A DNA stretch of 64,000 nt, taken from assembly GCA_014238155.1 (NCBI GenBank), contig JABABQ010000034.1:62001-126000 (forward strand). The letters are read 5' to 3'. The stretch is from Rhizobiaceae bacterium (lineage in GTDB: Bacteria > Pseudomonadota > Alphaproteobacteria > Rhizobiales > Rhizobiaceae). Below, piece by piece: positions 1 through 64,000 of this stretch. Made by a program: the position numbers and the translations under genes. Under the pieces are notes generated by a model. The model saw nothing but the letters and a program-made list of their open reading frames with translations, ran no database searches and had not been told where the DNA came from. Position 1 is the first letter of the stretch. Every line of letters starts with the position of its first letter.

Positions 1-1732
1 GCAATGCTTCGGCGACCTTTGCACCATAATCATCGGCTTCTGACGTGATTGTCGCAACTACCGCTTGCACCGGTGCCATCCACAGGGGGAAATGGCCTGC
101 ATAATGCTCAATCAAGATGCCGATGAACCGCTCCATGGACCCGCAAATAGCACGGTGGACCATGACAGGTTCCTGCTTTTCCGAATTCTGATCGATGTAG
201 AAAGCTCCGAATCTTTCTGGCAGGGCAAAATCCACTTGAGTGGTGCCGCATTGCCAGTCCCGACCGATAGCATCGCGCAAAACATACTCGAATTTTGGGC
301 CATAAAAGGCCCCCTCACCCGGATTGAGTTCGGTTTTGATGCGACCTTCGGAGTCCGCTTCAATCTTGTCCAGAACCTTTTGCATAACGGCTTCTGCGCG
401 GTCCCAGCCCGCATCGCTGCCGACACGCTTTTCAGGTCGGGTCGACAGTTTGACCACGATATTGTCAAAACCAAAATCAGCATAGGTGGTCAGGATCAGA
501 TCGTTGATGCGCAGGCACTCATCTTCGAGCTGCTCAGGTGTACAGAACACATGGGCATCGTCCTGCGTAAATCCACGCACCCGCATCAGACCGTGCAGAG
601 CACCCGAGGGCTCGTATCTGTGCACATTGCCAAATTCAGCCATTTTGACCGGCAATTCCCGATAGGAGCGCAATCCGTTCTTGAATATCTGAACGTGGCC
701 GGGACAATTCATCGGTTTGATAGCGAATTGACGGTCGTCTTCGGTCACCGTGATAAACATGTTTTCGCGGTACCAGTCCCAGTGACCGGAAGTCTGCCAC
801 AGCGCTTTGTCGAGGATTTGTGGCGCATTAACCTCGTCATAGCCGTGTTCTTCGATCCGTCGACGCATATAATTGACCAGATTCTGAAAAACCCGCCAGC
901 CCTTGGCATGCCAGAAGACCACCCCGGGGCCCTCTTCTTGAAAATGAAACAGATCCATTTCGCGACCCAGTTTGCGGTGGTCACGTTTTTGCGCTTCTTC
1001 CAACATAAAGAGATAGTTCTTCAATTGCTTCTCATCGGCCCAGGCGGTGCCGTAGATACGGCTCAACATCTGGTTGTCGCTATCGCCACGCCAATAGGCA
1101 CCGGCGACGTTCATCAGCTTGAACGCGTTGCCGACATTAGCCGTTGACGGCCCATGGGGCCCCAGACACAGATCAAGCCACTCACCTTGTTTGTAAATAT
1201 TGAGATTTTGGTCAGCATCGATCGCATCAACCAGTTCCACCTTGTAGGTTTCGCCGGTTGTTTCAAAATAGGCTTTGGCGTCGTCGCGGCTCCACACTTC
1301 CTTGGAAAAAGAATCATTGCGGGCAATGATCTGACGCATTTTTTTCTCAATGACGCCCAGATCTTCGGGGGTAAATGGTTCATCGCGGTCGAAATCATAA
1401 TAAAAGCCGTTCTCGATGACCGGACCGATGGTCACCTTTGTTTGTGGCCACAAATCCTGAACGGCTTCTGCCAACACATGTGCACAATCGTGGCGAATGA
1501 GCTCCAATGCCCGTTCGTCAGCACGAGTCACAATTTCTATTTGTCCTGAATGTTCAACGGGTTCTTGTAAATCCTTCAAGTCACTGTTTAGCGTATACGC
1601 AACAGATTTCTTAGCCAGGGATTTGGAAATTCCTTCGGCGATCTGAAGCCCGGAAATGCCGGCTTCAAACTCGCGGACAGTGCCATCGGGAAATTCTAGA
1701 GATACGACGGGGGATTGGGCTGGATTTGCCAT
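1..1732 (-). CDS. thrS: Threonine--tRNA ligase, 3' end cut by window edge
   Basis: Cytosolic class II aminoacyl-tRNA synthetase that charges tRNA-Thr. The minus-strand reading frame is open from the edge to an ATG at 1732 that has an AGGAG Shine-Dalgarno nine bases upstream. The N-terminus begins [17 protein letters not shown] and reads as a TGS domain (about residues 1-65). It is followed by the second additional domain with [11 protein letters not shown], then the catalytic core with [26 protein letters not shown] and FTQDDAH. About 577 residues are visible; the C-terminal anticodon-binding domain lies largely outside the window. A long open frame on the opposite strand (65-1147) is a shadow. 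Identification is very secure. Confidence 0.97.
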
Positions 1733-1836
1733 GACATGCTCCTGTATCCAGTCCCGCAAACAACGCGGGTGGTTTATTTATGGCTCTGCTCTTATGCGAT
1801 GGTTTTAGCCGGGTCAACGGTTGCAAGTTTTGAAAC

Positions 1837-2190
1837 TCAATCCGGCACTGGGTCATGGCCGTGGGAACCGCCCAGTGATTTCCATGGATTGCACCTTGCA
1901 ATACGCGCCAGACTTAGCCTGCCACCACGCCACAGACCGTGGCGGGCAATGGCCTCATAGGCGTATTCGGAACAGGTCGGCAGAAATCGACAATTGCTGC
2001 CAATAAAGCTGGAAAGAGTGAGTTGATAAAACCGCACCAGCCCAACCCCAAAAATCCGCCCCGGCGTTTTGCGCCAGGGGCCGGAATAATTGCGGTTATA
2101 TGGCTTGGATTCAGGCAAGTTCGTCCTGCTTGTCGAGAGCCTGCTCCATGGCACTGACCACGGCATCAAATGGCAGCATGGTTGATGCAT
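1837..2190 (-). CDS. yidD: Membrane protein insertion efficiency factor YidD
   Basis: Small membrane-associated protein thought to assist YidC-dependent insertion of inner-membrane proteins. The diagnostic core is present: KTPGRIFGVGLVRFYQLTL, then CRFLPTCSEYAYEAI and ARHGLWRGGRLSLARI ending in a Cys-containing RCNPW segment, with a C-terminus near 117 residues as in rhizobial homologues. The first roughly 25 residues are poorly conserved and overlap the 3' end of the upstream scaffold gene by 80 bases, so the start is uncertain; the ninth-codon ATG is an alternative. Overlap with the IscU-like gene suggests one transcript. Family identity is secure. Confidence 0.9.
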   Translation of the reverse strand: MHQPCCHLMPWSVPWSRLSTSRTNLPESKPYNRNYSGPWRKTPGRIFGVGLVRFYQLTLSSFIGSNCRFLPTCSEYAYEAIARHGLWRGGRLSLARIARCNPWKSLGGSHGHDPVPD

Positions 2191-2557
2191 GGCGGGCCCG
2201 ATAATCGCGCACCGGTTCGAGGAATTTCAACTCTTCAAACTTTCCACCGGGCGGAGGGCCACTCTCCTTCAGCATTGACAGCATTTGCTGGCGCACCTGT
2301 TTCAACTCATCCAACGTACAACCGATCACATTTTTTGCCAGAATCGCGGCTGACGCCTGTCCCAGTGCGCAGGCCTTCACGTCCTGAGCAAAGTCGCTGA
2401 CGCGGCCGTCCTGCTGATTAACATCCACGACAACCGTTGAGCCACAGAGTTTTGAGTGGGCCTTTGCCGTTCCGTTGGGTTCTTCCAAACGGCCGATGCG
2501 GCCAATATTGCCAGCATAGTCCAGAATCTTGGCATTGTAGACAGAATCGATGCTCAT
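2111..2557 (-). CDS. IscU/NifU-like iron-sulfur cluster scaffold protein
   Basis: 148-residue IscU/NifU N-terminal-domain protein, expected to carry a transient Fe-S cluster in the cytosol. Two ligand cysteines are visible, in KLCGSTV (about residue 38) and KACALGQA (about residue 63). At the place of the third IscU cysteine the sequence reads RARHASTMLPFDAV, with no Cys. It is therefore a degenerate scaffold of the kind seen next to yidD in Rhizobiales; its client is unknown. It is divergent from folE across a 290-base intergenic region (2558-2847) in which I see no clear operator. Confidence 0.85.
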   Translation of the reverse strand: MSIDSVYNAKILDYAGNIGRIGRLEEPNGTAKAHSKLCGSTVVVDVNQQDGRVSDFAQDVKACALGQASAAILAKNVIGCTLDELKQVRQQMLSMLKESGPPPGGKFEELKFLEPVRDYRARHASTMLPFDAVVSAMEQALDKQDELA

Positions 2558-2847
2558 GAAATCATTGGCTCCAGCGGCGTTCAGCCTGAATGCGACATGT
2601 GATCCCGCATTAGTACTTGGCAGGGGGTTTGTTTCTCCTATATTATGTGTTGGAGACGAGAATTCAAACTTTGGTTTGCGGTTCGCGTCTTAAATGTGGT
2701 CACCGTGCCGAAAAGGCCCCGGAACCAGCTTGATGCCTACGTCGAGTTCGTCTTCAAAACGCGCTACTCGGCAACCCCAGAGAGAGGTTGGCATGAGCGG
2801 AACGCCGGTTTTTGCGAAAACTAACTGCTCGAATTGGAATACTTCTC

Positions 2848-3474
2848 ATGGACCAGATTGTCGACAAGGCGTCGCTGGACATCCTATTGAACAAACCTAA
2901 GCGCGACATAAAGCGCCCGTCTCAGGAAGAGGCGGAGGCTGCTGTGCGCACATTGCTCCTGTGGAGTGGTGATGATCCTGACCGCGAAGGACTGCTTGAT
3001 ACGCCCGCCCGCGTCGCCAAATCCTATGGCGAGTTGTATGGAGGCTATGATCAGGACCCGGCCAAAATTCTGGGCCGCACCTTTGAAGAGGTGGCTGGCT
3101 ACGACGATATGGTTGTGGTCAAGGATATTGCCTTTTATTCACACTGCGAACATCACATGGTGCCTATTATTGGCAAGGCGCAGGTAGCCTATTTACCAGA
3201 TGGCCGCGTGTTGGGCCTGTCGAAAATTGCTCGTGTGGTGGATATTTTTGCCCATCGGCTGCAAACTCAGGAAAGCATGACCGCGCAGGTTGCCCACGCC
3301 ATTCAAGATGCGCTGGAACCACGTGGGGTGGCTGTATTGATTGAAGCAGAACATTTGTGCATGGCAATGCGTGGCATTCGCAAACAGGGTTCAACCACTT
3401 TGACAACGACTTTTACGGGTTCCTACAAAGATGACCCTCAGGAGCAGCTGCGGTTCATGTCCGTGGTACGATAG
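2848..3474 (+). CDS. folE: GTP cyclohydrolase I
   Basis: Converts GTP to 7,8-dihydroneopterin triphosphate, the first step of tetrahydrofolate (and queuosine) synthesis. The catalytic zinc ligands are all present: Cys and His in [10 protein letters not shown] (mid protein) and Cys in [11 protein letters not shown] near the C-terminus. The [20 protein letters not shown] signature precedes them. I choose the ATG at 2848 (MDQIVDKAS, 208 residues); an in-frame ATG at 2812 would add twelve residues with no family similarity. Only 12 bases separate it from hisI, so the two are probably cotranscribed. Length matches the single-domain type IA enzyme. Confidence 0.96.
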
Positions 3475-3486
3475 GAGCCCAGCTTC

Positions 3487-3924
3487 GTGTCCCCAGCGAA
3501 AAACAATTTGCCCGATCGCGAATCGGGTACTCAGTTGATGCCCAAATTCAATGCAAACGGTCTGGTGACCGCTGTGGTGTCGGAATCTGCCAGCGGCAGG
3601 CCACTGATGGTTGCTCACATGAATGAAGCAGCACTGGAGCTCAGCATTTCGAGCGGCGAGGCGCATTTCTTCAGCCGTTCGCGCAATCAAATCTGGCACA
3701 AGGGTGGCACGTCGGGAAACGTGCTTTCGATCGACGACATGTGGGTTGACTGTGATCAAGATGCGGTGTGGCTTTCAGTGACCGCTCATGGACATGGCGC
3801 TGCTTGCCATACCGGACAGAAATCCTGCTTTTTTCGGCGCATCGTTGCCAAGGAAGGATTAGCCACTTTGGAACCAACCGGCGAAGCACCTCTGTTTGAC
3901 CCCAAAAAAGTGTATGGTTCTTGA
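3487..3924 (+). CDS. hisI: Phosphoribosyl-AMP cyclohydrolase
   Basis: Third step of histidine biosynthesis: hydrolytic opening of the purine ring of phosphoribosyl-AMP. Visible motifs are MVAHMNEAALELS, FFSRSRNQIWHKGGTSGN, the metal-binding VDCDQDAV and the zinc-site ACHTGQKSCF. It is a stand-alone 145-residue HisI, not fused to HisE, as usual in alphaproteobacteria. The start is a GTG at 3487 with TAGGAG ten bases upstream; an internal ATG at 3538 is possible but would lack a clear ribosome-binding site. It lies directly behind folE, away from the other his genes. Confidence 0.96.
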   Translation: MSPAKNNLPDRESGTQLMPKFNANGLVTAVVSESASGRPLMVAHMNEAALELSISSGEAHFFSRSRNQIWHKGGTSGNVLSIDDMWVDCDQDAVWLSVTAHGHGAACHTGQKSCFFRRIVAKEGLATLEPTGEAPLFDPKKVYGS

Positions 3925-4009
3925 TCCCGATCAACGCTGCCAAAGCTTGGTTTTCATAACTTAGTTATTATTTCGAGACATAATGAACGCGGACAAAGGA
4001 AGTGCCGCT

Positions 4010-4969
4010 ATGTTTCGTGCAAGTGTGGAAGATATTGCTGAGGACATGCATCCAGGTCATTCAACTGAGACGAGCGAACCTGGAATCGCCCTGGCCCTCG
4101 GTGGAGGGGTAGCCCCCGGCTGGGCACACATTGGCGTCATCAAAGCTCTGGACGAAGCAGAAATCCCCATCAAGATGATCGCTGGCACGTCAATTGGCGC
4201 GCTGGTCGGTGGTTGTTATCTGGCAGGAAAACTCGATGAACTTGAAAAATTCGCCCGCTCGTTGACGCCGCGGCGGATCGTAGGTTTTCTCGACCTTAGC
4301 CTGCGTGGTGCCGGTCTTATCTCTGGTTATAAACTGGCCGAGCGCATGGAAGAGCACATGGGGAATGTGCGTATTGAAAATCTCAGCCGGCCGATGGTTT
4401 GTGTGTCAACCGAAATCAGCACCGGCCATGAGATCTGGCTCAGCGAAGGTTCGCTGATCGATGCCATGCGGGCGTCCTACGCCTTGCCCGGAATCTTCGA
4501 ACCGGTGCGCATTGGTAATCGGATCCTGGTGGATGGTGCCTTGGTCAATCCGGTTCCTGTATCTGTGTGCCGAGCTTTTGAGGCTGATGCAGTTGTGGCC
4601 GTCAATTTGTCATACGATATGTTTGGCCGGGGTACGGTGGTCCGCAATTCGAGCCACGAATTCGGAGATGTTGTTTCATTTCCGGGCCAATCCCAACCAG
4701 GTACAAAAAACACCATGAGCCGCTTGGGCAAAGCTCTGGGCATTACCGGAGCGATGGTCGAAGCGTTCAATATCATTCAGGACAGAATTGCCCGGTCCCG
4801 ACTGGCTGGCGACCCTCCTGACATCTCGCTGCGCCCGCCTGTTGGAAGTATCGGTCTCGCCGAATTTCATCGTGCTGATGAAGCCATCGACATCGGCTAC
4901 GAGGCGACTAAGCTGGAAATCCCCCGGTTGCAGGCATTATCCTCCGCACGATCAAGCGCATTGAGTTGA
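4010..4969 (+). CDS. Patatin-like phospholipase (RssA-type)
   Basis: Predicted lipid acyl hydrolase using a Ser-Asp dyad. The glycine-rich oxyanion loop ALGGGVAPGWAHIGVIKAL, the nucleophile elbow GTSIGALVGG and the DGALVNPVPV motif carrying the catalytic Asp are intact. The lid and C-terminal region to residue 319 show no extra domain and no signal peptide, so it is probably cytosolic or membrane-associated. I chose the ATG at 4010, which has AAAGGAAG seven bases upstream; an in-frame ATG at 3983 would add nine residues. Natural substrate is unknown. Confidence 0.9.
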   Translation: MFRASVEDIAEDMHPGHSTETSEPGIALALGGGVAPGWAHIGVIKALDEAEIPIKMIAGTSIGALVGGCYLAGKLDELEKFARSLTPRRIVGFLDLSLRGAGLISGYKLAERMEEHMGNVRIENLSRPMVCVSTEISTGHEIWLSEGSLIDAMRASYALPGIFEPVRIGNRILVDGALVNPVPVSVCRAFEADAVVAVNLSYDMFGRGTVVRNSSHEFGDVVSFPGQSQPGTKNTMSRLGKALGITGAMVEAFNIIQDRIARSRLAGDPPDISLRPPVGSIGLAEFHRADEAIDIGYEATKLEIPRLQALSSARSSALS

Positions 4970-5005
4970 AGTTGCCTTCTTCCGTACTGGGCCTGCACTG
5001 GACAC

Positions 5006-5728
5006 CTATGGCAGAAATCGCCGACGGCCCACCGGATCAAACATCGCAAAACCCAGCCAGCCAAGCAGAAAACCTCCCATATGGGCTTCCCATGCTATGT
5101 GGCCTTCCACACCCAATGGAATAATTCCCGAACCAACCAGGAAATTGAAGCCAAACCAGATCAGAACAAAGGTCATGATGCTGCGATTGCCCAATGATTG
5201 CAGCAACGAGACTGAGGGCCGGTTGGTGGCAGCGCTGATCGGCTGACCAGGTGCAAAGGCAAAGCGCACGGCTGCGCCCATACAGGCAGACACAGCGCCA
5301 GAGGCCCCGATTACCGGCGAATGGCTCATCGCGTGAAACAAATAGTGCGCCCCTGCTCCGGCGATTGTTCCAAAAATCATGAATATGATAAAACGTCGCG
5401 GCCCCAATCGTCGTGCAACAGCGCTGCCAAATGCTGCAAGCCAGACTAAATTGACCAGAAGATGCGTCCAGTCGCCATGCAGGAACCCGTGAGTAAGCGG
5501 ACTCCAATAAATTGACAATGGTTCAACAAGTTGACCCGGCAGTGCTTGATAGAACGCCGGCACGAATGCAAACACATTCAGCACCCAATAGTCCCATTCA
5601 TAGCTCAACGTCTGGCTGCGAATGACATGGACAACAATCATCGCAGCACCAAGTACCAATATCGGACCGGGCAGATTAAATGCCGGAGGGTTTTCCTCGG
5701 CGATCGGTTCTGGTTCAGTCACAGGCAA
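5006..5728 (-). CDS. Rhomboid family intramembrane serine protease
   Basis: 240-residue polytopic membrane protein with about six hydrophobic segments. The catalytic serine lies in VIGASGAVSACMGA, the partner histidine in EAHMGGFLLGWLGF, and the conserved HGFLHGDWTHLLVNLVW loop and N-terminal helix are present, so the protease should be active. Rhomboids cut transmembrane substrates within the bilayer; the bacterial substrate here cannot be told. It is convergent with the patatin-like gene across 36 bases. It is monocistronic by context: the upstream side is the long gene-free interval 5729-6352. Confidence 0.93.
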   Translation of the reverse strand: MPVTEPEPIAEENPPAFNLPGPILVLGAAMIVVHVIRSQTLSYEWDYWVLNVFAFVPAFYQALPGQLVEPLSIYWSPLTHGFLHGDWTHLLVNLVWLAAFGSAVARRLGPRRFIIFMIFGTIAGAGAHYLFHAMSHSPVIGASGAVSACMGAAVRFAFAPGQPISAATNRPSVSLLQSLGNRSIMTFVLIWFGFNFLVGSGIIPLGVEGHIAWEAHMGGFLLGWLGFAMFDPVGRRRFLP

Positions 5729-5829
5729 TGATCCAGCGTTGGCATTTTTTAGTTTCTAGCTTGAAACGCTTCGGATTGAAACGTGCCCATGCGCTTGCGG
5801 ACTGACATCAACTCAACTGGAACTAAAAG

Positions 5830-5996
5830 ACAAAAAAATAGCCCGGTGCCTAGCACCGGGCTATTGGTCAGTCCCGAATTCCCCATCCCCCGATGTATTC
5901 GTGAACCTTAGACCAGTTTTTCGAAACGATGCGCTGTCATTCGTTTCGAGGTATTTGAGCCTCGCGGTTCTCGCCAGACCCCTGGAGTATGCATAG
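5830..5996 (-). ncRNA. Candidate small non-coding RNA ending at the 5837-5865 terminator
   Basis: No open frame of note lies between the terminator and the right-hand PAS gene, yet the minus strand carries ordered helices. GAACC pairs with GGTTC and encloses a perfect nine-base hairpin TCGAAACGA/TCGTTTCGA (5931-5959) and a GAGG/CCTC helix. The RNA would then end with the GC-rich terminator and U-tract. A weak promoter-like TTGAAT - 18 bases - ATTAAC is found near 5998-6023. I do not recognise it as tmRNA, SRP RNA, RNase P RNA or 6S RNA. The exact 5' end is a guess. Confidence 0.4.
5837..5865 (-). terminator. Strong intrinsic terminator (minus-strand orientation)
   Basis: A perfect 13-bp inverted repeat (arms 5837-5849 and 5853-5865, AATAGCCCGGTGC, three-base loop CTA). 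On the minus strand the stem is followed by a run of seven T. It stands upstream of the rhomboid gene, so it cannot end that gene; it must end a transcript coming from the right on the minus strand, which is why a small RNA is proposed just upstream. Confidence 0.8.
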
Positions 5997-6060
5997 TTAA
6001 TGGCAGATTAACCGATGCAATTCAATCAGATCCACCGGTCATGGTTAACAGACGTTAACA
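5997..6060. promoter_or_regulatory. CtrA-like binding boxes
   Basis: TTAA-N7-TTAACC (5997-6013) fits the published CtrA consensus TTAA-N7-TTAA(C). A second pair at 6045-6058 has TTAA-N6-TTAAC, and on the minus strand it contains TTAACCAT. They lie about 300 bases before the PAS protein gene and at the presumed promoter of the candidate small RNA. The motif is short and AT-rich, so this is suggestive only. Confidence 0.4.
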
Positions 6061-6352
6061 AATACCGGCTTCAAACCAAACCAAACGGGGCACCCGTCCG
6101 TTCTATGTGAATGAATGTCGAGCAGCCGGAATAAGCCAAACGCCATTTTCGCACCTGATAGAAAGTTCCACCGGCTTATCTCCGGTTCCTACCCTGAAAA
6201 GCTGTGCACTATCCAGATTGACAGTTTCGGCGCAGTCAACTGGCACGCATTCTGCAACTTGTGATCGCATAGTGCCGAGGCATCCCCCGTAGTGTTTCAC
6301 AATGGGACGATTTCAACCCCGGCAGGTCATTTAAGAAACAGAATGCGGATCG

Positions 6353-7069
6353 ATGCGTCAAAAAAATACAAAACAGATGTTGGATTACTGGTTGAACCTA
6401 TATTGGGAAACGGGCAACCAACCCGGCGAGGTATCCACCCGGAACTGGCCGTCGCGTAACGACATTCAACCGAGCGACTGCCGCTCGATTTTGGGAAACA
6501 TGTTTATCCTGGAACGAGACGGACCCAATGTCAGTTATCGCCTTGCTGGCACACATCTGTGCAGCATGTATGGCCGAGAGTTAAAGCAGGAGAACTTCGC
6601 GGAAGCTTTTGTAGGCGAAGATCAGCAGTCAGCGGAAAGTTGGGTTCATCGTTTGGGAGTCGACGATTACATCGTGCTGATCTGCTCATTGGGTGAAACG
6701 GCCTATGGCGACACGGTCAATATCGAAACCTTGATATTGCCATTGCTGCACGAGGGACAGCCTGGTGAGCGCGTCCTCGGAATTACGACGCCATGCGAGA
6801 ACCCGGCCTGGCTCGGAACAACGCCGATTATTGGTCAATCTGTCCGCAGCGTTAGAATTTTACGCCCGTGGGAAGATACCGCACCGAAATTTCAACCGCT
6901 GGATATCAAACCCATGGACAATCAGCTGGGATCAAGGCGCAGCAACATCAATGCTCCGTCAATTTTTTCCCATCAGAAAAATTCAATCACAGGTGACGCC
7001 ATTTCATTTGATTATTCAACCGCACGACAAGTTAAACATCTGCGGATCATTGACGGCGGCCGCACCTGA
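6353..7069 (+). CDS. PAS domain protein of the PAS_5 type
   Basis: 238-residue soluble protein. The N-terminal part (MLDYWLNLYWETG, WPSRNDIQPSDCRSILGNMF, VSYRLAGTHLCSMYGREL) and the later LILPLLHEGQPGERVLGITTP segment match alphaproteobacterial one-domain PAS proteins (PF07310-like). No output domain, transmembrane segment or HTH is visible; the last 70 residues are low-complexity and poorly conserved. Such proteins are presumed sensory but have no assigned ligand. It may be under CtrA-like control from the boxes 300 bases upstream. The next gene, also signalling-related, follows after about 200 bases. Confidence 0.75.
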   Translation: MRQKNTKQMLDYWLNLYWETGNQPGEVSTRNWPSRNDIQPSDCRSILGNMFILERDGPNVSYRLAGTHLCSMYGRELKQENFAEAFVGEDQQSAESWVHRLGVDDYIVLICSLGETAYGDTVNIETLILPLLHEGQPGERVLGITTPCENPAWLGTTPIIGQSVRSVRILRPWEDTAPKFQPLDIKPMDNQLGSRRSNINAPSIFSHQKNSITGDAISFDYSTARQVKHLRIIDGGRT

Positions 7070-7266
7070 TCAATGTAGGATGAGACCCAAATATCAACTG
7101 TAACTTGTTCAGGAGGTCTTCAATTTTGTAGGCTGGAGCCCACAGGCGTCTGATTTTTACGCGACAAGCCATATAATTCAGCCAAAAAGAAGAGTTCGTT
7201 AACCATGCACACGCTAAATTTGGCGAGTTGTCAGCGCGACTGACCCCTTGTGTTCGCGATTATTTG

Positions 7267-7869
7267 ATGGATCAGGCCATTCTTCAGAGTTCAAAAGAAC
7301 CGCCCCGCTCTACTTACCAATCAACTGCGGTTGCGCTGTTTGGACGCTGCATGCTGCCCAATCAACTGGAAATCCCCTGTCAGGCGGTCGAGATGTCGCC
7401 GGACGAAGCCAAGCTGGTTTCCGCCCACAGTCCAAAAATTGGCGACCGCGCGATTGTCTATCTGGATAATGTCGGCCGGATTGAAGGCAATATCAGCACT
7501 CATTTTCAGGATGGTTTCGCCATTGAAATTGATTGCACACCCCGCAAACGAGAGAAATTGGCTGCCCAGTTAAGGCAGTTGGAAAATCACAATGCGTTTG
7601 GCGAAGACAACTTAAGAGATCATCAAAGAATTGAACCTCAGAACACGAATTCTGAGCTAAGGCTTGCTGACGGCCGCGCCTATCCTATTAAAATTATTGA
7701 TATTTCCCTGTCCGGTGCCGCCATCCAAATTGACGTAAAACCGGCCATTGGTTCCAAGGTGTGGCTTGCCGGAATGGAAGGCACCGTGGTGCGTCACTTC
7801 CAGGAGGGCATCGGAATGCAGTTCGCCTCCGTGACAAATCAGAAAACGGTCAAACAGCGCTTCAGCTAA
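7267..7869 (+). CDS. Tandem PilZ-like domain protein
   Basis: About 200 residues with two PilZ-like halves. The first (QSTAVALFGRCML to GFAIEI) and the second (DHQRIEPQ, then YPIKIIDISLSGAAIQID and EGIGMQFA) each keep the beta-barrel pattern, and the second keeps the D-x-S-x-x-G signature (DISLSG). The canonical RxxxR c-di-GMP motif is not intact in either half, so ligand binding is doubtful. I use the ATG at 7267; the same frame extends up to a TTG at 7228. Neither start has a good Shine-Dalgarno. A TTAACCAT box lies at 7199-7206. Confidence 0.7.
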   Translation: MDQAILQSSKEPPRSTYQSTAVALFGRCMLPNQLEIPCQAVEMSPDEAKLVSAHSPKIGDRAIVYLDNVGRIEGNISTHFQDGFAIEIDCTPRKREKLAAQLRQLENHNAFGEDNLRDHQRIEPQNTNSELRLADGRAYPIKIIDISLSGAAIQIDVKPAIGSKVWLAGMEGTVVRHFQEGIGMQFASVTNQKTVKQRFS

Positions 7870-8183
7870 ATCCGCTCTGTCCGGATATTCTCTATGCTGC
7901 AGTAATTCCCTTCCTGGCCCGATGACGCGAACGCGAAATTCGCGACAAACCTATTTCATTGCCAATTCAATCGGAATTGATTTTGTAATGTGTTGAAAGT
8001 CTTTCCCCATGTGATTGGCGAAGCAATTCCAACAGCCCGAAAATTTAGATAAAAATTGAACTAAATACGATTCAAATTTACATCAACCTTTATATAAAAC
8101 TGTTTTAATTCAACGCTTTATTTCTAATCTGACGTAAAATTTCCTGTGTCAACTTCTCCCAACGGACGGGAGACCAAAGACAC
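7870..8183. other. Gene-free interval
   Basis: 314 bases between the PilZ-like gene and the BTLCP gene. It is AT-rich, especially 8036-8130, as expected for a promoter region. I find no ORF, strong hairpin or RNA gene. Confidence 0.6.
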
Positions 8184-8783
8184 ATGAACACTTTCAAAAA
8201 AACAATCGTGGCGACAACCATGATTTTTGCAGGAACGCTCTCGGGAGCATTCAGTGCCGATGCACGTACTCATATGCCGACGGCTGGACGTACCTCGCAA
8301 CCAATTGGCCATGCTTATTTCTGTCAGCAGCTGCCACAGGAATGCGCCGTTCGCAGCAAAGCTACATCGGCACCCAAATTGACCAAGAAACGTTGGAACG
8401 ATTTGGTCGAAATCAATAGTTTCTCAAACAACAATGTTGAACCGGTCACTGATTTGGACCTTTACGGGGTTGAGGAACATTGGACTTACCCAAAATCTTA
8501 TGGCGACTGCGAGGATTATGTCCTGTTAAAGCGCTATATGTTGTTGCAACGCGGCTGGCCTGAATCAAGCTTGCTGATCACCGTTGTGAAGCAACCAAAC
8601 GGCGACGGTCACGCAGTGCTGACCGTGCGCACTGATCGCGCCGACTATGTGCTCGACAATCTGGAGGGCAAGGTAAAGCAGTGGGACAAAACTGCCTACC
8701 GCTATCTCAAACGCCAGTCGACCAGACATACCGGTCACTGGACCACAATTATTGACCGGCGCAACCAAGTCGCCAGTTACTGA
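8184..8783 (+). CDS. BTLCP: bacterial transglutaminase-like cysteine peptidase
   Basis: 199-residue exported protein of the BTLCP family (PF06035). An N-terminal signal peptide (MNTFKKTIVATTMIFAGTLS, cleavage probably after SADA) precedes a mature domain with the Cys-His-Asp triad in KSYGDCEDYVLLKR, NGDGHAVLTVR and YVLDNLEG. Relatives include LapG, the periplasmic protease controlled by c-di-GMP, and many rhizobial proteins of unknown role. No LapD-like gene is adjacent, so LapG function is not claimed. A terminator follows at 8863-8902. Confidence 0.9.
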   Translation: MNTFKKTIVATTMIFAGTLSGAFSADARTHMPTAGRTSQPIGHAYFCQQLPQECAVRSKATSAPKLTKKRWNDLVEINSFSNNNVEPVTDLDLYGVEEHWTYPKSYGDCEDYVLLKRYMLLQRGWPESSLLITVVKQPNGDGHAVLTVRTDRADYVLDNLEGKVKQWDKTAYRYLKRQSTRHTGHWTTIIDRRNQVASY

Positions 8784-8862
8784 AGAAATCGACGGGTAAC
8801 CGACGAAACCAATTGACCTGGTCACGTCCCCACTTCCCCGTCCCCACCGAGACCAGGTCAAC

Positions 8863-8902
8863 GGGGTCGGTTCGCATGATGTGAGCCGACCCCATTTTTT
8901 TC
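8863..8902 (+). terminator. Intrinsic terminator after the BTLCP gene
   Basis: Eleven-base stem GGGGTCGGTTC (8863-8873) with GAGCCGACCCC (8883-8893), one G-U pair, followed by ATTTTTTT. A second inverted repeat, GACCTGGTC/GACCAGGTC (8815-8823 and 8851-8859), lies just before it. Confidence 0.8.
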
Positions 8903-8924
8903 AATTTCAGTGGGTTGGGGCGCG

Positions 8925-9470
8925 CTACGGCTGGACCGGTTTCAGGCTGGATCGAAACCGCCGACTGTTTTCCACATAATGGTGAGCTGCAGCCGTCATG
9001 CCTTCATGGTCCTCCTGATTCAGTGACCGCACCACTTTGCCGGGTGCTCCCAAGACCAGAGACCCATCTGGGATAACCTTGCCCTCGGGAATCAACGCTC
9101 CGGCACCGACAAGGCAGTTTTTGCCAATTATCGTTCCGTTCATTACTATTGCCCCCATGCCAATCAGCGAATTGTCGCCAATTGTGCACCCGTGAATAAT
9201 CGCCTTGTGACCGATTGTGCAATTGCGACCTACCGTCAATGGGAAGCCCATATCGGTGTGCATCATGGTCAGATCCTGAACATTACTGCCTTCACCAATC
9301 ACAATTTCCTCATTGTCTCCGCGCAATACTGCACCGAACCAGACATTGGCATCTTGTTTCAGGACAATCTTGCCGATCAAAGTGGCGCAGGGCGCAACCC
9401 AACAATCATTGTTCGGCATAGTCTGACCAGCAAGTTTTGGTGAGACTCCGTCTAGTTCGTATAGGGGCAT
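8925..9470 (-). CDS. Gamma-class carbonic anhydrase family protein
   Basis: Left-handed beta-helix (hexapeptide-repeat) protein of about 181 residues. All three zinc-ligand histidines of the family are present, in [10 protein letters not shown] and [13 protein letters not shown], and the proximal [20 protein letters not shown] segment is typical of YrdA/CaiE-like gamma-CAs. It may hydrate CO2 or act as a related enzyme; activity cannot be told from sequence. The ATG at 9470 has GGAG six bases upstream; the frame extends to a TTG at 9482. Confidence 0.92.
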
Positions 9471-9590
9471 GGCTAACTCCAAATGTTTGCGCTGTAATAC
9501 GGCTTGCTAAGCTTGATTGACAAGCGCTGAAGCGCTAGCCCCAACAGTTAGAACACGATCTATGTATTGCACTGTCAGGGAATCGTTTAA

Positions 9591-10256
9591 TTGACCAGTT
9601 GGAGCAAGATATTTGGCCTGTTGATGCTGTTTGGCGTGCTGACGGTAGCTGGTGTATTTTGGCTCAAATCCCGATTGACTACGCACGAATTCACAGTCGA
9701 CACGTCGACGCAGCAATTCATTATCGGAAATGATGTACTGGAAATCCCTCTAAACCTGCTGCGCTTCGCCAGTCAACGCAAAAAAAACGTGCTAAATCGA
9801 GCCGATCTGGTGATGTATTGGGTCGATGGAACAGGCTTTTTGGAAGTCAACAGGAGAACCTTCCTTACGCCAGACGGAACGCAGGACCTGATATTTCTGA
9901 CTCTGAGCCAACGAACGGTAAATGCCGAGATGAGTCTTCGACTGAAGCCAATATATTCAAAACTCCTTTCCGGGCCTCCTCAACAGGGACCGGCGGATCT
10001 GACATTACGCAAATTTACCACAGGGTCGGGCTATGATGGAGAAGAGCTTGCAATCTCGGCTGGCGGCGACCCACCCTGGGTGGCCCGTTGCCAAAGAGAT
10101 GATCAACTTGCCTCCCCGACATGTATGCGGGATTTTTTCGTTGGATCGGGATTAATCGCCCGCTACAGGTTTTCCCGCACTCTGCTGCCCTATTGGAAGG
10201 AAGTTGAAATGCTGGTTTCGAGGAAACTGTCGCACATTGTTGCTACAAATAAATAA
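9591..10256 (+). CDS. Hypothetical membrane-anchored protein
   Basis: 221 residues with one N-terminal hydrophobic helix (about residues 7-25, IFGLLMLFGVLTVAGVFWL) and a mostly beta-strand, presumably periplasmic, remainder containing two cysteines (VARCQRDD and SPTCMRDFF) that could pair. I do not recognise a named family. The start is a TTG with AGGGA nine bases upstream; an internal ATG at 9624 is the alternative. It is convergent with the DUF3126 gene; a small GCGCC/GGCGC hairpin lies between them. Confidence 0.6.
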   Translation: MTSWSKIFGLLMLFGVLTVAGVFWLKSRLTTHEFTVDTSTQQFIIGNDVLEIPLNLLRFASQRKKNVLNRADLVMYWVDGTGFLEVNRRTFLTPDGTQDLIFLTLSQRTVNAEMSLRLKPIYSKLLSGPPQQGPADLTLRKFTTGSGYDGEELAISAGGDPPWVARCQRDDQLASPTCMRDFFVGSGLIARYRFSRTLLPYWKEVEMLVSRKLSHIVATNK

Positions 10257-10282
10257 CGCGCCCTAATCTCAGGCGCAGCGCT

Positions 10283-10690
10283 CTATTCTTCCGGCATCAG
10301 GTCGATATCGAGGATCGCCATGTTGAAGACCTGCATGCCTGCGGAGTTTGAATCATCATCATACAAGACCCCCAAAAATTCGTCGTTTTTGTAAATTTCA
10401 GCGGAATCTACCTTGTTTTGGCGTCTGCGGATCTCCACCGATTGTGAATTGAAGATGACTTTGAACTGGGCGTCCATTTCCTCATGCGGTTGATCCGGCA
10501 CGTCCTTAGTAAAATTGTAGGACAATTCCCCTTCGTCCTCATCGCGCTCAATGCGGGCAAAGAACTCTTGTCCAATGGCGACCAGCGCCTGCTCGTCTTC
10601 TTCGGGATGCTGCAAAACTACAAGTTCTGAAGTGCTGAAAACCTTGCAAAGGTAATCGGTCAAGCTGTCGATCTCAGATTGGGTCAGCAT
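10283..10690 (-). CDS. DUF3126 family protein, apparently duplicated
   Basis: Small acidic protein found next to cysE in many Rhizobiales; function unknown. Short family members (about 70 residues, recalled) have a YLxxxF start, an AEVYxxDEFLGVVY core and an FNMAILDxDL end. Here the length is 135: the first half begins SLTDYLCKVFSTSELVV and ends EDEGELSYNF, the second repeats FKVIFNSQSVEIRRRQ, SAEIYKNDEFLGVLYDDD and ends FNMAILDIDL. This suggests an internal tandem duplication with a diverged first copy. It is probably cotranscribed with cysE 87 bases upstream. Confidence 0.75.
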   Translation of the reverse strand: MLTQSEIDSLTDYLCKVFSTSELVVLQHPEEDEQALVAIGQEFFARIERDEDEGELSYNFTKDVPDQPHEEMDAQFKVIFNSQSVEIRRRQNKVDSAEIYKNDEFLGVLYDDDSNSAGMQVFNMAILDIDLMPEE

Positions 10691-10777
10691 CAGTCATCCA
10701 TTGTGCACGCACCGTCTTGTGGTGCTTACGCCAAATTTTGCCAGCAAGGCAAGTGGCAGTCCGTTTCACCCAAAGGC

Positions 10778-11617
10778 TTATTTATCTTCGGCCAATATCT
10801 GGTTCATCGTGCGTGATGGTTGCGAACAACCAGCCACACCAACCACCCGCGCAGGTACGCCCGCTACCGTTGATTTTTCAGGCACCGGTTTGACGACCAA
10901 TGCACCTGCAGCAACGCGAGAACAGGCACCAATTTCGATGTTGCCGAGAACCTTGGCTCCAGCACCAATCAACACACCATCTTTGACCTTGGGATGACGG
11001 TCGCCGCCTTCCTTGCCGGTGCCACCAAGCGTGACGTCCTGCAGAATGGACACATCATCTCCAACCACAGCAGTTGCCCCGATCACGATACCGGTCGCAT
11101 GGTCCATGAAGATACCGCGTCCGAGCTTCGCCTGGGGATTGATGTCGGTTTGAAATATCTGGCTCGAACGGCTCTGCAAATAGAGCGCAAAGTCGCGCCG
11201 CCCCTGATGCCATGCCCAATGTGCCAGACGATGAGTCTGAATTGCATGAAAGCCCTTAAAATACAAAATGGGCTCGATGAAACGGGTGCAGGCCGGGTCA
11301 CGGTCATAAACAGCAGCAATATCAACCCGCACGATTTCCGACCATTCCGGCCAGTCAGCCCGCATTTCATTGAAGACACCACGGATCATGTCAGCAGAGA
11401 ATTCGGGCTGGCGCAGACGTTCGCAAATTCGCTGCACGACCGCATCTTCCAGTGACTTTTGATTAAGCACATTGCCATAAACCAGGCCGCTCATCGCCGG
11501 ATCATTCTCAATAATCTGTTGCGCTTCTTCGCGCAGCGCCACCCATACAGGGTCCAGTTGAACCACGTCAGGGGATGCAGGAGTGTTATTGTCGACGGCT
11601 GAAACTTTGCTCGCCAT
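10778..11617 (-). CDS. cysE: Serine O-acetyltransferase
   Basis: Makes O-acetyl-L-serine, the carbon skeleton for cysteine. The N-terminal alpha-helical SATase domain (DPVWVALREEAQQIIENDPA) is followed by the hexapeptide-repeat domain with the active-site FMDHATGIVIGATAVVGDD and DVTLGGTGKEGGDRHPKV motifs. About 279 residues. The ATG at 11617 has AAGGAAAA upstream; the frame runs on to 11668 without family similarity. The usual C-terminal tail that docks in cysteine synthase ends here in ...NQILAEDK rather than isoleucine. It is divergent from the crotonase gene. Confidence 0.96.
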   Translation of the reverse strand: MASKVSAVDNNTPASPDVVQLDPVWVALREEAQQIIENDPAMSGLVYGNVLNQKSLEDAVVQRICERLRQPEFSADMIRGVFNEMRADWPEWSEIVRVDIAAVYDRDPACTRFIEPILYFKGFHAIQTHRLAHWAWHQGRRDFALYLQSRSSQIFQTDINPQAKLGRGIFMDHATGIVIGATAVVGDDVSILQDVTLGGTGKEGGDRHPKVKDGVLIGAGAKVLGNIEIGACSRVAAGALVVKPVPEKSTVAGVPARVVGVAGCSQPSRTMNQILAEDK

Positions 11618-11710
11618 AATATTTTCCTTGTAACGATGCGCCTTGCGTCTCAACCTTACATAGGTCATGGCACCGGCAGCTTAAAGGCAAAAAATGAAGG
11701 GTATCTTGAA

Positions 11711-12481
11711 ATGAGTCAATCTCATGTCGAGCAACAGATTAACAAGACTGTTGGCACGCTTGTGCTTACCAATCGGAAGAAATACAACGCGCTGCCCCAG
11801 TCTGGCTGGCTGAGCATTAAGCCAGCGGTTGAGGAAATGCTCGACAAGGGAGTGCGGGTAATCATCATGAGTGGGGCACAAAACGACTTTTGCGCCGGGG
11901 CAGATATATCTGAATTTGATCGTGTGCGGAAAGATGCATCAACCGCGCGCATCTATGAAGCCAGCAATATTGAAGCATTCGCCGCTATTCGCAATTGCTG
12001 CGTACCGACAATCGCCAAAATTAAGGGGTATTGCTTCGGTGGTGGATTTGGTCTGGCTGCAGCTTGCGATTTGAGAATAGCATCCGACAACGCCAGATTT
12101 GCTGTTCCCGCCGCAAAACTGGGGCTTGGATATCCGGTGGAGGCGATGGCAGATATCGTCCAGGCCATTGGCGCACAAAATGCAAAATCACTCTTATATA
12201 CCGCATCGCGATACTCCGCAGAAGATATGCAGCGAATGGGATTTTTAAGTGAAGTTGTCCTTGAAGACGAACTAGACCAACGGATTGACCAACTTGCCGG
12301 CGCCATATCGCAGTTAGCGCCTTTGACCCATGCAGCAACGAAGTCTGCGGTCCTTGCAATGCGGACAGCAAATTGGGAACATGCCAAAGCGGCAAGTGAC
12401 GCAACATTTTCAAGTCAGGATTATGCCGAAGGTCGCGCCGCATTTCGCGAGAAACGACAGCCAGAATTCAAAGGAATCTAA
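11711..12481 (+). CDS. Enoyl-CoA hydratase/isomerase (crotonase) family protein lacking catalytic Glu
   Basis: 256-residue crotonase-fold protein. The CoA/oxyanion-hole segments are intact (DFCAGADISEF and IKGYCFGGGFGLAAACDLRI). Aligned to the textbook enoyl-CoA hydratase, both catalytic glutamates are replaced: Gly in GGGFGLAAACD and Ala in ARFAVPAAKLG. It is therefore unlikely to be a normal hydratase; another crotonase activity is possible. The ATG at 11711 follows GAAGGG; the frame extends upstream to 11636. Its stop overlaps the stop of the convergent hydrolase gene by four bases. Confidence 0.85.
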   Translation: MSQSHVEQQINKTVGTLVLTNRKKYNALPQSGWLSIKPAVEEMLDKGVRVIIMSGAQNDFCAGADISEFDRVRKDASTARIYEASNIEAFAAIRNCCVPTIAKIKGYCFGGGFGLAAACDLRIASDNARFAVPAAKLGLGYPVEAMADIVQAIGAQNAKSLLYTASRYSAEDMQRMGFLSEVVLEDELDQRIDQLAGAISQLAPLTHAATKSAVLAMRTANWEHAKAASDATFSSQDYAEGRAAFREKRQPEFKGI

Positions 12482-13398
12482 GCCAGTCCCTGCCCGACCA
12501 AAAAATTGATAATAGCCTCGGCAAAAATGTCGTTTCTATCACCAGCCACCATGTGACCCGCATCCGTCACGTCAACATATTTGGCATGAGGTACGTGCTG
12601 CAAAAATTCTGCAGCAGCCTCTTCGGTGACCAACTCGGACTTTCCGCCCCGCACCAGCAAAGTCGGTACGGTGATCTGCTGAGCTGCCTCGAGCAGGACT
12701 TCGTGGCGTTGTGAGCTTCCAGTCATGATGTTGTTGCGACCTTCTACAAAGGCCGGGTCCCAATGCCAATACCACCTGCCATCTAATTTCTGTCTCAGAT
12801 TTTTAGCCAGCCCGTCCAACGACCTTGGCCGGGTTCGGTGAGGCAGATAAGTCGCAATCGCCTCACCAGCTTCGCCTATACTGGCAAATCCATGGCGCAG
12901 GTCTTTCGACATGAAACCGAGAATCTTGTCCACTCCCGATGCCTGCATGCGGGGAGTGATATCGACTAAAACGATTGCTGAAAACAAGTGTGAAATCGAG
13001 CCGGTCTCTTCAGGAGCCTGTGCCAAAATCGCCGAAAGACCGCCCATCGATGCCCCTACAACGATTGGTGGCCTGTTATCTGCACCGAATTGAGCGCTGA
13101 CTTGAATAGCGACTTGCCGCAAATCGTCGCAATTGTCTTGAAAACGGTAATTCTCACTTGTCACCCACTCGCTGTCGCCGTGACCACGTGCGTCCACCGT
13201 TACAACAGTATTTCCCCTTTTAACCAATTGATGGGCAGCGCCATCCCAGGAATGACGCGTTTGGCCACCGCCGTGCATCATCAGGATCGCCGGGTTGGAA
13301 CTTTGTTTGTCGGGTTGATAGACCGATGCGGTCAGTTGGTTACCTTCCGATCCAATCAGCTCTGTCGTTTGCGGCTTACAATCCACGTCAATCATCAA
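12478..13398 (-). CDS. Alpha/beta hydrolase
   Basis: 306-residue alpha/beta-hydrolase fold protein. Visible are the HGGGQTRHSW oxyanion segment, VVTVDARGHGDSEW, the nucleophile elbow VVGASMGGLSA and the catalytic histidine in DAGHMVAGDR; an acid in RGGKSELVTEE is likely. No signal peptide. Close relatives are annotated as esterases or peroxidase-like hydrolases; the substrate cannot be predicted. It stands seven bases downstream of a second alpha/beta hydrolase in the same orientation, so the two are probably one operon of unrelated paralogues rather than a recent duplication. Confidence 0.88.
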   Translation of the reverse strand: MMIDVDCKPQTTELIGSEGNQLTASVYQPDKQSSNPAILMMHGGGQTRHSWDGAAHQLVKRGNTVVTVDARGHGDSEWVTSENYRFQDNCDDLRQVAIQVSAQFGADNRPPIVVGASMGGLSAILAQAPEETGSISHLFSAIVLVDITPRMQASGVDKILGFMSKDLRHGFASIGEAGEAIATYLPHRTRPRSLDGLAKNLRQKLDGRWYWHWDPAFVEGRNNIMTGSSQRHEVLLEAAQQITVPTLLVRGGKSELVTEEAAAEFLQHVPHAKYVDVTDAGHMVAGDRNDIFAEAIINFLVGQGLA

Positions 13399-13405
13399 AC
13401 CGCAC

Positions 13406-14167
13406 TCACAGCAAAAATGCCATTACCGCAGCTTTGTAGCTTTCCGCGCCCGTCGCTTTCATATGATCAAGCCCCTCAATTGTATGAGCTCTGGCCGACG
13501 GCATCATGTTCGCCAGTTGTTGGGGTGATCCGCCAATATCATCTTCGCTGCCAACAGCAATCAGCGTCGGCACCTGAATCGATCTGACGATTTCAGGAGT
13601 GATGTTATGTTTGGATGGCCGAATACAGGCGGCCAGTGCCATTCGGTCACTCCTGGTCGCATCGGCAAATTTTCTAAAAGCCAACGCACCTGGATCAGTT
13701 ATTGAATTCGGATCTTCAGTTTCCAGCGCTTCAGCGATCAAATGATAACCGCCGCGTCCACCAAAAATGTGACTGCCCATCCCCCCATATATCGCTTTTG
13801 TAACCCGCTGTGGGGCTGAGTGACTCAACCATGCTGTTATGCGTGCACCCATGGAATACCCCATCACGTCGCTGGCAGCGATGTCCAGATGGTCGAGCAA
13901 TGCCAACGCATCGGCAGCAAAAATATCGGGGCCATAATCTCTGGGAGAATAAAACTTGCTGCTTTTGCCATGCCCACGATTATCGATGGCAATCACCCGA
14001 TAACCGGATCCGGTGAGCAGTTTCACCCAGCCTGTACCAATCCAGTTAACCTGAGCGGACGACGCGAATCCATGGATCAGCAGGATGGTTTTGTCGCCAG
14101 CGGAACCGGAAAAATCATAATAGGCAATATCCGCCTGCCTTAATTTCGCAATCTGTATCTGCGTCAT
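13406..14167 (-). CDS. Alpha/beta hydrolase
   Basis: 253-residue alpha/beta hydrolase: LLIHGFASSAQVNW, VIAIDNRGHGKSS, nucleophile elbow VMGYSMGARITAW, acid in VGSEDDIGG and histidine in GLDHMKATG. It resembles the 3-oxoadipate enol-lactonase / haloperoxidase group in overall layout but no specific substrate is supported. It is first gene of the two-hydrolase pair, 204 bases from the divergent zinc-finger gene. Confidence 0.88.
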   Translation of the reverse strand: MTQIQIAKLRQADIAYYDFSGSAGDKTILLIHGFASSAQVNWIGTGWVKLLTGSGYRVIAIDNRGHGKSSKFYSPRDYGPDIFAADALALLDHLDIAASDVMGYSMGARITAWLSHSAPQRVTKAIYGGMGSHIFGGRGGYHLIAEALETEDPNSITDPGALAFRKFADATRSDRMALAACIRPSKHNITPEIVRSIQVPTLIAVGSEDDIGGSPQQLANMMPSARAHTIEGLDHMKATGAESYKAAVMAFLL

Positions 14168-14370
14168 TCAATCCGCCCTCTGCCTACGCAACAGCCCAAC
14201 GGCCCAACGGCCCACCGAGATAGGTGTATTCGTGTTGATGGTTTCTTCATCCTTGTGCGCAGTATTGCAACCGTTCGCAAGAGTGGAGGGAGGCAAAATG
14301 ACAGCTTTGCAAACTCCGCTCCACCGTATAAACCCAAGGCTAGATATTTCACATTGAGCGGGACGAAGAT

Positions 14371-14616
14371 ATGGCAAAGGCTGTTGTACCCCATTTTCAC
14401 AATGATGGTGGCGTTGGCAACATTTCCGTTGGGGTCAAAGAGTTTATGTGCGTGGGTGCGAGCGCTCCAAATGACCATCCGCATGTGTTTCTCGACATGG
14501 GTGAGGATGCTGAAAAAGTATGCCCATATTGCTCGACCCTCTTCAAATATGACGCAGCACTCAAACCGCACCAGACGACCCCTGATGGGTGTTTGCTGGC
14601 CGACCAGAACGCTTAA
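14371..14616 (+). CDS. Zinc-finger domain protein (zf-CHCC, NDUFS6-like)
   Basis: 81-residue protein with the zf-CHCC pattern (PF10276) known from the mitochondrial complex I subunit NDUFS6. The putative ligands are in KEFMCVGASAP, DHPHVFLDMG and KVCPYCSTLFKYD. Alphaproteobacterial members are regarded as homologues of this accessory complex I subunit; a role in complex I assembly is inference here. The monooxygenase gene begins 15 bases downstream, so cotranscription is likely. Confidence 0.85.
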   Translation: MAKAVVPHFHNDGGVGNISVGVKEFMCVGASAPNDHPHVFLDMGEDAEKVCPYCSTLFKYDAALKPHQTTPDGCLLADQNA

Positions 14617-14631
14617 TACGGGCGTGACCCT

Positions 14632-15909
14632 TTGAAACGCGATAGACGGATTATCGCGATTGCCGGTGCCGGCATTGCTGGCATGACAGCAGCACTGTTT
14701 CTTGAAAGGGCCGGTTTTCGGGTTTTGCTGTTTGAGAAATCGCCGAAACCCGCAACCACCGGCACCGGCATTCAAATTTCCCCCAATGCCTACAAAGTGC
14801 TGGCTGAACTTGGCCTGTCCCGATCACTGAACACAGTGGGTTTTGTGCCAAATTCGATTGACATCGGGTGCGGGTTGACCGGCGCGCCGCTGATCCGGTT
14901 CGATTTGGGCGAAACCTGTTTGCAACGTTACGGTGCGCCCTACACAACGATCCATCGCGTAGATCTGGCACATATTCTGCAAACCGCCTGCGAGGACCGG
15001 GAAGATATCGATATTCACCGCGGGTCACAAGTGGCCGACCTGGCAGCCCATGCAAATGGCCTGACATTGCTATGTGAGTCTCAACACCAAACCACCGAGG
15101 AATATGTCGTATCGGCCGTCATCGGTGCCGATGGTGCCTGGTCGACATTGCGCAAATACGTCCATGACAGTGAGACGCCTCAGTTTACCGGCCAGATCGC
15201 CTGGCGTGCGCTGATCGACATTGAATCCACAAACCCTGCATTGTCGCGCACCTCAACGGGCTTGTGGCTTGGGCCAAACACACACCTGGTCCACTACCCG
15301 GTTCGGGCAGGAAATCTGCTCAATGTGGTTGCCATCACCCCCTGGACAAAAGACTACGCGCCACGAAGGGGTTGGTTGACGCAATCAGCGCTAGATGACC
15401 GAACATCTGTGTTCGAAGATTGGCTACCGCATTTGCACGAACTGGTTGGCACAAGAGCCGATTGGGGGGGCTGGCCTATATTTGCGTCCACCAAGGCCGG
15501 TAAATTTGCCAATGGTCCGCTTTGCCTGATTGGCGACGCAGCGCACGCGATGGTACCATATGCGGCTCAAGGTGGCGCCTGCGCCATCGAAGACGCCTAT
15601 GTTCTGGCGTCTCAATGCAATGGATCAGGCGATGACCTCGCCGCTGCGTTTGACCAGTTTGAAAAAAGTCGCAGGCCGCGGGTTCAAAAAATCATGCGGT
15701 TGAGTGACAACAATCGACGCATTTATCACATGAAACCGCCCTACAGACAGTTTCGCGATATGATCATGAACCTCTCGCCGCAGACCGGTATACAAAAGCG
15801 CATGGACTGGATGTATGGCTGGGAGCCCGTTCCCCAACAGGTCGCTTCACCGTCCGGCACCCCACTGGTTAACCGGATCAGCAGACTTTGGCGCAGTTCA
15901 GACACCTAA
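14632..15909 (+). CDS. FAD-dependent aromatic-type monooxygenase (UbiH/NahG family)
   Basis: 425-residue group A flavoprotein monooxygenase. The FAD-binding GAGIAGMTAALFLERAGF (N-terminus), the FAD/NADPH motif IGADGAWSTLR (about residue 165) and the second FAD motif CLIGDAAHAMVPYAAQGG (about 300) are all complete. Salicylate hydroxylase and 6-hydroxynicotinate 3-monooxygenase are relatives; substrate not determined. Starts with TTG (no in-frame ATG until residue 18, inside the dinucleotide fold). A hairpin terminator follows before the convergent aap operon. Confidence 0.88.
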   Translation: MKRDRRIIAIAGAGIAGMTAALFLERAGFRVLLFEKSPKPATTGTGIQISPNAYKVLAELGLSRSLNTVGFVPNSIDIGCGLTGAPLIRFDLGETCLQRYGAPYTTIHRVDLAHILQTACEDREDIDIHRGSQVADLAAHANGLTLLCESQHQTTEEYVVSAVIGADGAWSTLRKYVHDSETPQFTGQIAWRALIDIESTNPALSRTSTGLWLGPNTHLVHYPVRAGNLLNVVAITPWTKDYAPRRGWLTQSALDDRTSVFEDWLPHLHELVGTRADWGGWPIFASTKAGKFANGPLCLIGDAAHAMVPYAAQGGACAIEDAYVLASQCNGSGDDLAAAFDQFEKSRRPRVQKIMRLSDNNRRIYHMKPPYRQFRDMIMNLSPQTGIQKRMDWMYGWEPVPQQVASPSGTPLVNRISRLWRSSDT

Positions 15910-15930
15910 TCAGCCTCAATATCGCCAAAC

Positions 15931-15972
15931 AAAAAACCCGCCCCAGTTGCGACCGGAGCGGGCCAGGTTTTT
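15931..15972. terminator. Bidirectional intrinsic terminator
   Basis: AAAAAACCCGC ... GCGGGCCAGGTTTTT between two convergent genes. The stem CCCGC/GCGGG carries further inner pairs, and A- and T-runs on either side let it work on both strands. Confidence 0.65.
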
Positions 15973-16008
15973 AACTCCCGTCATTATTGTCGACGGAAGA
16001 AATTATGA

Positions 16009-16782
16009 TCAGTGAAGAATCTGGCTGAGAAATTCTTTCGTCCGTTCGTGCTGGGGATTGTCGAAGAATTCGGCCGGCTCGTTCTGCTCAACAATCTGAC
16101 CGGCATCCATGAAGATCACCCGGTTGGCCACCTGACGGGCAAAACCCATCTCATGGGTCACACAAATCATGGTCATGCCTTCTTCGGCCAATGTCACCAT
16201 GGTTTCGAGCACCTCTTTGATCATTTCCGGGTCAAGCGCTGAAGTTGGTTCATCAAACAACATGATACGTGGGTTCATGCACAACGAACGGGCAATCGCC
16301 ACACGCTGCTGCTGTCCACCGGAAAGCTGGCCTGGAAACTTGTGGGCCTGTTCGGGAATTTTCACCCGTTCCAGAAAGTGCATCGCAATTTCTTCGGCTT
16401 CTTTTTGTGGCATCTTGCGCACCCAGATCGGGGCCAAAGTGCAGTTTTCCAGGATCGTCAGATGTGGAAACAGGTTGAAGTGCTGAAACACCATGCCGAC
16501 TTCACGGCGAACTTCGTCGATCTTTTTCAGATCGCTTGTCAGCTCGATGTTATCGACAATGATCTGCCCCTGCTGGTGTTCTTCCAGACGGTTGACGCAG
16601 CGGATCATGGTCGACTTACCGGACCCTGAAGGGCCTGCAACAACAATGCGCTCGCCCTTCATCACCTTCAGATTAATGTCTTTGAGCACGTGGAAGTCAC
16701 CATACCACTTGTTCATATTGTTGATTTCAATAGCAACCTCGGTTTCCGAGACTTCCATTTTTTTTGCTGTAGCTTCTGACAT
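16009..16782 (-). CDS. aapP: General L-amino acid ABC transporter, ATP-binding protein
   Basis: 257-residue ATPase of a polar amino acid importer. Walker [11 protein letters not shown]-loop [10 protein letters not shown], signature [15 protein letters not shown], Walker [13 protein letters not shown] and H-loop VTHEMGFA are complete. I place the start at 16782 ([11 protein letters not shown]); the open frame continues upstream through the end of aapM without homology. It is the last gene of aapJQMP, five bases behind aapM. Function as broad-range L-amino acid uptake (and efflux) is known for the rhizobial Aap system and inferred here. Confidence 0.96.
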
Positions 16783-16786
16783 GGAT

Positions 16787-18076
16787 TTAGTTCCTGTGAC
16801 CTGTGTCGAGTTTGCGCTCGAAATACATTGAATAGCGAGACATGGTGAAACAGAAAATAAAGAACACCAGTCCAACGAAGATGGGCAATTCCCAGACAAT
16901 GCCATTCCACTCAGCAGTTGAACGGATAGGCTGCATGATGCCGATCGGGTCAAGAAGACCAATAATCGAAACCAAGGTTGTATCTTTAAACAGGCCAATA
17001 AAGGTGTTCACGATACCAGGAATTGAGATTTTGAGCGCCTGAGGCAAAACGATTAGCTGGGTGCCCTGCCAATAGTTGAGACCCAAAGCATCAGCGGCTT
17101 CATATTGCCCCCTGGGCAACGCTGCCAGACCACCACGGATCACTTCAGCCATATAGGCTGCAGCAAACAGCGTCACCATGATGATAACCCGAAGGATCAA
17201 ATCGAAATTGGTGCCTGGAGGCAGGAAGTAGTTGAGCAATGTTGACGCAACAAATAGCAAGGTGATCAGCGGAACACCTCGGATGAACTCAATAAAGCCA
17301 ACACAGATCATTTTCACGGTCGGCATATCGGAACCACGTCCCAGAGCCAGCACAATGCCAATTGGCAGTGAAGCAACAATGCCGGTAACCCCGATAACAA
17401 AAGTAATGAGGAAGCCGCCAAACTTATCTGATTCAATTGGCTCCAGGCCAACAAATCCAATTGTGCTTGTTATGGCATCGCTTAGATTGGTCTGAATAAA
17501 TAGCAGCCAAACAACCACAAACGCCAATGCTGCCAGCAACGAGAGACCAGCGCTTAGAGTTTTGCTTGCATATTGGTAGACAAAATAGACACCAGCAACC
17601 ATTGCCAGAATGAGCAACGGTCCCCAAATTGCACCACCCCACAACATCCAATAGGCCAGTAGCGGGTAAACCGCCGTGAACCAAAGCATTTTTCGCGGCA
17701 AATTGTCGTGCAATAGGGGGGCAAAAGCAACAAACATCAGTACAAATGTCAGTATTGGACGCCAATACAGTTGCGGCGGATAAAACCCAAAGATCAACTG
17801 ATTGAAGCGGCTGACAACAACGGCGAAACAACCGCCTGTATCAATTTCACGGCAATTGCGCAGGGAATCTGCCAGGAACACTGAATCAATCAACAACCAT
17901 GGCAACAATTTGTACAGAGCTAGCAGAACAACGACCGTAAAAAGTATCGTCAGCACACTGTCACGAGTTGTGGAAAACAGATTAGCCCTCATCCAAGCAA
18001 TCGGACCGTGTGTGTTAACCGGTGCCGGTAGTTCAGGCAGCATTTCCGTTGCGACGTAAGCAATATCTTTTTTCAT
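16787..18076 (-). CDS. aapM: General L-amino acid ABC transporter, permease AapM
   Basis: 429-residue inner-membrane permease. The long N-terminal hydrophobic region and the C-terminal HisM-type permease domain are as in rhizobial AapM. The EAA loop reads [20 protein letters not shown] and [10 protein letters not shown]. It pairs with AapQ to form the transmembrane channel for AapP. It starts one base after the aapQ stop; the operon is compact. Confidence 0.95.
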
Positions 18077-18077
18077 C

Positions 18078-19280
18078 TCAACGCTCCTTCAATGCAACTG
18101 AACTGTTGTAGATATTCATCGCCGCTGAAATCAGCAGTGACACGACTAGATAGAACAACATAACCAGCAGCAGCGTTTCCATCTCCCGTCCGGTCTGGTT
18201 GAGGGTAATTCCACCCAAAGTTCCGGTAATATCCATGTAACCCACCGCAATCGCCAAAGACGAGTTCTTGGTCAGATTGAGATATTGAGAGATCAAAGGC
18301 GGAATAATGATCCGCAGCGCCTGCGGCAACACGACCAGGTTCATTGTCCGGCTCGCCGGTAACCCCAGTGACGATGCCGCCTCGGTCTGACCGTGGCTGA
18401 TAGCCTGAATGCCGGCACGTACGTTTTCAGCAATAAATGCGCCAGTATAGAGCGACAGTGCCAGCCACAGGGCCATGAAACTGTTGCGCACATAAAGACC
18501 ACCCTGAAAGTTAAAGCCCTTCAATTCAGGTAGTTCCAGACCGATGGGCATGCCCAATATGAAATACATCAAAAAGGTTGGCACAATGATGATGCCCAAG
18601 CGTATCCACAAAACTGGCAGAATTTCACCTGTTGCTTGCTGACGGGCAGCCGCCCACCGCTTGAAGATCCAGGCAGCGACCAATGAGGCTAGAAACAATA
18701 TCCCCAAAAACATCGCACCGCTTTCAAATACCGGTGCTGGCAGATAAAAACCGCGGTTGGTTGGGACAAATCCACCCCCCAGAAGCGGCACGGCTTGTCT
18801 CGGCGACGGCAGAATTGCTGAAAATGCGGTGCTGGCCAACAAGATCCAAAGCAAAACGGGAACGTTGCGAAGACCTTCAATATAGATGGTCATCAATCGC
18901 GAGACGAGCCAGTTTTTAGAAAGACGCGCAACACCCACTGCGACACCAATAACTGTCGCGAATATGCACCCCAAAACGGCCACCACAAGAGTATTGAGAA
19001 TGCCAACCACCGCGGCGCGCCAATGAGGTGAATCCGAACTATAGTCAATCAGGCGTTGATTGATGTCGTAGGAAGCCGCGTCGAACAAAAAACTGAAGGA
19101 AAAATCTTTCCCCAGTTCTCTGAAATTCTCAACAACGTTGTTTACCAGCCAAGCAACGGCCAGCATGAACATCATGATTGTAACAACTTGAATTGTGTAG
19201 GAGCGATAACGCTTATCGTAAATAAGCTGGCTTATACGAAACGGTTCCGCTTCGTCGGCAAAATCGGAGGCAACGGTCAT
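18078..19280 (-). CDS. aapQ: General L-amino acid ABC transporter, permease AapQ
   Basis: 400-residue permease homologous to AapM. The EAA loop (QTEAASSLGLPASRTMNLVV then LPQALRIIIPPLISQYLNL) and the ENVRAGIQAISHGQ segment are diagnostic for polar amino acid permeases. Multiple hydrophobic helices begin near residue 30 (IMMFMLAVAWLVNNVV). It is separated from aapJ by 143 bases that hold a hairpin, so its expression may be lower than that of the binding protein. Confidence 0.95.
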   Translation of the reverse strand: MTVASDFADEAEPFRISQLIYDKRYRSYTIQVVTIMMFMLAVAWLVNNVVENFRELGKDFSFSFLFDAASYDINQRLIDYSSDSPHWRAAVVGILNTLVVAVLGCIFATVIGVAVGVARLSKNWLVSRLMTIYIEGLRNVPVLLWILLASTAFSAILPSPRQAVPLLGGGFVPTNRGFYLPAPVFESGAMFLGILFLASLVAAWIFKRWAAARQQATGEILPVLWIRLGIIIVPTFLMYFILGMPIGLELPELKGFNFQGGLYVRNSFMALWLALSLYTGAFIAENVRAGIQAISHGQTEAASSLGLPASRTMNLVVLPQALRIIIPPLISQYLNLTKNSSLAIAVGYMDITGTLGGITLNQTGREMETLLLVMLFYLVVSLLISAAMNIYNSSVALKER

Positions 19281-19380
19281 CAGAAGGACGCCTGTTTTCA
19301 GTTAACACTGGAGCTGCCAACCACATCTCAAAAAACTTGCCCAACAGGCTAAAATTTGGAGTTCGAAAGCAGCGGTAGAG

Positions 19381-19412
19381 AAAAGGCGGGTTCCTTTCGA
19401 AACCCGCCTTTT
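19381..19412 (-). terminator. Hairpin between aapJ and aapQ (attenuator / mRNA stabiliser)
   Basis: Perfect arms AAAAGGCGGGTT (19381-19392) and AACCCGCCTTTT (19401-19412) within the aap operon. Stem-loops behind the binding-protein gene commonly cause partial termination or 3' protection of its mRNA, giving an excess of binding protein; that role is inferred. Confidence 0.65.
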
Positions 19413-19423
19413 TTGTTTTTAGT

Positions 19424-20446
19424 TTACCGAAGTGGTGCGGCGTAGAGAAGACCACCATCACCCGGCAGCGCGTTCAAGCCGCGTGCCAGAGCAATCGGCG
19501 TATCCGGGCCGATGTAGCGGTTGAAGATCTCGGCGTAGTTACCACCAGCTTTAATGGCGTCCATACCCCATGACTTTGGCAGACCAAGCTTGGAACCGAA
19601 GTCATCCAGTGTACCCAACATACGCAGAACTTCCTTGTCCTTTGAAGACTTGGAGATTTCATCTGCGTTTGCAGCTGTTACGCCTTTTTCTTCAGCGATA
19701 ACAAGTACATTGCGAACCCATTTAATGATGTCAGCCCACTGGTCGTCGCCGTGGCGGGACAGAGGAGCCAAAGGCTCTTTGGAGATGATTTCTGGCAAAA
19801 GCATGTGTTCATCAGGCTTTTCAAACGAACCGCGTGTAGCGGCAAGACCGGAAGCATCTGTTGTATAGACGTCACAAGCGTTGGCCAGGTATTTTTCCTG
19901 AGCTTCAGCGTTTGTTTCAATCGGAACAGGCTCATAAGTCATGTTGTTCGTATTGAAATAGTCAGCCAGGTTCAGCTCTGTAGTTGTACCAGTCTGAATG
20001 CAGATTGTAGCGCCAGACAGGTTCAGGGCAGACGTTACGCCCAGAGATTTACGAACCATGAAGCCCTGACCATCGTAATAGTTGACCGGAGCGAAAGTGA
20101 ATTTCAGGTCTACATCACGGCTGAAAGTTTCAGTCGTGTTACGAGCCAGCATGTCAACTTCACCGGAAGCCAATGCGGTAAAACGGGTTTTACCTGTGGT
20201 TGGGGTGAATTTAACAGCATTTGCGTCACCGAAGATAGCAGCAGCCACGGCACGGCAAAGCGCTGGGTCGAAACCCTGCCAATCGCCATTATCGTCGGTG
20301 AATGCAAATCCGGGTACACCTGTTGAAACACCGCACTGCATGAAGCCTTTGGCTTTCACGTCGTCCAATGTCGCAGCTGATGCGCTGGTGCCAACTGTAG
20401 CAACAGCTGCAGCACCGAGTGCGAGGGTAAGTAGTTTGATTTTCAT
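19424..20446 (-). CDS. aapJ: General L-amino acid ABC transporter, periplasmic binding protein
   Basis: 340-residue periplasmic solute-binding protein. Signal peptide MKIKLLTLALGAAAVATVGT with likely cleavage after ASA; mature SBP_bac_3 domain with CGVSTGVPGFAFTDDNGDW, WQGFDPALCRAVAAAIFGD and EVDMLARNTTETFSRD. The ATG at 20446 follows AAGG; an upstream extension of the frame to 20665 lacks homology and would bury the signal peptide. First gene of aapJQMP, divergent from metC across a regulatory region of 330 bases. Confidence 0.96.
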   Translation of the reverse strand: MKIKLLTLALGAAAVATVGTSASAATLDDVKAKGFMQCGVSTGVPGFAFTDDNGDWQGFDPALCRAVAAAIFGDANAVKFTPTTGKTRFTALASGEVDMLARNTTETFSRDVDLKFTFAPVNYYDGQGFMVRKSLGVTSALNLSGATICIQTGTTTELNLADYFNTNNMTYEPVPIETNAEAQEKYLANACDVYTTDASGLAATRGSFEKPDEHMLLPEIISKEPLAPLSRHGDDQWADIIKWVRNVLVIAEEKGVTAANADEISKSSKDKEVLRMLGTLDDFGSKLGLPKSWGMDAIKAGGNYAEIFNRYIGPDTPIALARGLNALPGDGGLLYAAPLR

Positions 20447-20703
20447 GGGATAGCAGCCTTTCCTGTTCCATGATGAGATTAGTTCTTCCCGCCAAAGAAA
20501 CTGTACGCGACACGCCATTGAATAAAAAACGTTGGGCCCTGATATGATCAGCACCCGCCCCGTCTCAACTCCCTTAACGTCAACACCCAACCGCCCATTT
20601 GTGGGCAATGTCTTTTCGACTGTTCGAATGTCAGGCCGCGAAGCCCTTTGACGAATGGATAACAAGCTATTATCGCTAACCGGTCAAGGTTATAACTCAC
20701 TGG

Positions 20704-20743
20704 TTTACCATTTTTAGTCACTAAAATTAATGGTTTTGGTAAA
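20704..20743. promoter_or_regulatory. Nested palindrome in the aapJ-metC intergenic region
   Basis: Outer arms TTTACCA (20704-20710) and TGGTAAA (20737-20743); inner perfect palindrome TTTTAGT-C-ACTAAAA (20712-20726). It lies 33 bases before the metC start and on the far side of the aapJ promoter region. A dimeric regulator site, for instance an Lrp/AsnC- or LysR-type protein, is likely; no SAM riboswitch consensus is seen. Confidence 0.45.
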
Positions 20744-20776
20744 CGCGGGAGCTCGAAACGGGAAATACAGAGGCAA

Positions 20777-21970
20777 ATGAGTACAAAAGACGAAATCGCT
20801 GGCAAGACACGCGAACCAGGAATAAATACGCGGCTGGCACATATTGGCAACAACCCACGAGACTTTTACGGCTATGTGAATCCTCCTGTGGTCCGGGCTT
20901 CGACAATTCTCTACCCCGACTACGCAACGATGAGGGATCGCGCACAAAAATATAATTATGGTATTGGTGGCACGCCAACGACCCAGGCGTTGATGGATGC
21001 GCTGACAGAACTTGAATCTGCTGCCGGTACTATTCTTGTGCCATCCGGTTTGGCGGCCATTTCAGTTCCGGTGATGGCGTTTGCTGAAGCCGGCATTCAT
21101 ATGCTGGTGCTCGATTCACTTTATTCACCCAATCGAGAGTTCTGCGATCTGGTTGTTAGCCGGCTGGGCATTGAGATCGAGTATTTCTCGCCCGATATCG
21201 GAGAAGGTTTAGCCAAACTGATGCGCCCGAACACGGGAATTTTGATGTTGGAAGCACCCGGGTCGAATTCGTTCGAAATGTGCGACATTCCGCTACTGAG
21301 CCAAATCGCACATCAGTATAATAAAGACTGCGTTGTGATGATGGACAACACCTGGGGGACACCGCTCTATTTCAAACCGCTGGATCACGGTGTTGATGTT
21401 TCCATTCACGCGCTGACTAAATATCCTTCAGGTCATGCAGACATATTAATGGGTGGTGTTTCGGCCAATGCAACGCATTTCCGAAGATTGCGCAAAGCAT
21501 CTGGAGCCATGGGGATGTGTGTTGGTGGCGACGATGCCTATCTCATTCTACGAGGTTTGCGCACCATGGCGATGCGTCTTCGCCATCACGAAAAGTCGAC
21601 GATGCAGATCTGTAAGTGGTTGCTGGATCATGACCAGGTATCGCGGGTCATGTACCCCGCCCTGCCCGATGATCCCGGCTACCAATTGTGGCAACGAGAT
21701 TTTTCAGGAGCCAGTGGTCTTTTCTCTTTTGTCATCCCCGACAAAACTCCGGACCAGTGCGCGGAGTTTTTAAATGCCCTGCAGATATTCGGCCTGGGCT
21801 ATTCTTGGGCTGGATATGAAAGTCTTGCGGTCATGGCTGACTTTTCAGATCGTAAAATGTGTCATGGGCCAGAAGAAGGAACCACAATCCGCATCCAGGT
21901 GGGTGTTGAAGATGTGGAAGACCTTATGGAGGATCTGTCGCGTGGATTTTCTGCCGTTGCAAAGACCTGA
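20777..21970 (+). CDS. metC: Cystathionine beta-lyase
   Basis: 397-residue PLP enzyme of the Cys/Met metabolism family, cleaving cystathionine to homocysteine in methionine synthesis. Visible: KYNYGIGGTPTTQALMDALT near the N-terminus, cofactor Asp in VVMMDNTWGTP and the Schiff-base lysine in SIHALTKYPSGHAD. The ATG at 20777 follows AGAGG. In Rhizobium leguminosarum metC is likewise beside aapJQMP, which supports the call. Cystathionine gamma-synthase or another family member is less likely. Confidence 0.9.
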   Translation: MSTKDEIAGKTREPGINTRLAHIGNNPRDFYGYVNPPVVRASTILYPDYATMRDRAQKYNYGIGGTPTTQALMDALTELESAAGTILVPSGLAAISVPVMAFAEAGIHMLVLDSLYSPNREFCDLVVSRLGIEIEYFSPDIGEGLAKLMRPNTGILMLEAPGSNSFEMCDIPLLSQIAHQYNKDCVVMMDNTWGTPLYFKPLDHGVDVSIHALTKYPSGHADILMGGVSANATHFRRLRKASGAMGMCVGGDDAYLILRGLRTMAMRLRHHEKSTMQICKWLLDHDQVSRVMYPALPDDPGYQLWQRDFSGASGLFSFVIPDKTPDQCAEFLNALQIFGLGYSWAGYESLAVMADFSDRKMCHGPEEGTTIRIQVGVEDVEDLMEDLSRGFSAVAKT

Positions 21971-21972
21971 AT

Positions 21973-22773
21973 TCAACCGGCGTGGCGCCTGCGGTGGGGT
22001 ATCCAGCTTTTGGATAGTTTGAACATTGTGCCTCGCTGCGCCAACCAGCGAGCTGCAAGCAGGGCAAACCCTGTTCCGAACATCAGACCAGCCAGCGCAT
22101 CGGATGGATAATGGGCATCGACCACGACTCTGCTCAACCCACCCAATAGGCCAAATACCAACCACAACACCCAATATCTGGGATACAGCAGGATCAACGC
22201 CATACAAAATGCACCAGAAGTTGTTGAGTGCCCTGAAGGGAAACTGGCAAAGGTTGATTCGAATGCACCGTAATTGAAATAGTGAGGGCCAAACTCCTCC
22301 AACAAGCGCGGTCGAGCGCGCCCTATCGTATTTTTTATGAAATTGGCTGCAATGCCGGACAGCGCCACAGTGAAAAAAATGAAGTTGACGTCAGCATATA
22401 AGTCGGCGCGTTTGAGCCGAGCGCGCCTTGGTAACTGAGACCAGGGGCTGATCGACAAACAGAGCCCAAATATTGCCGTGATCACCAGGATCCATCCACT
22501 GGTTCCGGTCAGCGTGATCAGTTCAAACACGGTTACGGTAAAGCTGTCGGAAGGAATTTCTTGCCGTTTCCATCGCACCAAATCGGCGTCAAGAAGCAGA
22601 AACAGCCACGCAATAGCGACAGTCAAAACCAAAATCCAAATCCAAAATCTGCTTTTTGACGGCAACAGACCTTGATTGACACCAGCCCGTCTGGGCCTGA
22701 AACTGCGTTGCCAGGCACCGACAAACGTGTCGCGGCTGCGCTGTAGGGCATTTTTGTTATTAGACCGGTTCAT
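21973..22773 (-). CDS. PAP2 family phosphatase (membrane)
   Basis: Integral membrane acid phosphatase / phosphatidate- or undecaprenyl-phosphatase type. All three PAP2 motifs are present: KNTIGRARP, FPSGHSTTSG and SRVVVDAHYPSD, with six hydrophobic helices. An N-terminal basic region of about 35 residues precedes the first helix. I use the ATG at 22773; the frame is open to a TTG at 22860, which would overlap the PAS gene by 26 bases. Substrate is unknown. Its stop lies two bases from that of metC (convergent). Confidence 0.87.
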   Translation of the reverse strand: MNRSNNKNALQRSRDTFVGAWQRSFRPRRAGVNQGLLPSKSRFWIWILVLTVAIAWLFLLLDADLVRWKRQEIPSDSFTVTVFELITLTGTSGWILVITAIFGLCLSISPWSQLPRRARLKRADLYADVNFIFFTVALSGIAANFIKNTIGRARPRLLEEFGPHYFNYGAFESTFASFPSGHSTTSGAFCMALILLYPRYWVLWLVFGLLGGLSRVVVDAHYPSDALAGLMFGTGFALLAARWLAQRGTMFKLSKSWIPHRRRHAG

Positions 22774-22834
22774 GCCCCACTGGAAATGCTCGACGGAAAT
22801 ATATTGAGGGGTGTAGTCGGGCAGTGGAGAAACG

Positions 22835-23599
22835 TCAATCAACTCGCCCGATTGGCTCAAAATCGACCCCGTCGACGCCCAGCAACAATTCCCGGGAAAT
22901 GTCTGTCATTGTCACGATCGCTCCTGCCAAAGTTCCAGCTTCATCGAAATGCGGTTGCATGCGGCATTTCATATAGGTTGGCGTATCAGAACCGGATTCA
23001 TCCAGCAGATGAGCATACTCAACAACATCACCGCTGAAGCAACGGTGAAAGAACGCTTTTGCCCGGCCATTAAATCTGTCATCACCGATGACTTCAGCAA
23101 CGTGCTGGCCGCCTATATCACTTGGACTGCAGCCATAATTGGCGGCATTGGATCGCGATGTGTATTGGTACCGATGTTCCAGATCAATCAATGATATTCG
23201 GTTTGCAGAATTATTTATCAGCGCCGAAACGTCACAATATTGCGGGATGGCTTGGACCAGCGATTCAGGTAACATGTATTCCCGCAGCAATTGTGCGATT
23301 ATCGCCACATCTGCCTTACGGGACAAAGAGTTACCCCGTTGATCCAGATCACCAAGAAAAAACACCAGATGTTTGTAGGCTTCCTGGCGGTCGCTGGCGC
23401 GATATTTCTTCAATGCAACCAGCAATTTTTGCAATTGATGATCGAGAAACTGAATTGCATCAATTTCGCGATCTGCTTCGATTTCAACACGCAATTGATC
23501 ATCAATTGAATTGTAATGACTGATCAACATGTCCAGTTTTGTCGCCGAATTGCTTCTTGATTTATTTAGCAGCAATGGCTCAATGACTGGACGGTTCAA
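22835..23599 (-). CDS. PAS domain protein coupled to the LuxR-type gene
   Basis: 254 residues. The N-terminal half is helical and of unknown family (SATKLDMLISHYNSIDDQLR); the C-terminal half is a PAS domain (ISLIDLEHRYQYTSRSNAANYGCSPSDIGGQHVAEVIGD, ending AGAIVTMTDISRELLLGV; strings given in part). No histidine kinase, GGDEF or HTH follows, so output must be by protein contact. Its ATG overlaps the stop of the luxR-type gene by four bases, implying translational coupling and a shared function. Confidence 0.7.
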   Translation of the reverse strand: MNRPVIEPLLLNKSRSNSATKLDMLISHYNSIDDQLRVEIEADREIDAIQFLDHQLQKLLVALKKYRASDRQEAYKHLVFFLGDLDQRGNSLSRKADVAIIAQLLREYMLPESLVQAIPQYCDVSALINNSANRISLIDLEHRYQYTSRSNAANYGCSPSDIGGQHVAEVIGDDRFNGRAKAFFHRCFSGDVVEYAHLLDESGSDTPTYMKCRMQPHFDEAGTLAGAIVTMTDISRELLLGVDGVDFEPIGRVD

Positions 23600-24396
23600 T
23601 GGGCAACTTCTTTGTGAAATATGATTCCGTCGGAAAGGTGTGCTCCGGATGGAATTTCACCAAGTATTACCGAGCGATACACAGTCGCCGCACGGTTCGA
23701 AGTTCCCAGGCGTTTTGCTGCCGATTCAAATAGCAAGCGTACCGCCATGGAGCTTAGTTCAAGATGTTGGCCAATCTCTTCATCACACAGACCTTCACAG
23801 GCCAGCAGCACGGTGTCTCTTTGTGTCTTGGTGAGCACCTTCTTTTCGAAGAGTTTGGATACATCAGGAAAACGCGCCACGAACGCGGCAACGAAATGTG
23901 AACAGGCATCACTAACCAAGGTGCGTACCGCTCCGGTAAATGATGATCCGCCCAATCCAACAGTGATCAACGAGAGCCCACTGCCGATCATGATCGGAAC
24001 AATGGCGATATTTTGATGACCGGTTTTTTCCAGCTCCTTAAAGAAACGACGATCATTCAACCCTTTGTATTGTGACCGGTCGATCGATTCCAGGCTAAAC
24101 GGGCGTAACCGCTTAATCGCCTCGCGGGAAAACGGGCAACCGTCGGGGTATCCCGGGCCGGTTCGAAATTGCTGCATGGCTTCATGGTAGGCGGAATAAG
24201 GGCGCAGGATATTAGCCCGGTCTCCGACATCGCAAAATTTCACAGACAATAACTGGACGTCAATACGTTTCATGAACTGGGCAAATTCCCGACATGCCCC
24301 GCGCAAATCGATAGTGAACCCGATATTTGCTATTGCCTTTTGCAGATCCAGATTGAATTCGACGATCTCGCCCGGCTCGACAGATTTTTGATACAT
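23596..24396 (-). CDS. LuxR family transcriptional regulator (solo)
   Basis: 266 residues: an N-terminal autoinducer-binding-like region (about 15-175, ending VRTLVSDACSHFV) and a C-terminal GerE/LuxR HTH (LTKTQRDTVLLACEGLCDEE then IGQHLELSSMAVRLLFESAA). The HTH departs from the usual consensus (typically LTxREREVLxxxAxGxSNxEIA). No luxI gene is in the window. The first gene of a two-gene unit with the PAS protein. Ligand unknown; the fold of the N-terminal region is inferred from layout. Confidence 0.72.
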   Translation of the reverse strand: MYQKSVEPGEIVEFNLDLQKAIANIGFTIDLRGACREFAQFMKRIDVQLLSVKFCDVGDRANILRPYSAYHEAMQQFRTGPGYPDGCPFSREAIKRLRPFSLESIDRSQYKGLNDRRFFKELEKTGHQNIAIVPIMIGSGLSLITVGLGGSSFTGAVRTLVSDACSHFVAAFVARFPDVSKLFEKKVLTKTQRDTVLLACEGLCDEEIGQHLELSSMAVRLLFESAAKRLGTSNRAATVYRSVILGEIPSGAHLSDGIIFHKEVAH

Positions 24397-24524
24397 GCTG
24401 CCCTTCGCATCCCCCGTGATTCTTTCCCCAGAATACCTTTTTGAGCGGACTTACGCAATTATTGGGACTATTGAGGGCCTCACCACCCGGCACTGTTGCA
24501 TGATCAAACAGTCTGACAATCAAA
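24397..24524. other. Gene-free interval between luxR-type gene and attR-like repeat
   Basis: Leader region of the minus-strand luxR-type gene. No lux-box-like palindrome or terminator is evident. Confidence 0.5.
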
Positions 24525-24579
24525 TTATTGGCGATCCCTGGAGGATTCTAACCTCCGACCTACTGCTTAGAAGGCAGTT
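24525..24579 (-). repeat. Partial tRNA-Arg copy (attR-like direct repeat)
   Basis: 55 bases identical to 26306-26360 except T for G at 24549, within the T-loop. It covers the 3' portion of the tRNA from the anticodon arm to CCA and six bases beyond. It cannot be a functional tRNA because the 5' half is absent. Confidence 0.9.
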
Positions 24580-24731
24580 CCTTGTTCTCGGCATGAAAAA
24601 CACCTTCCTTCATCAAATGAAAAGTGTTCATCAAACCGGGGGAACTCCAGGCCAATACTGGGCTTGCAAAGAGAAATGTGAGTTTGTCCAATGCTGAACG
24701 CGGCGACAGCAATCGCTTGAGACCAGGCGGA

Positions 24732-24983
24732 CTATTTGGATATTTTTTTGAACCGAAATGGAGCACCAGGTATCTTGCGTAATGTCTGAGGTGGTTCCCC
24801 CATCATATAATGATTCCATTGGCAGACCTGAACTGCCCAGGCCTCACCTTTGCTTTTTGCAAGCATAGATCTTAAGCAATTTTTGTACGGGGTGAAATAG
24901 GCAAGGCTAATTACCACGACAGCCGCGCTTACGCCCATTCCCATCACTACTATTGAGGCAACTGTAAATTTGTTGAGTACCAT
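24732..24983 (-). CDS. Small membrane/exported protein of unknown function
   Basis: 83 residues with one hydrophobic segment (about residues 6-30, TVASIVVMGMGVSAAVVVIS) and a short polar C-terminus with two cysteines. GGAGG lies ten bases before the ATG, a good ribosome-binding site. I recognise no family. It sits inside the repeat-bounded element, in the same direction as the secreted-protein gene at 25144-25539, and may be cargo. Confidence 0.5.
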   Translation of the reverse strand: MVLNKFTVASIVVMGMGVSAAVVVISLAYFTPYKNCLRSMLAKSKGEAWAVQVCQWNHYMMGEPPQTLRKIPGAPFRFKKISK

Positions 24984-25143
24984 AATCTTTCACCCTCCAA
25001 ATCTGACTCGCGTTCCATGACGACTGCTAAATGTTTCTGGATACGAAGCAGGAGGAGACATGAGAGGATGCTCCAGAATCTCCACTAGCTTTCGCGTCTG
25101 GATAATCCGGGAAGGGCCTGCAAGCCCCTCCCTGATTGTCCAG

Positions 25144-25539
25144 TTAGCGCCGCTTAACGGTCACAGTCCGCCGAGGCTTCGACGGTGCTAGTGCAACGTG
25201 GTTTAAGCATGCCTGGGCAATGGCAGAACAGCTGTAGTTCTGTTCGATACCATCCTTGCTACAGCGGATTTGTTTACTCTGAGCAGTAGTCCAGTCTGCA
25301 TAACGGCTGCTCAGGGAACGGCGAACGTTTGCTTTCCAGTTTGACATGGCTGAGCGCATGGCTTGCCGCTTATTGTCACGGACCGCAACGCCCTGAAATA
25401 AGCGGCGGGGGCATATTCTCCCAAGCGAAATTGCAGGTTGCTTATAGAATGCGGCAAACTTTACTGTCTGAGCTGAACTCTGACTGGTTGCCATCAAAAC
25501 ACCGACAGCAATTAACGTGAATGTAGTTTTCCTAAACAT
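25144..25539 (-). CDS. Small secreted protein of unknown function
   Basis: About 131 residues. Signal peptide MFRKTTFTLIAVGVLMATSQ with cleavage likely after SSA. The mature part has a W...YADW...IRC...C...C layout (NWKANVRRSL, SSRYADWTTAQSKQIRCSKD, SCSAIAQACL) seen in short Rhizobiales secreted proteins without known role, followed by a basic tail. Start at 25539 has GGGA nine bases upstream. A GGGAGGGGC/GCCCTTCCC inverted repeat (25109-25132) follows the stop but lacks a T-tract. Inside the mini-element. Confidence 0.6.
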   Translation of the reverse strand: MFRKTTFTLIAVGVLMATSQSSAQTVKFAAFYKQPAISLGRICPRRLFQGVAVRDNKRQAMRSAMSNWKANVRRSLSSRYADWTTAQSKQIRCSKDGIEQNYSCSAIAQACLNHVALAPSKPRRTVTVKRR

Positions 25540-25831
25540 TGTATTTCCCACTTATGATTGTCAGATGGGTTTCATCTGAGTGTGCATTGGCAATGATTTC
25601 AGTTGACTAGATTTAAGATGAAGAGGCCTTGAACGGCCCGTTCATTTTGAATTCATGTCAGTAAAGTGGTCATTGCAATCACAACCTTTGAAAAGGACAG
25701 AGCCATGTGGGAAAGCAATGCGTTACTGACTGCTGCTGCATTGGAAACCGGGGGCGTGGTCACGCTACAGAATTGCAGTTAATTTAAAGACGCGCCCCGA
25801 TGGTGGTGGATGGCGGGATGTTGATGAATTC

Positions 25832-26221
25832 ATGCCCTGCCAGTTCGCAGATCAGCACTTTGGTGGTTCGCGGTGCTGGCTAACGTGCCTTTCATGCAGT
25901 CGCCGGTGCTCGATCACCTATGGGGGCAGTTTGTTCAGGTGCAGAAAATGTCACAATCCGGTCCACCATTCCCAAAATGATGATAACTTTGATCGGATTA
26001 TGAGCAAGGCCGACAAGCTTTGTAAGAAGGTCGGCGGAAGTGGGAACCATCGGGATTGGTTGCCCGAACGCCCGAGGGGAATGCATCGTCGAACATACGA
26101 TAAGCATCATCACCAGTTCTATCGATTGGTGGAAGCTAAAGAGCAGCAGTTGGAGGTCATGATGAAACAGATCAAATCAGATCGGGACGGATTGGTCGCA
26201 ATTCTCGGAAAGCTTGTGTGA
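25832..26221 (+). pseudogene. Zinc-ribbon hypothetical protein, N-terminus probably frameshifted
   Basis: 129 residues visible. Two Cys-x2-Cys pairs (CLSC, CRKC) in WLTCLSCSRRCSITYGGS and FRCRKCHNPVHHSQ form a zinc ribbon, followed by PERPRGMHRRTYDKH and a helical end. This matches, from memory, a family of alphaproteobacterial hypothetical proteins whose members start about 60 residues earlier. The reading frame is open back to 25730, and a separate ATG at 25705 with a good Shine-Dalgarno opens another frame (ALLTAAALETGG) that ends at 25782. A single frameshift near 25730-25780 would join them. Inside the mini-element. Confidence 0.5.
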
Positions 26222-26309
26222 ATCTGATCGTTTTGGAACCCCAATCTAATTATTCGTGCAATTGCCGAGCTTTTAAGGGGGATAAATAATTATTTTCATT
26301 CGATTTTAT

Positions 26310-26386
26310 TGGCGATCCCTGGAGGATTCGAACCTCCGACCTACTGCTTAGAAGGCAGTTGCTCTATCCAGCTGAGCTAAGGGACC
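26310..26386 (-). tRNA. tRNA-Arg (anticodon TCT)
   Basis: Minus-strand cloverleaf of 77 nt with encoded CCA: acceptor GGTCCCT/AGGGATC, D-arm AGCTCAGCTGGATAGAGC, anticodon loop CTTCTAA, T-arm GGAGGTTCGAATCCTCC. Its 3' part is supplied by the right-hand repeat of the mini-element. Confidence 0.95.
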
Positions 26387-26576
26387 GTTTGGAAATTTAC
26401 TATGGCAAGCAACGAATTGTCGCAATGGAAAATTTTACCAAAACTCACCGATTATTGCCAATTTCGCGTGCGAGAGGCACCGCAGCTCACCACATCCATG
26501 CACCCAAAACATTGCCAGTGGGACCAAACACTCTCATCGGGAAAAGTTCCGATCAGAGTTTTTGCGAAAAAAACCG

Positions 26577-26882
26577 TCAATGTGTCCAGGGGACTTTGCG
26601 GTCAAACTTGAAATTATCGGAATAGGCCATTGGTCTGCGACGCTGCTCATTCGGTTCGGTGATCCGATAATCGATTCCGTTGGCTTGCGCGTAGCGAACC
26701 GCCTCTTCCTTGCTGTCAAATTTCAGCCGCACCTGCGCGCGCATATCAGAAGAAGAGGTGTAGCCCATCAAAGGTTCGACTTTTTTCGGTGCTTCCGGTT
26801 CATGTTCAATAACCCAGAACACCGTTTTGCCTTTGCCAGACTGCATGGCGGTTTTGGCGGGGCGGTAAATTCGAGCGACCAT
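26577..26882 (-). CDS. ETC complex I subunit (NDUFS4-like)
   Basis: About 101 residues: MVARIYRPAKTAMQSGKGKT, WVIEHEPEAPKKVEPLMGYT, MRAQVRLKFDSKEEAVRYAQ and YSDNFKFDRKVPWTH are the landmarks of the alphaproteobacterial homologue of mitochondrial NDUFS4 (PF04800), an accessory subunit of NADH dehydrogenase. ATG at 26882 has GGAG upstream; a longer frame to 26975 is unsupported. It commonly lies beside tRNA-Arg in Rhizobiales (recalled). Confidence 0.9.
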   Translation of the reverse strand: MVARIYRPAKTAMQSGKGKTVFWVIEHEPEAPKKVEPLMGYTSSSDMRAQVRLKFDSKEEAVRYAQANGIDYRITEPNEQRRRPMAYSDNFKFDRKVPWTH

Positions 26883-27358
26883 CGTGTCTTCTCCGTTTGG
26901 TCTGAAAAATAGTCGGGGTAGCAGTATCCCAAACATTTCGAAAAACTGAGTGTTTTCAATAAAAACCTGCCCCACGGCTTAGATCATACAGGCGCCCGCA
27001 AATCAATAGGATACCCCCACCCACACCACGAAGTTCAACTCCGAAATGAAGCCTTATAACGATGATATATATACACCACCAAATGGAGTGTGTTGTGAAT
27101 ATGTTGAAACGTGTGATGAGAGGAGGTTGAATTGAAGTTCTCCAAAAGCCCTAACCGATAGGCGAAAAGCGGCGCCAAACAAAAGTGCGAAAAACTCATC
27201 CTTGAGCGCTCAGATAAGCCAGAAAGCCGAATGCTGGAAATCCAGGCATGGGACAAAACGACACAGTTCAATTGTTGCAAGACACTGATACTGTGGGAAC
27301 ATCAAATTCAGGGGCTAATGACTTAGAGCGGCACAACACCGAAGAAGGAGTGTGGCTG
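26883..27358. other. Gene-free interval
   Basis: 476 bases upstream of both the complex I subunit (minus) and the XRE gene (plus). The frame of the XRE gene is open back to 27248, but those residues show no family likeness. No RNA gene seen. Confidence 0.5.
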
Positions 27359-27601
27359 ATGGTTGCCTTGAAACTTGGCGAAACATTTGCAATCGCCCGA
27401 AAATCCAAAGGTTTAACACTGCGCGACGTTGAATGGCAGTGCGGCGTTTCAAACGCGCTGATCTCGCAGATTGAAACCGGAAAAATAAAAGACCCCGGCT
27501 TTTTCACCGTCACAAAGCTCGCATTGGCGCTTGGACTTTCTCTCGACAGATGCGCCGAACCGTATGTTAGACATATGGAAAGTATGGAAAATAGTTCCTA
27601 A
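27359..27601 (+). CDS. XRE-type helix-turn-helix regulator
   Basis: 80-residue one-domain DNA-binding protein. The HTH_3 pattern is clear: LGETFAIARKSKGLTLRDVE, GVSNALISQIETGKIKDPGF, VTKLALALGLSLD. The ATG at 27359 has GAAGGAG eight bases upstream; an upstream ATG at 27248 would add 37 residues without homology. It sits between two tRNA genes, a place where mobile-element regulators are often left behind, but no associated mobile genes remain. Target unknown. Confidence 0.75.
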   Translation: MVALKLGETFAIARKSKGLTLRDVEWQCGVSNALISQIETGKIKDPGFFTVTKLALALGLSLDRCAEPYVRHMESMENSS

Positions 27602-27894
27602 CCGCGCAAATTCTGGACACAGGATGATGGTCGAGTCCGGCGATCAACCAGCTTGGGTCAGACGCCGCCTTTTTCATGGCAAAAGTCGATTCCACCCTTC
27701 AAGTGGCCGGCTCCCGTCTGTGAAATTTTGGTTATTCACAATCATCTAATGAGCCGCAGACGGGGAATTTTTCCGAGGGCTTAAAGTCCAGTTCAAAGTT
27801 AGCTCAATACGCAATAGAAAAGCTAAAGCTGCCCTTTGGATAGCGTTGATCTGGAGCAGGTTTCGGGAACAATTCAATGAGGGTGAATCTGAAG

Positions 27895-27971
27895 TGGTCG
27901 GGGCAGCAAGATTCGAACTTGCGACCCCCTGGTCCCAAACCAGGTGCGCTACCAGACTGCGCCATGCCCCG
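27895..27971 (-). tRNA. tRNA-Pro (anticodon TGG)
   Basis: Minus strand, 77 nt with encoded CCA: acceptor CGGGGCA/TGCCCCG, anticodon stem CCTGG/CCAGG with loop TTTGGGA, T-loop TTCGAAT. Confidence 0.95.
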
Positions 27972-28104
27972 ACATCGATCAGATCAAGGGTTCTCTAGGC
28001 ACTACTGGCGACGTTGGCAAGTGGGAAATGCAGGAAATTGGGATCAATTTGGAGGGTGCGGGCTCAAATTCAAAATGGTTGGGATGGCGTACCTCAACAG
28101 ATGG

Positions 28105-28563
28105 TCAGTTGGCTGGCAAAATCCATGGATGGCTGAGCCGGTCACCAATCGCAACACCGAAAAAGTCAGCCTCGCCCGCATTCACCTCAAGCACAAAACG
28201 CACCGGCCCGTTTGAAGAAATTATGTCGAGCGATTGCGGCACTGCTTGACGATGAATATGGGTCACCTGACCCGCGGCATTTGAAAATATCATATCCAGC
28301 GAAATAGCGGTGTTCTTCATCCACATTGAAACCGGACGTGTTGCTTCAAATCGAAAAAACATGCCGGAGCGTTGCGCCATGGCTTCACGAAACATCAGCC
28401 CTTTTGAACGGCTCGCATCATCTGAGGCCAGTTCGACTGTCCAGCTTTGGGAGCCGGCACGGGTTTCAATTGTCACTTCGTTCATGCCACCAGCAAGCCC
28501 GGCAGCGGGCATGAACGCCACCAATACTGACAATAATATTGCGAAAATTCGAGAAAGATTCAT
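28105..28563 (-). CDS. DUF192 family exported protein
   Basis: About 152 residues. Signal peptide MNLSRIFAILLSVLVAFMPA followed by a DUF192 domain with SKGLMFREAM, GMFFRF and PVSMWMKNTAISLDMIF, and the late VRFVLEVNAGEADFFGVAIG. Function of this small secreted fold is unknown. Start at 28563 chosen because it opens the signal peptide; the frame extends to 28617. It lies 66 bases behind the cold-shock gene and is probably in its transcript. Confidence 0.88.
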   Translation of the reverse strand: MNLSRIFAILLSVLVAFMPAAGLAGGMNEVTIETRAGSQSWTVELASDDASRSKGLMFREAMAQRSGMFFRFEATRPVSMWMKNTAISLDMIFSNAAGQVTHIHRQAVPQSLDIISSNGPVRFVLEVNAGEADFFGVAIGDRLSHPWILPAN

Positions 28564-28629
28564 ATCAATAAACGAGCGCGATTTCTTCCAAGCCAGCCTG
28601 AGAGTTGAAAGCGTCAAAATCTGGGCAGA

Positions 28630-29292
28630 TCAGTGACTGCGCGGATAGCTCTCGCCGGTTACCGGTTGGATTTCAGCCGCCATAAGACCCTTTTGGCCAT
28701 CACCAAATCGCACCATCACAAACTGACCCGGGCGCAATTCGGTCAAACCGTAACGCCGCAGAGTTTCCATGTGGATGAATATATCCTCAGTCCCCTCACC
28801 CCGGGTGAGGAACCCAAACCCTTTGGTGCGGTTGAACCATTTCACCTCAGCGCGAACCAGCTCACTGGTTGGCTTGACCTCTACATGGGTGTTGGCCGGT
28901 GGCAATTGCGATGGATGAATTGCGGTGGAATTATCCATCGACAAAACCCGGAACGCTTGCAGTCCGCGACTTTTGCTCACCACTTCGCAAACGATACGCG
29001 CACCTTCATAGGCCGTTTGGAACCCATCATCGCGCAAACAAGAAACGTGCAGCAATACATCAGGCAGATCATCATCAGGAACAACAAATCCAAAACCCTT
29101 GGATACATCGAACCATTTGATGGCCCCTGCGACGACAAATACATCCGGCGATTCCCGCTCGGGCAATCTTGTTGCCGGTTCAGAAATTCGATGAGAACCG
29201 GGTACTTCAAACCCTGTTTTGGTCGTCAGATCAGTGTTATCGGAAAATTCGTCCTGCATCGATCCTGGACCAGTGCCTAGTTTAGAACCCAT
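28630..29292 (-). CDS. Cold-shock protein with two CSD domains
   Basis: 220 residues with two cold-shock domains. The first (about 54-118) has [20 protein letters not shown] and DVLLHVS; the second (about 148-210) has [20 protein letters not shown] and DIFIHME, so both keep RNP-1 (KGFGF) and RNP-2-like motifs. Two-domain CSPs are typical of Rhizobiales and bind single-stranded RNA/DNA, acting as chaperones or antiterminators. The N-terminal 50 residues are a variable polar extension. Confidence 0.92.
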
Positions 29293-29463
29293 CTCTGTTT
29301 CCCCTCACCGCAAGGCGGTGGCATCAATAAAACCGCTAGGCGCCCGGCTGTTATCCGCATTTAAGGTCGCCTGTTGAATTTCAACGATTCCACTGGGTAG
29401 AGCGGAACCGTTGATTCGTTCTTAATTTAGCACGACGGTGACGAATTACCGCTACATGAAGTG

Positions 29464-30288
29464 CTAATTAATTGTCGACTTTCCAAAGTGGCTGGATTTT
29501 TCCAAAGCTTTTTGAAGGGTTGGGCCTATCGATTCCTGCACCAACAGATCACAAATTCCGTCCAGCGGGGTTGGCTGGTTGTTGATTATCACCAACTTGC
29601 TACCGTTGGTTTTTGCCACAACCGGCAAACTTGCTGCTGGCTGAACCACCAGTGAGGACCCCAGAACCAGGCATAAATCACACCTCAATGCGACATGCTC
29701 AGCTTCGATCATTTTATTTTGCGGCATCGGTTGGCCAAATGAAATTACAGCTGACTTCACCAACCCGCCGCAGAGGTTACATCGCGGAGATTTGCCGGTC
29801 AGGGAGATGATCTCCTGAACCTGAGCCAACGTCATCGGACATTGGCAATCCAGGCACACCGCCCGAACTCCATTGCCGTGAATCTCAACGATGTCCTGAT
29901 CTGCGATACCGGACCGCTGATGCAATCCGTCAATATTCTGGGTGATCAGTCCGCCCCCCTGGTTGGAATTAATGATGCTGGCGACGGCGTGGTGTCCGGC
30001 GTTGAGAGGTGCTGCCTCAAACTCCTGTTGAAAATGAAATCGGCGACGCCAATATTCCAATCTGATTTCCTCATTGTTTAAAAAATCTGAATATTGGATC
30101 GGCTTGATTTTTGACCAAATGCCACCCGGGCTGCGAAAATCCGCAATGCCTGATTCGGTGGATATGCCGGCTCCGGTGAATATGACAATGTTTGACGCTG
30201 AATCGATCTGCCCGGCGAGTTGGTTAGCAAATCCCTCGATCCGTTGATTTATAACTTCTTCACTGATGCCTTCATCTTTCTCCTTCAT
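29464..30288 (-). CDS. Sirtuin-type NAD-dependent protein deacylase
   Basis: About 274 residues. NAD-binding FTGAGISTESGIADFRSPGG, TQNIDGLHQRSG, catalytic His in EIHGNG, a four-Cys zinc site (AVCLDCQ and PRCNLCGG) and VLGSSLVVQPAASLP are present; it should be an active CobB-like enzyme removing lysine acyl groups. The ATG at 30288 is preferred; a frame to 30339 adds a Cys/Arg-rich stretch. It stands 65 bases from the divergent glyoxalase gene. Confidence 0.93.
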   Translation of the reverse strand: MKEKDEGISEEVINQRIEGFANQLAGQIDSASNIVIFTGAGISTESGIADFRSPGGIWSKIKPIQYSDFLNNEEIRLEYWRRRFHFQQEFEAAPLNAGHHAVASIINSNQGGGLITQNIDGLHQRSGIADQDIVEIHGNGVRAVCLDCQCPMTLAQVQEIISLTGKSPRCNLCGGLVKSAVISFGQPMPQNKMIEAEHVALRCDLCLVLGSSLVVQPAASLPVVAKTNGSKLVIINNQPTPLDGICDLLVQESIGPTLQKALEKSSHFGKSTIN

Positions 30289-30353
30289 CTGCTTGTCTTT
30301 CCGTTCAGAACAACTATTTTGCCGCCGTCGGCACTTCAACCAGGATACTCCCT

Positions 30354-30794
30354 ATGAAATATCTTCACACCATGGTTCGCGTGAAAAATATTGAAGAATC
30401 ACTCGACTTTTACGTCAACAAGATGGGGATGGTTGAAACCCGGCGCAGCGAGAATGAAAAAGGTCGCTTCACTTTGGTTTTTTTGGCAGCAGGCGATGAT
30501 ATTGTACGAGGCAAGGCAGAAAACGCACCGCTTCTGGAGTTAACTCACAATTGGGATCCTGAAGACTACGACGGTGGTCGCAATTTTGGCCACCTCGCTT
30601 ATTCTGTCGATAATATTTATGAAACCTGCCAGCGACTGATGGATGCAGGCATCGTGATCAATCGACCGCCGCGAGAAGGCCGTATGGCGTTTGTCAAATC
30701 ACCGGACAATATTTCATTTGAATTATTGCAGAAGGATCAGGCTCTGGAACCGGCTGAACCCTGGCTTTCCATGGATAATTCCGGCAGCTGGTAA
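30354..30794 (+). CDS. gloA: Lactoylglutathione lyase (glyoxalase I)
   Basis: 146-residue VOC metalloenzyme that converts the methylglyoxal-glutathione hemithioacetal to S-lactoylglutathione. Metal ligands: His5 in KYLHTMVRV, Glu in PLLELTHNW, His in NFGHLAYSV and Glu in ISFELLQK. Landmarks SLDFYVNKMGMVETRR and MAFVKSPD agree with the proteobacterial GloA. Divergent from the sirtuin gene. Confidence 0.93.
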   Translation: MKYLHTMVRVKNIEESLDFYVNKMGMVETRRSENEKGRFTLVFLAAGDDIVRGKAENAPLLELTHNWDPEDYDGGRNFGHLAYSVDNIYETCQRLMDAGIVINRPPREGRMAFVKSPDNISFELLQKDQALEPAEPWLSMDNSGSW

Positions 30795-31030
30795 TAATCT
30801 CGGTCAATCAAACTGGTTGCGTCATATTGATGCCTAACTTAATGCCCAAGTCGATGAATGGGGCAATACGGGGATTCTGGCGCACGATGTGCACGGCTAA
30901 TTATGTTTACTGGAGGACCGGGCGGGTATCAGATGCAATAAGCCTTTTCGATCGTTCAAATCGAACGGCTACTCAAACAACTGCCCGGATCGCTGCACTA
31001 CGCAGTTGGTCGGACAATTAGGAGACTGTA

Positions 31031-32221
31031 TTGGTCAGTCTGATGCAAAATCGGTTCAGGAGTAATAGCTGGCGCTCCGCAAGTACCAAACTGTTGGGTA
31101 CTGTCTGTTTTATCGCAGCAGGCTTGTTTCTTTCCAGCTGTACGGCCAGTAAAACTGCCGGTCCCCCAAGTCTGGCCAACATTCTTACGGTGGAAGGTCA
31201 ATCCCATGATTCCACCGCGCCCTCAGGCAGCGGCGATAGCGCAGCCACAGGCTTAGCCACGACCTCGCCTTCCGAGTCGGAACAGCCCATCGCTGTGCCC
31301 ACGGCCCGCCCAGGTTCTGAAAAACCTGCTCCGGCCATTAAAAATGCACTGGTACAGGTACAAAAGCCGCAGGAACCAGCGCAGCAGGCTGCAGATCAAC
31401 TGGCAAATTCTTCTGCAGAGCAGCCACCAAAACCACGCTCTTTGTTTGAACGTCTTGCTGCGGCGCGTTCGTCGGCACAAGCTGCAAAATCAGTCAATAA
31501 AACCAATTCCGATGAGGCAATTGCCACCGGGGTTCCGAAGACTGCGAGCGAAACGTCGGAAATTGCTGCCAAACCAGTCGCTCCCAAATTGACCCCTGTC
31601 AAAAGACAGTCGACAGGATTCTTTGCCAATCTGTTCCAAAACAATGCATCTACACGATCGCGCGCATCGACGGTGCGTTCCGGGGTCACCCGCACCCGCA
31701 ATTCGGCAGGCCACCGCAACCGTTTGAGATGGAATACCAGCGCGCTGCCCGGGGTGCGCAATAAAAAAGATATTTACGGGATCGATGGGGTCGAAGAAGA
31801 ACACGAATTTGACGAAGGTGTTCAACTTGCCTCCGTCACGAACCGGGCGCGACGCGGCAGTCACGGCCTGTTGCTGCAGCGCGAAGATGTTAAGGTTGGA
31901 TGTTTTTCACCAAAACTGATCAGGCTTCTGAAACAAATTGAAAGACGATTTGGCCGCACACCGATCGTCACTTCAGGTTATCGAAGTCGGGCATATAACC
32001 GCCGCATTCGCGGGGCTCGCAATTCCATGCATATTCACTGCAAAGCCGCCGACATCCAGGTGAAAGGCGTCAGCAAAGTGCGTCTGGCTCGCTATGTGCG
32101 TTCACTTCCTGGCCGAGGTGGCGTTGGCACTTATTGCCACACTAAATCTGTTCATGTGGATGTCGGTAGAAAGCGCGATTGGAATCGCCGCTGCCGTCGC
32201 CGCAGAGCCCGCAAAAGCTAA
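31031..32221 (+). CDS. Lipoprotein with C-terminal peptidase M15A domain
   Basis: 396 residues. A lipobox LFLSSC (about residue 36) marks an outer-membrane or periplasmic lipoprotein. A long Ala/Ser/Pro/Lys-rich linker (about 40-270) leads to an M15_3/DUF882-like domain with VTSGYRSRAYNRRIRGARNS, the zinc motif MHIHCKAADIQ and the final VHVDVG; it probably trims peptidoglycan or is a related hydrolase. The tail is strongly basic (RDWNRRCRRRRARKS). Start TTG at 31031 has GGAG six bases upstream; the ATG at 31043 does not. Confidence 0.85.
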   Translation: MVSLMQNRFRSNSWRSASTKLLGTVCFIAAGLFLSSCTASKTAGPPSLANILTVEGQSHDSTAPSGSGDSAATGLATTSPSESEQPIAVPTARPGSEKPAPAIKNALVQVQKPQEPAQQAADQLANSSAEQPPKPRSLFERLAAARSSAQAAKSVNKTNSDEAIATGVPKTASETSEIAAKPVAPKLTPVKRQSTGFFANLFQNNASTRSRASTVRSGVTRTRNSAGHRNRLRWNTSALPGVRNKKDIYGIDGVEEEHEFDEGVQLASVTNRARRGSHGLLLQREDVKVGCFSPKLIRLLKQIERRFGRTPIVTSGYRSRAYNRRIRGARNSMHIHCKAADIQVKGVSKVRLARYVRSLPGRGGVGTYCHTKSVHVDVGRKRDWNRRCRRRRARKS

Positions 32222-32341
32222 AATTTCAGCTTCGCCACCGATAGCGATTTGCTGAGATGGAAAATGCGCTGAATTCTGCATTTTTTTGACAAAATCCCAC
32301 TTGCGGCCAGCAATTTTCCTGCCTATACACCTTCCGACTGT

Positions 32342-32416
32342 GGTCCCTTCGTCTATCGGTTAGGACGCCAGGTTTTCAACCTGGAAAGAGGGGTTCGATT
32401 CCCCTAGGGACTACCA
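32342..32416 (+). tRNA. tRNA-Glu (anticodon TTC)
   Basis: Plus strand, 75 nt with encoded CCA: acceptor GGTCCCT/AGGGACT (terminal G-U), anticodon stem CCAGG/CCTGG with loop TTTTCAA, T-arm AGGGGTTCGATTCCCCT. Confidence 0.95.
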
Positions 32417-32563
32417 GCCTCATTTATCATTCCTTTGAATTCATCGGACGCTTGATGCAGTTGGCTAATCTGATCGCAGAGTTATGTTCAAACAGCACCA
32501 ACATGAATTAATGGCGTCGGTGATACTCACAGTGTTGGTGACACGTGTTAGTCATTCGTCATT

Positions 32564-34195
32564 TCACCGGTAAAGCTGTGCTTCATCGCGCAAGAAATCT
32601 GTCAAAGTTCCACTACCATTGAACTTAACAGAATCGACAAGCTCTACCCTGATTGTTTGGTCATTACCGGTCTCGACGGTCTCCGTGAGGAAGAAACTGG
32701 CAAAAGTTAGCGGTGGAACAGGAGGACCCGAGGCACCGTTTCCTATCGGTGTCGCGATACAATTGATAATGGCACCATACAGGATCCTACGGTCGATGCC
32801 GGCGGGCGCAGTTTGACTGGAGCATTGCGGCGTACCTGATTCCAAATTAACGGAAGGACCGGATGGCCTGGCCACAAGCCCATTGTCTATCTCATAACGA
32901 TACATGTCATAACGTGACGGAGCGTTTGTTGCGCTTGCCGGAGATATGCCGTCGGCGCCCACTGGCAGGGGAACGGCGGTGGTGTCAAAATTGTTTTCGG
33001 TCCAGTAAGTGTCAAAATCCCAATTTCCGTTTCCAACCCGCCCACCAGCAATCGAGCAATTTCCTGCGTTAAAGCAATCATCTCTTGGCAGGCGTTGATA
33101 GTCGGTTGTTGGTTCGGCTACTTCGGAGGCACTGCACGAATTGCCACCACCGCCGCCGCCGTTACCGCCATTGCCACCGTTGCCACCGTTGCCGCCATTG
33201 CCACCGTTGCCGCCGTTACCACCACCGCCGCCGCCGCCGCCGTAACCCTTACGAACATTGTTGGCAGGCGCGTAGTCAGGATTGTTCTTTTGACCGCTGA
33301 AAGAGCCTTCATAGACATCGAAACGCACTCCCAGTGCCTGTCGAACGGAAGCAATGAAACCTGTTTTAACTTCAACCAAACGACCGCTGTAGCAGGCAGG
33401 AGAATTTATGTTTGCAATCATATCTCGGATAACATTTGCACCGTTGCCGGCTGAGGGTGGTGGCTGTAGAAATCCATAATTGCCTGGCGTGTTATGTGCG
33501 GTGTTTCCGCCCTGTTGTCGCAGTTCAATCATCCGCTTTCTTAATGATGGTGTGCTCATCACCGTGTCGAAGTCTGGTGTTTGGCCTTCGTAAGGATTGC
33601 AGATGTAGACAGGGGTGAAGTCGCAAACCCCGCTGAGAAATCCGGCGACTGCAGTTGTACTTACGGTCTGGGAATTATCAGCCGTGTCACCGGACAGATA
33701 GGAAATCGGAAATATGTTGGCAAAACTGGTTGGATTGACCTTTACCTCGATAAACCGGGTTTCAAAGGCTGTGGCTGCATACTGGGTCGACGTAATCGGG
33801 TTTGAGTCCTGCGCAGGCAGATCTTTGAGGAAGCACCACGAAATGGAGCCACGGCTTCTGCAGGCCGCAGCACCAGGATTTACTGTTGCAGAGCCACTGC
33901 TTGCCAATGGTGTACGACCGGTCGTTGAAAAATTCGATGTGTTTTCGACAAGGTTTTCAAGCGCCCTTTCGGCTCTTGTCCACGAATCTGGTGCGCCATC
34001 AAGTTCTGCTGCGGCGGCGAGCGCGTAGCTGTCAGCACCTTTTTGCAAATCGGCATGAAGATTTCCGATACGCGACATATCGATAACCAGTACAGAAAAT
34101 CCGACGATGACAGGCAGCAAAATAGTCACATAAACCATCGCCATGCCGCTGTGGTCAGCAGTAAACTTATGGGCAGTATTCTTGAGCCACAACAT
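32564..34195 (-). CDS. TadG-like pilus assembly protein with Gly/Asn repeat
   Basis: 543 residues. The N-terminus (HSGMAMVYVTILLPVIVGFS, then VLVIDMSRIGNLHADLQKGA) is the TadE/TadG-type membrane anchor (TadG_N, PF13400); the rest is a large extracytoplasmic part with eight or more cysteines and no vWA MIDAS motif that I can see. At about residues 318-351 is a run of GGN repeats. A strong AGGAGG lies seven bases upstream of the ATG. No other tad gene is in the window, so its partners are elsewhere. Classification secure, role inferred. Confidence 0.8.
   Translation of the reverse strand: MLWLKNTAHKFTADHSGMAMVYVTILLPVIVGFSVLVIDMSRIGNLHADLQKGADSYALAAAAELDGAPDSWTRAERALENLVENTSNFSTTGRTPLASSGSATVNPGAAACRSRGSISWCFLKDLPAQDSNPITSTQYAATAFETRFIEVKVNPTSFANIFPISYLSGDTADNSQTVSTTAVAGFLSGVCDFTPVYICNPYEGQTPDFDTVMSTPSLRKRMIELRQQGGNTAHNTPGNYGFLQPPPSAGNGANVIRDMIANINSPACYSGRLVEVKTGFIASVRQALGVRFDVYEGSFSGQKNNPDYAPANNVRKGYGGGGGGGGNGGNGGNGGNGGNGGNGGNGGGGGGNSCSASEVAEPTTDYQRLPRDDCFNAGNCSIAGGRVGNGNWDFDTYWTENNFDTTAVPLPVGADGISPASATNAPSRYDMYRYEIDNGLVARPSGPSVNLESGTPQCSSQTAPAGIDRRILYGAIINCIATPIGNGASGPPVPPLTFASFFLTETVETGNDQTIRVELVDSVKFNGSGTLTDFLRDEAQLYR
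33147..33243. repeat. Tandem 9-bp repeat encoding poly-(Gly-Gly-Asn)
   Basis: About 97 bases of near-perfect 9-bp units (GCCACCGTT and variants) encode GGN repeats flanked by poly-Gly in the TadG-like protein. Length variation by slippage would stay in frame because the unit is three codons. Confidence 0.85.
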
Positions 34196-34980
34196 GACGC
34201 GACCTCCTAAATTAGATACAAAGTTATGAGGCGAAGCCGTTCGCTAGCTTCGTCCCAATCAGATTGCCGCATCTATTTGGACGTTTATTTCGCCGCGATC
34301 CCGCGTCTATGATTTATGCAGTTGCACGTCGGCAGTTATTACTAACCAGACTGGTTCTAATTCTATGATCAGAATGCGTAGTTCGCATCAGCCATGGAGC
34401 GACGATCACAACAAAGTCCGATGCAGTTTTTAAAACACCCAGAGGAACGAATAATCGTTCCTTCCCAACTAAATCATCATTGACCAGAAGGAGATCATGA
34501 TTTTGGCATGTACTATTCACGAGATTACCTAAAACATTTGCGTATTAAACAAGTTCGTCGTTGCACTGCCAAGCAACGATGCAGAAGTATTCACAAAAGA
34601 GTAGATGAATGTAAAGCCCGGCTCTGCGACATAAAGTCCAATCGCCAAATCATCGTAAACACAGAAATTTCCCAACGGATCACATCAAAAATTGCCAAAA
34701 CTCTCCCATCGGCGAATGACGTCTTTAGGACGATACAAAGCTGTCGTTCTGTTTTTTCTTTCTCGTTTACTTCTCGTTGAATTGGGTCCGTTAATTCAAC
34801 TGAGCCTGCGGTGTTTGGTGGGCACTTCACCTGCGCCAGCCGACGTCAATGAGTGCCGCAATCAACGGCCATCTGAATATCTTATGGAAGCGTCTGAGCC
34901 GTACCGCCAATTTTAAATTTTAGATCAATCGAGGCACTGTGTTGTCGGAGGAAAACTAATAGAAAATCCGATATAACATA
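34196..34980. other. Gene-free interval upstream of tadG-like gene
   Basis: Contains the tadG-like leader. Two perfect small hairpins are seen: AACCAG-A-CTGGTT (about 34340) and AGGAACGA-ATAA-TCGTTCCT (34443-34462). Short ORFs here (for example 34508-34780) have no family likeness and poor start contexts, so I annotate none. Confidence 0.55.
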
Positions 34981-35009
34981 TTGATTAATAGCATTAAAAA
35001 ACCTATATT
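34981..35009 (+). promoter_or_regulatory. Sigma-70-type promoter
   Basis: TTGATT (34981-34986), a 17-base spacer and TATATT (35004-35009). Best promoter match I noticed in the window, in a stretch without an annotated gene. Transcription would start near 35016. Confidence 0.6.
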
Positions 35010-35067
35010 CTCTCCATACTTTCATCACATTGAGGCTCGAAATCTTGCACCCTCAAGGAGGTATCAA

Positions 35068-35091
35068 GTGCTCACGTGCAGGCCAGTTTGA
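35068..35091 (+). CDS. Seven-codon leader ORF (tentative)
   Basis: GTG start with a perfect AAGGAGG (35055-35061) six bases upstream, encoding MLTCRPV and stopping at TGA. The Shine-Dalgarno overlaps the 3' arm of a TTGAGG/CCTCAA hairpin (35030-35035 and 35051-35056), so translation may be structure-controlled. It lies about 50 bases after the predicted start site of the 34981-35009 promoter. A regulatory leader peptide is plausible; a chance match is possible. Confidence 0.35.
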   Translation: MLTCRPV

Positions 35092-35585
35092 ACCTCGTTT
35101 GAACCGGTTTGGAAATTCAGGGATTCCAACTTGTCGCCATCATTGAATTCGTTTCGCTACGGAGCGGGACGGGTGAATATGTCCGTCATTTGCCGTTGTA
35201 TTATTCGCGAATACAATCTGATTTTTATTGGTCAATTTCACAAAATGCACTCAACACAGCAACGGTATTGCGGCTGAAAATTTGCACATTCTGATGCGTT
35301 TCGGTGGATCAAAAACTAGTGAAAAAATTTCTCTCCGGCTCCACTCCAATCACTTTGTGCGCCAAAATGCCGCAGTATAGATTCATCCGGATTTAACTTA
35401 TTCACAACCTACCGTAAGGTCGATTCAGCGTCTGAAATCCGTTCGCGTTTGGCAAACGCTAACCCCAATTTGCAAACGGATTGGTGAGACCGGCCAATTT
35501 GGGAATGCAGGTGGATGACCCGGCATCTGCCGGTCAAATGAAAAACTCACACAAAACCTTCTTTGAGTGACAGGGACTGGATCTG
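35092..35585. other. Gene-free interval after the leader ORF
   Basis: Holds a TTGGAA/TTCCAA hairpin soon after the mini-ORF and a perfect palindrome GCGTTTG-G-CAAACGC at 35445-35459. A 61-codon frame from a TTG at 35109 has no ribosome-binding site and no recognisable family. Confidence 0.45.
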
Positions 35586-35915
35586 ATGTTTCTCAACAAA
35601 TTGTTGTTTGCGCTGGCCCTGTTTTTTCTACTGGAGCGTTTCGGCAAGGCGCCTTCATCCCCGACCAAACTCATCGCATCAACCAGCTTTGCTATCTTTT
35701 TCATACACCCGATCCCGATCATGGTGTTTATCAAAACAAAATCATTTCCAATCACCGGGCAAGCGAGGATTGATCTTGAACTCGCAAGTGGTTTCATCGT
35801 GACAGTTGCGGTTATCATAGAGGTGATTGCCAAACGAATATTTGGCCAGCGCAGCCGCTATCTGCTGGGTTATCAGGGCAACTGCACTTACTTGTATCCG
35901 GTCATTTCAAGATAG
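35586..35915 (+). pseudogene. Probable C-terminal remnant of an acyltransferase-3 membrane protein
   Basis: 109 residues with three hydrophobic stretches. LIASTSFAIFFIHPIPIMVF resembles the final helices of OafA-type acyltransferases (SFxIYFxHP pattern), and SRYLLGYQ resembles their C-terminal end. A whole protein would be about 350-400 residues, and nothing in the preceding 700 bases supplies the rest. The ORF overlaps the 3' end of the convergent attH-like gene by 28 bases. A genuine short membrane protein is the alternative. Confidence 0.4.
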
Positions 35916-36994
35916 CCCCTGCCCGAATGCGTGCCCCGAATAACAACCGGGCCTTCCCAATAGGGAAAACTGGTCGACATCCATGCATTTTTGTTGAGAG
36001 CCTCGATCTCAATGTCTATTGCTTTGTCTGGAAGTTTCACTCGCCAGACGGTAGGCACGGCTCGGTCAGCGACAGTGCTTCTGGAAACTTCCTCCATGCT
36101 GAGACTGCCATCAGGATAGCTGGTCGATGTGCCCCGTGGAGATATCCAGGTCGCTGACGTATAGGTTTCGTCGCGGCGGTTGCCACCACCGCCACCGCGC
36201 AATTGGCCCGCCATCAGTTTGCTGCCATCGCTAAAATTGAGTGCCACCCAGTCCCAACCAGATTGGGCTGCAGACAGTGGTTGAGAAGACCATTCCCGGT
36301 CTAACCAGGCGGTCCCGATGACATTAACAGACCCATCGGGCAGGTTGAGACGGCCGGAGACTTCGAAATGGGGTTGAGAATAATAGTGACTGGCATGGCC
36401 TGATGATGATTTAACCGAATAGCCGTTCTGGCCGTGAAAGATCAATGGACCTCGCGCTTTCAGATCAAGTTGATAGGAAAAACCTGCTCCGCTAGCGGCG
36501 ACCGTCAGTTGCCGAAAGTTTTGGTCGCCGGGAGCTTTTGCTGCGAGCCGCCAATCGTTGATCCATGCGCTAAACGGCAATGATTGTGCACCAGCCAGGC
36601 CGAGACTGCCCCTTGCGCGGGTTTCCGATACATAATGTGCGCTGGGCGTGGTTACTGCGGCATGCCCCATCCACAATTGCGACGTTGACCAATTGCCGGC
36701 TTCGGGTGACTTCTGGGCAGCTGGCGGTTTCAGTGCATTTCGAAACAGCGTCCATTGTGCACCATAATTGCTGCCGTCCTCGCCGGTCAGGTTTGCGGTA
36801 AGATACCACCACTCAATGCGAAAGTGTGGATGAGGACCATGATCCTTGGGGAATTCAATAAGAGTTTGGGGGGATGGAACAGCATAACCCTGAGCTTCGG
36901 TTCCAAGTCCACCGTAACCCTGTGCGCCGACCGGTACGGCAGATAACAACCAGAGGCCGACGAGAGCCCAGATCCATGTCGCTTTAACGCTCAT
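35888..36994 (-). CDS. AttH / CrtC-type lipocalin-like secreted protein
   Basis: 368 residues. Signal peptide MSVKATWIWALVGLWLLSAV with cleavage after VGA. Mature part is the AttH (PF07143) / Lipocalin_9 fold: FPKDHGPHPHFRIEWWYLTA, NYGAQWTLFRNAL, GTAWLDREWSSQPLS and WDWVALNFSDGSKLMAGQLR. Agrobacterium AttH accompanies an ABC exporter as here. The ATG at 36994 overlaps the permease stop by 11 bases; the open frame above it lies inside the permease gene. Ligand is unknown. Confidence 0.9.
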   Translation of the reverse strand: MSVKATWIWALVGLWLLSAVPVGAQGYGGLGTEAQGYAVPSPQTLIEFPKDHGPHPHFRIEWWYLTANLTGEDGSNYGAQWTLFRNALKPPAAQKSPEAGNWSTSQLWMGHAAVTTPSAHYVSETRARGSLGLAGAQSLPFSAWINDWRLAAKAPGDQNFRQLTVAASGAGFSYQLDLKARGPLIFHGQNGYSVKSSSGHASHYYSQPHFEVSGRLNLPDGSVNVIGTAWLDREWSSQPLSAAQSGWDWVALNFSDGSKLMAGQLRGGGGGNRRDETYTSATWISPRGTSTSYPDGSLSMEEVSRSTVADRAVPTVWRVKLPDKAIDIEIEALNKNAWMSTSFPYWEGPVVIRGTHSGRGYLEMTGYK

Positions 36995-39401
36995 GGGCAA
37001 ATACCTTGACCAGGTCTGCTGGCGCAATAGTGCTGAAACGACGGGCGGGTATCGCAGCGGCAAAGGCTGTTGCAACCAAACCATAAAGTGCCAATACCAG
37101 CCAGTCATCGACAAACAGGAACATTGGCAAACGCCAGCCAAATGCCTCGACATTGACAACAGCCAGCAACAACCACGCCAGCCCGAGCCCAAGCGGCAAC
37201 GCAAATATCATCGTCAAAGCCGCCAACAGCAAAGCTCGCAAGAATTCCAACCCGGCCAATTGCCGGCGGGTTAGTCCCAGTGCCCAGATCGGAGCCAATT
37301 GAGGCAACCGCATGGAAGATTGGGTCAACAGGCTGGTAAAAATTGCAAATCCTGCAACGGAGAGAGTCAATACATTAAGCGCCTGGGTGATTGTGAATGT
37401 CCGCTCAAAAATTTCCAGCGAGCGCCGCTTTATGGATGCCTGATCCACCAGGTTTCGCCCTTCAAGCCCAAATTTCAGCCTGATTTCTTCCGCGAGCGCT
37501 TGTGACTTGGCGGCATCAACACGAATCGCATATCGAGTTTTTGCAACTTTCGGAAACCAGCGCGTCAACAAATCAACATTGATCATCGCCTGTGGCCTTG
37601 GATTTCCATAATCGGAATAGATACCTGCAACCGGTAATTTATGATCTTCGGAAAGTCTGATTACGTCCCCTGGGGCAAACCCGCGTCGGCGAGCCAGTTG
37701 CTCGTTGATCAGCACTGCCCGCCCCGCTGCCACATTGTCCCAACCACCCTGCTGCAATTGAAGCATCGGCCAATAGTTGCGATAGGTTGCATGATCGGAA
37801 AACCCAAAAATCTGACCGGCTTCACCCTCTATCGTCGTCACGACATTCCAGACCGGCAGAACGGCATCGGCCCTGCCCTGCAGCCAGTCGCGCAATTTGA
37901 TGGATTGCTTTTCATTGGCGGTCCGGACATACAGCTCCGCAGCCAGGCGCTGATCCAGCCAACCATCAAATGTCAGCCTGAAACTTCCAACCATCGTGCT
38001 CACACCGATATTTGCTGCCAACGCCAACAGCAATGCCATCAGCGCCAAAGACAGGCCCGGCAGTTGCTGTCTTGTATCGGCCCAGAACCATTGACTTACC
38101 GGCCTGCGGGCAAATCGTTCAAATACGCCCATTAAACTGGCAATCGCGTCGGGCAGAACCACCGCAGCACCCAACAGACAAGTCGCAACTATCGAAAATG
38201 CCACAACCAGACCTGAACCCCACTGCAATAATGCAAGGGCAAGCATCAACAATCCGCCGGATACCATCAAACGATAAAATGTACCGCGCCTGGTCATCAA
38301 CGCCCATGCTCGTGGCTGAGCTGCTGCAAGGACCGGCATTCGTAACAATTTCAACAAGCTCCAAAAGGACGCCAGAAGAGTGCCTATGATGGCAATGGCC
38401 AAACCGGTCAACCACCAACCCACGCGGAAATCCAGTTCGCCAGATACCTGCGCTCCGTAGAGGCCGCGCAGCGTTGCTGCCACATCGGGCAGCAACAGCG
38501 CAGCAATGAAATAGCCCAAAATAACACCCGCCGCGCCGGCGATCACAGCAATCATCAACAATTCAAGGATCAACGCCAGCGCCAATGTCCGCAGCGACAC
38601 TCCCAACACCCGCAAGGTGCGACACATGCCGCGTCTTTGTTCAAATGCCAGATTGATTGTGCCTTGAACGATGAACAGTCCGACCGCGAAGGCCAACATG
38701 CCAAACGCCGACAAGTTGAGATGAAAGCTGTCGGTGAGGCGATCAATGTCTGCCGCGGACTGATTGATGATGCGTTCAAGTTGCGGAGCCAACACTTGAA
38801 GTTCAGTTTGCATTAAAGATTGCCGTGGCGCCAAAACCAGTCGACTGATCTGGCCCGGTTTATCCAATAATCTTTCCGCCAAGTCGATATCGGTGATTAT
38901 GGTTCCTGGAGGTACGTTTTTGCCAGTTGTAACTATTGCAACGCCAGGCAGGATGGCAGCCTGTTTTGCTATGTCGGCCGATGCCAGTATGAGGTGCGGG
39001 GACGTCAAAAACGCCGCCAGATTGAACTTGCCATCGTCCTGGCTCCAACTGTCCATTGTTTGTGGCATGCTGACCAGGTCGACACCGATTACTTTAATTC
39101 GTGTGTTTCCGCTGGACAATTCGCCTTCCAAAACCGGAGATGTACGCCAGCCCGATTGTTGCAAAGCTACATAGGTGGTGAGTTTTATTGATTGACCGTC
39201 ACGACGCTGCAGAACTTGATTGGCTTGCGGCAACAGGGCCGTTCTCGCCTGATCATAGCTGCTGCGCGCCTCAGTATTTATTGCCTGCACACCGGTCCAC
39301 AATCCGGTTGCCAGTGAAAGTCCAACAAGCAGTGTGAGGAATTGCAATGGTCGATATGTCCAGTGAGACCACAATACTCGAAGCGCAATTTGCAATGTCA
39401 C
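36984..39401 (-). CDS. ABC transporter permease, FtsX/MacB-like
   Basis: 805-residue permease with two FtsX repeats: one N-terminal helix followed by a large extracytoplasmic domain, a central helical bundle, a second periplasmic domain (about 480-640) and a C-terminal bundle (IFTSLLTQSSMRLPQLAPIW, ALGLTRRQLAGLEFL). Such pairs with LolD-like ATPases use mechanotransmission, moving lipoproteins or periplasmic substrates, rather than classic import. Overlaps the ATPase gene by four bases upstream and the attH-like gene downstream. Confidence 0.9.
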   Translation of the reverse strand: MTLQIALRVLWSHWTYRPLQFLTLLVGLSLATGLWTGVQAINTEARSSYDQARTALLPQANQVLQRRDGQSIKLTTYVALQQSGWRTSPVLEGELSSGNTRIKVIGVDLVSMPQTMDSWSQDDGKFNLAAFLTSPHLILASADIAKQAAILPGVAIVTTGKNVPPGTIITDIDLAERLLDKPGQISRLVLAPRQSLMQTELQVLAPQLERIINQSAADIDRLTDSFHLNLSAFGMLAFAVGLFIVQGTINLAFEQRRGMCRTLRVLGVSLRTLALALILELLMIAVIAGAAGVILGYFIAALLLPDVAATLRGLYGAQVSGELDFRVGWWLTGLAIAIIGTLLASFWSLLKLLRMPVLAAAQPRAWALMTRRGTFYRLMVSGGLLMLALALLQWGSGLVVAFSIVATCLLGAAVVLPDAIASLMGVFERFARRPVSQWFWADTRQQLPGLSLALMALLLALAANIGVSTMVGSFRLTFDGWLDQRLAAELYVRTANEKQSIKLRDWLQGRADAVLPVWNVVTTIEGEAGQIFGFSDHATYRNYWPMLQLQQGGWDNVAAGRAVLINEQLARRRGFAPGDVIRLSEDHKLPVAGIYSDYGNPRPQAMINVDLLTRWFPKVAKTRYAIRVDAAKSQALAEEIRLKFGLEGRNLVDQASIKRRSLEIFERTFTITQALNVLTLSVAGFAIFTSLLTQSSMRLPQLAPIWALGLTRRQLAGLEFLRALLLAALTMIFALPLGLGLAWLLLAVVNVEAFGWRLPMFLFVDDWLVLALYGLVATAFAAAIPARRFSTIAPADLVKVFAHER

Positions 39402-40054
39402 GAAACCAGACCCGAGGTAAGGTGCAAGCTTCCATCCATACGCTCTGCCAGGCGCGACGAATGAGTTGCCACAAGCAGACCGGCACCGGTTTCCTCCACC
39501 AGTTGCAGCATCAATGTGATCACTTGATCACTGGTGTTTTCATCAAGATTGCCGGTAGGTTCGTCGGCAAGGATCAACTTCGGCCGCGCCGCGAGAGTTC
39601 TGCCGATTGCCACCCTTTGCTGTTGCCCGCCTGACAGTTGTTCCGGATAAGCTTTGAGAAATTCCGTCAGACCAAGTCGCTGACTCAGTTGGTTGATCCA
39701 ATGGGAATCTTCAGCCCCCGCCAGGCGGGCGTGAAAGCGCAAATTATGCGACACCGTCATAGATGGGATCAGGTTGAACTGCTGAAAAATTATTCCCACA
39801 CTGGTACGACGCATTGCGGCGCGCTGACGATCGTTAAGGCCGGCAAGAGAAATGCCATCAATCCAAATTTCTCCAGCATCGAAGCTCTCCAGGGCGCCGA
39901 TGAGATATAGCAATGTGCTTTTACCACAGCCCGATTCACCGGTCAGCGCCAGACGATCTCCAGCCGCCAGTTCAAGGTCAACGCCGCGCAAGACCTGCAG
40001 CATGCCCTCTTCAGTGACGAAACTTTTCTTCAGGTTATTTACGCTGAGCAACAT
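39398..40054 (-). CDS. ABC transporter ATP-binding protein, LolD/MacB-like
   Basis: 218 residues. Walker [17 protein letters not shown]-loop [10 protein letters not shown], signature [15 protein letters not shown], Walker [13 protein letters not shown] and H-loop [12 protein letters not shown]. The ADEPTGNLD form and size place it in the LolD/MacB/FtsE group. First gene of a three-gene unit with the FtsX-like permease and AttH-like protein, each overlapping the next. Confidence 0.93.
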
Positions 40055-40133
40055 GGCGATAGCTTAGGCGATAAACGGTGCAGCTGCGCGGAAAATCTTC
40101 TTCACCAACTGCCGCAACTTCTCCAGATCTCAC

Positions 40134-41945
40134 TCATGGTCCAATTTTATCTGGCAATTCGGCAGCATCGAGAAGGCGCATTTGAATGCGCCTACGGCCG
40201 CGATAAAAGTCGGAACTGAGAGTGCCAGCAAAATGCATTTGCTTGCCAATATTTGACAATATGGCTTTTCCAAGCGGGTCGTCGGCAATGCGAAAACCAA
40301 TACCGTCGAGGGACGCGCCATCAGGTGATCGCAAGGAAAACCGTACATGATTGGCACCGACAACGCTGGCATGGCGAATACCGTGCGCTGGAAACGCAAA
40401 TACCGGTTGGCTGTGACCCGCACCATAGGGGCCGGCTTTTTCCAAGCGATCAAAAAACTCATTATTTGCACCACGTGCACTCAAAGCACCATCAATTTTC
40501 AATTGTCGGTTTTCATTAAGGGTCTCCACCAGTTTTGAAAATCGCTCCTCAAGATAGGTGCGAAAACCGCCCAACTTCTCCCGTTTGATTGTAATACCTG
40601 CGGCCATGGCGTGTCCGCCACCTTTTTCAAGCAGGCCTTGTTCGACCGCTACGCGAACTGCGGCACCTAGATCAACGCCTGGTATTGAACGACCGGAACC
40701 TGAGCCAGTTCCAAGACCGTCAAAGGAAATTGCAAAGGACGGCCGACGGAATCGATCCTTGAGTCGGGAGGCCAACAGACCGACCACGCCCGCATGCCAG
40801 GTCTCGCTTTCGGTGACAAGCACAGCCGGTCCATCACCAAGACCAAATTCCGCCTCGGCTTCATCGATGGCCTGTTTCAACATCGCCGCTTCCATTGCCT
40901 GACGTTCACTGTTCAGCCCATCGAGTCTGGCAGCTATTTCTTCGGCCTCAATCGGGTCAGCGCAGGTCAGCAGTCGCGCGCCAAGTGCAGCATCACCAAT
41001 ACGACCACCGGCGTTGATTCGGGGCCCAAGCAAAAAACCCAAATGCCAGGCAGCAGTCGGTCCATCCTGTCGTGCGACCTTTGACAAGGCGACAAGTCCC
41101 GGGTTTTTTTGCCGACGCATGATTTCCAGCCCGCGCAGCACAAAAGCCCTGTTCACACCTTTCAAAGGCACCACATCGCAAACTGTCCCCAGTGCCACCA
41201 GATCCAACCAGTCCATTAAATTGGGTGGTGCAACTTTGCCTTTGTACCAGTTGCGATTGCGCAATTCACGGTTCAACGCCACGAGGGCGAGAAACACCAC
41301 CCCGGCAGCGCATAAATGCCCCTGCCCGGACAAATCATCGTCACGGTTGGGATTAACCAGCGCCACCGTATCTGGTAGCGCTGATGAAACCTGATGATGA
41401 TCCAGCACCACAACATCAATGCCCAATTCATTGGCCCGGGATATGGCTTCATGGCTGGTCGATCCGCAATCGACAGTGACCAGAAGTTTTGCCCGCCGCT
41501 CGGCCAGTTGCTCGATGGCTGGCAGGTTGGGGCCATATCCTTCAAATATACGGTCCGGAATGTAAATCTCACTATCCACGCCGCAATGGCTTAGAAACTT
41601 GTAGATCAGGGCAGCAGCCGTTGCACCATCGACGTCGTAATCGCCAAATATCGCAACACGCTCGCCGTTTTTCACCGCGTCAGCAAGTCGGCTCGCAGCG
41701 ACATCCATTTGAGTTAGGTTTGATGGGTCGGGCAGCAATTCCCGCAAAGTGGGATTGAGGAACGAAGTTGCACTCTCCGGTTCCACTTCACGGCCAGCCA
41801 GAATTCGGGCAATCAGCCGGTCAACCTCATACTGTTCGATCATCATCTCCGCGTTGCCAAGTTGACGCCGTGTAGCACGCTCCACCCAACGCTGGTTGGT
41901 CAGCGAGTTTTCAACTTCCAGAAAGGCGCGTTCAGATGGATCCAT
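40134..41945 (-). CDS. recJ: Single-stranded-DNA-specific exonuclease RecJ
   Basis: 603-residue 5'-3' ssDNA exonuclease of recombination and repair. DHH motifs: VAIFGDYDVDGATAAALIY, LVTVDCGSTSHEAI, VVLDHHQVS; the DHHA1 domain has GGGHAMAAGITI and the late OB-like segment ends at KIGP. All metal-binding Asp/His positions that I can see are intact. Start at 41945 (MDPSERAFLEVENS) overlaps the ctaA stop by 14 bases. Confidence 0.95.
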   Translation of the reverse strand: MDPSERAFLEVENSLTNQRWVERATRRQLGNAEMMIEQYEVDRLIARILAGREVEPESATSFLNPTLRELLPDPSNLTQMDVAASRLADAVKNGERVAIFGDYDVDGATAAALIYKFLSHCGVDSEIYIPDRIFEGYGPNLPAIEQLAERRAKLLVTVDCGSTSHEAISRANELGIDVVVLDHHQVSSALPDTVALVNPNRDDDLSGQGHLCAAGVVFLALVALNRELRNRNWYKGKVAPPNLMDWLDLVALGTVCDVVPLKGVNRAFVLRGLEIMRRQKNPGLVALSKVARQDGPTAAWHLGFLLGPRINAGGRIGDAALGARLLTCADPIEAEEIAARLDGLNSERQAMEAAMLKQAIDEAEAEFGLGDGPAVLVTESETWHAGVVGLLASRLKDRFRRPSFAISFDGLGTGSGSGRSIPGVDLGAAVRVAVEQGLLEKGGGHAMAAGITIKREKLGGFRTYLEERFSKLVETLNENRQLKIDGALSARGANNEFFDRLEKAGPYGAGHSQPVFAFPAHGIRHASVVGANHVRFSLRSPDGASLDGIGFRIADDPLGKAILSNIGKQMHFAGTLSSDFYRGRRRIQMRLLDAAELPDKIGP

Positions 41946-43020
41946 AAGCCGGGCCAGATTGCACTTTTGATGGTTTCACTTCAACAAGCATGGCTGGACG
42001 AAGCGCCCGCAAATGGGCAGTGGCAAACCCCAGCACAAGCACTCCCCCTAGCTGATGAATCAGTGCCCAGAAAATCGGCACCTGCAAAAGCAAGGTTGTG
42101 ATACCGATCACCGCCTGGAGAGTTACCAGGCCAAACAAAATAAACCCCCTGCGGGCATGAGGAGACCCTGGCTCGGTGCGCATCAACCATACTGCATGAG
42201 CAAATGCGGCAGTCCACACAAGATAGGCAATGCACCGATGGAAGAACTGCACCGTCAGCGCATTATCGGTAAAATTTAACCAGAATGGGGACGCAGTCCA
42301 CAGACCGTGGGGCAGCATTTCTCCATCCATATCCGGCCAGGTATTATAAGCCATTCCTGCATCCAGACCTGCCACCAGACCACCAACAAATATTTGCAGC
42401 AGTATAAGCACCACCAGCCAGCCTGCCTGAGTAAATCCATTGTCTGAGCCATCACTCGTGTGCGGTGCAACCGATCGGGCGACCCAGATCGTTGCGGCAG
42501 CAAAAACACAGGCAGTCGTCAAATGAATTGCCAGCCTGATCTGACTGACATCAACCCGATCCACCAGACCAGACACCACCATCCACCAGCCAATTGCCCC
42601 TTGCAAGCAAACCAGCACGAACAGGCCCAGCGATGCCATCTTGAGCCAGCCCGTCAAACTTCCTCTGATCCAGAAATAAAGCATCGGCACCAATACGGCG
42701 AGGCCGATAAAGCGTCCCAGAAAACGATGTCCCCATTCCCACCAATAGATCGTTTCAAACTGCTCAACCGTCATTGACTTGTTCTGCAATTTGAACTCCT
42801 CGGTCGTTTGATAGAGCTTGAATTCAGCCATCCAGTCAGCCTGATTGAGTGGCGGAATGAAGCCGAGCAGCAAATCCCATTCGGTGATCGACAGTCCGGA
42901 ATCTGTCAGACGAGTGGCACCTCCCACCAGCACCATCAGCACGATCAAAGCAAACAGGATATAGAGCCATTGGCGCACAGCTCGGTGCGGATCGCTCGAT
43001 AGATAGATTGCTTCGGTCAT
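41932..43020 (-). CDS. ctaA: Heme A synthase (COX15, type 2)
   Basis: 362-residue eight-helix membrane enzyme that oxidises heme O to heme A for aa3 cytochrome oxidase. Haem-ligand histidines occur in WWEWGHRFLGRFIG, IRLAIHLTTAC, VQFFHRCIAYLVW and FWALIHQLGGVL; the SITEWDLLLGFIPPL loop marks the alphaproteobacterial/mitochondrial type. It is divergent from the DUF2842 gene, an arrangement typical of Rhizobiales. The gene is followed by recJ, which it overlaps. Confidence 0.96.
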   Translation of the reverse strand: MTEAIYLSSDPHRAVRQWLYILFALIVLMVLVGGATRLTDSGLSITEWDLLLGFIPPLNQADWMAEFKLYQTTEEFKLQNKSMTVEQFETIYWWEWGHRFLGRFIGLAVLVPMLYFWIRGSLTGWLKMASLGLFVLVCLQGAIGWWMVVSGLVDRVDVSQIRLAIHLTTACVFAAATIWVARSVAPHTSDGSDNGFTQAGWLVVLILLQIFVGGLVAGLDAGMAYNTWPDMDGEMLPHGLWTASPFWLNFTDNALTVQFFHRCIAYLVWTAAFAHAVWLMRTEPGSPHARRGFILFGLVTLQAVIGITTLLLQVPIFWALIHQLGGVLVLGFATAHLRALRPAMLVEVKPSKVQSGPAYGSI

Positions 43021-43218
43021 CGCTGTTTTATAGGTTTCATCGGGGCCTACAGGGACCCAACCGGGTGATTATTCGCCTGTTTCGCCCGCCCGCTGGCACA
43101 TGTAAAGGCGAATTTTCAAATTAGTCGGCTCCCCTATAGAACGCTGTAGATCCCCACTGGTGTTTTGGTCAGCTTTTGACTATGTCACCCTTAGTCAAAC
43201 TCGGATCAAGTCGAACAT

Positions 43219-43434
43219 ATGCGAACCACCCTGCCCCTGCGCGCCAAGAAAATGATCGGCATGTTTTTCATCGTCCTGCTGGTCATTGTCTATGCATTGG
43301 TGGCCGTTGCAATTGCCAGCGCGACTTTGGCAAACGCACCCTGGTATGCACATATGCTTTATTTCATGTTCAGCGGTGTTTTGTGGATCCTGCCGGCCAT
43401 GGTCATCATCAAATGGATGTCGACCGAAAACTAA
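43219..43434 (+). CDS. DUF2842 small membrane protein
   Basis: 71 residues with two hydrophobic helices (about 11-31 and 44-64) and the KKMIGMFFIVLLVIVYALVA / GVLWILPAMVIIKWM pattern of DUF2842 (PF11003). Function unknown; its constant position beside ctaA hints at a link to respiratory-complex assembly, which is inference. Confidence 0.85.
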   Translation: MRTTLPLRAKKMIGMFFIVLLVIVYALVAVAIASATLANAPWYAHMLYFMFSGVLWILPAMVIIKWMSTEN

Positions 43435-43447
43435 TCCTTGTTCGAAA

Positions 43448-44518
43448 CTAGCCGACGCTGACGCGCCGCAGTCCATTGCCCAGCCTCGTTGGCAGGCCGG
43501 TGGTCAACGGACCAAAATAGCGCATTTTCTGATACAGGCCGTTGATCGATATTCTAGGCAATGCCGTCATATGATCCTGATGAGCGGGAAATAACATACC
43601 ACCTCTGGTGGTGACAGCGGTTTTGAAACCCAAGTCCCCCATCATGTTAAAATCGCGCGTGGATGCGGCACTGCGATAGCCGTATGGAAAAGCAAAATGC
43701 TGAGCGCGCACCCCCAGTTCCGACGCCAAAATCGCTGCTCCCCGGGTGACCTCATCGCGCGCCTGTTCAGTGCTCAAACGCGCCAATGCGCGATGATTTA
43801 ACGTGTGCGCACCGATAGAACATTCGGGATCTTCCATCAAACGATGGACCTGTTCCCAACTCATGATCTGATCTTTGTTCATATTGTCCAGATCAATTTT
43901 ATAGAGCCAGCACAATTCCCTCACCACACGCGTTTGATCAATTTCTGGGACGTCGTTGGTCAGGTATTTCAAAAGGAATTTGAAAGACTCCATTTTGTCC
44001 AGATGAGTTGAGCAATCCAGTTCCACAGGCCCATGTCGGCTCCCCACCATCTGAAGAGCGATCCGGTCTTGTTGACGCACCAGTGCTTCGATCGCCTCCC
44101 ACCAAAGATCGGCGGTTCCCTCAATCAATCCCGGAGCCAGGTAAACCGTGTAGGGAAGATCAAATTTCTTCATTACCGGAACGGCGTGATTCAGAGTGTC
44201 CTGATAGCCGTCGTCAAATGTAAAAACGGCAAATCTGCCTTTGTGCGCCAACGGGCTGCGAATGCGTTCGCAGGCTTCGTCTAGGCTGATGATTTCAATA
44301 TCGCGGCGCTGCAGAAGCTTGATCACCGATCGCAGGAATTCCGGATGAATTGTCAGATGGGCGTTTGGTGAAAACCGTGGAACTGGATCGGGATTGACGT
44401 GGTGCAGCGTCAGGATCATGCCCAGTTCGCAGTCGAGCTGTTGGTAAATCCGGTCAAGTCCGGTGTAGTTCAGACCGGCCAAAATGCGTCTTTTGTTACG
44501 GATTGTCGCACTGCTCAT
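43448..44518 (-). CDS. Polysaccharide deacetylase (NodB-type)
   Basis: 356 residues. NodB domain: AVFTFDDGYQDTL with catalytic Asp and metal-binding Asp, metal His pair in SIGAHTLNHRALARL, and FAFPYGYRSAAST. The enclosed insertion (DLWWEAIEALVRQQ) is typical of polysaccharide-biosynthesis deacetylases. No signal peptide, so cytosolic action on a glycan intermediate is likely. The first gene of the exopolysaccharide region, divergent from the GNAT gene. Confidence 0.9.
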   Translation of the reverse strand: MSSATIRNKRRILAGLNYTGLDRIYQQLDCELGMILTLHHVNPDPVPRFSPNAHLTIHPEFLRSVIKLLQRRDIEIISLDEACERIRSPLAHKGRFAVFTFDDGYQDTLNHAVPVMKKFDLPYTVYLAPGLIEGTADLWWEAIEALVRQQDRIALQMVGSRHGPVELDCSTHLDKMESFKFLLKYLTNDVPEIDQTRVVRELCWLYKIDLDNMNKDQIMSWEQVHRLMEDPECSIGAHTLNHRALARLSTEQARDEVTRGAAILASELGVRAQHFAFPYGYRSAASTRDFNMMGDLGFKTAVTTRGGMLFPAHQDHMTALPRISINGLYQKMRYFGPLTTGLPTRLGNGLRRVSVG

Positions 44519-44636
44519 CGGTCAATTTCTATTAATTCTTCGTCCAGGATCCACAATAGCAGCAATTGTTTAGACTTTCCTGCTAATTGATCTTTCTGGC
44601 TCACTACATATCTTTACAGTTAAAAATATCTTTTTT

Positions 44637-45830
44637 ATGTCAAATCAAAATCCTCCCTTTAACGAAGCCGAGCTGGACACGACTGGTTTTGGGAAAATCC
44701 GTATTGAAATACACGAGGGGTTTGACGCGCTGGCCGACGATTGGCGGCGACTGGAATCCGAAGGTGTATGTTCGCTGTACCAGCGCCTCGACTGGGTGAG
44801 ACCATGGACCGAAAATGTCGCAGGCCCGGCGCGCATCAAGCCGCGACTGGCGATTGGACGGTTCGGCACTGAAGCCATGTTCATCTTGCCGTTGGGAATA
44901 CGTAAACGCGGACCCTTCAATGTGGCGACATGGTTGGGTGACAGTCACTCAAACTTTCACATGGGTATATTTTCCAAATCATTCATTCAAAACGCCCGGA
45001 GACAGGACGTTCGTGACGTGGTCGATTGTGTGGTCAAACTAATGGGCCGAGTGGACGTGCTTGAAATGTGTTGCCAGCCCGTTGTTTGGCAAGGTTTTAC
45101 CAATCCGTTCACATTTCTCGACTGGCAAGAATCCCACAACCACGCATATGCTCTCGACCTTGGTGCCGGTTTTGAGGATGCTATCAACCGTAAAAACGGC
45201 GCCCGCAAACGTAAGAAATACCGCTGGCAGCAGAACAAGTTACGGGATGTCGGCGGGGCTGAATTGCGCGTCGCCACCTCCGAAGCAGAAGTCGATGCCA
45301 TGCTTGATGTGTCATTTGCTCAAATGGCAGGACGATTCAACCGGGCCGGCATCTGGAATCGCTTCGAGGATACCGGCATTGAGACCTTTATCCGCCAGAT
45401 GGCCAAGTCTTCGCTGGATGATGTTGAACCGCAATTGCTTATTTATGGCCTGGAGATCGACGGGAAATTCAGCGCCACGCTTGCCGGCGGGGTGAACAAA
45501 GGACAGTTTTCCGGTTGTTTCATCTCGTTGACCGATGGCGACTATTCCCATATTTCGCCGGGCGAAATGATAATTCATCTCGTCATTCGCGATTGCTGTG
45601 AGCGTGGATTGAAGAATTTTGACCTTGGGCGTGGCGAAGAACGGTATAAATCGTCGTGGTGCGACACCACTGTCGCGATGTTTGAAACCAACATGGCGAT
45701 TTCCAACTGGGGCATCGGCTTTGCATTTTACGAGCGCGGAAAAATTGCCGCGAAACGGTTGGTCCGTAACAATCAAAGTTTATGGAATTTGGCAAAGAGA
45801 GTCCGTGCTCGTCTGTATGGACGCATGTAG
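44637..45830 (+). CDS. FemAB/BioF2-like GNAT acyltransferase
   Basis: 397 residues. The BioF2-like/GNAT_6 (PF13480) fold is visible in RKNGARKRKKYRWQQNKLRD, ISPGEMIIHLVIRDCCERGL, FDLGRGEERYKSSW and the late FERKx-like tail. Such proteins transfer acyl groups to exopolysaccharide or cellulose intermediates. It starts without a clear Shine-Dalgarno (ATCTTTTTTATG). Convergent with the Wzz-like gene. Substrate unknown, family fairly secure. Confidence 0.82.
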   Translation: MSNQNPPFNEAELDTTGFGKIRIEIHEGFDALADDWRRLESEGVCSLYQRLDWVRPWTENVAGPARIKPRLAIGRFGTEAMFILPLGIRKRGPFNVATWLGDSHSNFHMGIFSKSFIQNARRQDVRDVVDCVVKLMGRVDVLEMCCQPVVWQGFTNPFTFLDWQESHNHAYALDLGAGFEDAINRKNGARKRKKYRWQQNKLRDVGGAELRVATSEAEVDAMLDVSFAQMAGRFNRAGIWNRFEDTGIETFIRQMAKSSLDDVEPQLLIYGLEIDGKFSATLAGGVNKGQFSGCFISLTDGDYSHISPGEMIIHLVIRDCCERGLKNFDLGRGEERYKSSWCDTTVAMFETNMAISNWGIGFAFYERGKIAAKRLVRNNQSLWNLAKRVRARLYGRM

Positions 45831-45876
45831 CAATCCGGCAGTTCGTTGGTCGGTAGCCTTCTTGAATATCCGATTT

Positions 45877-48009
45877 TTATCCAACAGCGTTTGCTGGCAC
45901 TTGATGATCGGCGGCGTTTGCTTTGACAATTATCGGGCTGCGATAGCCTGACTGGATCAGCATTTCACCGATCAGCCGGACCACGGGATTGGAAGGATCC
46001 ACGACGTCGACTATGTTGATAGTCGAGGCCGATGAAACTCGTGACAATCCGCTCACATCAGCGCTGCCACAATCGACGATGACAAAATCATAGGTTTCCT
46101 GCAAAGCATCGAGGATCATCGGCAGTTGGGCCGCACTGACCGCGGCAGCGTCTGCCGGGGCATTGCCGCTAGGCATGATATGGGCATTTGATGCCTGATC
46201 ACAATGTAACGCATCGGCAAATCCAGCGGAGCCGGAAAGTAGATCTTTGATACCTGGTGCCATTGCGTTGCCCAGCATGGTTTGAGTCGCAGCAGCCGAT
46301 CCGGCCATGTCGACAACCACCACACTTGAGGGTTTTGCTGACAGCGAACGGGCCAGCACCGCTGCGGTGATCGTGTGGTTGTTGGATTCTGGAGAGAGGA
46401 TGGCAATCCTTCCACCGGCCATAGCGGAAATCGAATTCGCAGCCACCGCGATGGGTAAAGTGGTGCCGTGATGTGCGGCGGCGGCGGCCGCGTCAAAGTT
46501 TTCAGTGGCCGGTGCCAATGACGGTGTCTGGTCAAATTGGACGCGCCTGTCAGCGATGTTGGCAGCACTGACGCTAGGATCTGTTGGGATTTCTCCAATT
46601 TTCCTGGCATAGTCCTGCCGAACTGCGGCTCCGCTCATCACGCCACCCGCCAAAGCGATCATTGAACCAAAAACCAGTGTGCCAAAAAATGCCCCAGCCA
46701 GAGTTGGCAGCTTCTTCGGGAAATAAGGTTTTGACTGAACCTGCGCCTTGGCAAATACATAGGCGTCAGCAGGCAGAAACTCGCGATTTTGCCGTGACTG
46801 AGCCTCTTTGAACCGCAACAGATAGCTGTTGAGCAACTGTCGCTGTGCATCGGCTTCACGCTCCAGGGCCCGCAACTGAACCTGCGCCTTACCAACGCGA
46901 CCCGCTTCGGATTTCAAGACGTTGCGTCGCTGGATCAAATCAGCTTCACGAGCGCGGGCAACTTCTGCTTCTCTTTCCAAACTGATTTTTATTTTCCCGG
47001 CTTCAGCAAGAATTTGCGAAGTCAGCACCGACACCTGGGATTTTACGCGTTGTACCCGTGGATGGCCGGGTAGCAGAGAAGTTAATAATTCCGACAATTG
47101 TGCGCTCAACGTCACCTGCCGCTCGCGCAATCGCTGGATCAGAGCCGATTGCAAGACGCTTGATGCCGCGTCCAACGAGCCAGAGTCCAGCGCTTGACGT
47201 ATCGAGTCGGCATTTGCTTCAGCGCGTGACAACTGCCCTCTGACACGGCCCAATTCGGTTGACAGTTCCGACAGTTCCTGGGTTGCCAGGGAATTGTTAT
47301 TTCTTCCCTGTAACAGATCGGAACTTTCACGAAACTCTGCTGCCGCAGCTTCCGCCTTCATAACAGAGTTGCGTAACGCCTTTAGTTCAGGTTCCAGCTT
47401 TTCAAGTTCTTCTGGATTGGCACCGCGCTTCAACTCTTCCTGCAGTTTCAGATATTCCTGCGTCAGCATATTTGGGACAGCTGCGGCGAGTTGTGGATCG
47501 CGCGACCAGAATTGCACCACAATAACTCTGGCCTTATCAGCCTGAAATACTTTTAGCTGGTCAAAATAGGCCTCCAGCACACGATCTTCAGCGGTAACAT
47601 TGCGTCCGTCTTCGGTCAGACCCAGCATCGACAGGAATCGATTGAAACTGGATCGATTGAGTACCGGGTCAAATTCAGCTCGCGACTTCAGGTCCAGCGA
47701 CGTAGAAATTTTCTGTGCAATGGCACGAGACTGCAGCAATTGAATCTGACTGGCGATACCGGGGTCGTCGATGCCAGCCGGGTTCTGCCCGCTGGTCGCA
47801 TTGGGACCAGTCAATATGGAATCCGTCGTCCGAATGAGAATGCGGGCCTCGGAACGATAGCGAGGTGAAATGACCTGCAGAATCACAAATGTAATCAAAG
47901 CAACTACAATGCTAGCAATCAGCAGACGTGCTTTATTGCGCCAGATGGAACCAAAAATTCCGCCCAGGTCAACATCAACGTCGCGGTTTAACTCATACTC
48001 ACCAGCCAT
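45877..48009 (-). CDS. Exopolysaccharide co-polymerase (Wzz/ExoP-like) with degenerate kinase domain
   Basis: About 710 residues. Wzz domain at the N-terminus (helix LLIASIVVALITFVILQVIS, then PRYRSEARILIRTTDSIL), a long coiled coil (about 190-415), second helix near 435-455 and a C-terminal P-loop-like domain. Its Walker A reads ILSPESNNHTITAA instead of GxxxxGKS/T; the VVVVDMAG and FVIVDCGS strands remain. No tyrosine-rich tail. It therefore probably controls chain length without kinase activity. Start MAGEYE chosen; the frame goes seven residues further to a TTG. Confidence 0.85.
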   Translation of the reverse strand: MAGEYELNRDVDVDLGGIFGSIWRNKARLLIASIVVALITFVILQVISPRYRSEARILIRTTDSILTGPNATSGQNPAGIDDPGIASQIQLLQSRAIAQKISTSLDLKSRAEFDPVLNRSSFNRFLSMLGLTEDGRNVTAEDRVLEAYFDQLKVFQADKARVIVVQFWSRDPQLAAAVPNMLTQEYLKLQEELKRGANPEELEKLEPELKALRNSVMKAEAAAAEFRESSDLLQGRNNNSLATQELSELSTELGRVRGQLSRAEANADSIRQALDSGSLDAASSVLQSALIQRLRERQVTLSAQLSELLTSLLPGHPRVQRVKSQVSVLTSQILAEAGKIKISLEREAEVARAREADLIQRRNVLKSEAGRVGKAQVQLRALEREADAQRQLLNSYLLRFKEAQSRQNREFLPADAYVFAKAQVQSKPYFPKKLPTLAGAFFGTLVFGSMIALAGGVMSGAAVRQDYARKIGEIPTDPSVSAANIADRRVQFDQTPSLAPATENFDAAAAAAHHGTTLPIAVAANSISAMAGGRIAILSPESNNHTITAAVLARSLSAKPSSVVVVDMAGSAAATQTMLGNAMAPGIKDLLSGSAGFADALHCDQASNAHIMPSGNAPADAAAVSAAQLPMILDALQETYDFVIVDCGSADVSGLSRVSSASTINIVDVVDPSNPVVRLIGEMLIQSGYRSPIIVKANAADHQVPANAVG

Positions 48010-48150
48010 GCTGTCATGCTCTTTAAACAATACTCATATAGCGGCGATAATGTCGTTTTATGGTTTCCAAGGCGTTAATTGTTTGGCTGATTGACGATTT
48101 CTTAAATCTAGACACCAGGGTTTCTTTTTATTCTCACCGTTTACCGGGAA

Positions 48151-48158
48151 TTAACCAT
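48151..48158 (+). promoter_or_regulatory. TTAACCAT box (possible CtrA half site)
   Basis: TTAACCAT 104 bases upstream of the polysaccharide export gene. An 8-mer is expected about twice in a window this size on both strands, so significance is low. Confidence 0.2.
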
Positions 48159-48261
48159 AAAGCGTTTTTTTGGATCAAAGCGGCTCGCACTAGTAGGCTT
48201 GTGCCGTGAGTAGTTTCTCTTTCGACCATCAGTCGAAAATAGTAGCGGTTGGGTAGACAGT

Positions 48262-48837
48262 ATGAACAGGCGCAATTTTTTGTTTTCTTGTGTCGGCACC
48301 GGATTGGTCGCTGGCATCCTTTCGGGTTGTGCAACGGCCTATCAGCCTGCACCACCGGCTTTCCACGAAGCCCTGCAGGAAGTATACAGACTGGATGCCG
48401 GTGATCGGCTGCGTATTACGGTTTTTGAACAAACCGACCTCACCAATACGTATTCAGTCGACAAAGCCGGGTATATCGCCTTTCCACTCGTCGGGTCGGT
48501 TGCTGCCCGAGGGCGGACCATCAAGGAAGTGGAAGCAGGAATTGCCCACAAACTTGCACAGGGTTATATCCGCAACCCCGACGTTTCGGTTGAAGTCGAC
48601 CGCTATCGTCCCTTCTTCATCATGGGTGAAGTTGGATCGCCGGGCCAATATACTTACGTTCCAGGCATGACCGTTCAAAATGCGATTGCAATCGCCGGCG
48701 GCTATTCCGCCCGCGCAGAGCAACAGGACGCGGACGTTACCCGCCAGATCAACGGTGAAGTCATGACTGGCAGGGTGCCGATTACCGACCCCATTTTGCC
48801 GGGTGATACAATCTATCTGCGCGAACGACTGTTTTAA
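48262..48837 (+). CDS. Polysaccharide export outer-membrane lipoprotein (Wza-like)
   Basis: 191 residues. A lipoprotein signal with lipobox ILSGC (about residue 23), a Poly_export domain (DAGDRLRITVFEQTDLTNTY, VDKAGYIAFPLVGSVAARGR) and an SLBB domain (YVPGMTVQNAIAIAGGYSAR). It is the short form without the C-terminal helix region of Wza. It is the first gene of a forward run with GT4, WcaJ-like and polymerase genes, divergent from the co-polymerase gene. Confidence 0.92.
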   Translation: MNRRNFLFSCVGTGLVAGILSGCATAYQPAPPAFHEALQEVYRLDAGDRLRITVFEQTDLTNTYSVDKAGYIAFPLVGSVAARGRTIKEVEAGIAHKLAQGYIRNPDVSVEVDRYRPFFIMGEVGSPGQYTYVPGMTVQNAIAIAGGYSARAEQQDADVTRQINGEVMTGRVPITDPILPGDTIYLRERLF

Positions 48838-48840
48838 TTT

Positions 48841-49998
48841 ATGACGCAGCCAAGCTCTGCCGATCCTGAAAAGCTGCGAATACTTCACTGTTTCCGCTCT
48901 CCCGTGGGCGGGATTTTTCGTCATGTACGTGATCTGATCCACCAACAAAAAACCCAGGGGCACTCCGTCGGGGTTATCTGCGACAGCAATACCGGTGGGG
49001 ATTACGAAGACCAGTTGCTGGCCGAACTGGAACCATCTGCAGAACTTGGCCTGTTCAGAATTCCAATGGACCGCTCGATCGGCCCGCGCGACGCGCTGGT
49101 CATGTGGAAACTCTATTCGAAGATTCGCAACGTTCGAGCCGATGTCATTCACGCACACGGCGCCAAGGGCGGCGCTTATGCCCGTCTCATCGGCACACTC
49201 TTGCGCCGCGGACGAGGCCAACGCCTGGTTCGTCTATATTGCCCCCATGGCGGGTCGGTTCACTACGATCAAAATCGCTTGTCAGGCCGATTATATTTTG
49301 GGCTTGAGCGGTTTTTCGAACTCCTCACGGATCGGCTGATTTTTGTCAGTGAATATGAGCGTGATTCCTATTTTGCTAAAGTTGGCAAAGCCCATTGCCC
49401 ATATTCAATGGTCCGCAACGGGCTGAACAGGGATGAATTTGCACCCGTAGAAACCGATGAAAATGCTACTGATTTTCTCTATGTTGGCATGATGCGTGAC
49501 CTCAAGGGGGTCGACCTGTTGATCGATGCTCTGCCGCTCGTGGCAAAGCGGCTCGAACGTCCGATTTCGGCTACGCTCATTGGTGGTGGGCCGGATCTAT
49601 CGACCTATAAGGCTCGCGCCTCCGAGCAGGGGGATGAGGTAAAAATCAAATTTTTGGACCCAATGCCTGCCCGTCATGCATTTGCTCTTGGTAAAACGTT
49701 GATAGTGCCATCGCGGGCGGAAAGCATGCCCTACATCGTGCTGGAAGCGCTGGCGGCAAGTCGCCCGCTGCTCGCCACTCGAGTTGGCGGCATTCCAGAA
49801 ATTTTTGCCAAAAATTCGGGCGCGTTGATTGAACCGAACAATCTCGACGCGCTGGAACGCGCAATGAGCGGTCACGTCACCGGAACCGTCATCGGAGCAG
49901 ACTTCGACGAACTGCGTGAGGTGGTCAAAACCCGTTTTTCTGCCGAGGCCATGACCGAAACGATCATGCAGGCCTATCGCGATACCCTAAAAAGCTGA
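48841..49998 (+). CDS. Glycosyltransferase family 4
   Basis: 385-residue GT-B enzyme. N-terminal donor/acceptor landmarks HCFRSPVGGIFRHVRDLIHQ and DVIHAHGAKGGAYARLIG; C-terminal nucleotide-sugar site FLYVGMMRDLKGVDLLIDAL and the EX7E motif in RAESMPYIVLEALAASRPLL with VGGIPEIF. Adds a sugar to the lipid-linked repeat unit. It starts three bases after the export gene stop. Confidence 0.92.
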   Translation: MTQPSSADPEKLRILHCFRSPVGGIFRHVRDLIHQQKTQGHSVGVICDSNTGGDYEDQLLAELEPSAELGLFRIPMDRSIGPRDALVMWKLYSKIRNVRADVIHAHGAKGGAYARLIGTLLRRGRGQRLVRLYCPHGGSVHYDQNRLSGRLYFGLERFFELLTDRLIFVSEYERDSYFAKVGKAHCPYSMVRNGLNRDEFAPVETDENATDFLYVGMMRDLKGVDLLIDALPLVAKRLERPISATLIGGGPDLSTYKARASEQGDEVKIKFLDPMPARHAFALGKTLIVPSRAESMPYIVLEALAASRPLLATRVGGIPEIFAKNSGALIEPNNLDALERAMSGHVTGTVIGADFDELREVVKTRFSAEAMTETIMQAYRDTLKS

Positions 49999-50150
49999 CC
50001 CGCCTCAAGGCAATTGGCGCACAATCCGATGCGGCGTTGACGACAGGTTGGACCTACGATCTTCAATTGGTTGATTTCTAAACCATTCTTTAGATGTTTT
50101 GCTGCAACCTGAAGCTAATTTTCAGCATCACCGTTTAGTAGGACGATTTG

Positions 50151-51704
50151 ATGGAAGTCGGCGATCCGCAAGACCCAAAATCCACTTACAGTGCCAATGC
50201 AGTCATGGCTCAGACCATAGCTGGCGAGTCCACCAGCCCAAGAACCAACATCAAACTGAGTCTGCGCGCCGAACAGGTCGCATCGCAGTTTTCGCAAAAC
50301 GCGATTTCCCCGTTTGTGGTCGCAACCGTTCTACGCATTGTGGAGTTTTTTGCGGCGATGGGCATCGGCTTGGCGGTCTATTTTATCTATGTCGTGCCGA
50401 TGGATGGCGTCAAAACTTCTTATCTGCTGACCTGTTTTTTGGGCGCTGTACTGACAATTGTCGCGCTTCAGGCGACCGACAGCTACCAAATATCGTCACT
50501 TCGCACCAATATTCGCCAACTGGGCCGTGTACTCGGTGCCTGGGCGGCAATTTTTGCTGTATTGGCGTTGCTGGCCTTTTTCTCTCGTATCTCAGAAAAC
50601 TATTCCCGAGTGTGGTTCGGCAGTTGGTACCTGGCGGGTTGCGGCTTTTTCATTGTCTTCCGCAGTTTGGTGGCAGTGTTGGTGCGCCGCTGGGCCCGTG
50701 ACGGGCGCCTGGAGCGGCGGGCGGTTATCGTCGGCGGTGGCAAGAATGCTGAAGATCTGATCATGTCGCTGGAAGCCCAGGCGGATAACGACATTCGCAT
50801 TTGCGGCATATTTGACGACCGCAAGGGCGATCGTTCTCCCCCCATGGTTGCCGGATATCCAAAACTTGGAACCATCGCGGAACTGGTAGAGTTTGGTCGA
50901 CGTGCCCGCATCGACATGTTGATCGTGTCGCTGCCGATCTCGGCGGAAAGCCGGGTGCTGTCGCTGCTCAAGAAGGTTTGGGTATTGCCGGTAGACATTC
51001 GCCTGTCGGCCCATACAAACAAGTTGCGCTTTCGTCCCCGGTCTTATTCCTATGTAGGTTCGGTGCCATTTCTCGATGTATTCGACAAGCCAATTGCCGA
51101 CTGGGACTCGGTTATGAAGCGCGGCTTTGACATCTTCTTCTGCATTTTGGCATTGGTGATGTTATCGCCCGTTATTCTGGCCGCAGCTATTGCCATCAAG
51201 ATGGAAAGCAAGGGTCCGGTGATATTCCGCCAGAAACGGTTCGGCTTTAACAATGAGGTCATTGAAGTGCTGAAGTTCCGTTCCATGTTCGCCGACATGT
51301 CGGACCATGATGCAAAAAAGGCAGTTACCAAAAATGACCCCCGCGTCACTCGCGTTGGGCGCTTTATCCGCAAGACGTCCATCGACGAATTGCCCCAGTT
51401 GATCAACGTGCTGAAGGGCGAATTGTCGCTGGTCGGCCCTCGCCCGCACGCGGTCAATGCCCATACCGAAAACAAACTCTGGGATGAGGTGGTCGACGGA
51501 TATTTTGGTCGTCACAAGGTCAAACCTGGTGTTACTGGATGGGCCCAGATCAATGGATGGCGTGGTGAAGTGGACCGGGAAGAAAAAATCAGAGCCCGGG
51601 TTGAGCACGATCTGTATTATATCGAAAACTGGTCAATTCTGTTTGACCTCTACATTATGATGATCACGCCGCTAAAACTGATCAACACTGAGAATGCATA
51701 TTGA
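50151..51704 (+). CDS. Undecaprenyl-phosphate sugar-1-phosphate transferase (WcaJ/ExoY type)
   Basis: 517 residues. Four or five N-terminal membrane helices (to about 175), a Rossmann-like central domain (AVIVGGGKNAEDLIMSLEAQ) and a C-terminal bacterial sugar transferase domain with KRGFDIFFCILALVMLSPVI, FRQKRFGFNNEVIEVLKFRS, TSIDELPQLINVLKGELSLV and GPRPHA. It starts repeat-unit synthesis, probably with glucose or galactose. ATG at 50151 follows TAGGA. Confidence 0.93.
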   Translation: MEVGDPQDPKSTYSANAVMAQTIAGESTSPRTNIKLSLRAEQVASQFSQNAISPFVVATVLRIVEFFAAMGIGLAVYFIYVVPMDGVKTSYLLTCFLGAVLTIVALQATDSYQISSLRTNIRQLGRVLGAWAAIFAVLALLAFFSRISENYSRVWFGSWYLAGCGFFIVFRSLVAVLVRRWARDGRLERRAVIVGGGKNAEDLIMSLEAQADNDIRICGIFDDRKGDRSPPMVAGYPKLGTIAELVEFGRRARIDMLIVSLPISAESRVLSLLKKVWVLPVDIRLSAHTNKLRFRPRSYSYVGSVPFLDVFDKPIADWDSVMKRGFDIFFCILALVMLSPVILAAAIAIKMESKGPVIFRQKRFGFNNEVIEVLKFRSMFADMSDHDAKKAVTKNDPRVTRVGRFIRKTSIDELPQLINVLKGELSLVGPRPHAVNAHTENKLWDEVVDGYFGRHKVKPGVTGWAQINGWRGEVDREEKIRARVEHDLYYIENWSILFDLYIMMITPLKLINTENAY

Positions 51705-53002
51705 ACCCGGCCACCGTCCCTGTTGAGGCGATTGCCTCGTCTCCGCCTACCGGGGCATCTCCATCTGCAGCCTTCAACGCATCCAATATGTTGGCTCGAT
51801 GGAGCATTGGACTGACCGCGTTTCTGGGCGCTTTTGTGATCCGAGAGCCTGCTCCCTACGAGATCTTTCTATTGCTGACCATGGTTCTGTTCCTTGTGTT
51901 CGGCATGCGTTTGAGCCGGATGGTCATCACTCTCGGCCTGCTATTCGTAGTTTTCAATCTTGGCGGTATGTTGTCGTTGTTCACGATGGCGGATTTCAAG
52001 GAAATTCCACTTTATCTGGCCGTTTCTCTGTTTCTGGGTCTGTCATCAGTATTCTGGGCTGCGGCCATAGAAAGCGACATGGGCCGTTTGCGGGTATTGA
52101 TGCGCGGATATGTTGTTGGGGCTGTCATCACATCCTGTCTTGGAATTGCCGGTTATTTCAGTGCTTTCCCCGGCTCCGGCATATTCACACTGTATGACCG
52201 CGCCATGGGGGCATTTCAGGACCCCAATGTTTTCGGACCGTTTCTGATATTGCCAGCCCTCTATCTGACCTACGGGCTGCTGTATCGCAACATTACGCTG
52301 GCGCCGATGCGCCTTGCCCTGCTGATCATCATTCTGCTTGGGCTGTTTTTATCGTTTTCGCGGGGTGCCTGGGGAGGAATGGTGATTGCCAGTTTGTGTT
52401 TTTACATCATGCTTTTGATGACCGAACAATCCCCAAAGATTCGTGCCAAGCTCATTCTTGCCGGGGCTGCAGGTCTGGCGACACTCGTCGGCCTGTTGAT
52501 CATCTCGCTGCAATTTGACGCTGTCTCCGACATGTTCGAACAGCGTGCCCGTGTGGTCCAGGACTATGATGGAGCCGAGCTTGGCCGTTTTGCCCGCCAT
52601 GCGATCGGGTTTCAGTGGGCGTTGGAAAACCCACTTGGCATTGGTCCTCTTGAGTTTGGCCTGATCCTAGGAGAAGACACCCACAATATCTGGGTCAAAT
52701 CGCTGATGGCCTATGGCTGGCTGGGCTTTTTTGCTTATTTGACGATAACTGTCAGCACGTTGATTGGCGGCGCCAGGCTGGTTGGGCGCATTCGTCCGTG
52801 GCAACCATATCTTCTATGCGCCTACGCCACATATATCGGTCACGTTCTGTTGGGATGGGTGATCGACATCGACCATTGGCGACACGTATATTTACTGATC
52901 GGCATAATTTGGGGATGTATGGCGCTCGAATCCCATCGCCAAACTGCCCGCGCCCATCAGTTCCTCAAGCAACAATATGAGCATCGACCGTTAACTGCGT
53001 AG
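51701..53002 (+). CDS. Wzy-type polymerase / O-antigen ligase family protein
   Basis: 433 residues, about eleven hydrophobic helices with the Wzy_C signature (LGLFLSFSRGAWGGMVIASL, GRFARHAIGFQWALENPLGI). The conserved Arg in FSRGAW and the extracytoplasmic loop with H (EDTHNIWVKSLMAYGWLG) are present. Start TTG overlaps the previous stop by four bases (TTGA), so translation is coupled. In this context a polymerase is more likely than a ligase. Confidence 0.88.
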   Translation: MNPATVPVEAIASSPPTGASPSAAFNASNMLARWSIGLTAFLGAFVIREPAPYEIFLLLTMVLFLVFGMRLSRMVITLGLLFVVFNLGGMLSLFTMADFKEIPLYLAVSLFLGLSSVFWAAAIESDMGRLRVLMRGYVVGAVITSCLGIAGYFSAFPGSGIFTLYDRAMGAFQDPNVFGPFLILPALYLTYGLLYRNITLAPMRLALLIIILLGLFLSFSRGAWGGMVIASLCFYIMLLMTEQSPKIRAKLILAGAAGLATLVGLLIISLQFDAVSDMFEQRARVVQDYDGAELGRFARHAIGFQWALENPLGIGPLEFGLILGEDTHNIWVKSLMAYGWLGFFAYLTITVSTLIGGARLVGRIRPWQPYLLCAYATYIGHVLLGWVIDIDHWRHVYLLIGIIWGCMALESHRQTARAHQFLKQQYEHRPLTA

Positions 53003-53139
53003 GGCGTGCAGGATGGCAGGCTTTGGAGTAGCACGCTCCCTTTGCTGGCGGCGTGGAACGTCAATGCGCTGCCTAATGTAATACCCAAAGCCAAGCTAAT
53101 AATCACAAGCACTCTTTGAATTACGGTCAAATTTCTCAT
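52957..53139 (-). CDS. Small hydrophobic ORF (doubtful)
   Basis: 60 residues with one hydrophobic stretch (VIQRVLVIISLALGITLGSA) after MRNLT; CGGA eight bases before ATG. It overlaps the 3' end of the polymerase gene by 46 bases. No family recognised; may be noise. Confidence 0.25.
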   Translation of the reverse strand: MRNLTVIQRVLVIISLALGITLGSALTFHAASKGSVLLQSLPSCTPYAVNGRCSYCCLRN

Positions 53140-53403
53140 GACATGTTCCGACTAATTGACCTGCACCCCTGTATTATCAGTTGATATTGCAAGAATATCA
53201 ACTGTCGCAATTATTAATGGTAGATTAGCGTTGCACCGACCACAGCGAGGTCGGACTAGCAACAGCAAGTTTTCAGCCAGCCTCTTCACCACTTGTGATC
53301 AGATTAAATCAGACCAGTGGGACTTACGCGCATGTAGGAGCCCAACCACGCTAAAAGTGGTCAGGTATGCGAAATAATATCAGTCTGAATAATGTGAAAA
53401 ATC
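53003..53403. other. Gene-free interval with an operator-like palindrome
   Basis: Perfect inverted repeat CAGTTGATATT-GCAAG-AATATCAACTG at 53178-53204. No U-tract follows, so it is not a typical terminator. Otherwise only the doubtful small ORF and short frames. Confidence 0.5.
53178..53204. repeat. Perfect 11-bp inverted repeat
   Basis: Arms 53178-53188 and 53194-53204, five-base centre; about 40 bases upstream of the doubtful minus-strand ORF start at 53139. A regulator site or RNA hairpin. Confidence 0.5.
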
Positions 53404-53480
53404 TGGTCGGAGTAGCAGGATTCGAACCTACGACCCCACGCCCCCCAGGCGTGTGCGCTACCGGACTGCGCCATACTCCG
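53404..53480 (-). tRNA. tRNA-Pro (anticodon GGG)
   Basis: Minus strand, 77 nt with encoded CCA: acceptor CGGAGTA/TACTCCG, anticodon stem CACGC/GCGTG with loop CTGGGGG, T-loop TTCGAAT. Confidence 0.94.
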
Positions 53481-53547
53481 ACTTGCCCTTGGTTTAGTCA
53501 GGGATCGGCAAAATATCAAGCGGCCTGATTGATTTTGATGCGGAAAT

Positions 53548-53988
53548 CTAGCGCACCTGATCGAGCAGCCGCTTGCATTCCAGCAGCTCGGTCAACACAC
53601 CCTGCAGATCAGCGCGCGCGTCACCACTTTGAGACTTTGAGGCAGCCATTGCCGAGGCTACCTGAGCGACAGGAACGGCCTGTTTGCCTGGTTGATCCTG
53701 ACCATCGGCCAATACCGGTGCTCCGCTGGCAACTGCCGTGACGAACCGGTTGCCCTGTTCCTTCAAGATTCGTTGGACACCCTTGATCGTGTATCCCTCT
53801 GCATAAAGCAAATGCCGGATGCCCTTCAGCAGCATCACGTCATCGGGACGATAATAACGTCTCCCCCCGCCCCTTTTGAGCGGTTTGATCTGTTTAAAAC
53901 GGGTTTCCCAAAACCGCAATACATGCTGCGGTAAATCCAATTCGTTTGCCACTTCTGAAATGGTCTTGAACGCATCAGGGCTTTTCAC
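53548..53988 (-). CDS. MerR family transcriptional regulator
   Basis: 146 residues. N-terminal MerR HTH ([40 protein letters not shown]) with a wing and a following helix ([20 protein letters not shown]). The C-terminal 70 residues are Ala/Gln-rich with a final coiled coil. It is a fixed companion of ihfA in Rhizobiales (recalled), but its effector is unknown. Confidence 0.88.
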
Positions 53989-54069
53989 GCCTACTCTCTC
54001 CTCCCCAACCCAAGTGATGCTCCGATCCCCACCGCATCACCAGGACAACCAAGTAATAAAGTTATGAAT

Positions 54070-54381
54070 TTATTTTGACCGTCCCTGATTGGACTGCAGA
54101 ACTTTGTCTTTCATGATGTTTGATGGACGGAACACCATCACCCGTCGAGGTGTGATAGGCACTTCCTCTCCAGTCTTTGGATTGCGCCCTATCCGTTCGT
54201 TTTTTGAGCGAATTGAAAATGTGCCAAACGAAGACAATTTGATCGTTTCGCCGCGCACCGCCGCCTGACAAATTTCTTCCAATACACTTTCCACCAGATT
54301 GGAAGATTCTGAGCGGGACAAACCTACCTGCTGATAAACTGCTTCACTCAAATCAGCTCTGGTAAGCGTTTTTCCGACCAT
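54070..54381 (-). CDS. ihfA: Integration host factor alpha subunit
   Basis: About 103 residues, DNA-bending histone-like protein. Landmarks: [40 protein letters not shown] and [15 protein letters not shown], with the beta-arm proline. ATG at 54381 has GAGGA nine bases upstream; the frame reaches a TTG at 54396. It needs IhfB as partner, not in the window. Confidence 0.95.
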
Positions 54382-54538
54382 TTTGGCATTCCTCAATAAT
54401 CATCTGGCATGACGCCAGCACCGCAAAGACTCAAAAAGCTTAGTCGCAGTAAACCTTCCGGTCAATTGTTCCGCAACGTCAATTGACGACTAAAAATCGC
54501 CTGAGGTACTGTTTTGGATGGGAATTTCATCGGCTGAA

Positions 54539-55510
54539 TTACCAGCGCACCAGTACCGCGCCCCAGGTAAAGCCGCCACCCATAGCTTCCAGCAACACCA
54601 GATCGCCTTTTTTCAATCGTCCATCTTTCACCGCAGTGTTTATTGCGAGGGGAATTGAAGCCGCCGACGTGTTGCCATGGTGGTTGACCGTAATGACGAC
54701 TTTGTCTGATGCAATGTTCAGTTTTTTGGCAGACGCGTCGATAATCCGACGATTCGCCTGATGGGGAATAAACCAATCGATATCTTCCGCTGTTAGGCCG
54801 GTTGCTTCAAAGGCCGCTTCAATCACGTCGGTAATCATGGCAACCGCATGTTTAAAGACTTCCCGCCCCTGCATCCGCAAATGACCAACCGTTTGGGTTG
54901 TCGAAGGACCGCCATCGACATAAAGTTTCTCGCGATGCGAACCATCGGAACGAAGGTGGCTCGTCAGAACACCCCGGTCGTTGGAAAGCCCAACCCCTTC
55001 TTGAGCTTCCAGAACGACGGCACCAGCACCATCGCCAAAAAGCACGCAGGTTGTGCGATCTTCCCAATCCAGTATTCGCGAAAATGTTTCAGCCCCAATC
55101 ACCAGAACCCGCTTGGCCTGGCCTGACTTAATGAACGTGTCAGCCGTCGTCACCGCATAAACAAAGCCCGAGCAAACCGCCTGCAGGTCAAAGGCCGCAC
55201 CATGTTTCATGCCGAGGCGGTTTTGAATATTTACGGCGGTGGCTGGAAATGTATTGTTGGGAGTCGACGTGGCCAATATGATCAGATCAATGTCGTCAGC
55301 GGTCACGCCGGCATCGTCGAGAGCCGCGCGGGCAGCGGCTTCTCCCAAGCTTGCTGTGGTTTCATCGGGCTCGGCAATATAGCGCTGCTGAATACCAGTG
55401 CGCTGCTGAATCCACTCATCAGACGTGTCGACCTTTGTGGCCAAATCTGCATTGGTCACCACGGTGCGCGGTTTGGCAGCACCCGACCCTAATATTACAG
55501 AACGGATCAT
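54539..55510 (-). CDS. fabH: Beta-ketoacyl-ACP synthase III
   Basis: 323 residues. Condenses acetyl-CoA with malonyl-ACP to begin fatty-acid synthesis. Catalytic triad: Cys in [13 protein letters not shown], His in [12 protein letters not shown] and Asn in [18 protein letters not shown]-terminal [13 protein letters not shown] is typical. It starts directly behind plsX (stop 55511). Confidence 0.96.
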
Positions 55511-56569
55511 TCATTCATCTCCAGTCGCTTCAACTTCACCGAAACGGGTTTCTTCTAGGTCGTTTGCAATTTTTTGCTGCAGACCATTGCGAATCATATT
55601 GTGGCCAACGTCGATCGCGCTGGCAAAACCTTCTGCATCCGTGCCGCCATGGCTTTTGATCACCACACCATTGAGACCCAGAAATACGGCTCCATTGACC
55701 TTTCTGGGGTCCATCTTAACGCGCAGTTGATTAAACGCCTGCTTGGCAAACAAATAGCCGATTTTGGCCATCAATGTGCGTGACATGGCGTCCCGCAGAT
55801 AGGCGCCAACCTGTTTGGCTGTGCCCTCGGCGCTTTTCAACGCAATATTGCCGGTAAATCCTTCGGTCACAACGACATCGACCCCGCCACGCCCCAGATC
55901 ATCGCCTTCGACAAATCCGCGATAATCCAGTCCCGGCAGGTTGATTTCGCGCAACCGCGCACCGGCAGAACGGATCTCTTCGAGCCCCTTGACCTCTTCA
56001 ACCCCAATATTGAGTAGACCGACGCGGGGACGATCCAAGTCGAACAATGCCCGGGCCATCGCCGACCCCATCAAGGCATAGTCCACCAAGGCCTCCGCAT
56101 CAGCTCCAATTGTCGCGCCGACATCTAGTACGATGCTTTCACCCTGCAGATTTGGCCACACCGCTGCCAAGGCAGGACGTTCGATACCGGGCATCATGCG
56201 CAGACAAAACCGCGACATGGCCATCAGCGCCCCGGTATTGCCTGCCGAAATCATCACATCAGCTTCACCGGACTTAACAGATTCCAGCGCTTTCCACATA
56301 CCAGATACCCGTCGGCCATGTCGCAGCGCCTGGCTGGGCTTATCGTTCATGGCAATCGACATTTCACAAGGATGAAACACCGATTCTGATTTCAAACGCT
56401 CATATTTATCAAGTTCGGGCAGCACGGCATCAGCTTCACCGTGCAAAATAAACCTCAGTTCAGGATATCGGCGTCGAGAAATCTCCGCCCCAGCCAACAC
56501 AACGGAAGGCCCAGCGTCCCCGCCCATCACATCCAGCGCAATTGTAATCGTATTCGCATTATTGGACAT
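55511..56569 (-). CDS. plsX: Phosphate acyltransferase PlsX
   Basis: 352 residues. Makes acyl-phosphate from acyl-ACP for phosphatidic acid synthesis. Landmarks: [60 protein letters not shown] and [18 protein letters not shown]. Abuts fabH; same transcript likely. Confidence 0.96.
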
Positions 56570-56694
56570 GGAGAATGGAAGTAACTTTCTCGTTCAGCAG
56601 CTTTGCGTCGGCGATCAAATGCCACAGCAACATTAGTAACGCGACGCATGAGATATACAAAGCAAAACTCAATTGCGAGCCATAACAACGCGTT

Positions 56695-57249
56695 TCACGA
56701 CATTTTTGGCTCAGATTTCAGTTCCGCCAGCACCGAAAACGGCGAATCGCGCTGCCGGTCCAAACCTTCTTCTACAAACTGTGCCCCTTCGATACGGGCA
56801 AATGGGTCAATGCCCAGTGCAAAAGTTTCGAGCCAGGCGGCTGCCAAATTGATTGAATCGCCGATAAATTTTTCAGGAACATCCTCACCTTCGGGATCCA
56901 GTACCATCTCATGATCTTCAATCGCGGGCGGACGCAGCAAACGGGAACCTTCTGGAAGATAGATGAATTCAATACTTTCCCTGACAACCTGATTCAGCGG
57001 TTCGGCTGTTACAGCGCACGGCTGAGCAATTGACGCGACAACCGTGCCACTCAACTTCACTCCATCGCGTTTCCACGGCGCAACAACACATTCCACTTGA
57101 AAGGCTTCAACTGACAAAAGCTCATAATATCTGGCAATCGCTGAGCGTTCCGGCTCGCCCGCAGTATATTTTATCATCTGGCCTTTTTTGGCGAGTTTTC
57201 TGACGTTGAATTTATAGTCAAATGGATATGGTTTTACGTCATGTGTCAT
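56695..57249 (-). CDS. YceD family protein (DUF177)
   Basis: 184 residues. YceD/DUF177 with VECVVAPWKRDGVKLSGTVV, CAVTAEPLNQVVRESIEFIY and the acidic C-terminal part (DPEGEDVPEKFIGDSINLAA). The bacterial family is linked to 23S rRNA/ribosome supply and sits before rpmF-plsX in many genomes; here rpmF is absent. ATG at 57249 overlaps the CBP3-like gene by 11 bases. Confidence 0.88.
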   Translation of the reverse strand: MTHDVKPYPFDYKFNVRKLAKKGQMIKYTAGEPERSAIARYYELLSVEAFQVECVVAPWKRDGVKLSGTVVASIAQPCAVTAEPLNQVVRESIEFIYLPEGSRLLRPPAIEDHEMVLDPEGEDVPEKFIGDSINLAAAWLETFALGIDPFARIEGAQFVEEGLDRQRDSPFSVLAELKSEPKMS

Positions 57250-57796
57250 AGGCTGTCCTTTCCAATAGAGGGCCTTCATACACCGCTTGCTTTTGGGCAA
57301 TGTCCAACGCCTGCTTATTCGCCAGATCTGCTGCCTGCCATGCCATATAGTGTCCCAGATCTGATTCCGCTCCGTTGGACTCAAGCTCGGCATAGAGGTT
57401 GCGACGAATGACAATGCTCAGCGCGTCAGGAATGTGGTCGCTATCAAGAGCCAGTTCATATGCGCCGGTGCGGCCATAAAAAACTTGAGTCATTTTTGCA
57501 ATTTTCTTGGGCACGCTCTGGTCGCCCACGCCAGCTTCACGCAACGCCGAATCCATGTCATCAATAAAAGCATCGAACACCAATTGTGAAATTTGTCTCG
57601 ACCTATGGTCCTCGTTTTTTAAACGATTATGCAACAAAAACAGATGCATGACCAAAATTTCAAATCGTCCGTCAAATGTATCAGGAACCTGATACCGAAT
57701 ATAAAACTGCCGGTCTCGCGACCTTGCCACAACCACGCCATAAAGTGCATGTGCAAGCTCAGTATTAACGTTTCGGCCAAACAGGGCTTTGAACAT
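57239..57796 (-). CDS. Ubiquinol-cytochrome c chaperone family protein (CBP3-like)
   Basis: 185 residues. CBP3 homologue (PF03981) with LAHALYGVVVARSRDRQFYI, VPDTFDGRFEILVMHLFLLH and VFYGRTGAYELALD. Mitochondrial Cbp3 helps assemble cytochrome b; the bacterial role is inferred. Start at 57796 (MFKALFGRN); a longer frame goes to 57880 without homology and would overlap the bamE leader. Head of the yceD-plsX-fabH block. Confidence 0.9.
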   Translation of the reverse strand: MFKALFGRNVNTELAHALYGVVVARSRDRQFYIRYQVPDTFDGRFEILVMHLFLLHNRLKNEDHRSRQISQLVFDAFIDDMDSALREAGVGDQSVPKKIAKMTQVFYGRTGAYELALDSDHIPDALSIVIRRNLYAELESNGAESDLGHYMAWQAADLANKQALDIAQKQAVYEGPLLERTAYDT

Positions 57797-57905
57797 TGCA
57801 CGAAAACCGGATAAGAAGCGCAGACACGGCGCGTTTAGCGGTGATATAGGCTTTTGTTGTTCGCTCGAACAGGGGGCCACGAGAATCGGGGCGGAGAAAA
57901 TTTCG

Positions 57906-58400
57906 ATGACTAACTACATGAACGGTTTCGGTCCTGCACATAAAATCAGGGGTTTTGCTCTGATTGCCGGGCTTGTTGCAGCGCCTTTGGTGCTGACCGC
58001 ATGCACTTCAACTGGTGAAGTCTTGTCGCACGGATACCAGATGAACGAACAGGCACTGGAACTGGTTCCCACTGGCTCTTCACGCGAACAGGTTCTTCTC
58101 TCTCTTGGCACCCCTTCCACCACCAACAATCAGGCAAACGGCGCTGAAACATTTTATTATATCAGCCAGAAAAAAGCCCGCCGGTTCGCCTTTCAAAAGC
58201 CTTCGGTGGTCGATCAACGTGTTCTTGCAATTTATCTCAATGATTCGAGCACAGTGGAAAGAATTGCTGATTACGGATTGAAAGATGGCAAAGTGTTTGA
58301 TTTTGTCTCACGCGTAACGCCAACGGGCGGCAAAGAAGTTTCGTTCCTTTCGCAGTTGTTGAAGGGTGGCCAGGCATTCAACCCGTTCGGCAGCAGATAG
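57906..58400 (+). CDS. bamE: Outer membrane assembly lipoprotein BamE (SmpA/OmlA)
   Basis: 164 residues. Lipobox PLVLTAC (about residue 33) after a signal helix, then the BamE fold: GYQMNEQALELVPTGSSREQ, LLSLGTPSTTNNQANGAETFYY and KKARRFAFQKPSVVDQRVLA. Accessory subunit of the BAM complex. ATG at 57906; a frame back to 57789 is unsupported. Divergent from the CBP3-like gene. Confidence 0.93.
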   Translation: MTNYMNGFGPAHKIRGFALIAGLVAAPLVLTACTSTGEVLSHGYQMNEQALELVPTGSSREQVLLSLGTPSTTNNQANGAETFYYISQKKARRFAFQKPSVVDQRVLAIYLNDSSTVERIADYGLKDGKVFDFVSRVTPTGGKEVSFLSQLLKGGQAFNPFGSR

Positions 58401-58458
58401 AATCTGTCAGTTCAACGTATATCCATTTAACTTGACCGCGATTTGCCGTGTCCAAATT

Positions 58459-59880
58459 CTATTGCACCGCGACATTTGGTGATTGAAAGCGTAACCACAA
58501 CAGCGACAGCAGGCACATGCCGACAATGGGAAAAACCGTGTAGTTGATGGCATTCCATCCGTCGGCACCAAACGCGTTGAGCGTCTGACCCGACATGAAC
58601 GAGCCAAAGGCGACTAAACCGAACAGAATAAGGTCGTTGGCACCCTGTGCTTTGGCGCGCTCCTGTGGCCGATAGGTTTCGGTCAGCATCGATGTGGCAC
58701 CAATGAACCCAAAGTTCCAACCGAAGCCGAGCAGAATGAGCGCCACATAGAAATTGGTCAGCGATATTCCCATCAAAGCTACTGTGGAACAGGCCAGAAG
58801 CAGAATCATGCCAATGGTGACGATTCGCTCCTTGCCAAAACGGTTTATCAGATTGCCGGTGAAAAAACTCGGACCGAACATCGCCATCACATGCCATTGG
58901 ATGCCAAGGGTCGAATCATCAGGGCTGAAACCACACAGTTTCATAGCAAGGGGTGCACCAGTCATAACAAATGACATCAATGCAAATGACCCAACGGCGC
59001 AAATTACTGAAACAATGAAGCGTGGCTGCATCATAATTTGGCCTAGTGGTCGGCCTGTGTCTGCTTGTTTACGTTGTTCATTGGTCGGAGGAGCGTCGAA
59101 CTTCAGCTGCGACAAGGCCGCCATGCCAAACATCAACAGGATAGCGCTGGCAAGATAGGCTGCTGCGAATTCGATTGGCGAAAATAGCTCGCGCACAAAA
59201 CCTGCAATATGCGGACCTACCCAAAAAGCTATCAGTCCAGCAGCAACAATTGCGGCAACGGCCTTGATGCAGCTGCTTGTCTGCCCGATTGCTCCTCTAA
59301 CATAAGCAACAATGAATCCGGTGACCACGACGGCGGTTGCAAAATATGGTGCCGCCAGATCAAAGTCGGGGGAGGTCGGATTGATGAAATAGATGGCCGT
59401 TTGTGGACCAACTATGGCGGCAAAAATACCGCCAGCCAGAACCCAGGATATGGCCTTTGGTTGAAATTCAAAGTCTCCCTGATCGGCTGCAGCAAACCGA
59501 TATTGCTGTGTGAATGCACCACCACAACCTGTGAGTGCCATACCGATGCAGAACAGAAAAAAATCGCCCCTAAAAATCGCGAAACTCGAGACAATCGCTC
59601 CACAAATTCCAACGCAGGCACCGGAGATGAATCCATTGCGACGACCGAAGCGTCCCATCAGCATGGCCGCAGGCAAAGCGGCCAGCGCGACTCCCAGATT
59701 ATAAATGGCCACCGGCACCGTTGCCAAAGCCTTGTCGTCGCCCAGCAGATACATCCCGACCAGGCCACCCAGAGCGATGGAGATGGGGGCGGAAGCACCG
59801 CAGAATGCCTGAGCGGTTGCCAGCAAAAGTGCATTGCGTTTGGCCGACGCGTTGAGGTCGACCGCAGGAATGGTAGACAT
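58459..59880 (-). CDS. MFS transporter
   Basis: About 473 residues with twelve hydrophobic helices. Loop-2/3 motif LMGRFGRRNGFISGACVGI and the second-half LINRFGKERIVTIGMILLLA identify the major facilitator fold. No specific substrate. It lies 54 bases after thiL in the same direction and may be the last gene of the nrdR-rib-nusB-thiL operon. Start at 59880 (MSTIPAV); the frame begins four codons earlier. Confidence 0.88.
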   Translation of the reverse strand: MSTIPAVDLNASAKRNALLLATAQAFCGASAPISIALGGLVGMYLLGDDKALATVPVAIYNLGVALAALPAAMLMGRFGRRNGFISGACVGICGAIVSSFAIFRGDFFLFCIGMALTGCGGAFTQQYRFAAADQGDFEFQPKAISWVLAGGIFAAIVGPQTAIYFINPTSPDFDLAAPYFATAVVVTGFIVAYVRGAIGQTSSCIKAVAAIVAAGLIAFWVGPHIAGFVRELFSPIEFAAAYLASAILLMFGMAALSQLKFDAPPTNEQRKQADTGRPLGQIMMQPRFIVSVICAVGSFALMSFVMTGAPLAMKLCGFSPDDSTLGIQWHVMAMFGPSFFTGNLINRFGKERIVTIGMILLLACSTVALMGISLTNFYVALILLGFGWNFGFIGATSMLTETYRPQERAKAQGANDLILFGLVAFGSFMSGQTLNAFGADGWNAINYTVFPIVGMCLLSLLWLRFQSPNVAVQ

Positions 59881-59934
59881 TGTAGCCTTCAAATTTTATG
59901 CGTCTGAGGATCCCGTCCCACAAAGGTTTGCAAT

Positions 59935-60915
59935 CTAGAAATGGGAGAAGGAGTCGTCTTCTATGGACACCCACTTGCCGGCAATGTCCAGAGATACCGA
60001 GCCAGATGTTGCATCTTTTATGCAACCAACATGTGTTGCCATGACATTATCAGAGGCACACATGCGCTGAAATTCTGTTTTGTCGGATGCAGGTAACGTG
60101 CATAAAACCTGATAATCGTCCCCACCTGTGCAAATCGTGGTCCATAACCTATCGTCATCAGACACCAGCAAAGCCGCCGCGTCAGATAGTGGAATACTGG
60201 ACCGGTCTATTACTGCACTCACATTCGACGCGACACAGAGCTTGCGGCAATCGCCGACCAGACCATCGGAGATATCCATTGAAGCCGTGGAATATTGCGC
60301 AATCGCCGCCAAAGCGGCGGTGGCGACGGGCGGGTCTGGCAAGTGATAAGCGTTCACCAGATAATCTGTCGACTTTGAGTCTGCCTGAAGTTCCCCCGTT
60401 GCCAATTTCAAGCCAAGCGCCGCATCACCGATGGTGCCTGTAACCATGATCACATCCCCATCATTTGCGCCCAGTCGACTTTTGTAGTGAGCCGGGTCGA
60501 TCATTGCGAACATGGTTACGGCGATGCAGAGCCGATCAGGGCTTCGATAAATATCACCACCTGTCAGTTGAATACCATATTGCTCCTGATCTCCGGCAAG
60601 GCCCGAGGCAAAACTGGCGATATCTTTATCCTGCCAGATATCGGGTACTCCCAGCGCCATAGAGTATGAATGAGGCACAGCAGCTTTTGCGACAATATCG
60701 CTGATATTCACCCGCAGTGCCTTTCGAGCGACCAGATCAAGGGGAGTGTCGGGAAGAAAGTGTATACCGCTGGCGATTGCATCCTGCGTCACCACGACCG
60801 ACTTGCCCGTGGGAACATCCATGAGCGCGGCGTCATCGCGAAGGCCGAAAGAGCCTGCACCAGCCAATGGTGCCAGATAGGTGGAAATCCAGTGAAATTC
60901 GCCGGACCGTTTCAC
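59935..60915 (-). CDS. thiL: Thiamine-phosphate kinase
   Basis: 326 residues. Phosphorylates thiamine monophosphate to the diphosphate. AIRS-like fold: [67 protein letters not shown] and [13 protein letters not shown] overlaps the nusB stop by four bases. Confidence 0.95.
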
Positions 60916-61466
60916 CCCTTCTCCCCATTATCGGGATCATCGCCGCCTTCGACGGCGGCGGCGACCTTCTCAGAAATACCAACTTCGGCTTTGGGCTTCA
61001 GCTCACCGCTGCGTACGGTCCGAGCGATGACATCAAGCACGCCATTGACCATTTTGGGTTCATCACCATCAAAAAAAGCTTTGGCAATCTCAACATATTC
61101 TGACACCACCACTCGCGCATCAACGTCGCGGCGGTTAGTCAGTTCATAAACTCCTGCTCGGAGCGTTGCTCTCAGTGTTGAATCAATGCGCGCCAAAGGC
61201 CAGGTGTCGGTCAGCGACTCATGAATGATGGGATCGATGATTTTTTGATCCTTGACCACACCAGAGACAATGCTGCGAAACCATGCAGCATCGGCTTCCA
61301 GATAGGTTTCACCGTCAATCTCACGGCCCAGTCTAAAATTCTCGTATTCGGCAATTACTTCGGTCAATCCAGTGCCGCTGATATCCATCTGGTACAGCGC
61401 CTGAACTGCTGACAGCCGGGCGGAACCTCGTTTGTTGGCAGGTTTGGATCGGTTTGAGTTAGACAA
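60912..61466 (-). CDS. nusB: Transcription antitermination factor NusB
   Basis: 184 residues. RNA-binding antitermination/rRNA factor: [40 protein letters not shown] and [20 protein letters not shown]. The C-terminal about 25 residues ([16 protein letters not shown]) extend beyond the E. coli protein, usual in alphaproteobacteria. Overlaps ribH by eight bases. Confidence 0.96.
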
Positions 61467-61899
61467 GAAATTTTTCCCGCAATTTGATCATCTCGAGCAC
61501 TGCGGATGCAGCGCCTCCACCCTTGTTAAGCTCTTCCTTGCGGGCACGAGCCTGGGCCTGTGCTTCGTTTTCAACCGTCTGAATACCATTTCCCAGTGCC
61601 AGACATTCGGCAATGGTAAGGTCCATGATGGCACGGGCGGATTCAAATGCCACGATGTCATAATGGGTTGTTTCACCACGAATAACGCATCCCAGTGTGA
61701 TGAATCCATCATAATGGGTGTTTCCGCGGCTCATACCTTCCAAAGCCATGGAAACCGTTGCAGGAATTTCCAGAACCCCGGGAACCGCTACATAATCCCA
61801 GGTCGCTCCCTGCGCATTCAACACTTCTTCGGCACCCTCTACCAGCGCTTTGGAAATATGAGTGTAATAAGGTGCGTCAATGATCAGTATGTGGGGCAT
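61459..61899 (-). CDS. ribH: 6,7-dimethyl-8-ribityllumazine synthase
   Basis: About 146 residues. Penultimate riboflavin step. Motifs: [38 protein letters not shown] and [14 protein letters not shown] with catalytic His in GETTHYD. Start MPHILI at 61899 preferred (AGG nearby); the frame reaches 61929. Confidence 0.96.
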
Positions 61900-61958
61900 G
61901 GGCCTGCTCTCAATTGTGGTGAATTGCACAAAACATGGCTCGCCATACAGCGCAAGGT

Positions 61959-62561
61959 TTAATCTTGTTGCATCGAATAATCTGCCAGTCTGGCAGCGTA
62001 TCGCGCCATTGTATCAACTTCCAAATTGACCAGATCGCCAACCTTGGTGTCACCCCAGGTTGTTACCTCTTGAGAATGTTTGATCAGCAATACATCAAAG
62101 TCGGCTCCCTGCACTTGATTGACGGTCAGCGATGCCCCATTCAATGCAATGGAGCCCTTTGGCGCGATGAATCTGGCGAATTCTTCGGGGACCCGAAGGG
62201 TAAATCGTGTGGCATCCCCCTCGATTTTAACCGCCACTATCTCAGCACGTCCGTCCACGTGACCGGAGACGATATGTCCACCCAGTTCGTCACCAATCTT
62301 CAATGCTCTTTCAAGATTGATCCGCGTGCCGATTGTCCAGATTCCCGCTGAAGTCAGCCGCAATGCCTCTTCCCATGCTTCCACCACATAGGTGGTATCA
62401 GACTTTTCAACCACGGTCAGACAAACACCGTCATGGGCAATCGAAGCACCAATATCGATGTCATCAAGTGGATAAGTGCAGACCACATGAAGGCGCTTGC
62501 CAGCGGCAACCTGCTCAACCAGGTCAATGGTGCCAATATCTGTTATTATTCCGGTAAACAT
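61959..62561 (-). CDS. ribE: Riboflavin synthase (alpha subunit)
   Basis: 200 residues with two lumazine-binding repeats: MFTGIITDIGTIDLVEQVAA, HDGVCLTVVEKSDTTYVVEA, then FARFIAPKGSIALNGASLTV. Dismutation of two lumazines to riboflavin. Three bases between ribD stop and this ATG. Confidence 0.96.
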   Translation of the reverse strand: MFTGIITDIGTIDLVEQVAAGKRLHVVCTYPLDDIDIGASIAHDGVCLTVVEKSDTTYVVEAWEEALRLTSAGIWTIGTRINLERALKIGDELGGHIVSGHVDGRAEIVAVKIEGDATRFTLRVPEEFARFIAPKGSIALNGASLTVNQVQGADFDVLLIKHSQEVTTWGDTKVGDLVNLEVDTMARYAARLADYSMQQD

Positions 62562-62564
62562 GGG

Positions 62565-63641
62565 CTATTTCCTGCGCAAAATCTCGAGCCTGTCTTCGCC
62601 CAATTGCAGTCTTCTGCTGACATCGAACCCGGCTGGCAGAATAGTTGATGTCACCGGTGAAGCAAGACCATGCGGCCCAATCATCAGATCAGATGAGAAT
62701 AACCAGATCTCATCGACAAGGCCTTGTTTTAGAAAGGAGGCTGCTACTTGCGCACCTCCTTCAATCATCAGCGATGAGTAGCCTGCATTGGCCAGATCTT
62801 CAAGAAATTCGGGCAACGCCAATTGGCCATGATAGCTTTCAGACGCAAACAATGTGACGCCCAACTCAGCCAGTTCATGGGGTAGTTGATCGACGCTTGA
62901 TACAATCGCAACCGGCAAGGCGCGGGCCGATTGCGCGAGGCGACATTCGGGAGATAGCCTGGCTTCGGTGTCGAGAACAAATCGATCCGGAGAACGCCAC
63001 CCGAGGCCGGGTAAACGGCATGTTAAGTCCGGGTCGTCGGTATCAGCGGTTCCACGGCCAACCAGGATTGCATCATGTTCCGCCCTGAGACGGTGCACCA
63101 TGTTTCGTGCCAGCGTCCCGGTGATCGCAACCTCTTCGTCGGGTCTGCCCAACATGCCATCACCAGAAACGGCAAGTTTCAAAACGACCTGCGGGCGATC
63201 ATTCTGCTTTCGATTCAAGTATCCGGTCAAATCATGCGGTGCCAAATTGTTCCGTTCATCGACTTCGACAATCACACCTGCCTTTTGCAACAATGCGTGG
63301 CCCTTGCCGTCAACGCGCCTGTCTGGGTCGGTCCATGCGGTGACAACCCGACTGATGCCGGCTTCGATCAGGCCAACGGCACAGGGTGGCGTCGCGCCAT
63401 GATGCGCGCATGGCTCCAGCGACACATAGGCAGTTGCTCCACGGGCATTTTCACCGGCCTGATCAATCGCAATGCGTTCTGCGTGAGGACGTCCTCCGAT
63501 TGCGGTAATGCCTTTTCCAACGACAATGTCATCCTTGACAATCATTGTGCCGACAGATGGATTTGACCCGGTCTGGCTTCTGTGCCGCAAGGCAAACCGC
63601 AGGCAGGCATCCAGATATCGGTGATCTTGTGGGCTCAGCAT
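62565..63641 (-). CDS. ribD: Bifunctional riboflavin deaminase-reductase
   Basis: 358 residues. N-terminal deaminase with PHAERIAIDQAGENARGA and SLEPCAHHGATPPCAVGLIE (His-Ala-Glu and Cys zinc site); C-terminal reductase with RPQVVLKLAVSGDGMLGRP, DAILVGRGTADTDDPDLTCR and LMIEGGAQVAASFLKQGLVD. Both activities should be present. It begins 36 bases after nrdR. Confidence 0.96.
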   Translation of the reverse strand: MLSPQDHRYLDACLRFALRHRSQTGSNPSVGTMIVKDDIVVGKGITAIGGRPHAERIAIDQAGENARGATAYVSLEPCAHHGATPPCAVGLIEAGISRVVTAWTDPDRRVDGKGHALLQKAGVIVEVDERNNLAPHDLTGYLNRKQNDRPQVVLKLAVSGDGMLGRPDEEVAITGTLARNMVHRLRAEHDAILVGRGTADTDDPDLTCRLPGLGWRSPDRFVLDTEARLSPECRLAQSARALPVAIVSSVDQLPHELAELGVTLFASESYHGQLALPEFLEDLANAGYSSLMIEGGAQVAASFLKQGLVDEIWLFSSDLMIGPHGLASPVTSTILPAGFDVSRRLQLGEDRLEILRRK

Positions 63642-63677
63642 TTGGCCAGTCTCGCATAGCTAAAGGTGAGAATAAAT

Positions 63678-64000
63678 CTAGTTCCGGTCATCTTCTGCGT
63701 CAGACAATTCGCCCAACACCACCTGAAAGTCCGAAGCTTCGGTAAAATCCCGGTACACGCTGGCAAAACGAACATAGGCTACTTCATCCAAGCCTTTCAG
63801 GCCTTCCATAACCATGGTTCCAACGGTACCAGCATCGATTTCCGAATCGCCGGAAGATTCAAGTCTTCGCACAATGCCTGAAACCATGCGCTCAATTCGG
63901 GAACGATCGACATCGCGTTTGCGGACCGCCAGTGAAATGGAATTTGCCAATTTGTCTCGATCAAACGGGACTTTTCGGCCGGATTTTTTGACCACGGTCA
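63678..64000 (-). CDS. nrdR: Transcriptional repressor NrdR, N-terminus cut by window edge
   Basis: The C-terminal about 107 residues: ATP-cone domain [40 protein letters not shown] and [19 protein letters not shown]. NrdR represses ribonucleotide reductase genes in response to ATP/dATP. The zinc-ribbon N-terminus (about 45 residues) lies outside the window; the frame is open to the edge. The nrdR-ribD order is standard for alphaproteobacteria. Confidence 0.95.

What the first reader, a model, noticed from the sequence alone, without database searches (positions are those of the whole stretch)
24525..26386. Repeat-bounded mini-element integrated in tRNA-Arg(TCT), without an integrase
55 bases spanning the tRNA 3' part (26306-26360) recur at 24525-24579 with one mismatch, in direct orientation, 1,781 bases apart; the left copy stops abruptly and lacks the tRNA 5' half. 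This is the footprint of integrase-mediated insertion at a tRNA 3' end. The lone mismatch lies in the T-loop of the displaced copy, as expected when it is no longer under selection. The element holds no integrase, so it is either a collapsed island or a small non-autonomous element mobilised in trans, which would be a less-studied class.
Basis: partly seen in the sequence, partly recalled or inferred. Interest (0 to 1): 0.7.

Follow-up and report, generated by a model that had tools for sequence, protein, structure and literature searches.

The report
Collapsed genomic island at tRNA-Arg gene
The 1.8-kb segment is the wreck of a mobile DNA island that once inserted into an arginine tRNA gene and later lost its integrase, keeping both repeat ends and one recognisable island gene; it is a fairly ordinary relic, but that gene belongs to an unnamed family that often sits at the integrase-distal end of such islands.

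Summary
In detail: 54 of 55 bases are shared between 24525-24579 and 26306-26360, and the right copy is the 3' part of an intact tRNA-Arg(TCT). The best reading is a decayed tRNA-targeted island, not a trans-mobilised mini-element. (1) The gene next to the tRNA (about 25778-26221) is the decayed end of an unnamed ~200-aa 'MGGxGSG' cysteine-rich family. Of 80 related loci, 13 have a tRNA within 500 bp, all 13 convergent (random control mean 0.7); 25 of 80 have an integrase upstream on the same strand. (2) In such islands, and beside a 49-bp copy of this same tRNA in a congener (G010), the integrase sits just inside the tRNA-distal repeat; in the window that spot holds a broken transposase fragment fused to the repeat. 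(3) The genome shows no other copy of the repeat or unit, and its only P4-type integrase arm domain is a truncated remnant at tRNA-Leu. (4) In 3 of 12 congeneric loci the left-hand PAP2-like gene lies directly against the tRNA. The type of the lost integrase and the order of events are inferred. Interest is modest; the unnamed island-end gene family is the more novel part.

The parts
24525..24579 (-). displaced 3' part of tRNA-Arg(TCT), distal att copy, one T-loop mismatch
   Evidence: a 49-nt match to the same tRNA part lies beside an integrase in G010 (L039)
24577..24649 (-). broken insertion-sequence fragment: IS outer end plus first codons of a transposase gene, fused to the left repeat with a 3-nt overlap (GTT)
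   Evidence: the longer copy at G000:C70 matches HTH_Tnp_1 PF01527, E 2.3e-7; the C14 copy only weakly, E 0.16
24732..24983 (-). ORF of 83 aa, no family; relative (54% aa) on contig C17 of the same genome
25144..25551 (-). ORF of 135 aa, N-terminus looks like a signal peptide (by eye, not tested); 81% aa identical relatives at G000:C56 and G003:C95; no family
25778..26221 (+). decayed MGGxGSG-family gene (cysteine-rich); N-terminal 64 profile positions not recognisable; stop 88 nt from the tRNA 3' end
26306..26360 (-). proximal att copy, within the tRNA gene
26310..26386 (-). intact tRNA-Arg(TCT), the target gene
22835..24396 (-). left flank: PAS-domain gene and LuxR-like regulator (weak family matches), same order after the PAP2-like gene in G010 (L108), hence taken as host DNA rather than part of the element
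21973..22860 (-). PAP2-like gene that directly neighbours tRNA-Arg(TCT) in G005, G008 and G011
   Evidence: the name PAP2 is recalled from the sequence and was tested in no call

Best explanation
A tyrosine-integrase island inserted by site-specific recombination into the 3' part of tRNA-Arg(TCT). The island brought its own copy of the tRNA 3' part, which keeps the tRNA whole at 26310-26386; the original 3' part was pushed to 24525-24579. The island most likely had a P4-type integrase just inside the distal (left) repeat and an MGGxGSG-family gene at the tRNA end. It then collapsed: an insertion sequence landed near the left end, a deletion joined the repeat to the interior of that insertion sequence and removed the integrase side, and the MGGxGSG gene decayed at its N-terminal part. 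What is left is a 1.78-kb scar that cannot move by its own means. Shown: both repeats, the intact tRNA, the broken IS fragment at the junction, the decayed island-end gene, the architecture in relatives. Inferred: that the lost part held a P4-type integrase, and the order of events.
For: Repeat geometry. The island-end gene: relatives lie convergent to a tRNA within 500 bp in 13 of 80 loci (control mean 0.70, maximum 5 in 1000 draws), with stop-to-tRNA spacing of 18-371 nt, 11 of the 13 at 85-144 nt, against 88 in the window. An integrase open frame lies upstream on the same strand in 25 of 80 loci, against 6 (upstream, opposite), 8 (downstream, same) and 3 (downstream, opposite). A 14-50-nt repeat of the tRNA end lies 63-138 nt before the integrase open frame (stop to stop) in 7 of the 10 loci that have such an integrase. 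G107 carries the full unit twice, 4,775 bp at 99.96%. G010 has a 49-nt copy of this same tRNA core with an Arm-DNA-bind_3 integrase start 170 nt inside. The PAP2-like gene lies directly at the tRNA in 3 of 12 congeneric loci, and no second copy of the tRNA 3' part was found in the 12 stretches read.
Against: No integrase remnant survives in the window, and no HTH_17, HTH_91 or HTH_36 island genes are recognisable there. The G010 contig ends inside the integrase, its intact tRNA was not found, and its assembly shows no MGGxGSG gene, so both halves were never seen together at tRNA-Arg(TCT). The nearest relative by sequence (G003) has different DNA on that side, so no exact empty site in a near relative was found. 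That the deletion ends right at the repeat is an unexplained coincidence. 67 of the 80 relatives of the island gene have no tRNA within 500 bp (many on short contigs), 42 of 80 showed no integrase with the seeds used, in a few loci the tRNA is on the integrase side (L121, L157, L188, L189), and relatives occur on plasmids.
Confidence: 0.82

Rival explanations
1. A small non-autonomous element that uses the two 55-bp repeats and an integrase supplied in trans.
For: Both att copies are preserved almost perfectly and flank a compact 1.7-kb segment, so an integrase with this specificity could in principle still excise it. 16 PF00589 matches over the cut-off exist in the genome and were not tested for this specificity.
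Against: No second copy found in the own genome or among the four best-scored places in each of 60 relatives; left end is a broken IS, not a terminus; only one P4-type integrase arm domain in the genome, truncated and at tRNA-Leu; the right-end gene is decayed.
Confidence: 0.07
2. A tandem duplication of the tRNA-Arg gene whose left copy lost its 5' half by a deletion into an insertion sequence; no integrase involved.
For: The left copy ends at a deletion-type junction with a 3-nt overlap rather than at a clean element end; two neighbouring tRNA-Arg genes (TCT and CCT) occur in G011 and G013; in G006 the NDUS4-like gene and tRNA-Pro beside this tRNA are duplicated, with 18 nt of the tRNA-Arg 5' end, so duplications do occur at this site.
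Against: No trace of the tRNA's 5' flank or neighbouring gene beside the left copy; the island-end gene at the right distance from the tRNA would be a coincidence; in G010 the same 3' part stands beside an integrase.
Confidence: 0.07
3. A variant of the best explanation: the deletion that removed the left part was itself an integrase error, a strand exchange between the distal att and a chance site in the transposase gene.
For: The junction lies at the edge of the att core (24577-24579), near where the integrase acts in G010.
Confidence: 0.15

Closest known systems
tRNA-targeted genomic islands as mapped by Islander (PMC4383910, passages seen)
   Same: intact tRNA gene plus displaced 3' fragment in the same orientation and on the correct side; fragment reaches the anticodon region
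   Different: no integrase and shorter than 2 kb, so Islander's filters would reject it
P4-type integrase islands with the MGGxGSG end gene (G107 L096/L097, Aquibium L113, Oceanibacterium L172 and others)
   Same: end gene convergent on the tRNA at nearly the same spacing; distal tRNA repeat
   Different: they keep the integrase just inside the distal repeat; the window has a broken IS there and only part of the end gene
tRNA gene fragments left by integration (PMC9897764, passages seen)
   Same: partial duplicate tRNA gene made by integration of an element
   Different: the six further archaeal examples named there flank about 9-23 kb; here only a 1.78-kb remnant is left

Membership tests
tRNA-targeted genomic island (Islander criteria) | intact tRNA plus displaced 3' fragment, same orientation, correct side | tested here: met
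tRNA-targeted genomic island (Islander criteria) | integrase gene inside | tested here: not met
tRNA-targeted genomic island (Islander criteria) | length 2-200 kb | tested here: not met
   1,781 bp
tRNA-targeted genomic island (general) | absent from the same site in relatives | tested here: met
   PAP2-like gene directly at the tRNA in 3 of 12 congeneric loci and no second copy of the tRNA 3' part in the 12 stretches; no exact empty site in the nearest relative
P4-type-integrase island with MGGxGSG end gene | end-gene family member convergent to the tRNA 3' end | tested here: met
   (decayed copy)
P4-type-integrase island with MGGxGSG end gene | P4-type integrase (Arm-DNA-bind_3) just inside the distal repeat | tested here: not met
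   absent in window; present at the same core in G010
P4-type-integrase island with MGGxGSG end gene | AlpA/HTH_17, HTH_91, HTH_36 genes | tested here: not met
   seen in some islands (10 proteins from 5 loci tested); not found in the window with the G107 and L111 proteins
non-autonomous element mobilised in trans | several copies with the same two ends | tested here: not met
   (one search scored the four best places per genome)
non-autonomous element mobilised in trans | excision by an integrase from elsewhere | not testable with these tools
   needs PCR or reads

The most novel reading that the evidence does not exclude
The MGGxGSG protein is a conserved working part, still unnamed, of a widespread class of small integrase islands (with relatives on plasmids), placed at the end opposite the integrase and often facing the target tRNA. 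Its position suggests a role tied to the att end (excision control, end protection or replication of the excised circle). The window shows that this gene can outlast the integrase as the last marker of a dead island.
Probability: 0.35. Interest if true: 0.5.

Novelty: new member of a known kind. Interest (0 to 1): 0.33.

Why it matters
It shows how a tRNA island can be recognised after its integrase is gone, below the limits of a standard island finder (no integrase, under 2 kb), and it points to an unnamed protein family that often marks the integrase-distal end of small islands, mostly in Proteobacteria. The intact G107 member had no match in Pfam, NCBIfam, PHROGs or PADLOC at the limits used, and its model no Foldseek match at E 0.001 in PDB or BFVD.

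Tried and rejected
Considered and dropped: the PAS/LuxR block (22835-24396) as part of the island (same order in G010). Core DNA of the genus: a pair of core copies was seen in 1 of 15 congeneric genomes (the own one, where 9 of 15 matched the pattern at all) and the end gene in 1 of 15, though the 135-aa gene has a relative in G003. A trans-acting resident P4-type integrase (the one arm domain found is truncated). Extra tRNA repeats left of 24525: none at 20-24.5 kb, elsewhere in the window only the tRNA-Pro gene and matches of 10-14 nt. Comparison of tRNA 3' flanks in 14 loci to tell which side is ancestral was not informative beyond TTAT shared by the two window copies and G010 (G024 has it too). 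HTH_91 in the own genome: no match, but none of the 14 control genomes rang either, so this shows nothing. The 83-aa and 135-aa ORFs gave no match or weak, sub-cut-off ones. Fold searches of the end-gene model gave no match at E 0.001. Eight paper searches listed nothing that describes the end-gene family by title or abstract start; only passages of two papers were read. One search searched its peptide motifs and found 0 papers.

Full report
Observation. The repeat is real and as described: 24525-24579 and 26306-26360, 54 of 55 identical, direct, 1,781 apart. The right copy is inside an intact tRNA-Arg(TCT), 26310-26386 minus strand. The lone mismatch (24549) falls in the T-loop. Four bases beyond the CCA (TTAT) are also shared. 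In the assembly (4.8 Mb, 77 contigs, 97.75% complete) the core occurs only here. Of 15 genomes of the genus 9 matched the core pattern and only this one has two matches.

The left junction. At C70 the piece continues into an open frame that matches HTH_Tnp_1 (PF01527, E 2.3e-7); the C14 frame matches it only at E 0.16. I read the window piece as the outer end and first codons of an insertion-sequence transposase gene. Its inner part is missing and the break is at the tRNA repeat, with GTT in common. This is a deletion scar, not a mobile-element terminus.

The gene next to the tRNA. The ORF 25832-26221 is the end of a longer, decayed gene: a profile of relatives aligns from position 65 of 205 at 25778, and a stop codon interrupts the frame further upstream. 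Eight of 247 family genomes hold a match, the own genome included, two of them weak and with stops. A scan of 84,980 species genomes with one peptide pattern gave 267 pattern matches, 209 confirmed relatives, 80 kept. All 80 were used. 66 of 80 read as proteins starting MGG with a length of 150-260 aa. In an alignment of 47 sequences two CxxC pairs and a GMH..T motif are invariant. The intact G107 member matches nothing in Pfam, NCBIfam, PHROGs or PADLOC at the limits used. Its AlphaFold model is confident (mean pLDDT 88.5, pTM 0.66) but has no Foldseek match at E 0.001 in PDB or BFVD. No phage record and 26 plasmid records hold relatives at E 1e-5.

Architecture in relatives. In 13 of 80 loci a tRNA lies within 500 bp, in all 13 downstream and convergent; random intervals gave 0.70 on average, at most 5 in 1000 draws. 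The gap from stop codon to tRNA end is 85-144 nt in 11 of the 13 (18 and 371 in the other two), 122 in G107, and 88 in the window. Integrase open frames were found upstream on the same strand in 25 loci, upstream opposite in 6, downstream in 8 (same strand) and 3 (opposite) of 80, in 38 loci in all; of 45 loci with at least 5 kb upstream, 24 have the first arrangement. Of 8 tRNA-adjacent loci with more than 3 kb upstream, 6 have it; L127 and L176 do not. Twenty loci with a convergent tRNA within 3 kb, L096 included, were searched for a direct repeat; ten have an upstream same-strand integrase, and in 7 of these ten (L096, L111, L113, L118, L172, L173, L181) a repeat of the tRNA end (46 and 50 nt in L113 and L172, 14-16 nt in the other five) lies 63-138 nt before the integrase open frame; L120, L167 and L170 showed none, and L155 showed a 14-nt match not at an integrase. 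G107 holds a 4,775-bp element of this build twice, 99.96% identical, once at tRNA-Ser(GGA) and once at a site that only resembles the core. Its genes include an Arm-DNA-bind_3/Phage_integrase protein, an HTH_17 protein, HTH_91 and a sub-cut-off HTH_36. Counter-examples: in L121, L157, L188 and L189 a tRNA is on the integrase side, in L155 the integrase lies between the gene and the tRNA, and 67 of 80 loci show no tRNA within 500 bp.

The same tRNA in a congener. G010:C341 carries 49 bases identical to the 26306-26354 part, and an integrase (Arm-DNA-bind_3, E 2.6e-20) starts 170 nt inside, running off the contig. The integrase thus lies at a partial tRNA copy on the same side as in the islands above; the window has the broken IS there. 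G010's intact tRNA and an MGGxGSG gene were not found, so this is supporting, not complete, evidence.

The site. Twelve congeneric tRNA-Arg(TCT) loci were read (12 of 14 congeners). The PAP2-like gene lies directly at the tRNA in G005, G008 and G011; about 1.2 kb, 0.5 kb and 6.9 kb separate them in G001, G009 and G013; G002 and G004 are rearranged; in G003, G006, G012 and G014 the gene was not found in the stretch read. G010 keeps the order PAP2-like, PAS, LuxR of the window, so I take these two genes as host DNA left of the insertion; after LuxR G010 has another gene, not the tRNA. G003, nearest by sequence, matches from the tRNA rightwards but not leftwards. In G006 18 nt of the tRNA 5' end recur about 6 kb away beside a second NDUS4-like gene: a different event on the other side of the tRNA.

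Mechanism. Most likely: integrase-driven insertion at the tRNA 3' part, then an IS insertion, a deletion that took the integrase end, and decay of the end gene. The insertion footprint and the decay are shown; the type of the lost integrase and the order are inferred. A resident helper is unlikely: the only Arm-DNA-bind_3 match in the genome is a truncated frame just after tRNA-Leu(CAG), with no PF00589 match there; the 16 PF00589 matches over the cut-off remain untested for this target.

Literature. Islander (PMC4383910, passages) describes the signature, with anticodon-centred sites in 2,083 of 3,919 islands, and rejects candidates without integrase or under 2 kb. PMC9897764 (passages) describes partial tRNA genes left by integration. 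Other papers were seen only in search listings.

Noticed in passing
G000:C5 around 45171-45422 (L192 1246-1965): A truncated P4-type integrase (arm domain, no catalytic match there) directly after tRNA-Leu(CAG): probably a second collapsed island in the same genome; no repeat of that tRNA longer than 11 nt within the 15 kb read.
   Followed up: partly
L096 5056-9830 and L097 4649-9423 (G107): A 4,775-bp integrase element present twice at 99.96% identity, once at tRNA-Ser(GGA), once at a non-tRNA site resembling the core: looks recently active.
   Followed up: partly
L040 9611-10050 and 15651-16073 (G006): The NDUS4-like gene and tRNA-Pro(TGG) next to tRNA-Arg occur twice about 6 kb apart, with 18 nt of the tRNA-Arg 5' end at 15514-15531.
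   Followed up: no
L048 8843-15720 (G013): About 6.9 kb of other genes lies between tRNA-Arg(TCT) and the PAP2-like gene, with no integrase found by the seeds used: the site may be an insertion hotspot.
   Followed up: no
window 25144-25551: The 135-aa gene has an 81% identical relative on contig C56 of the same genome; the DNA match extends beyond the gene on both sides (25090-25656).
   Followed up: no
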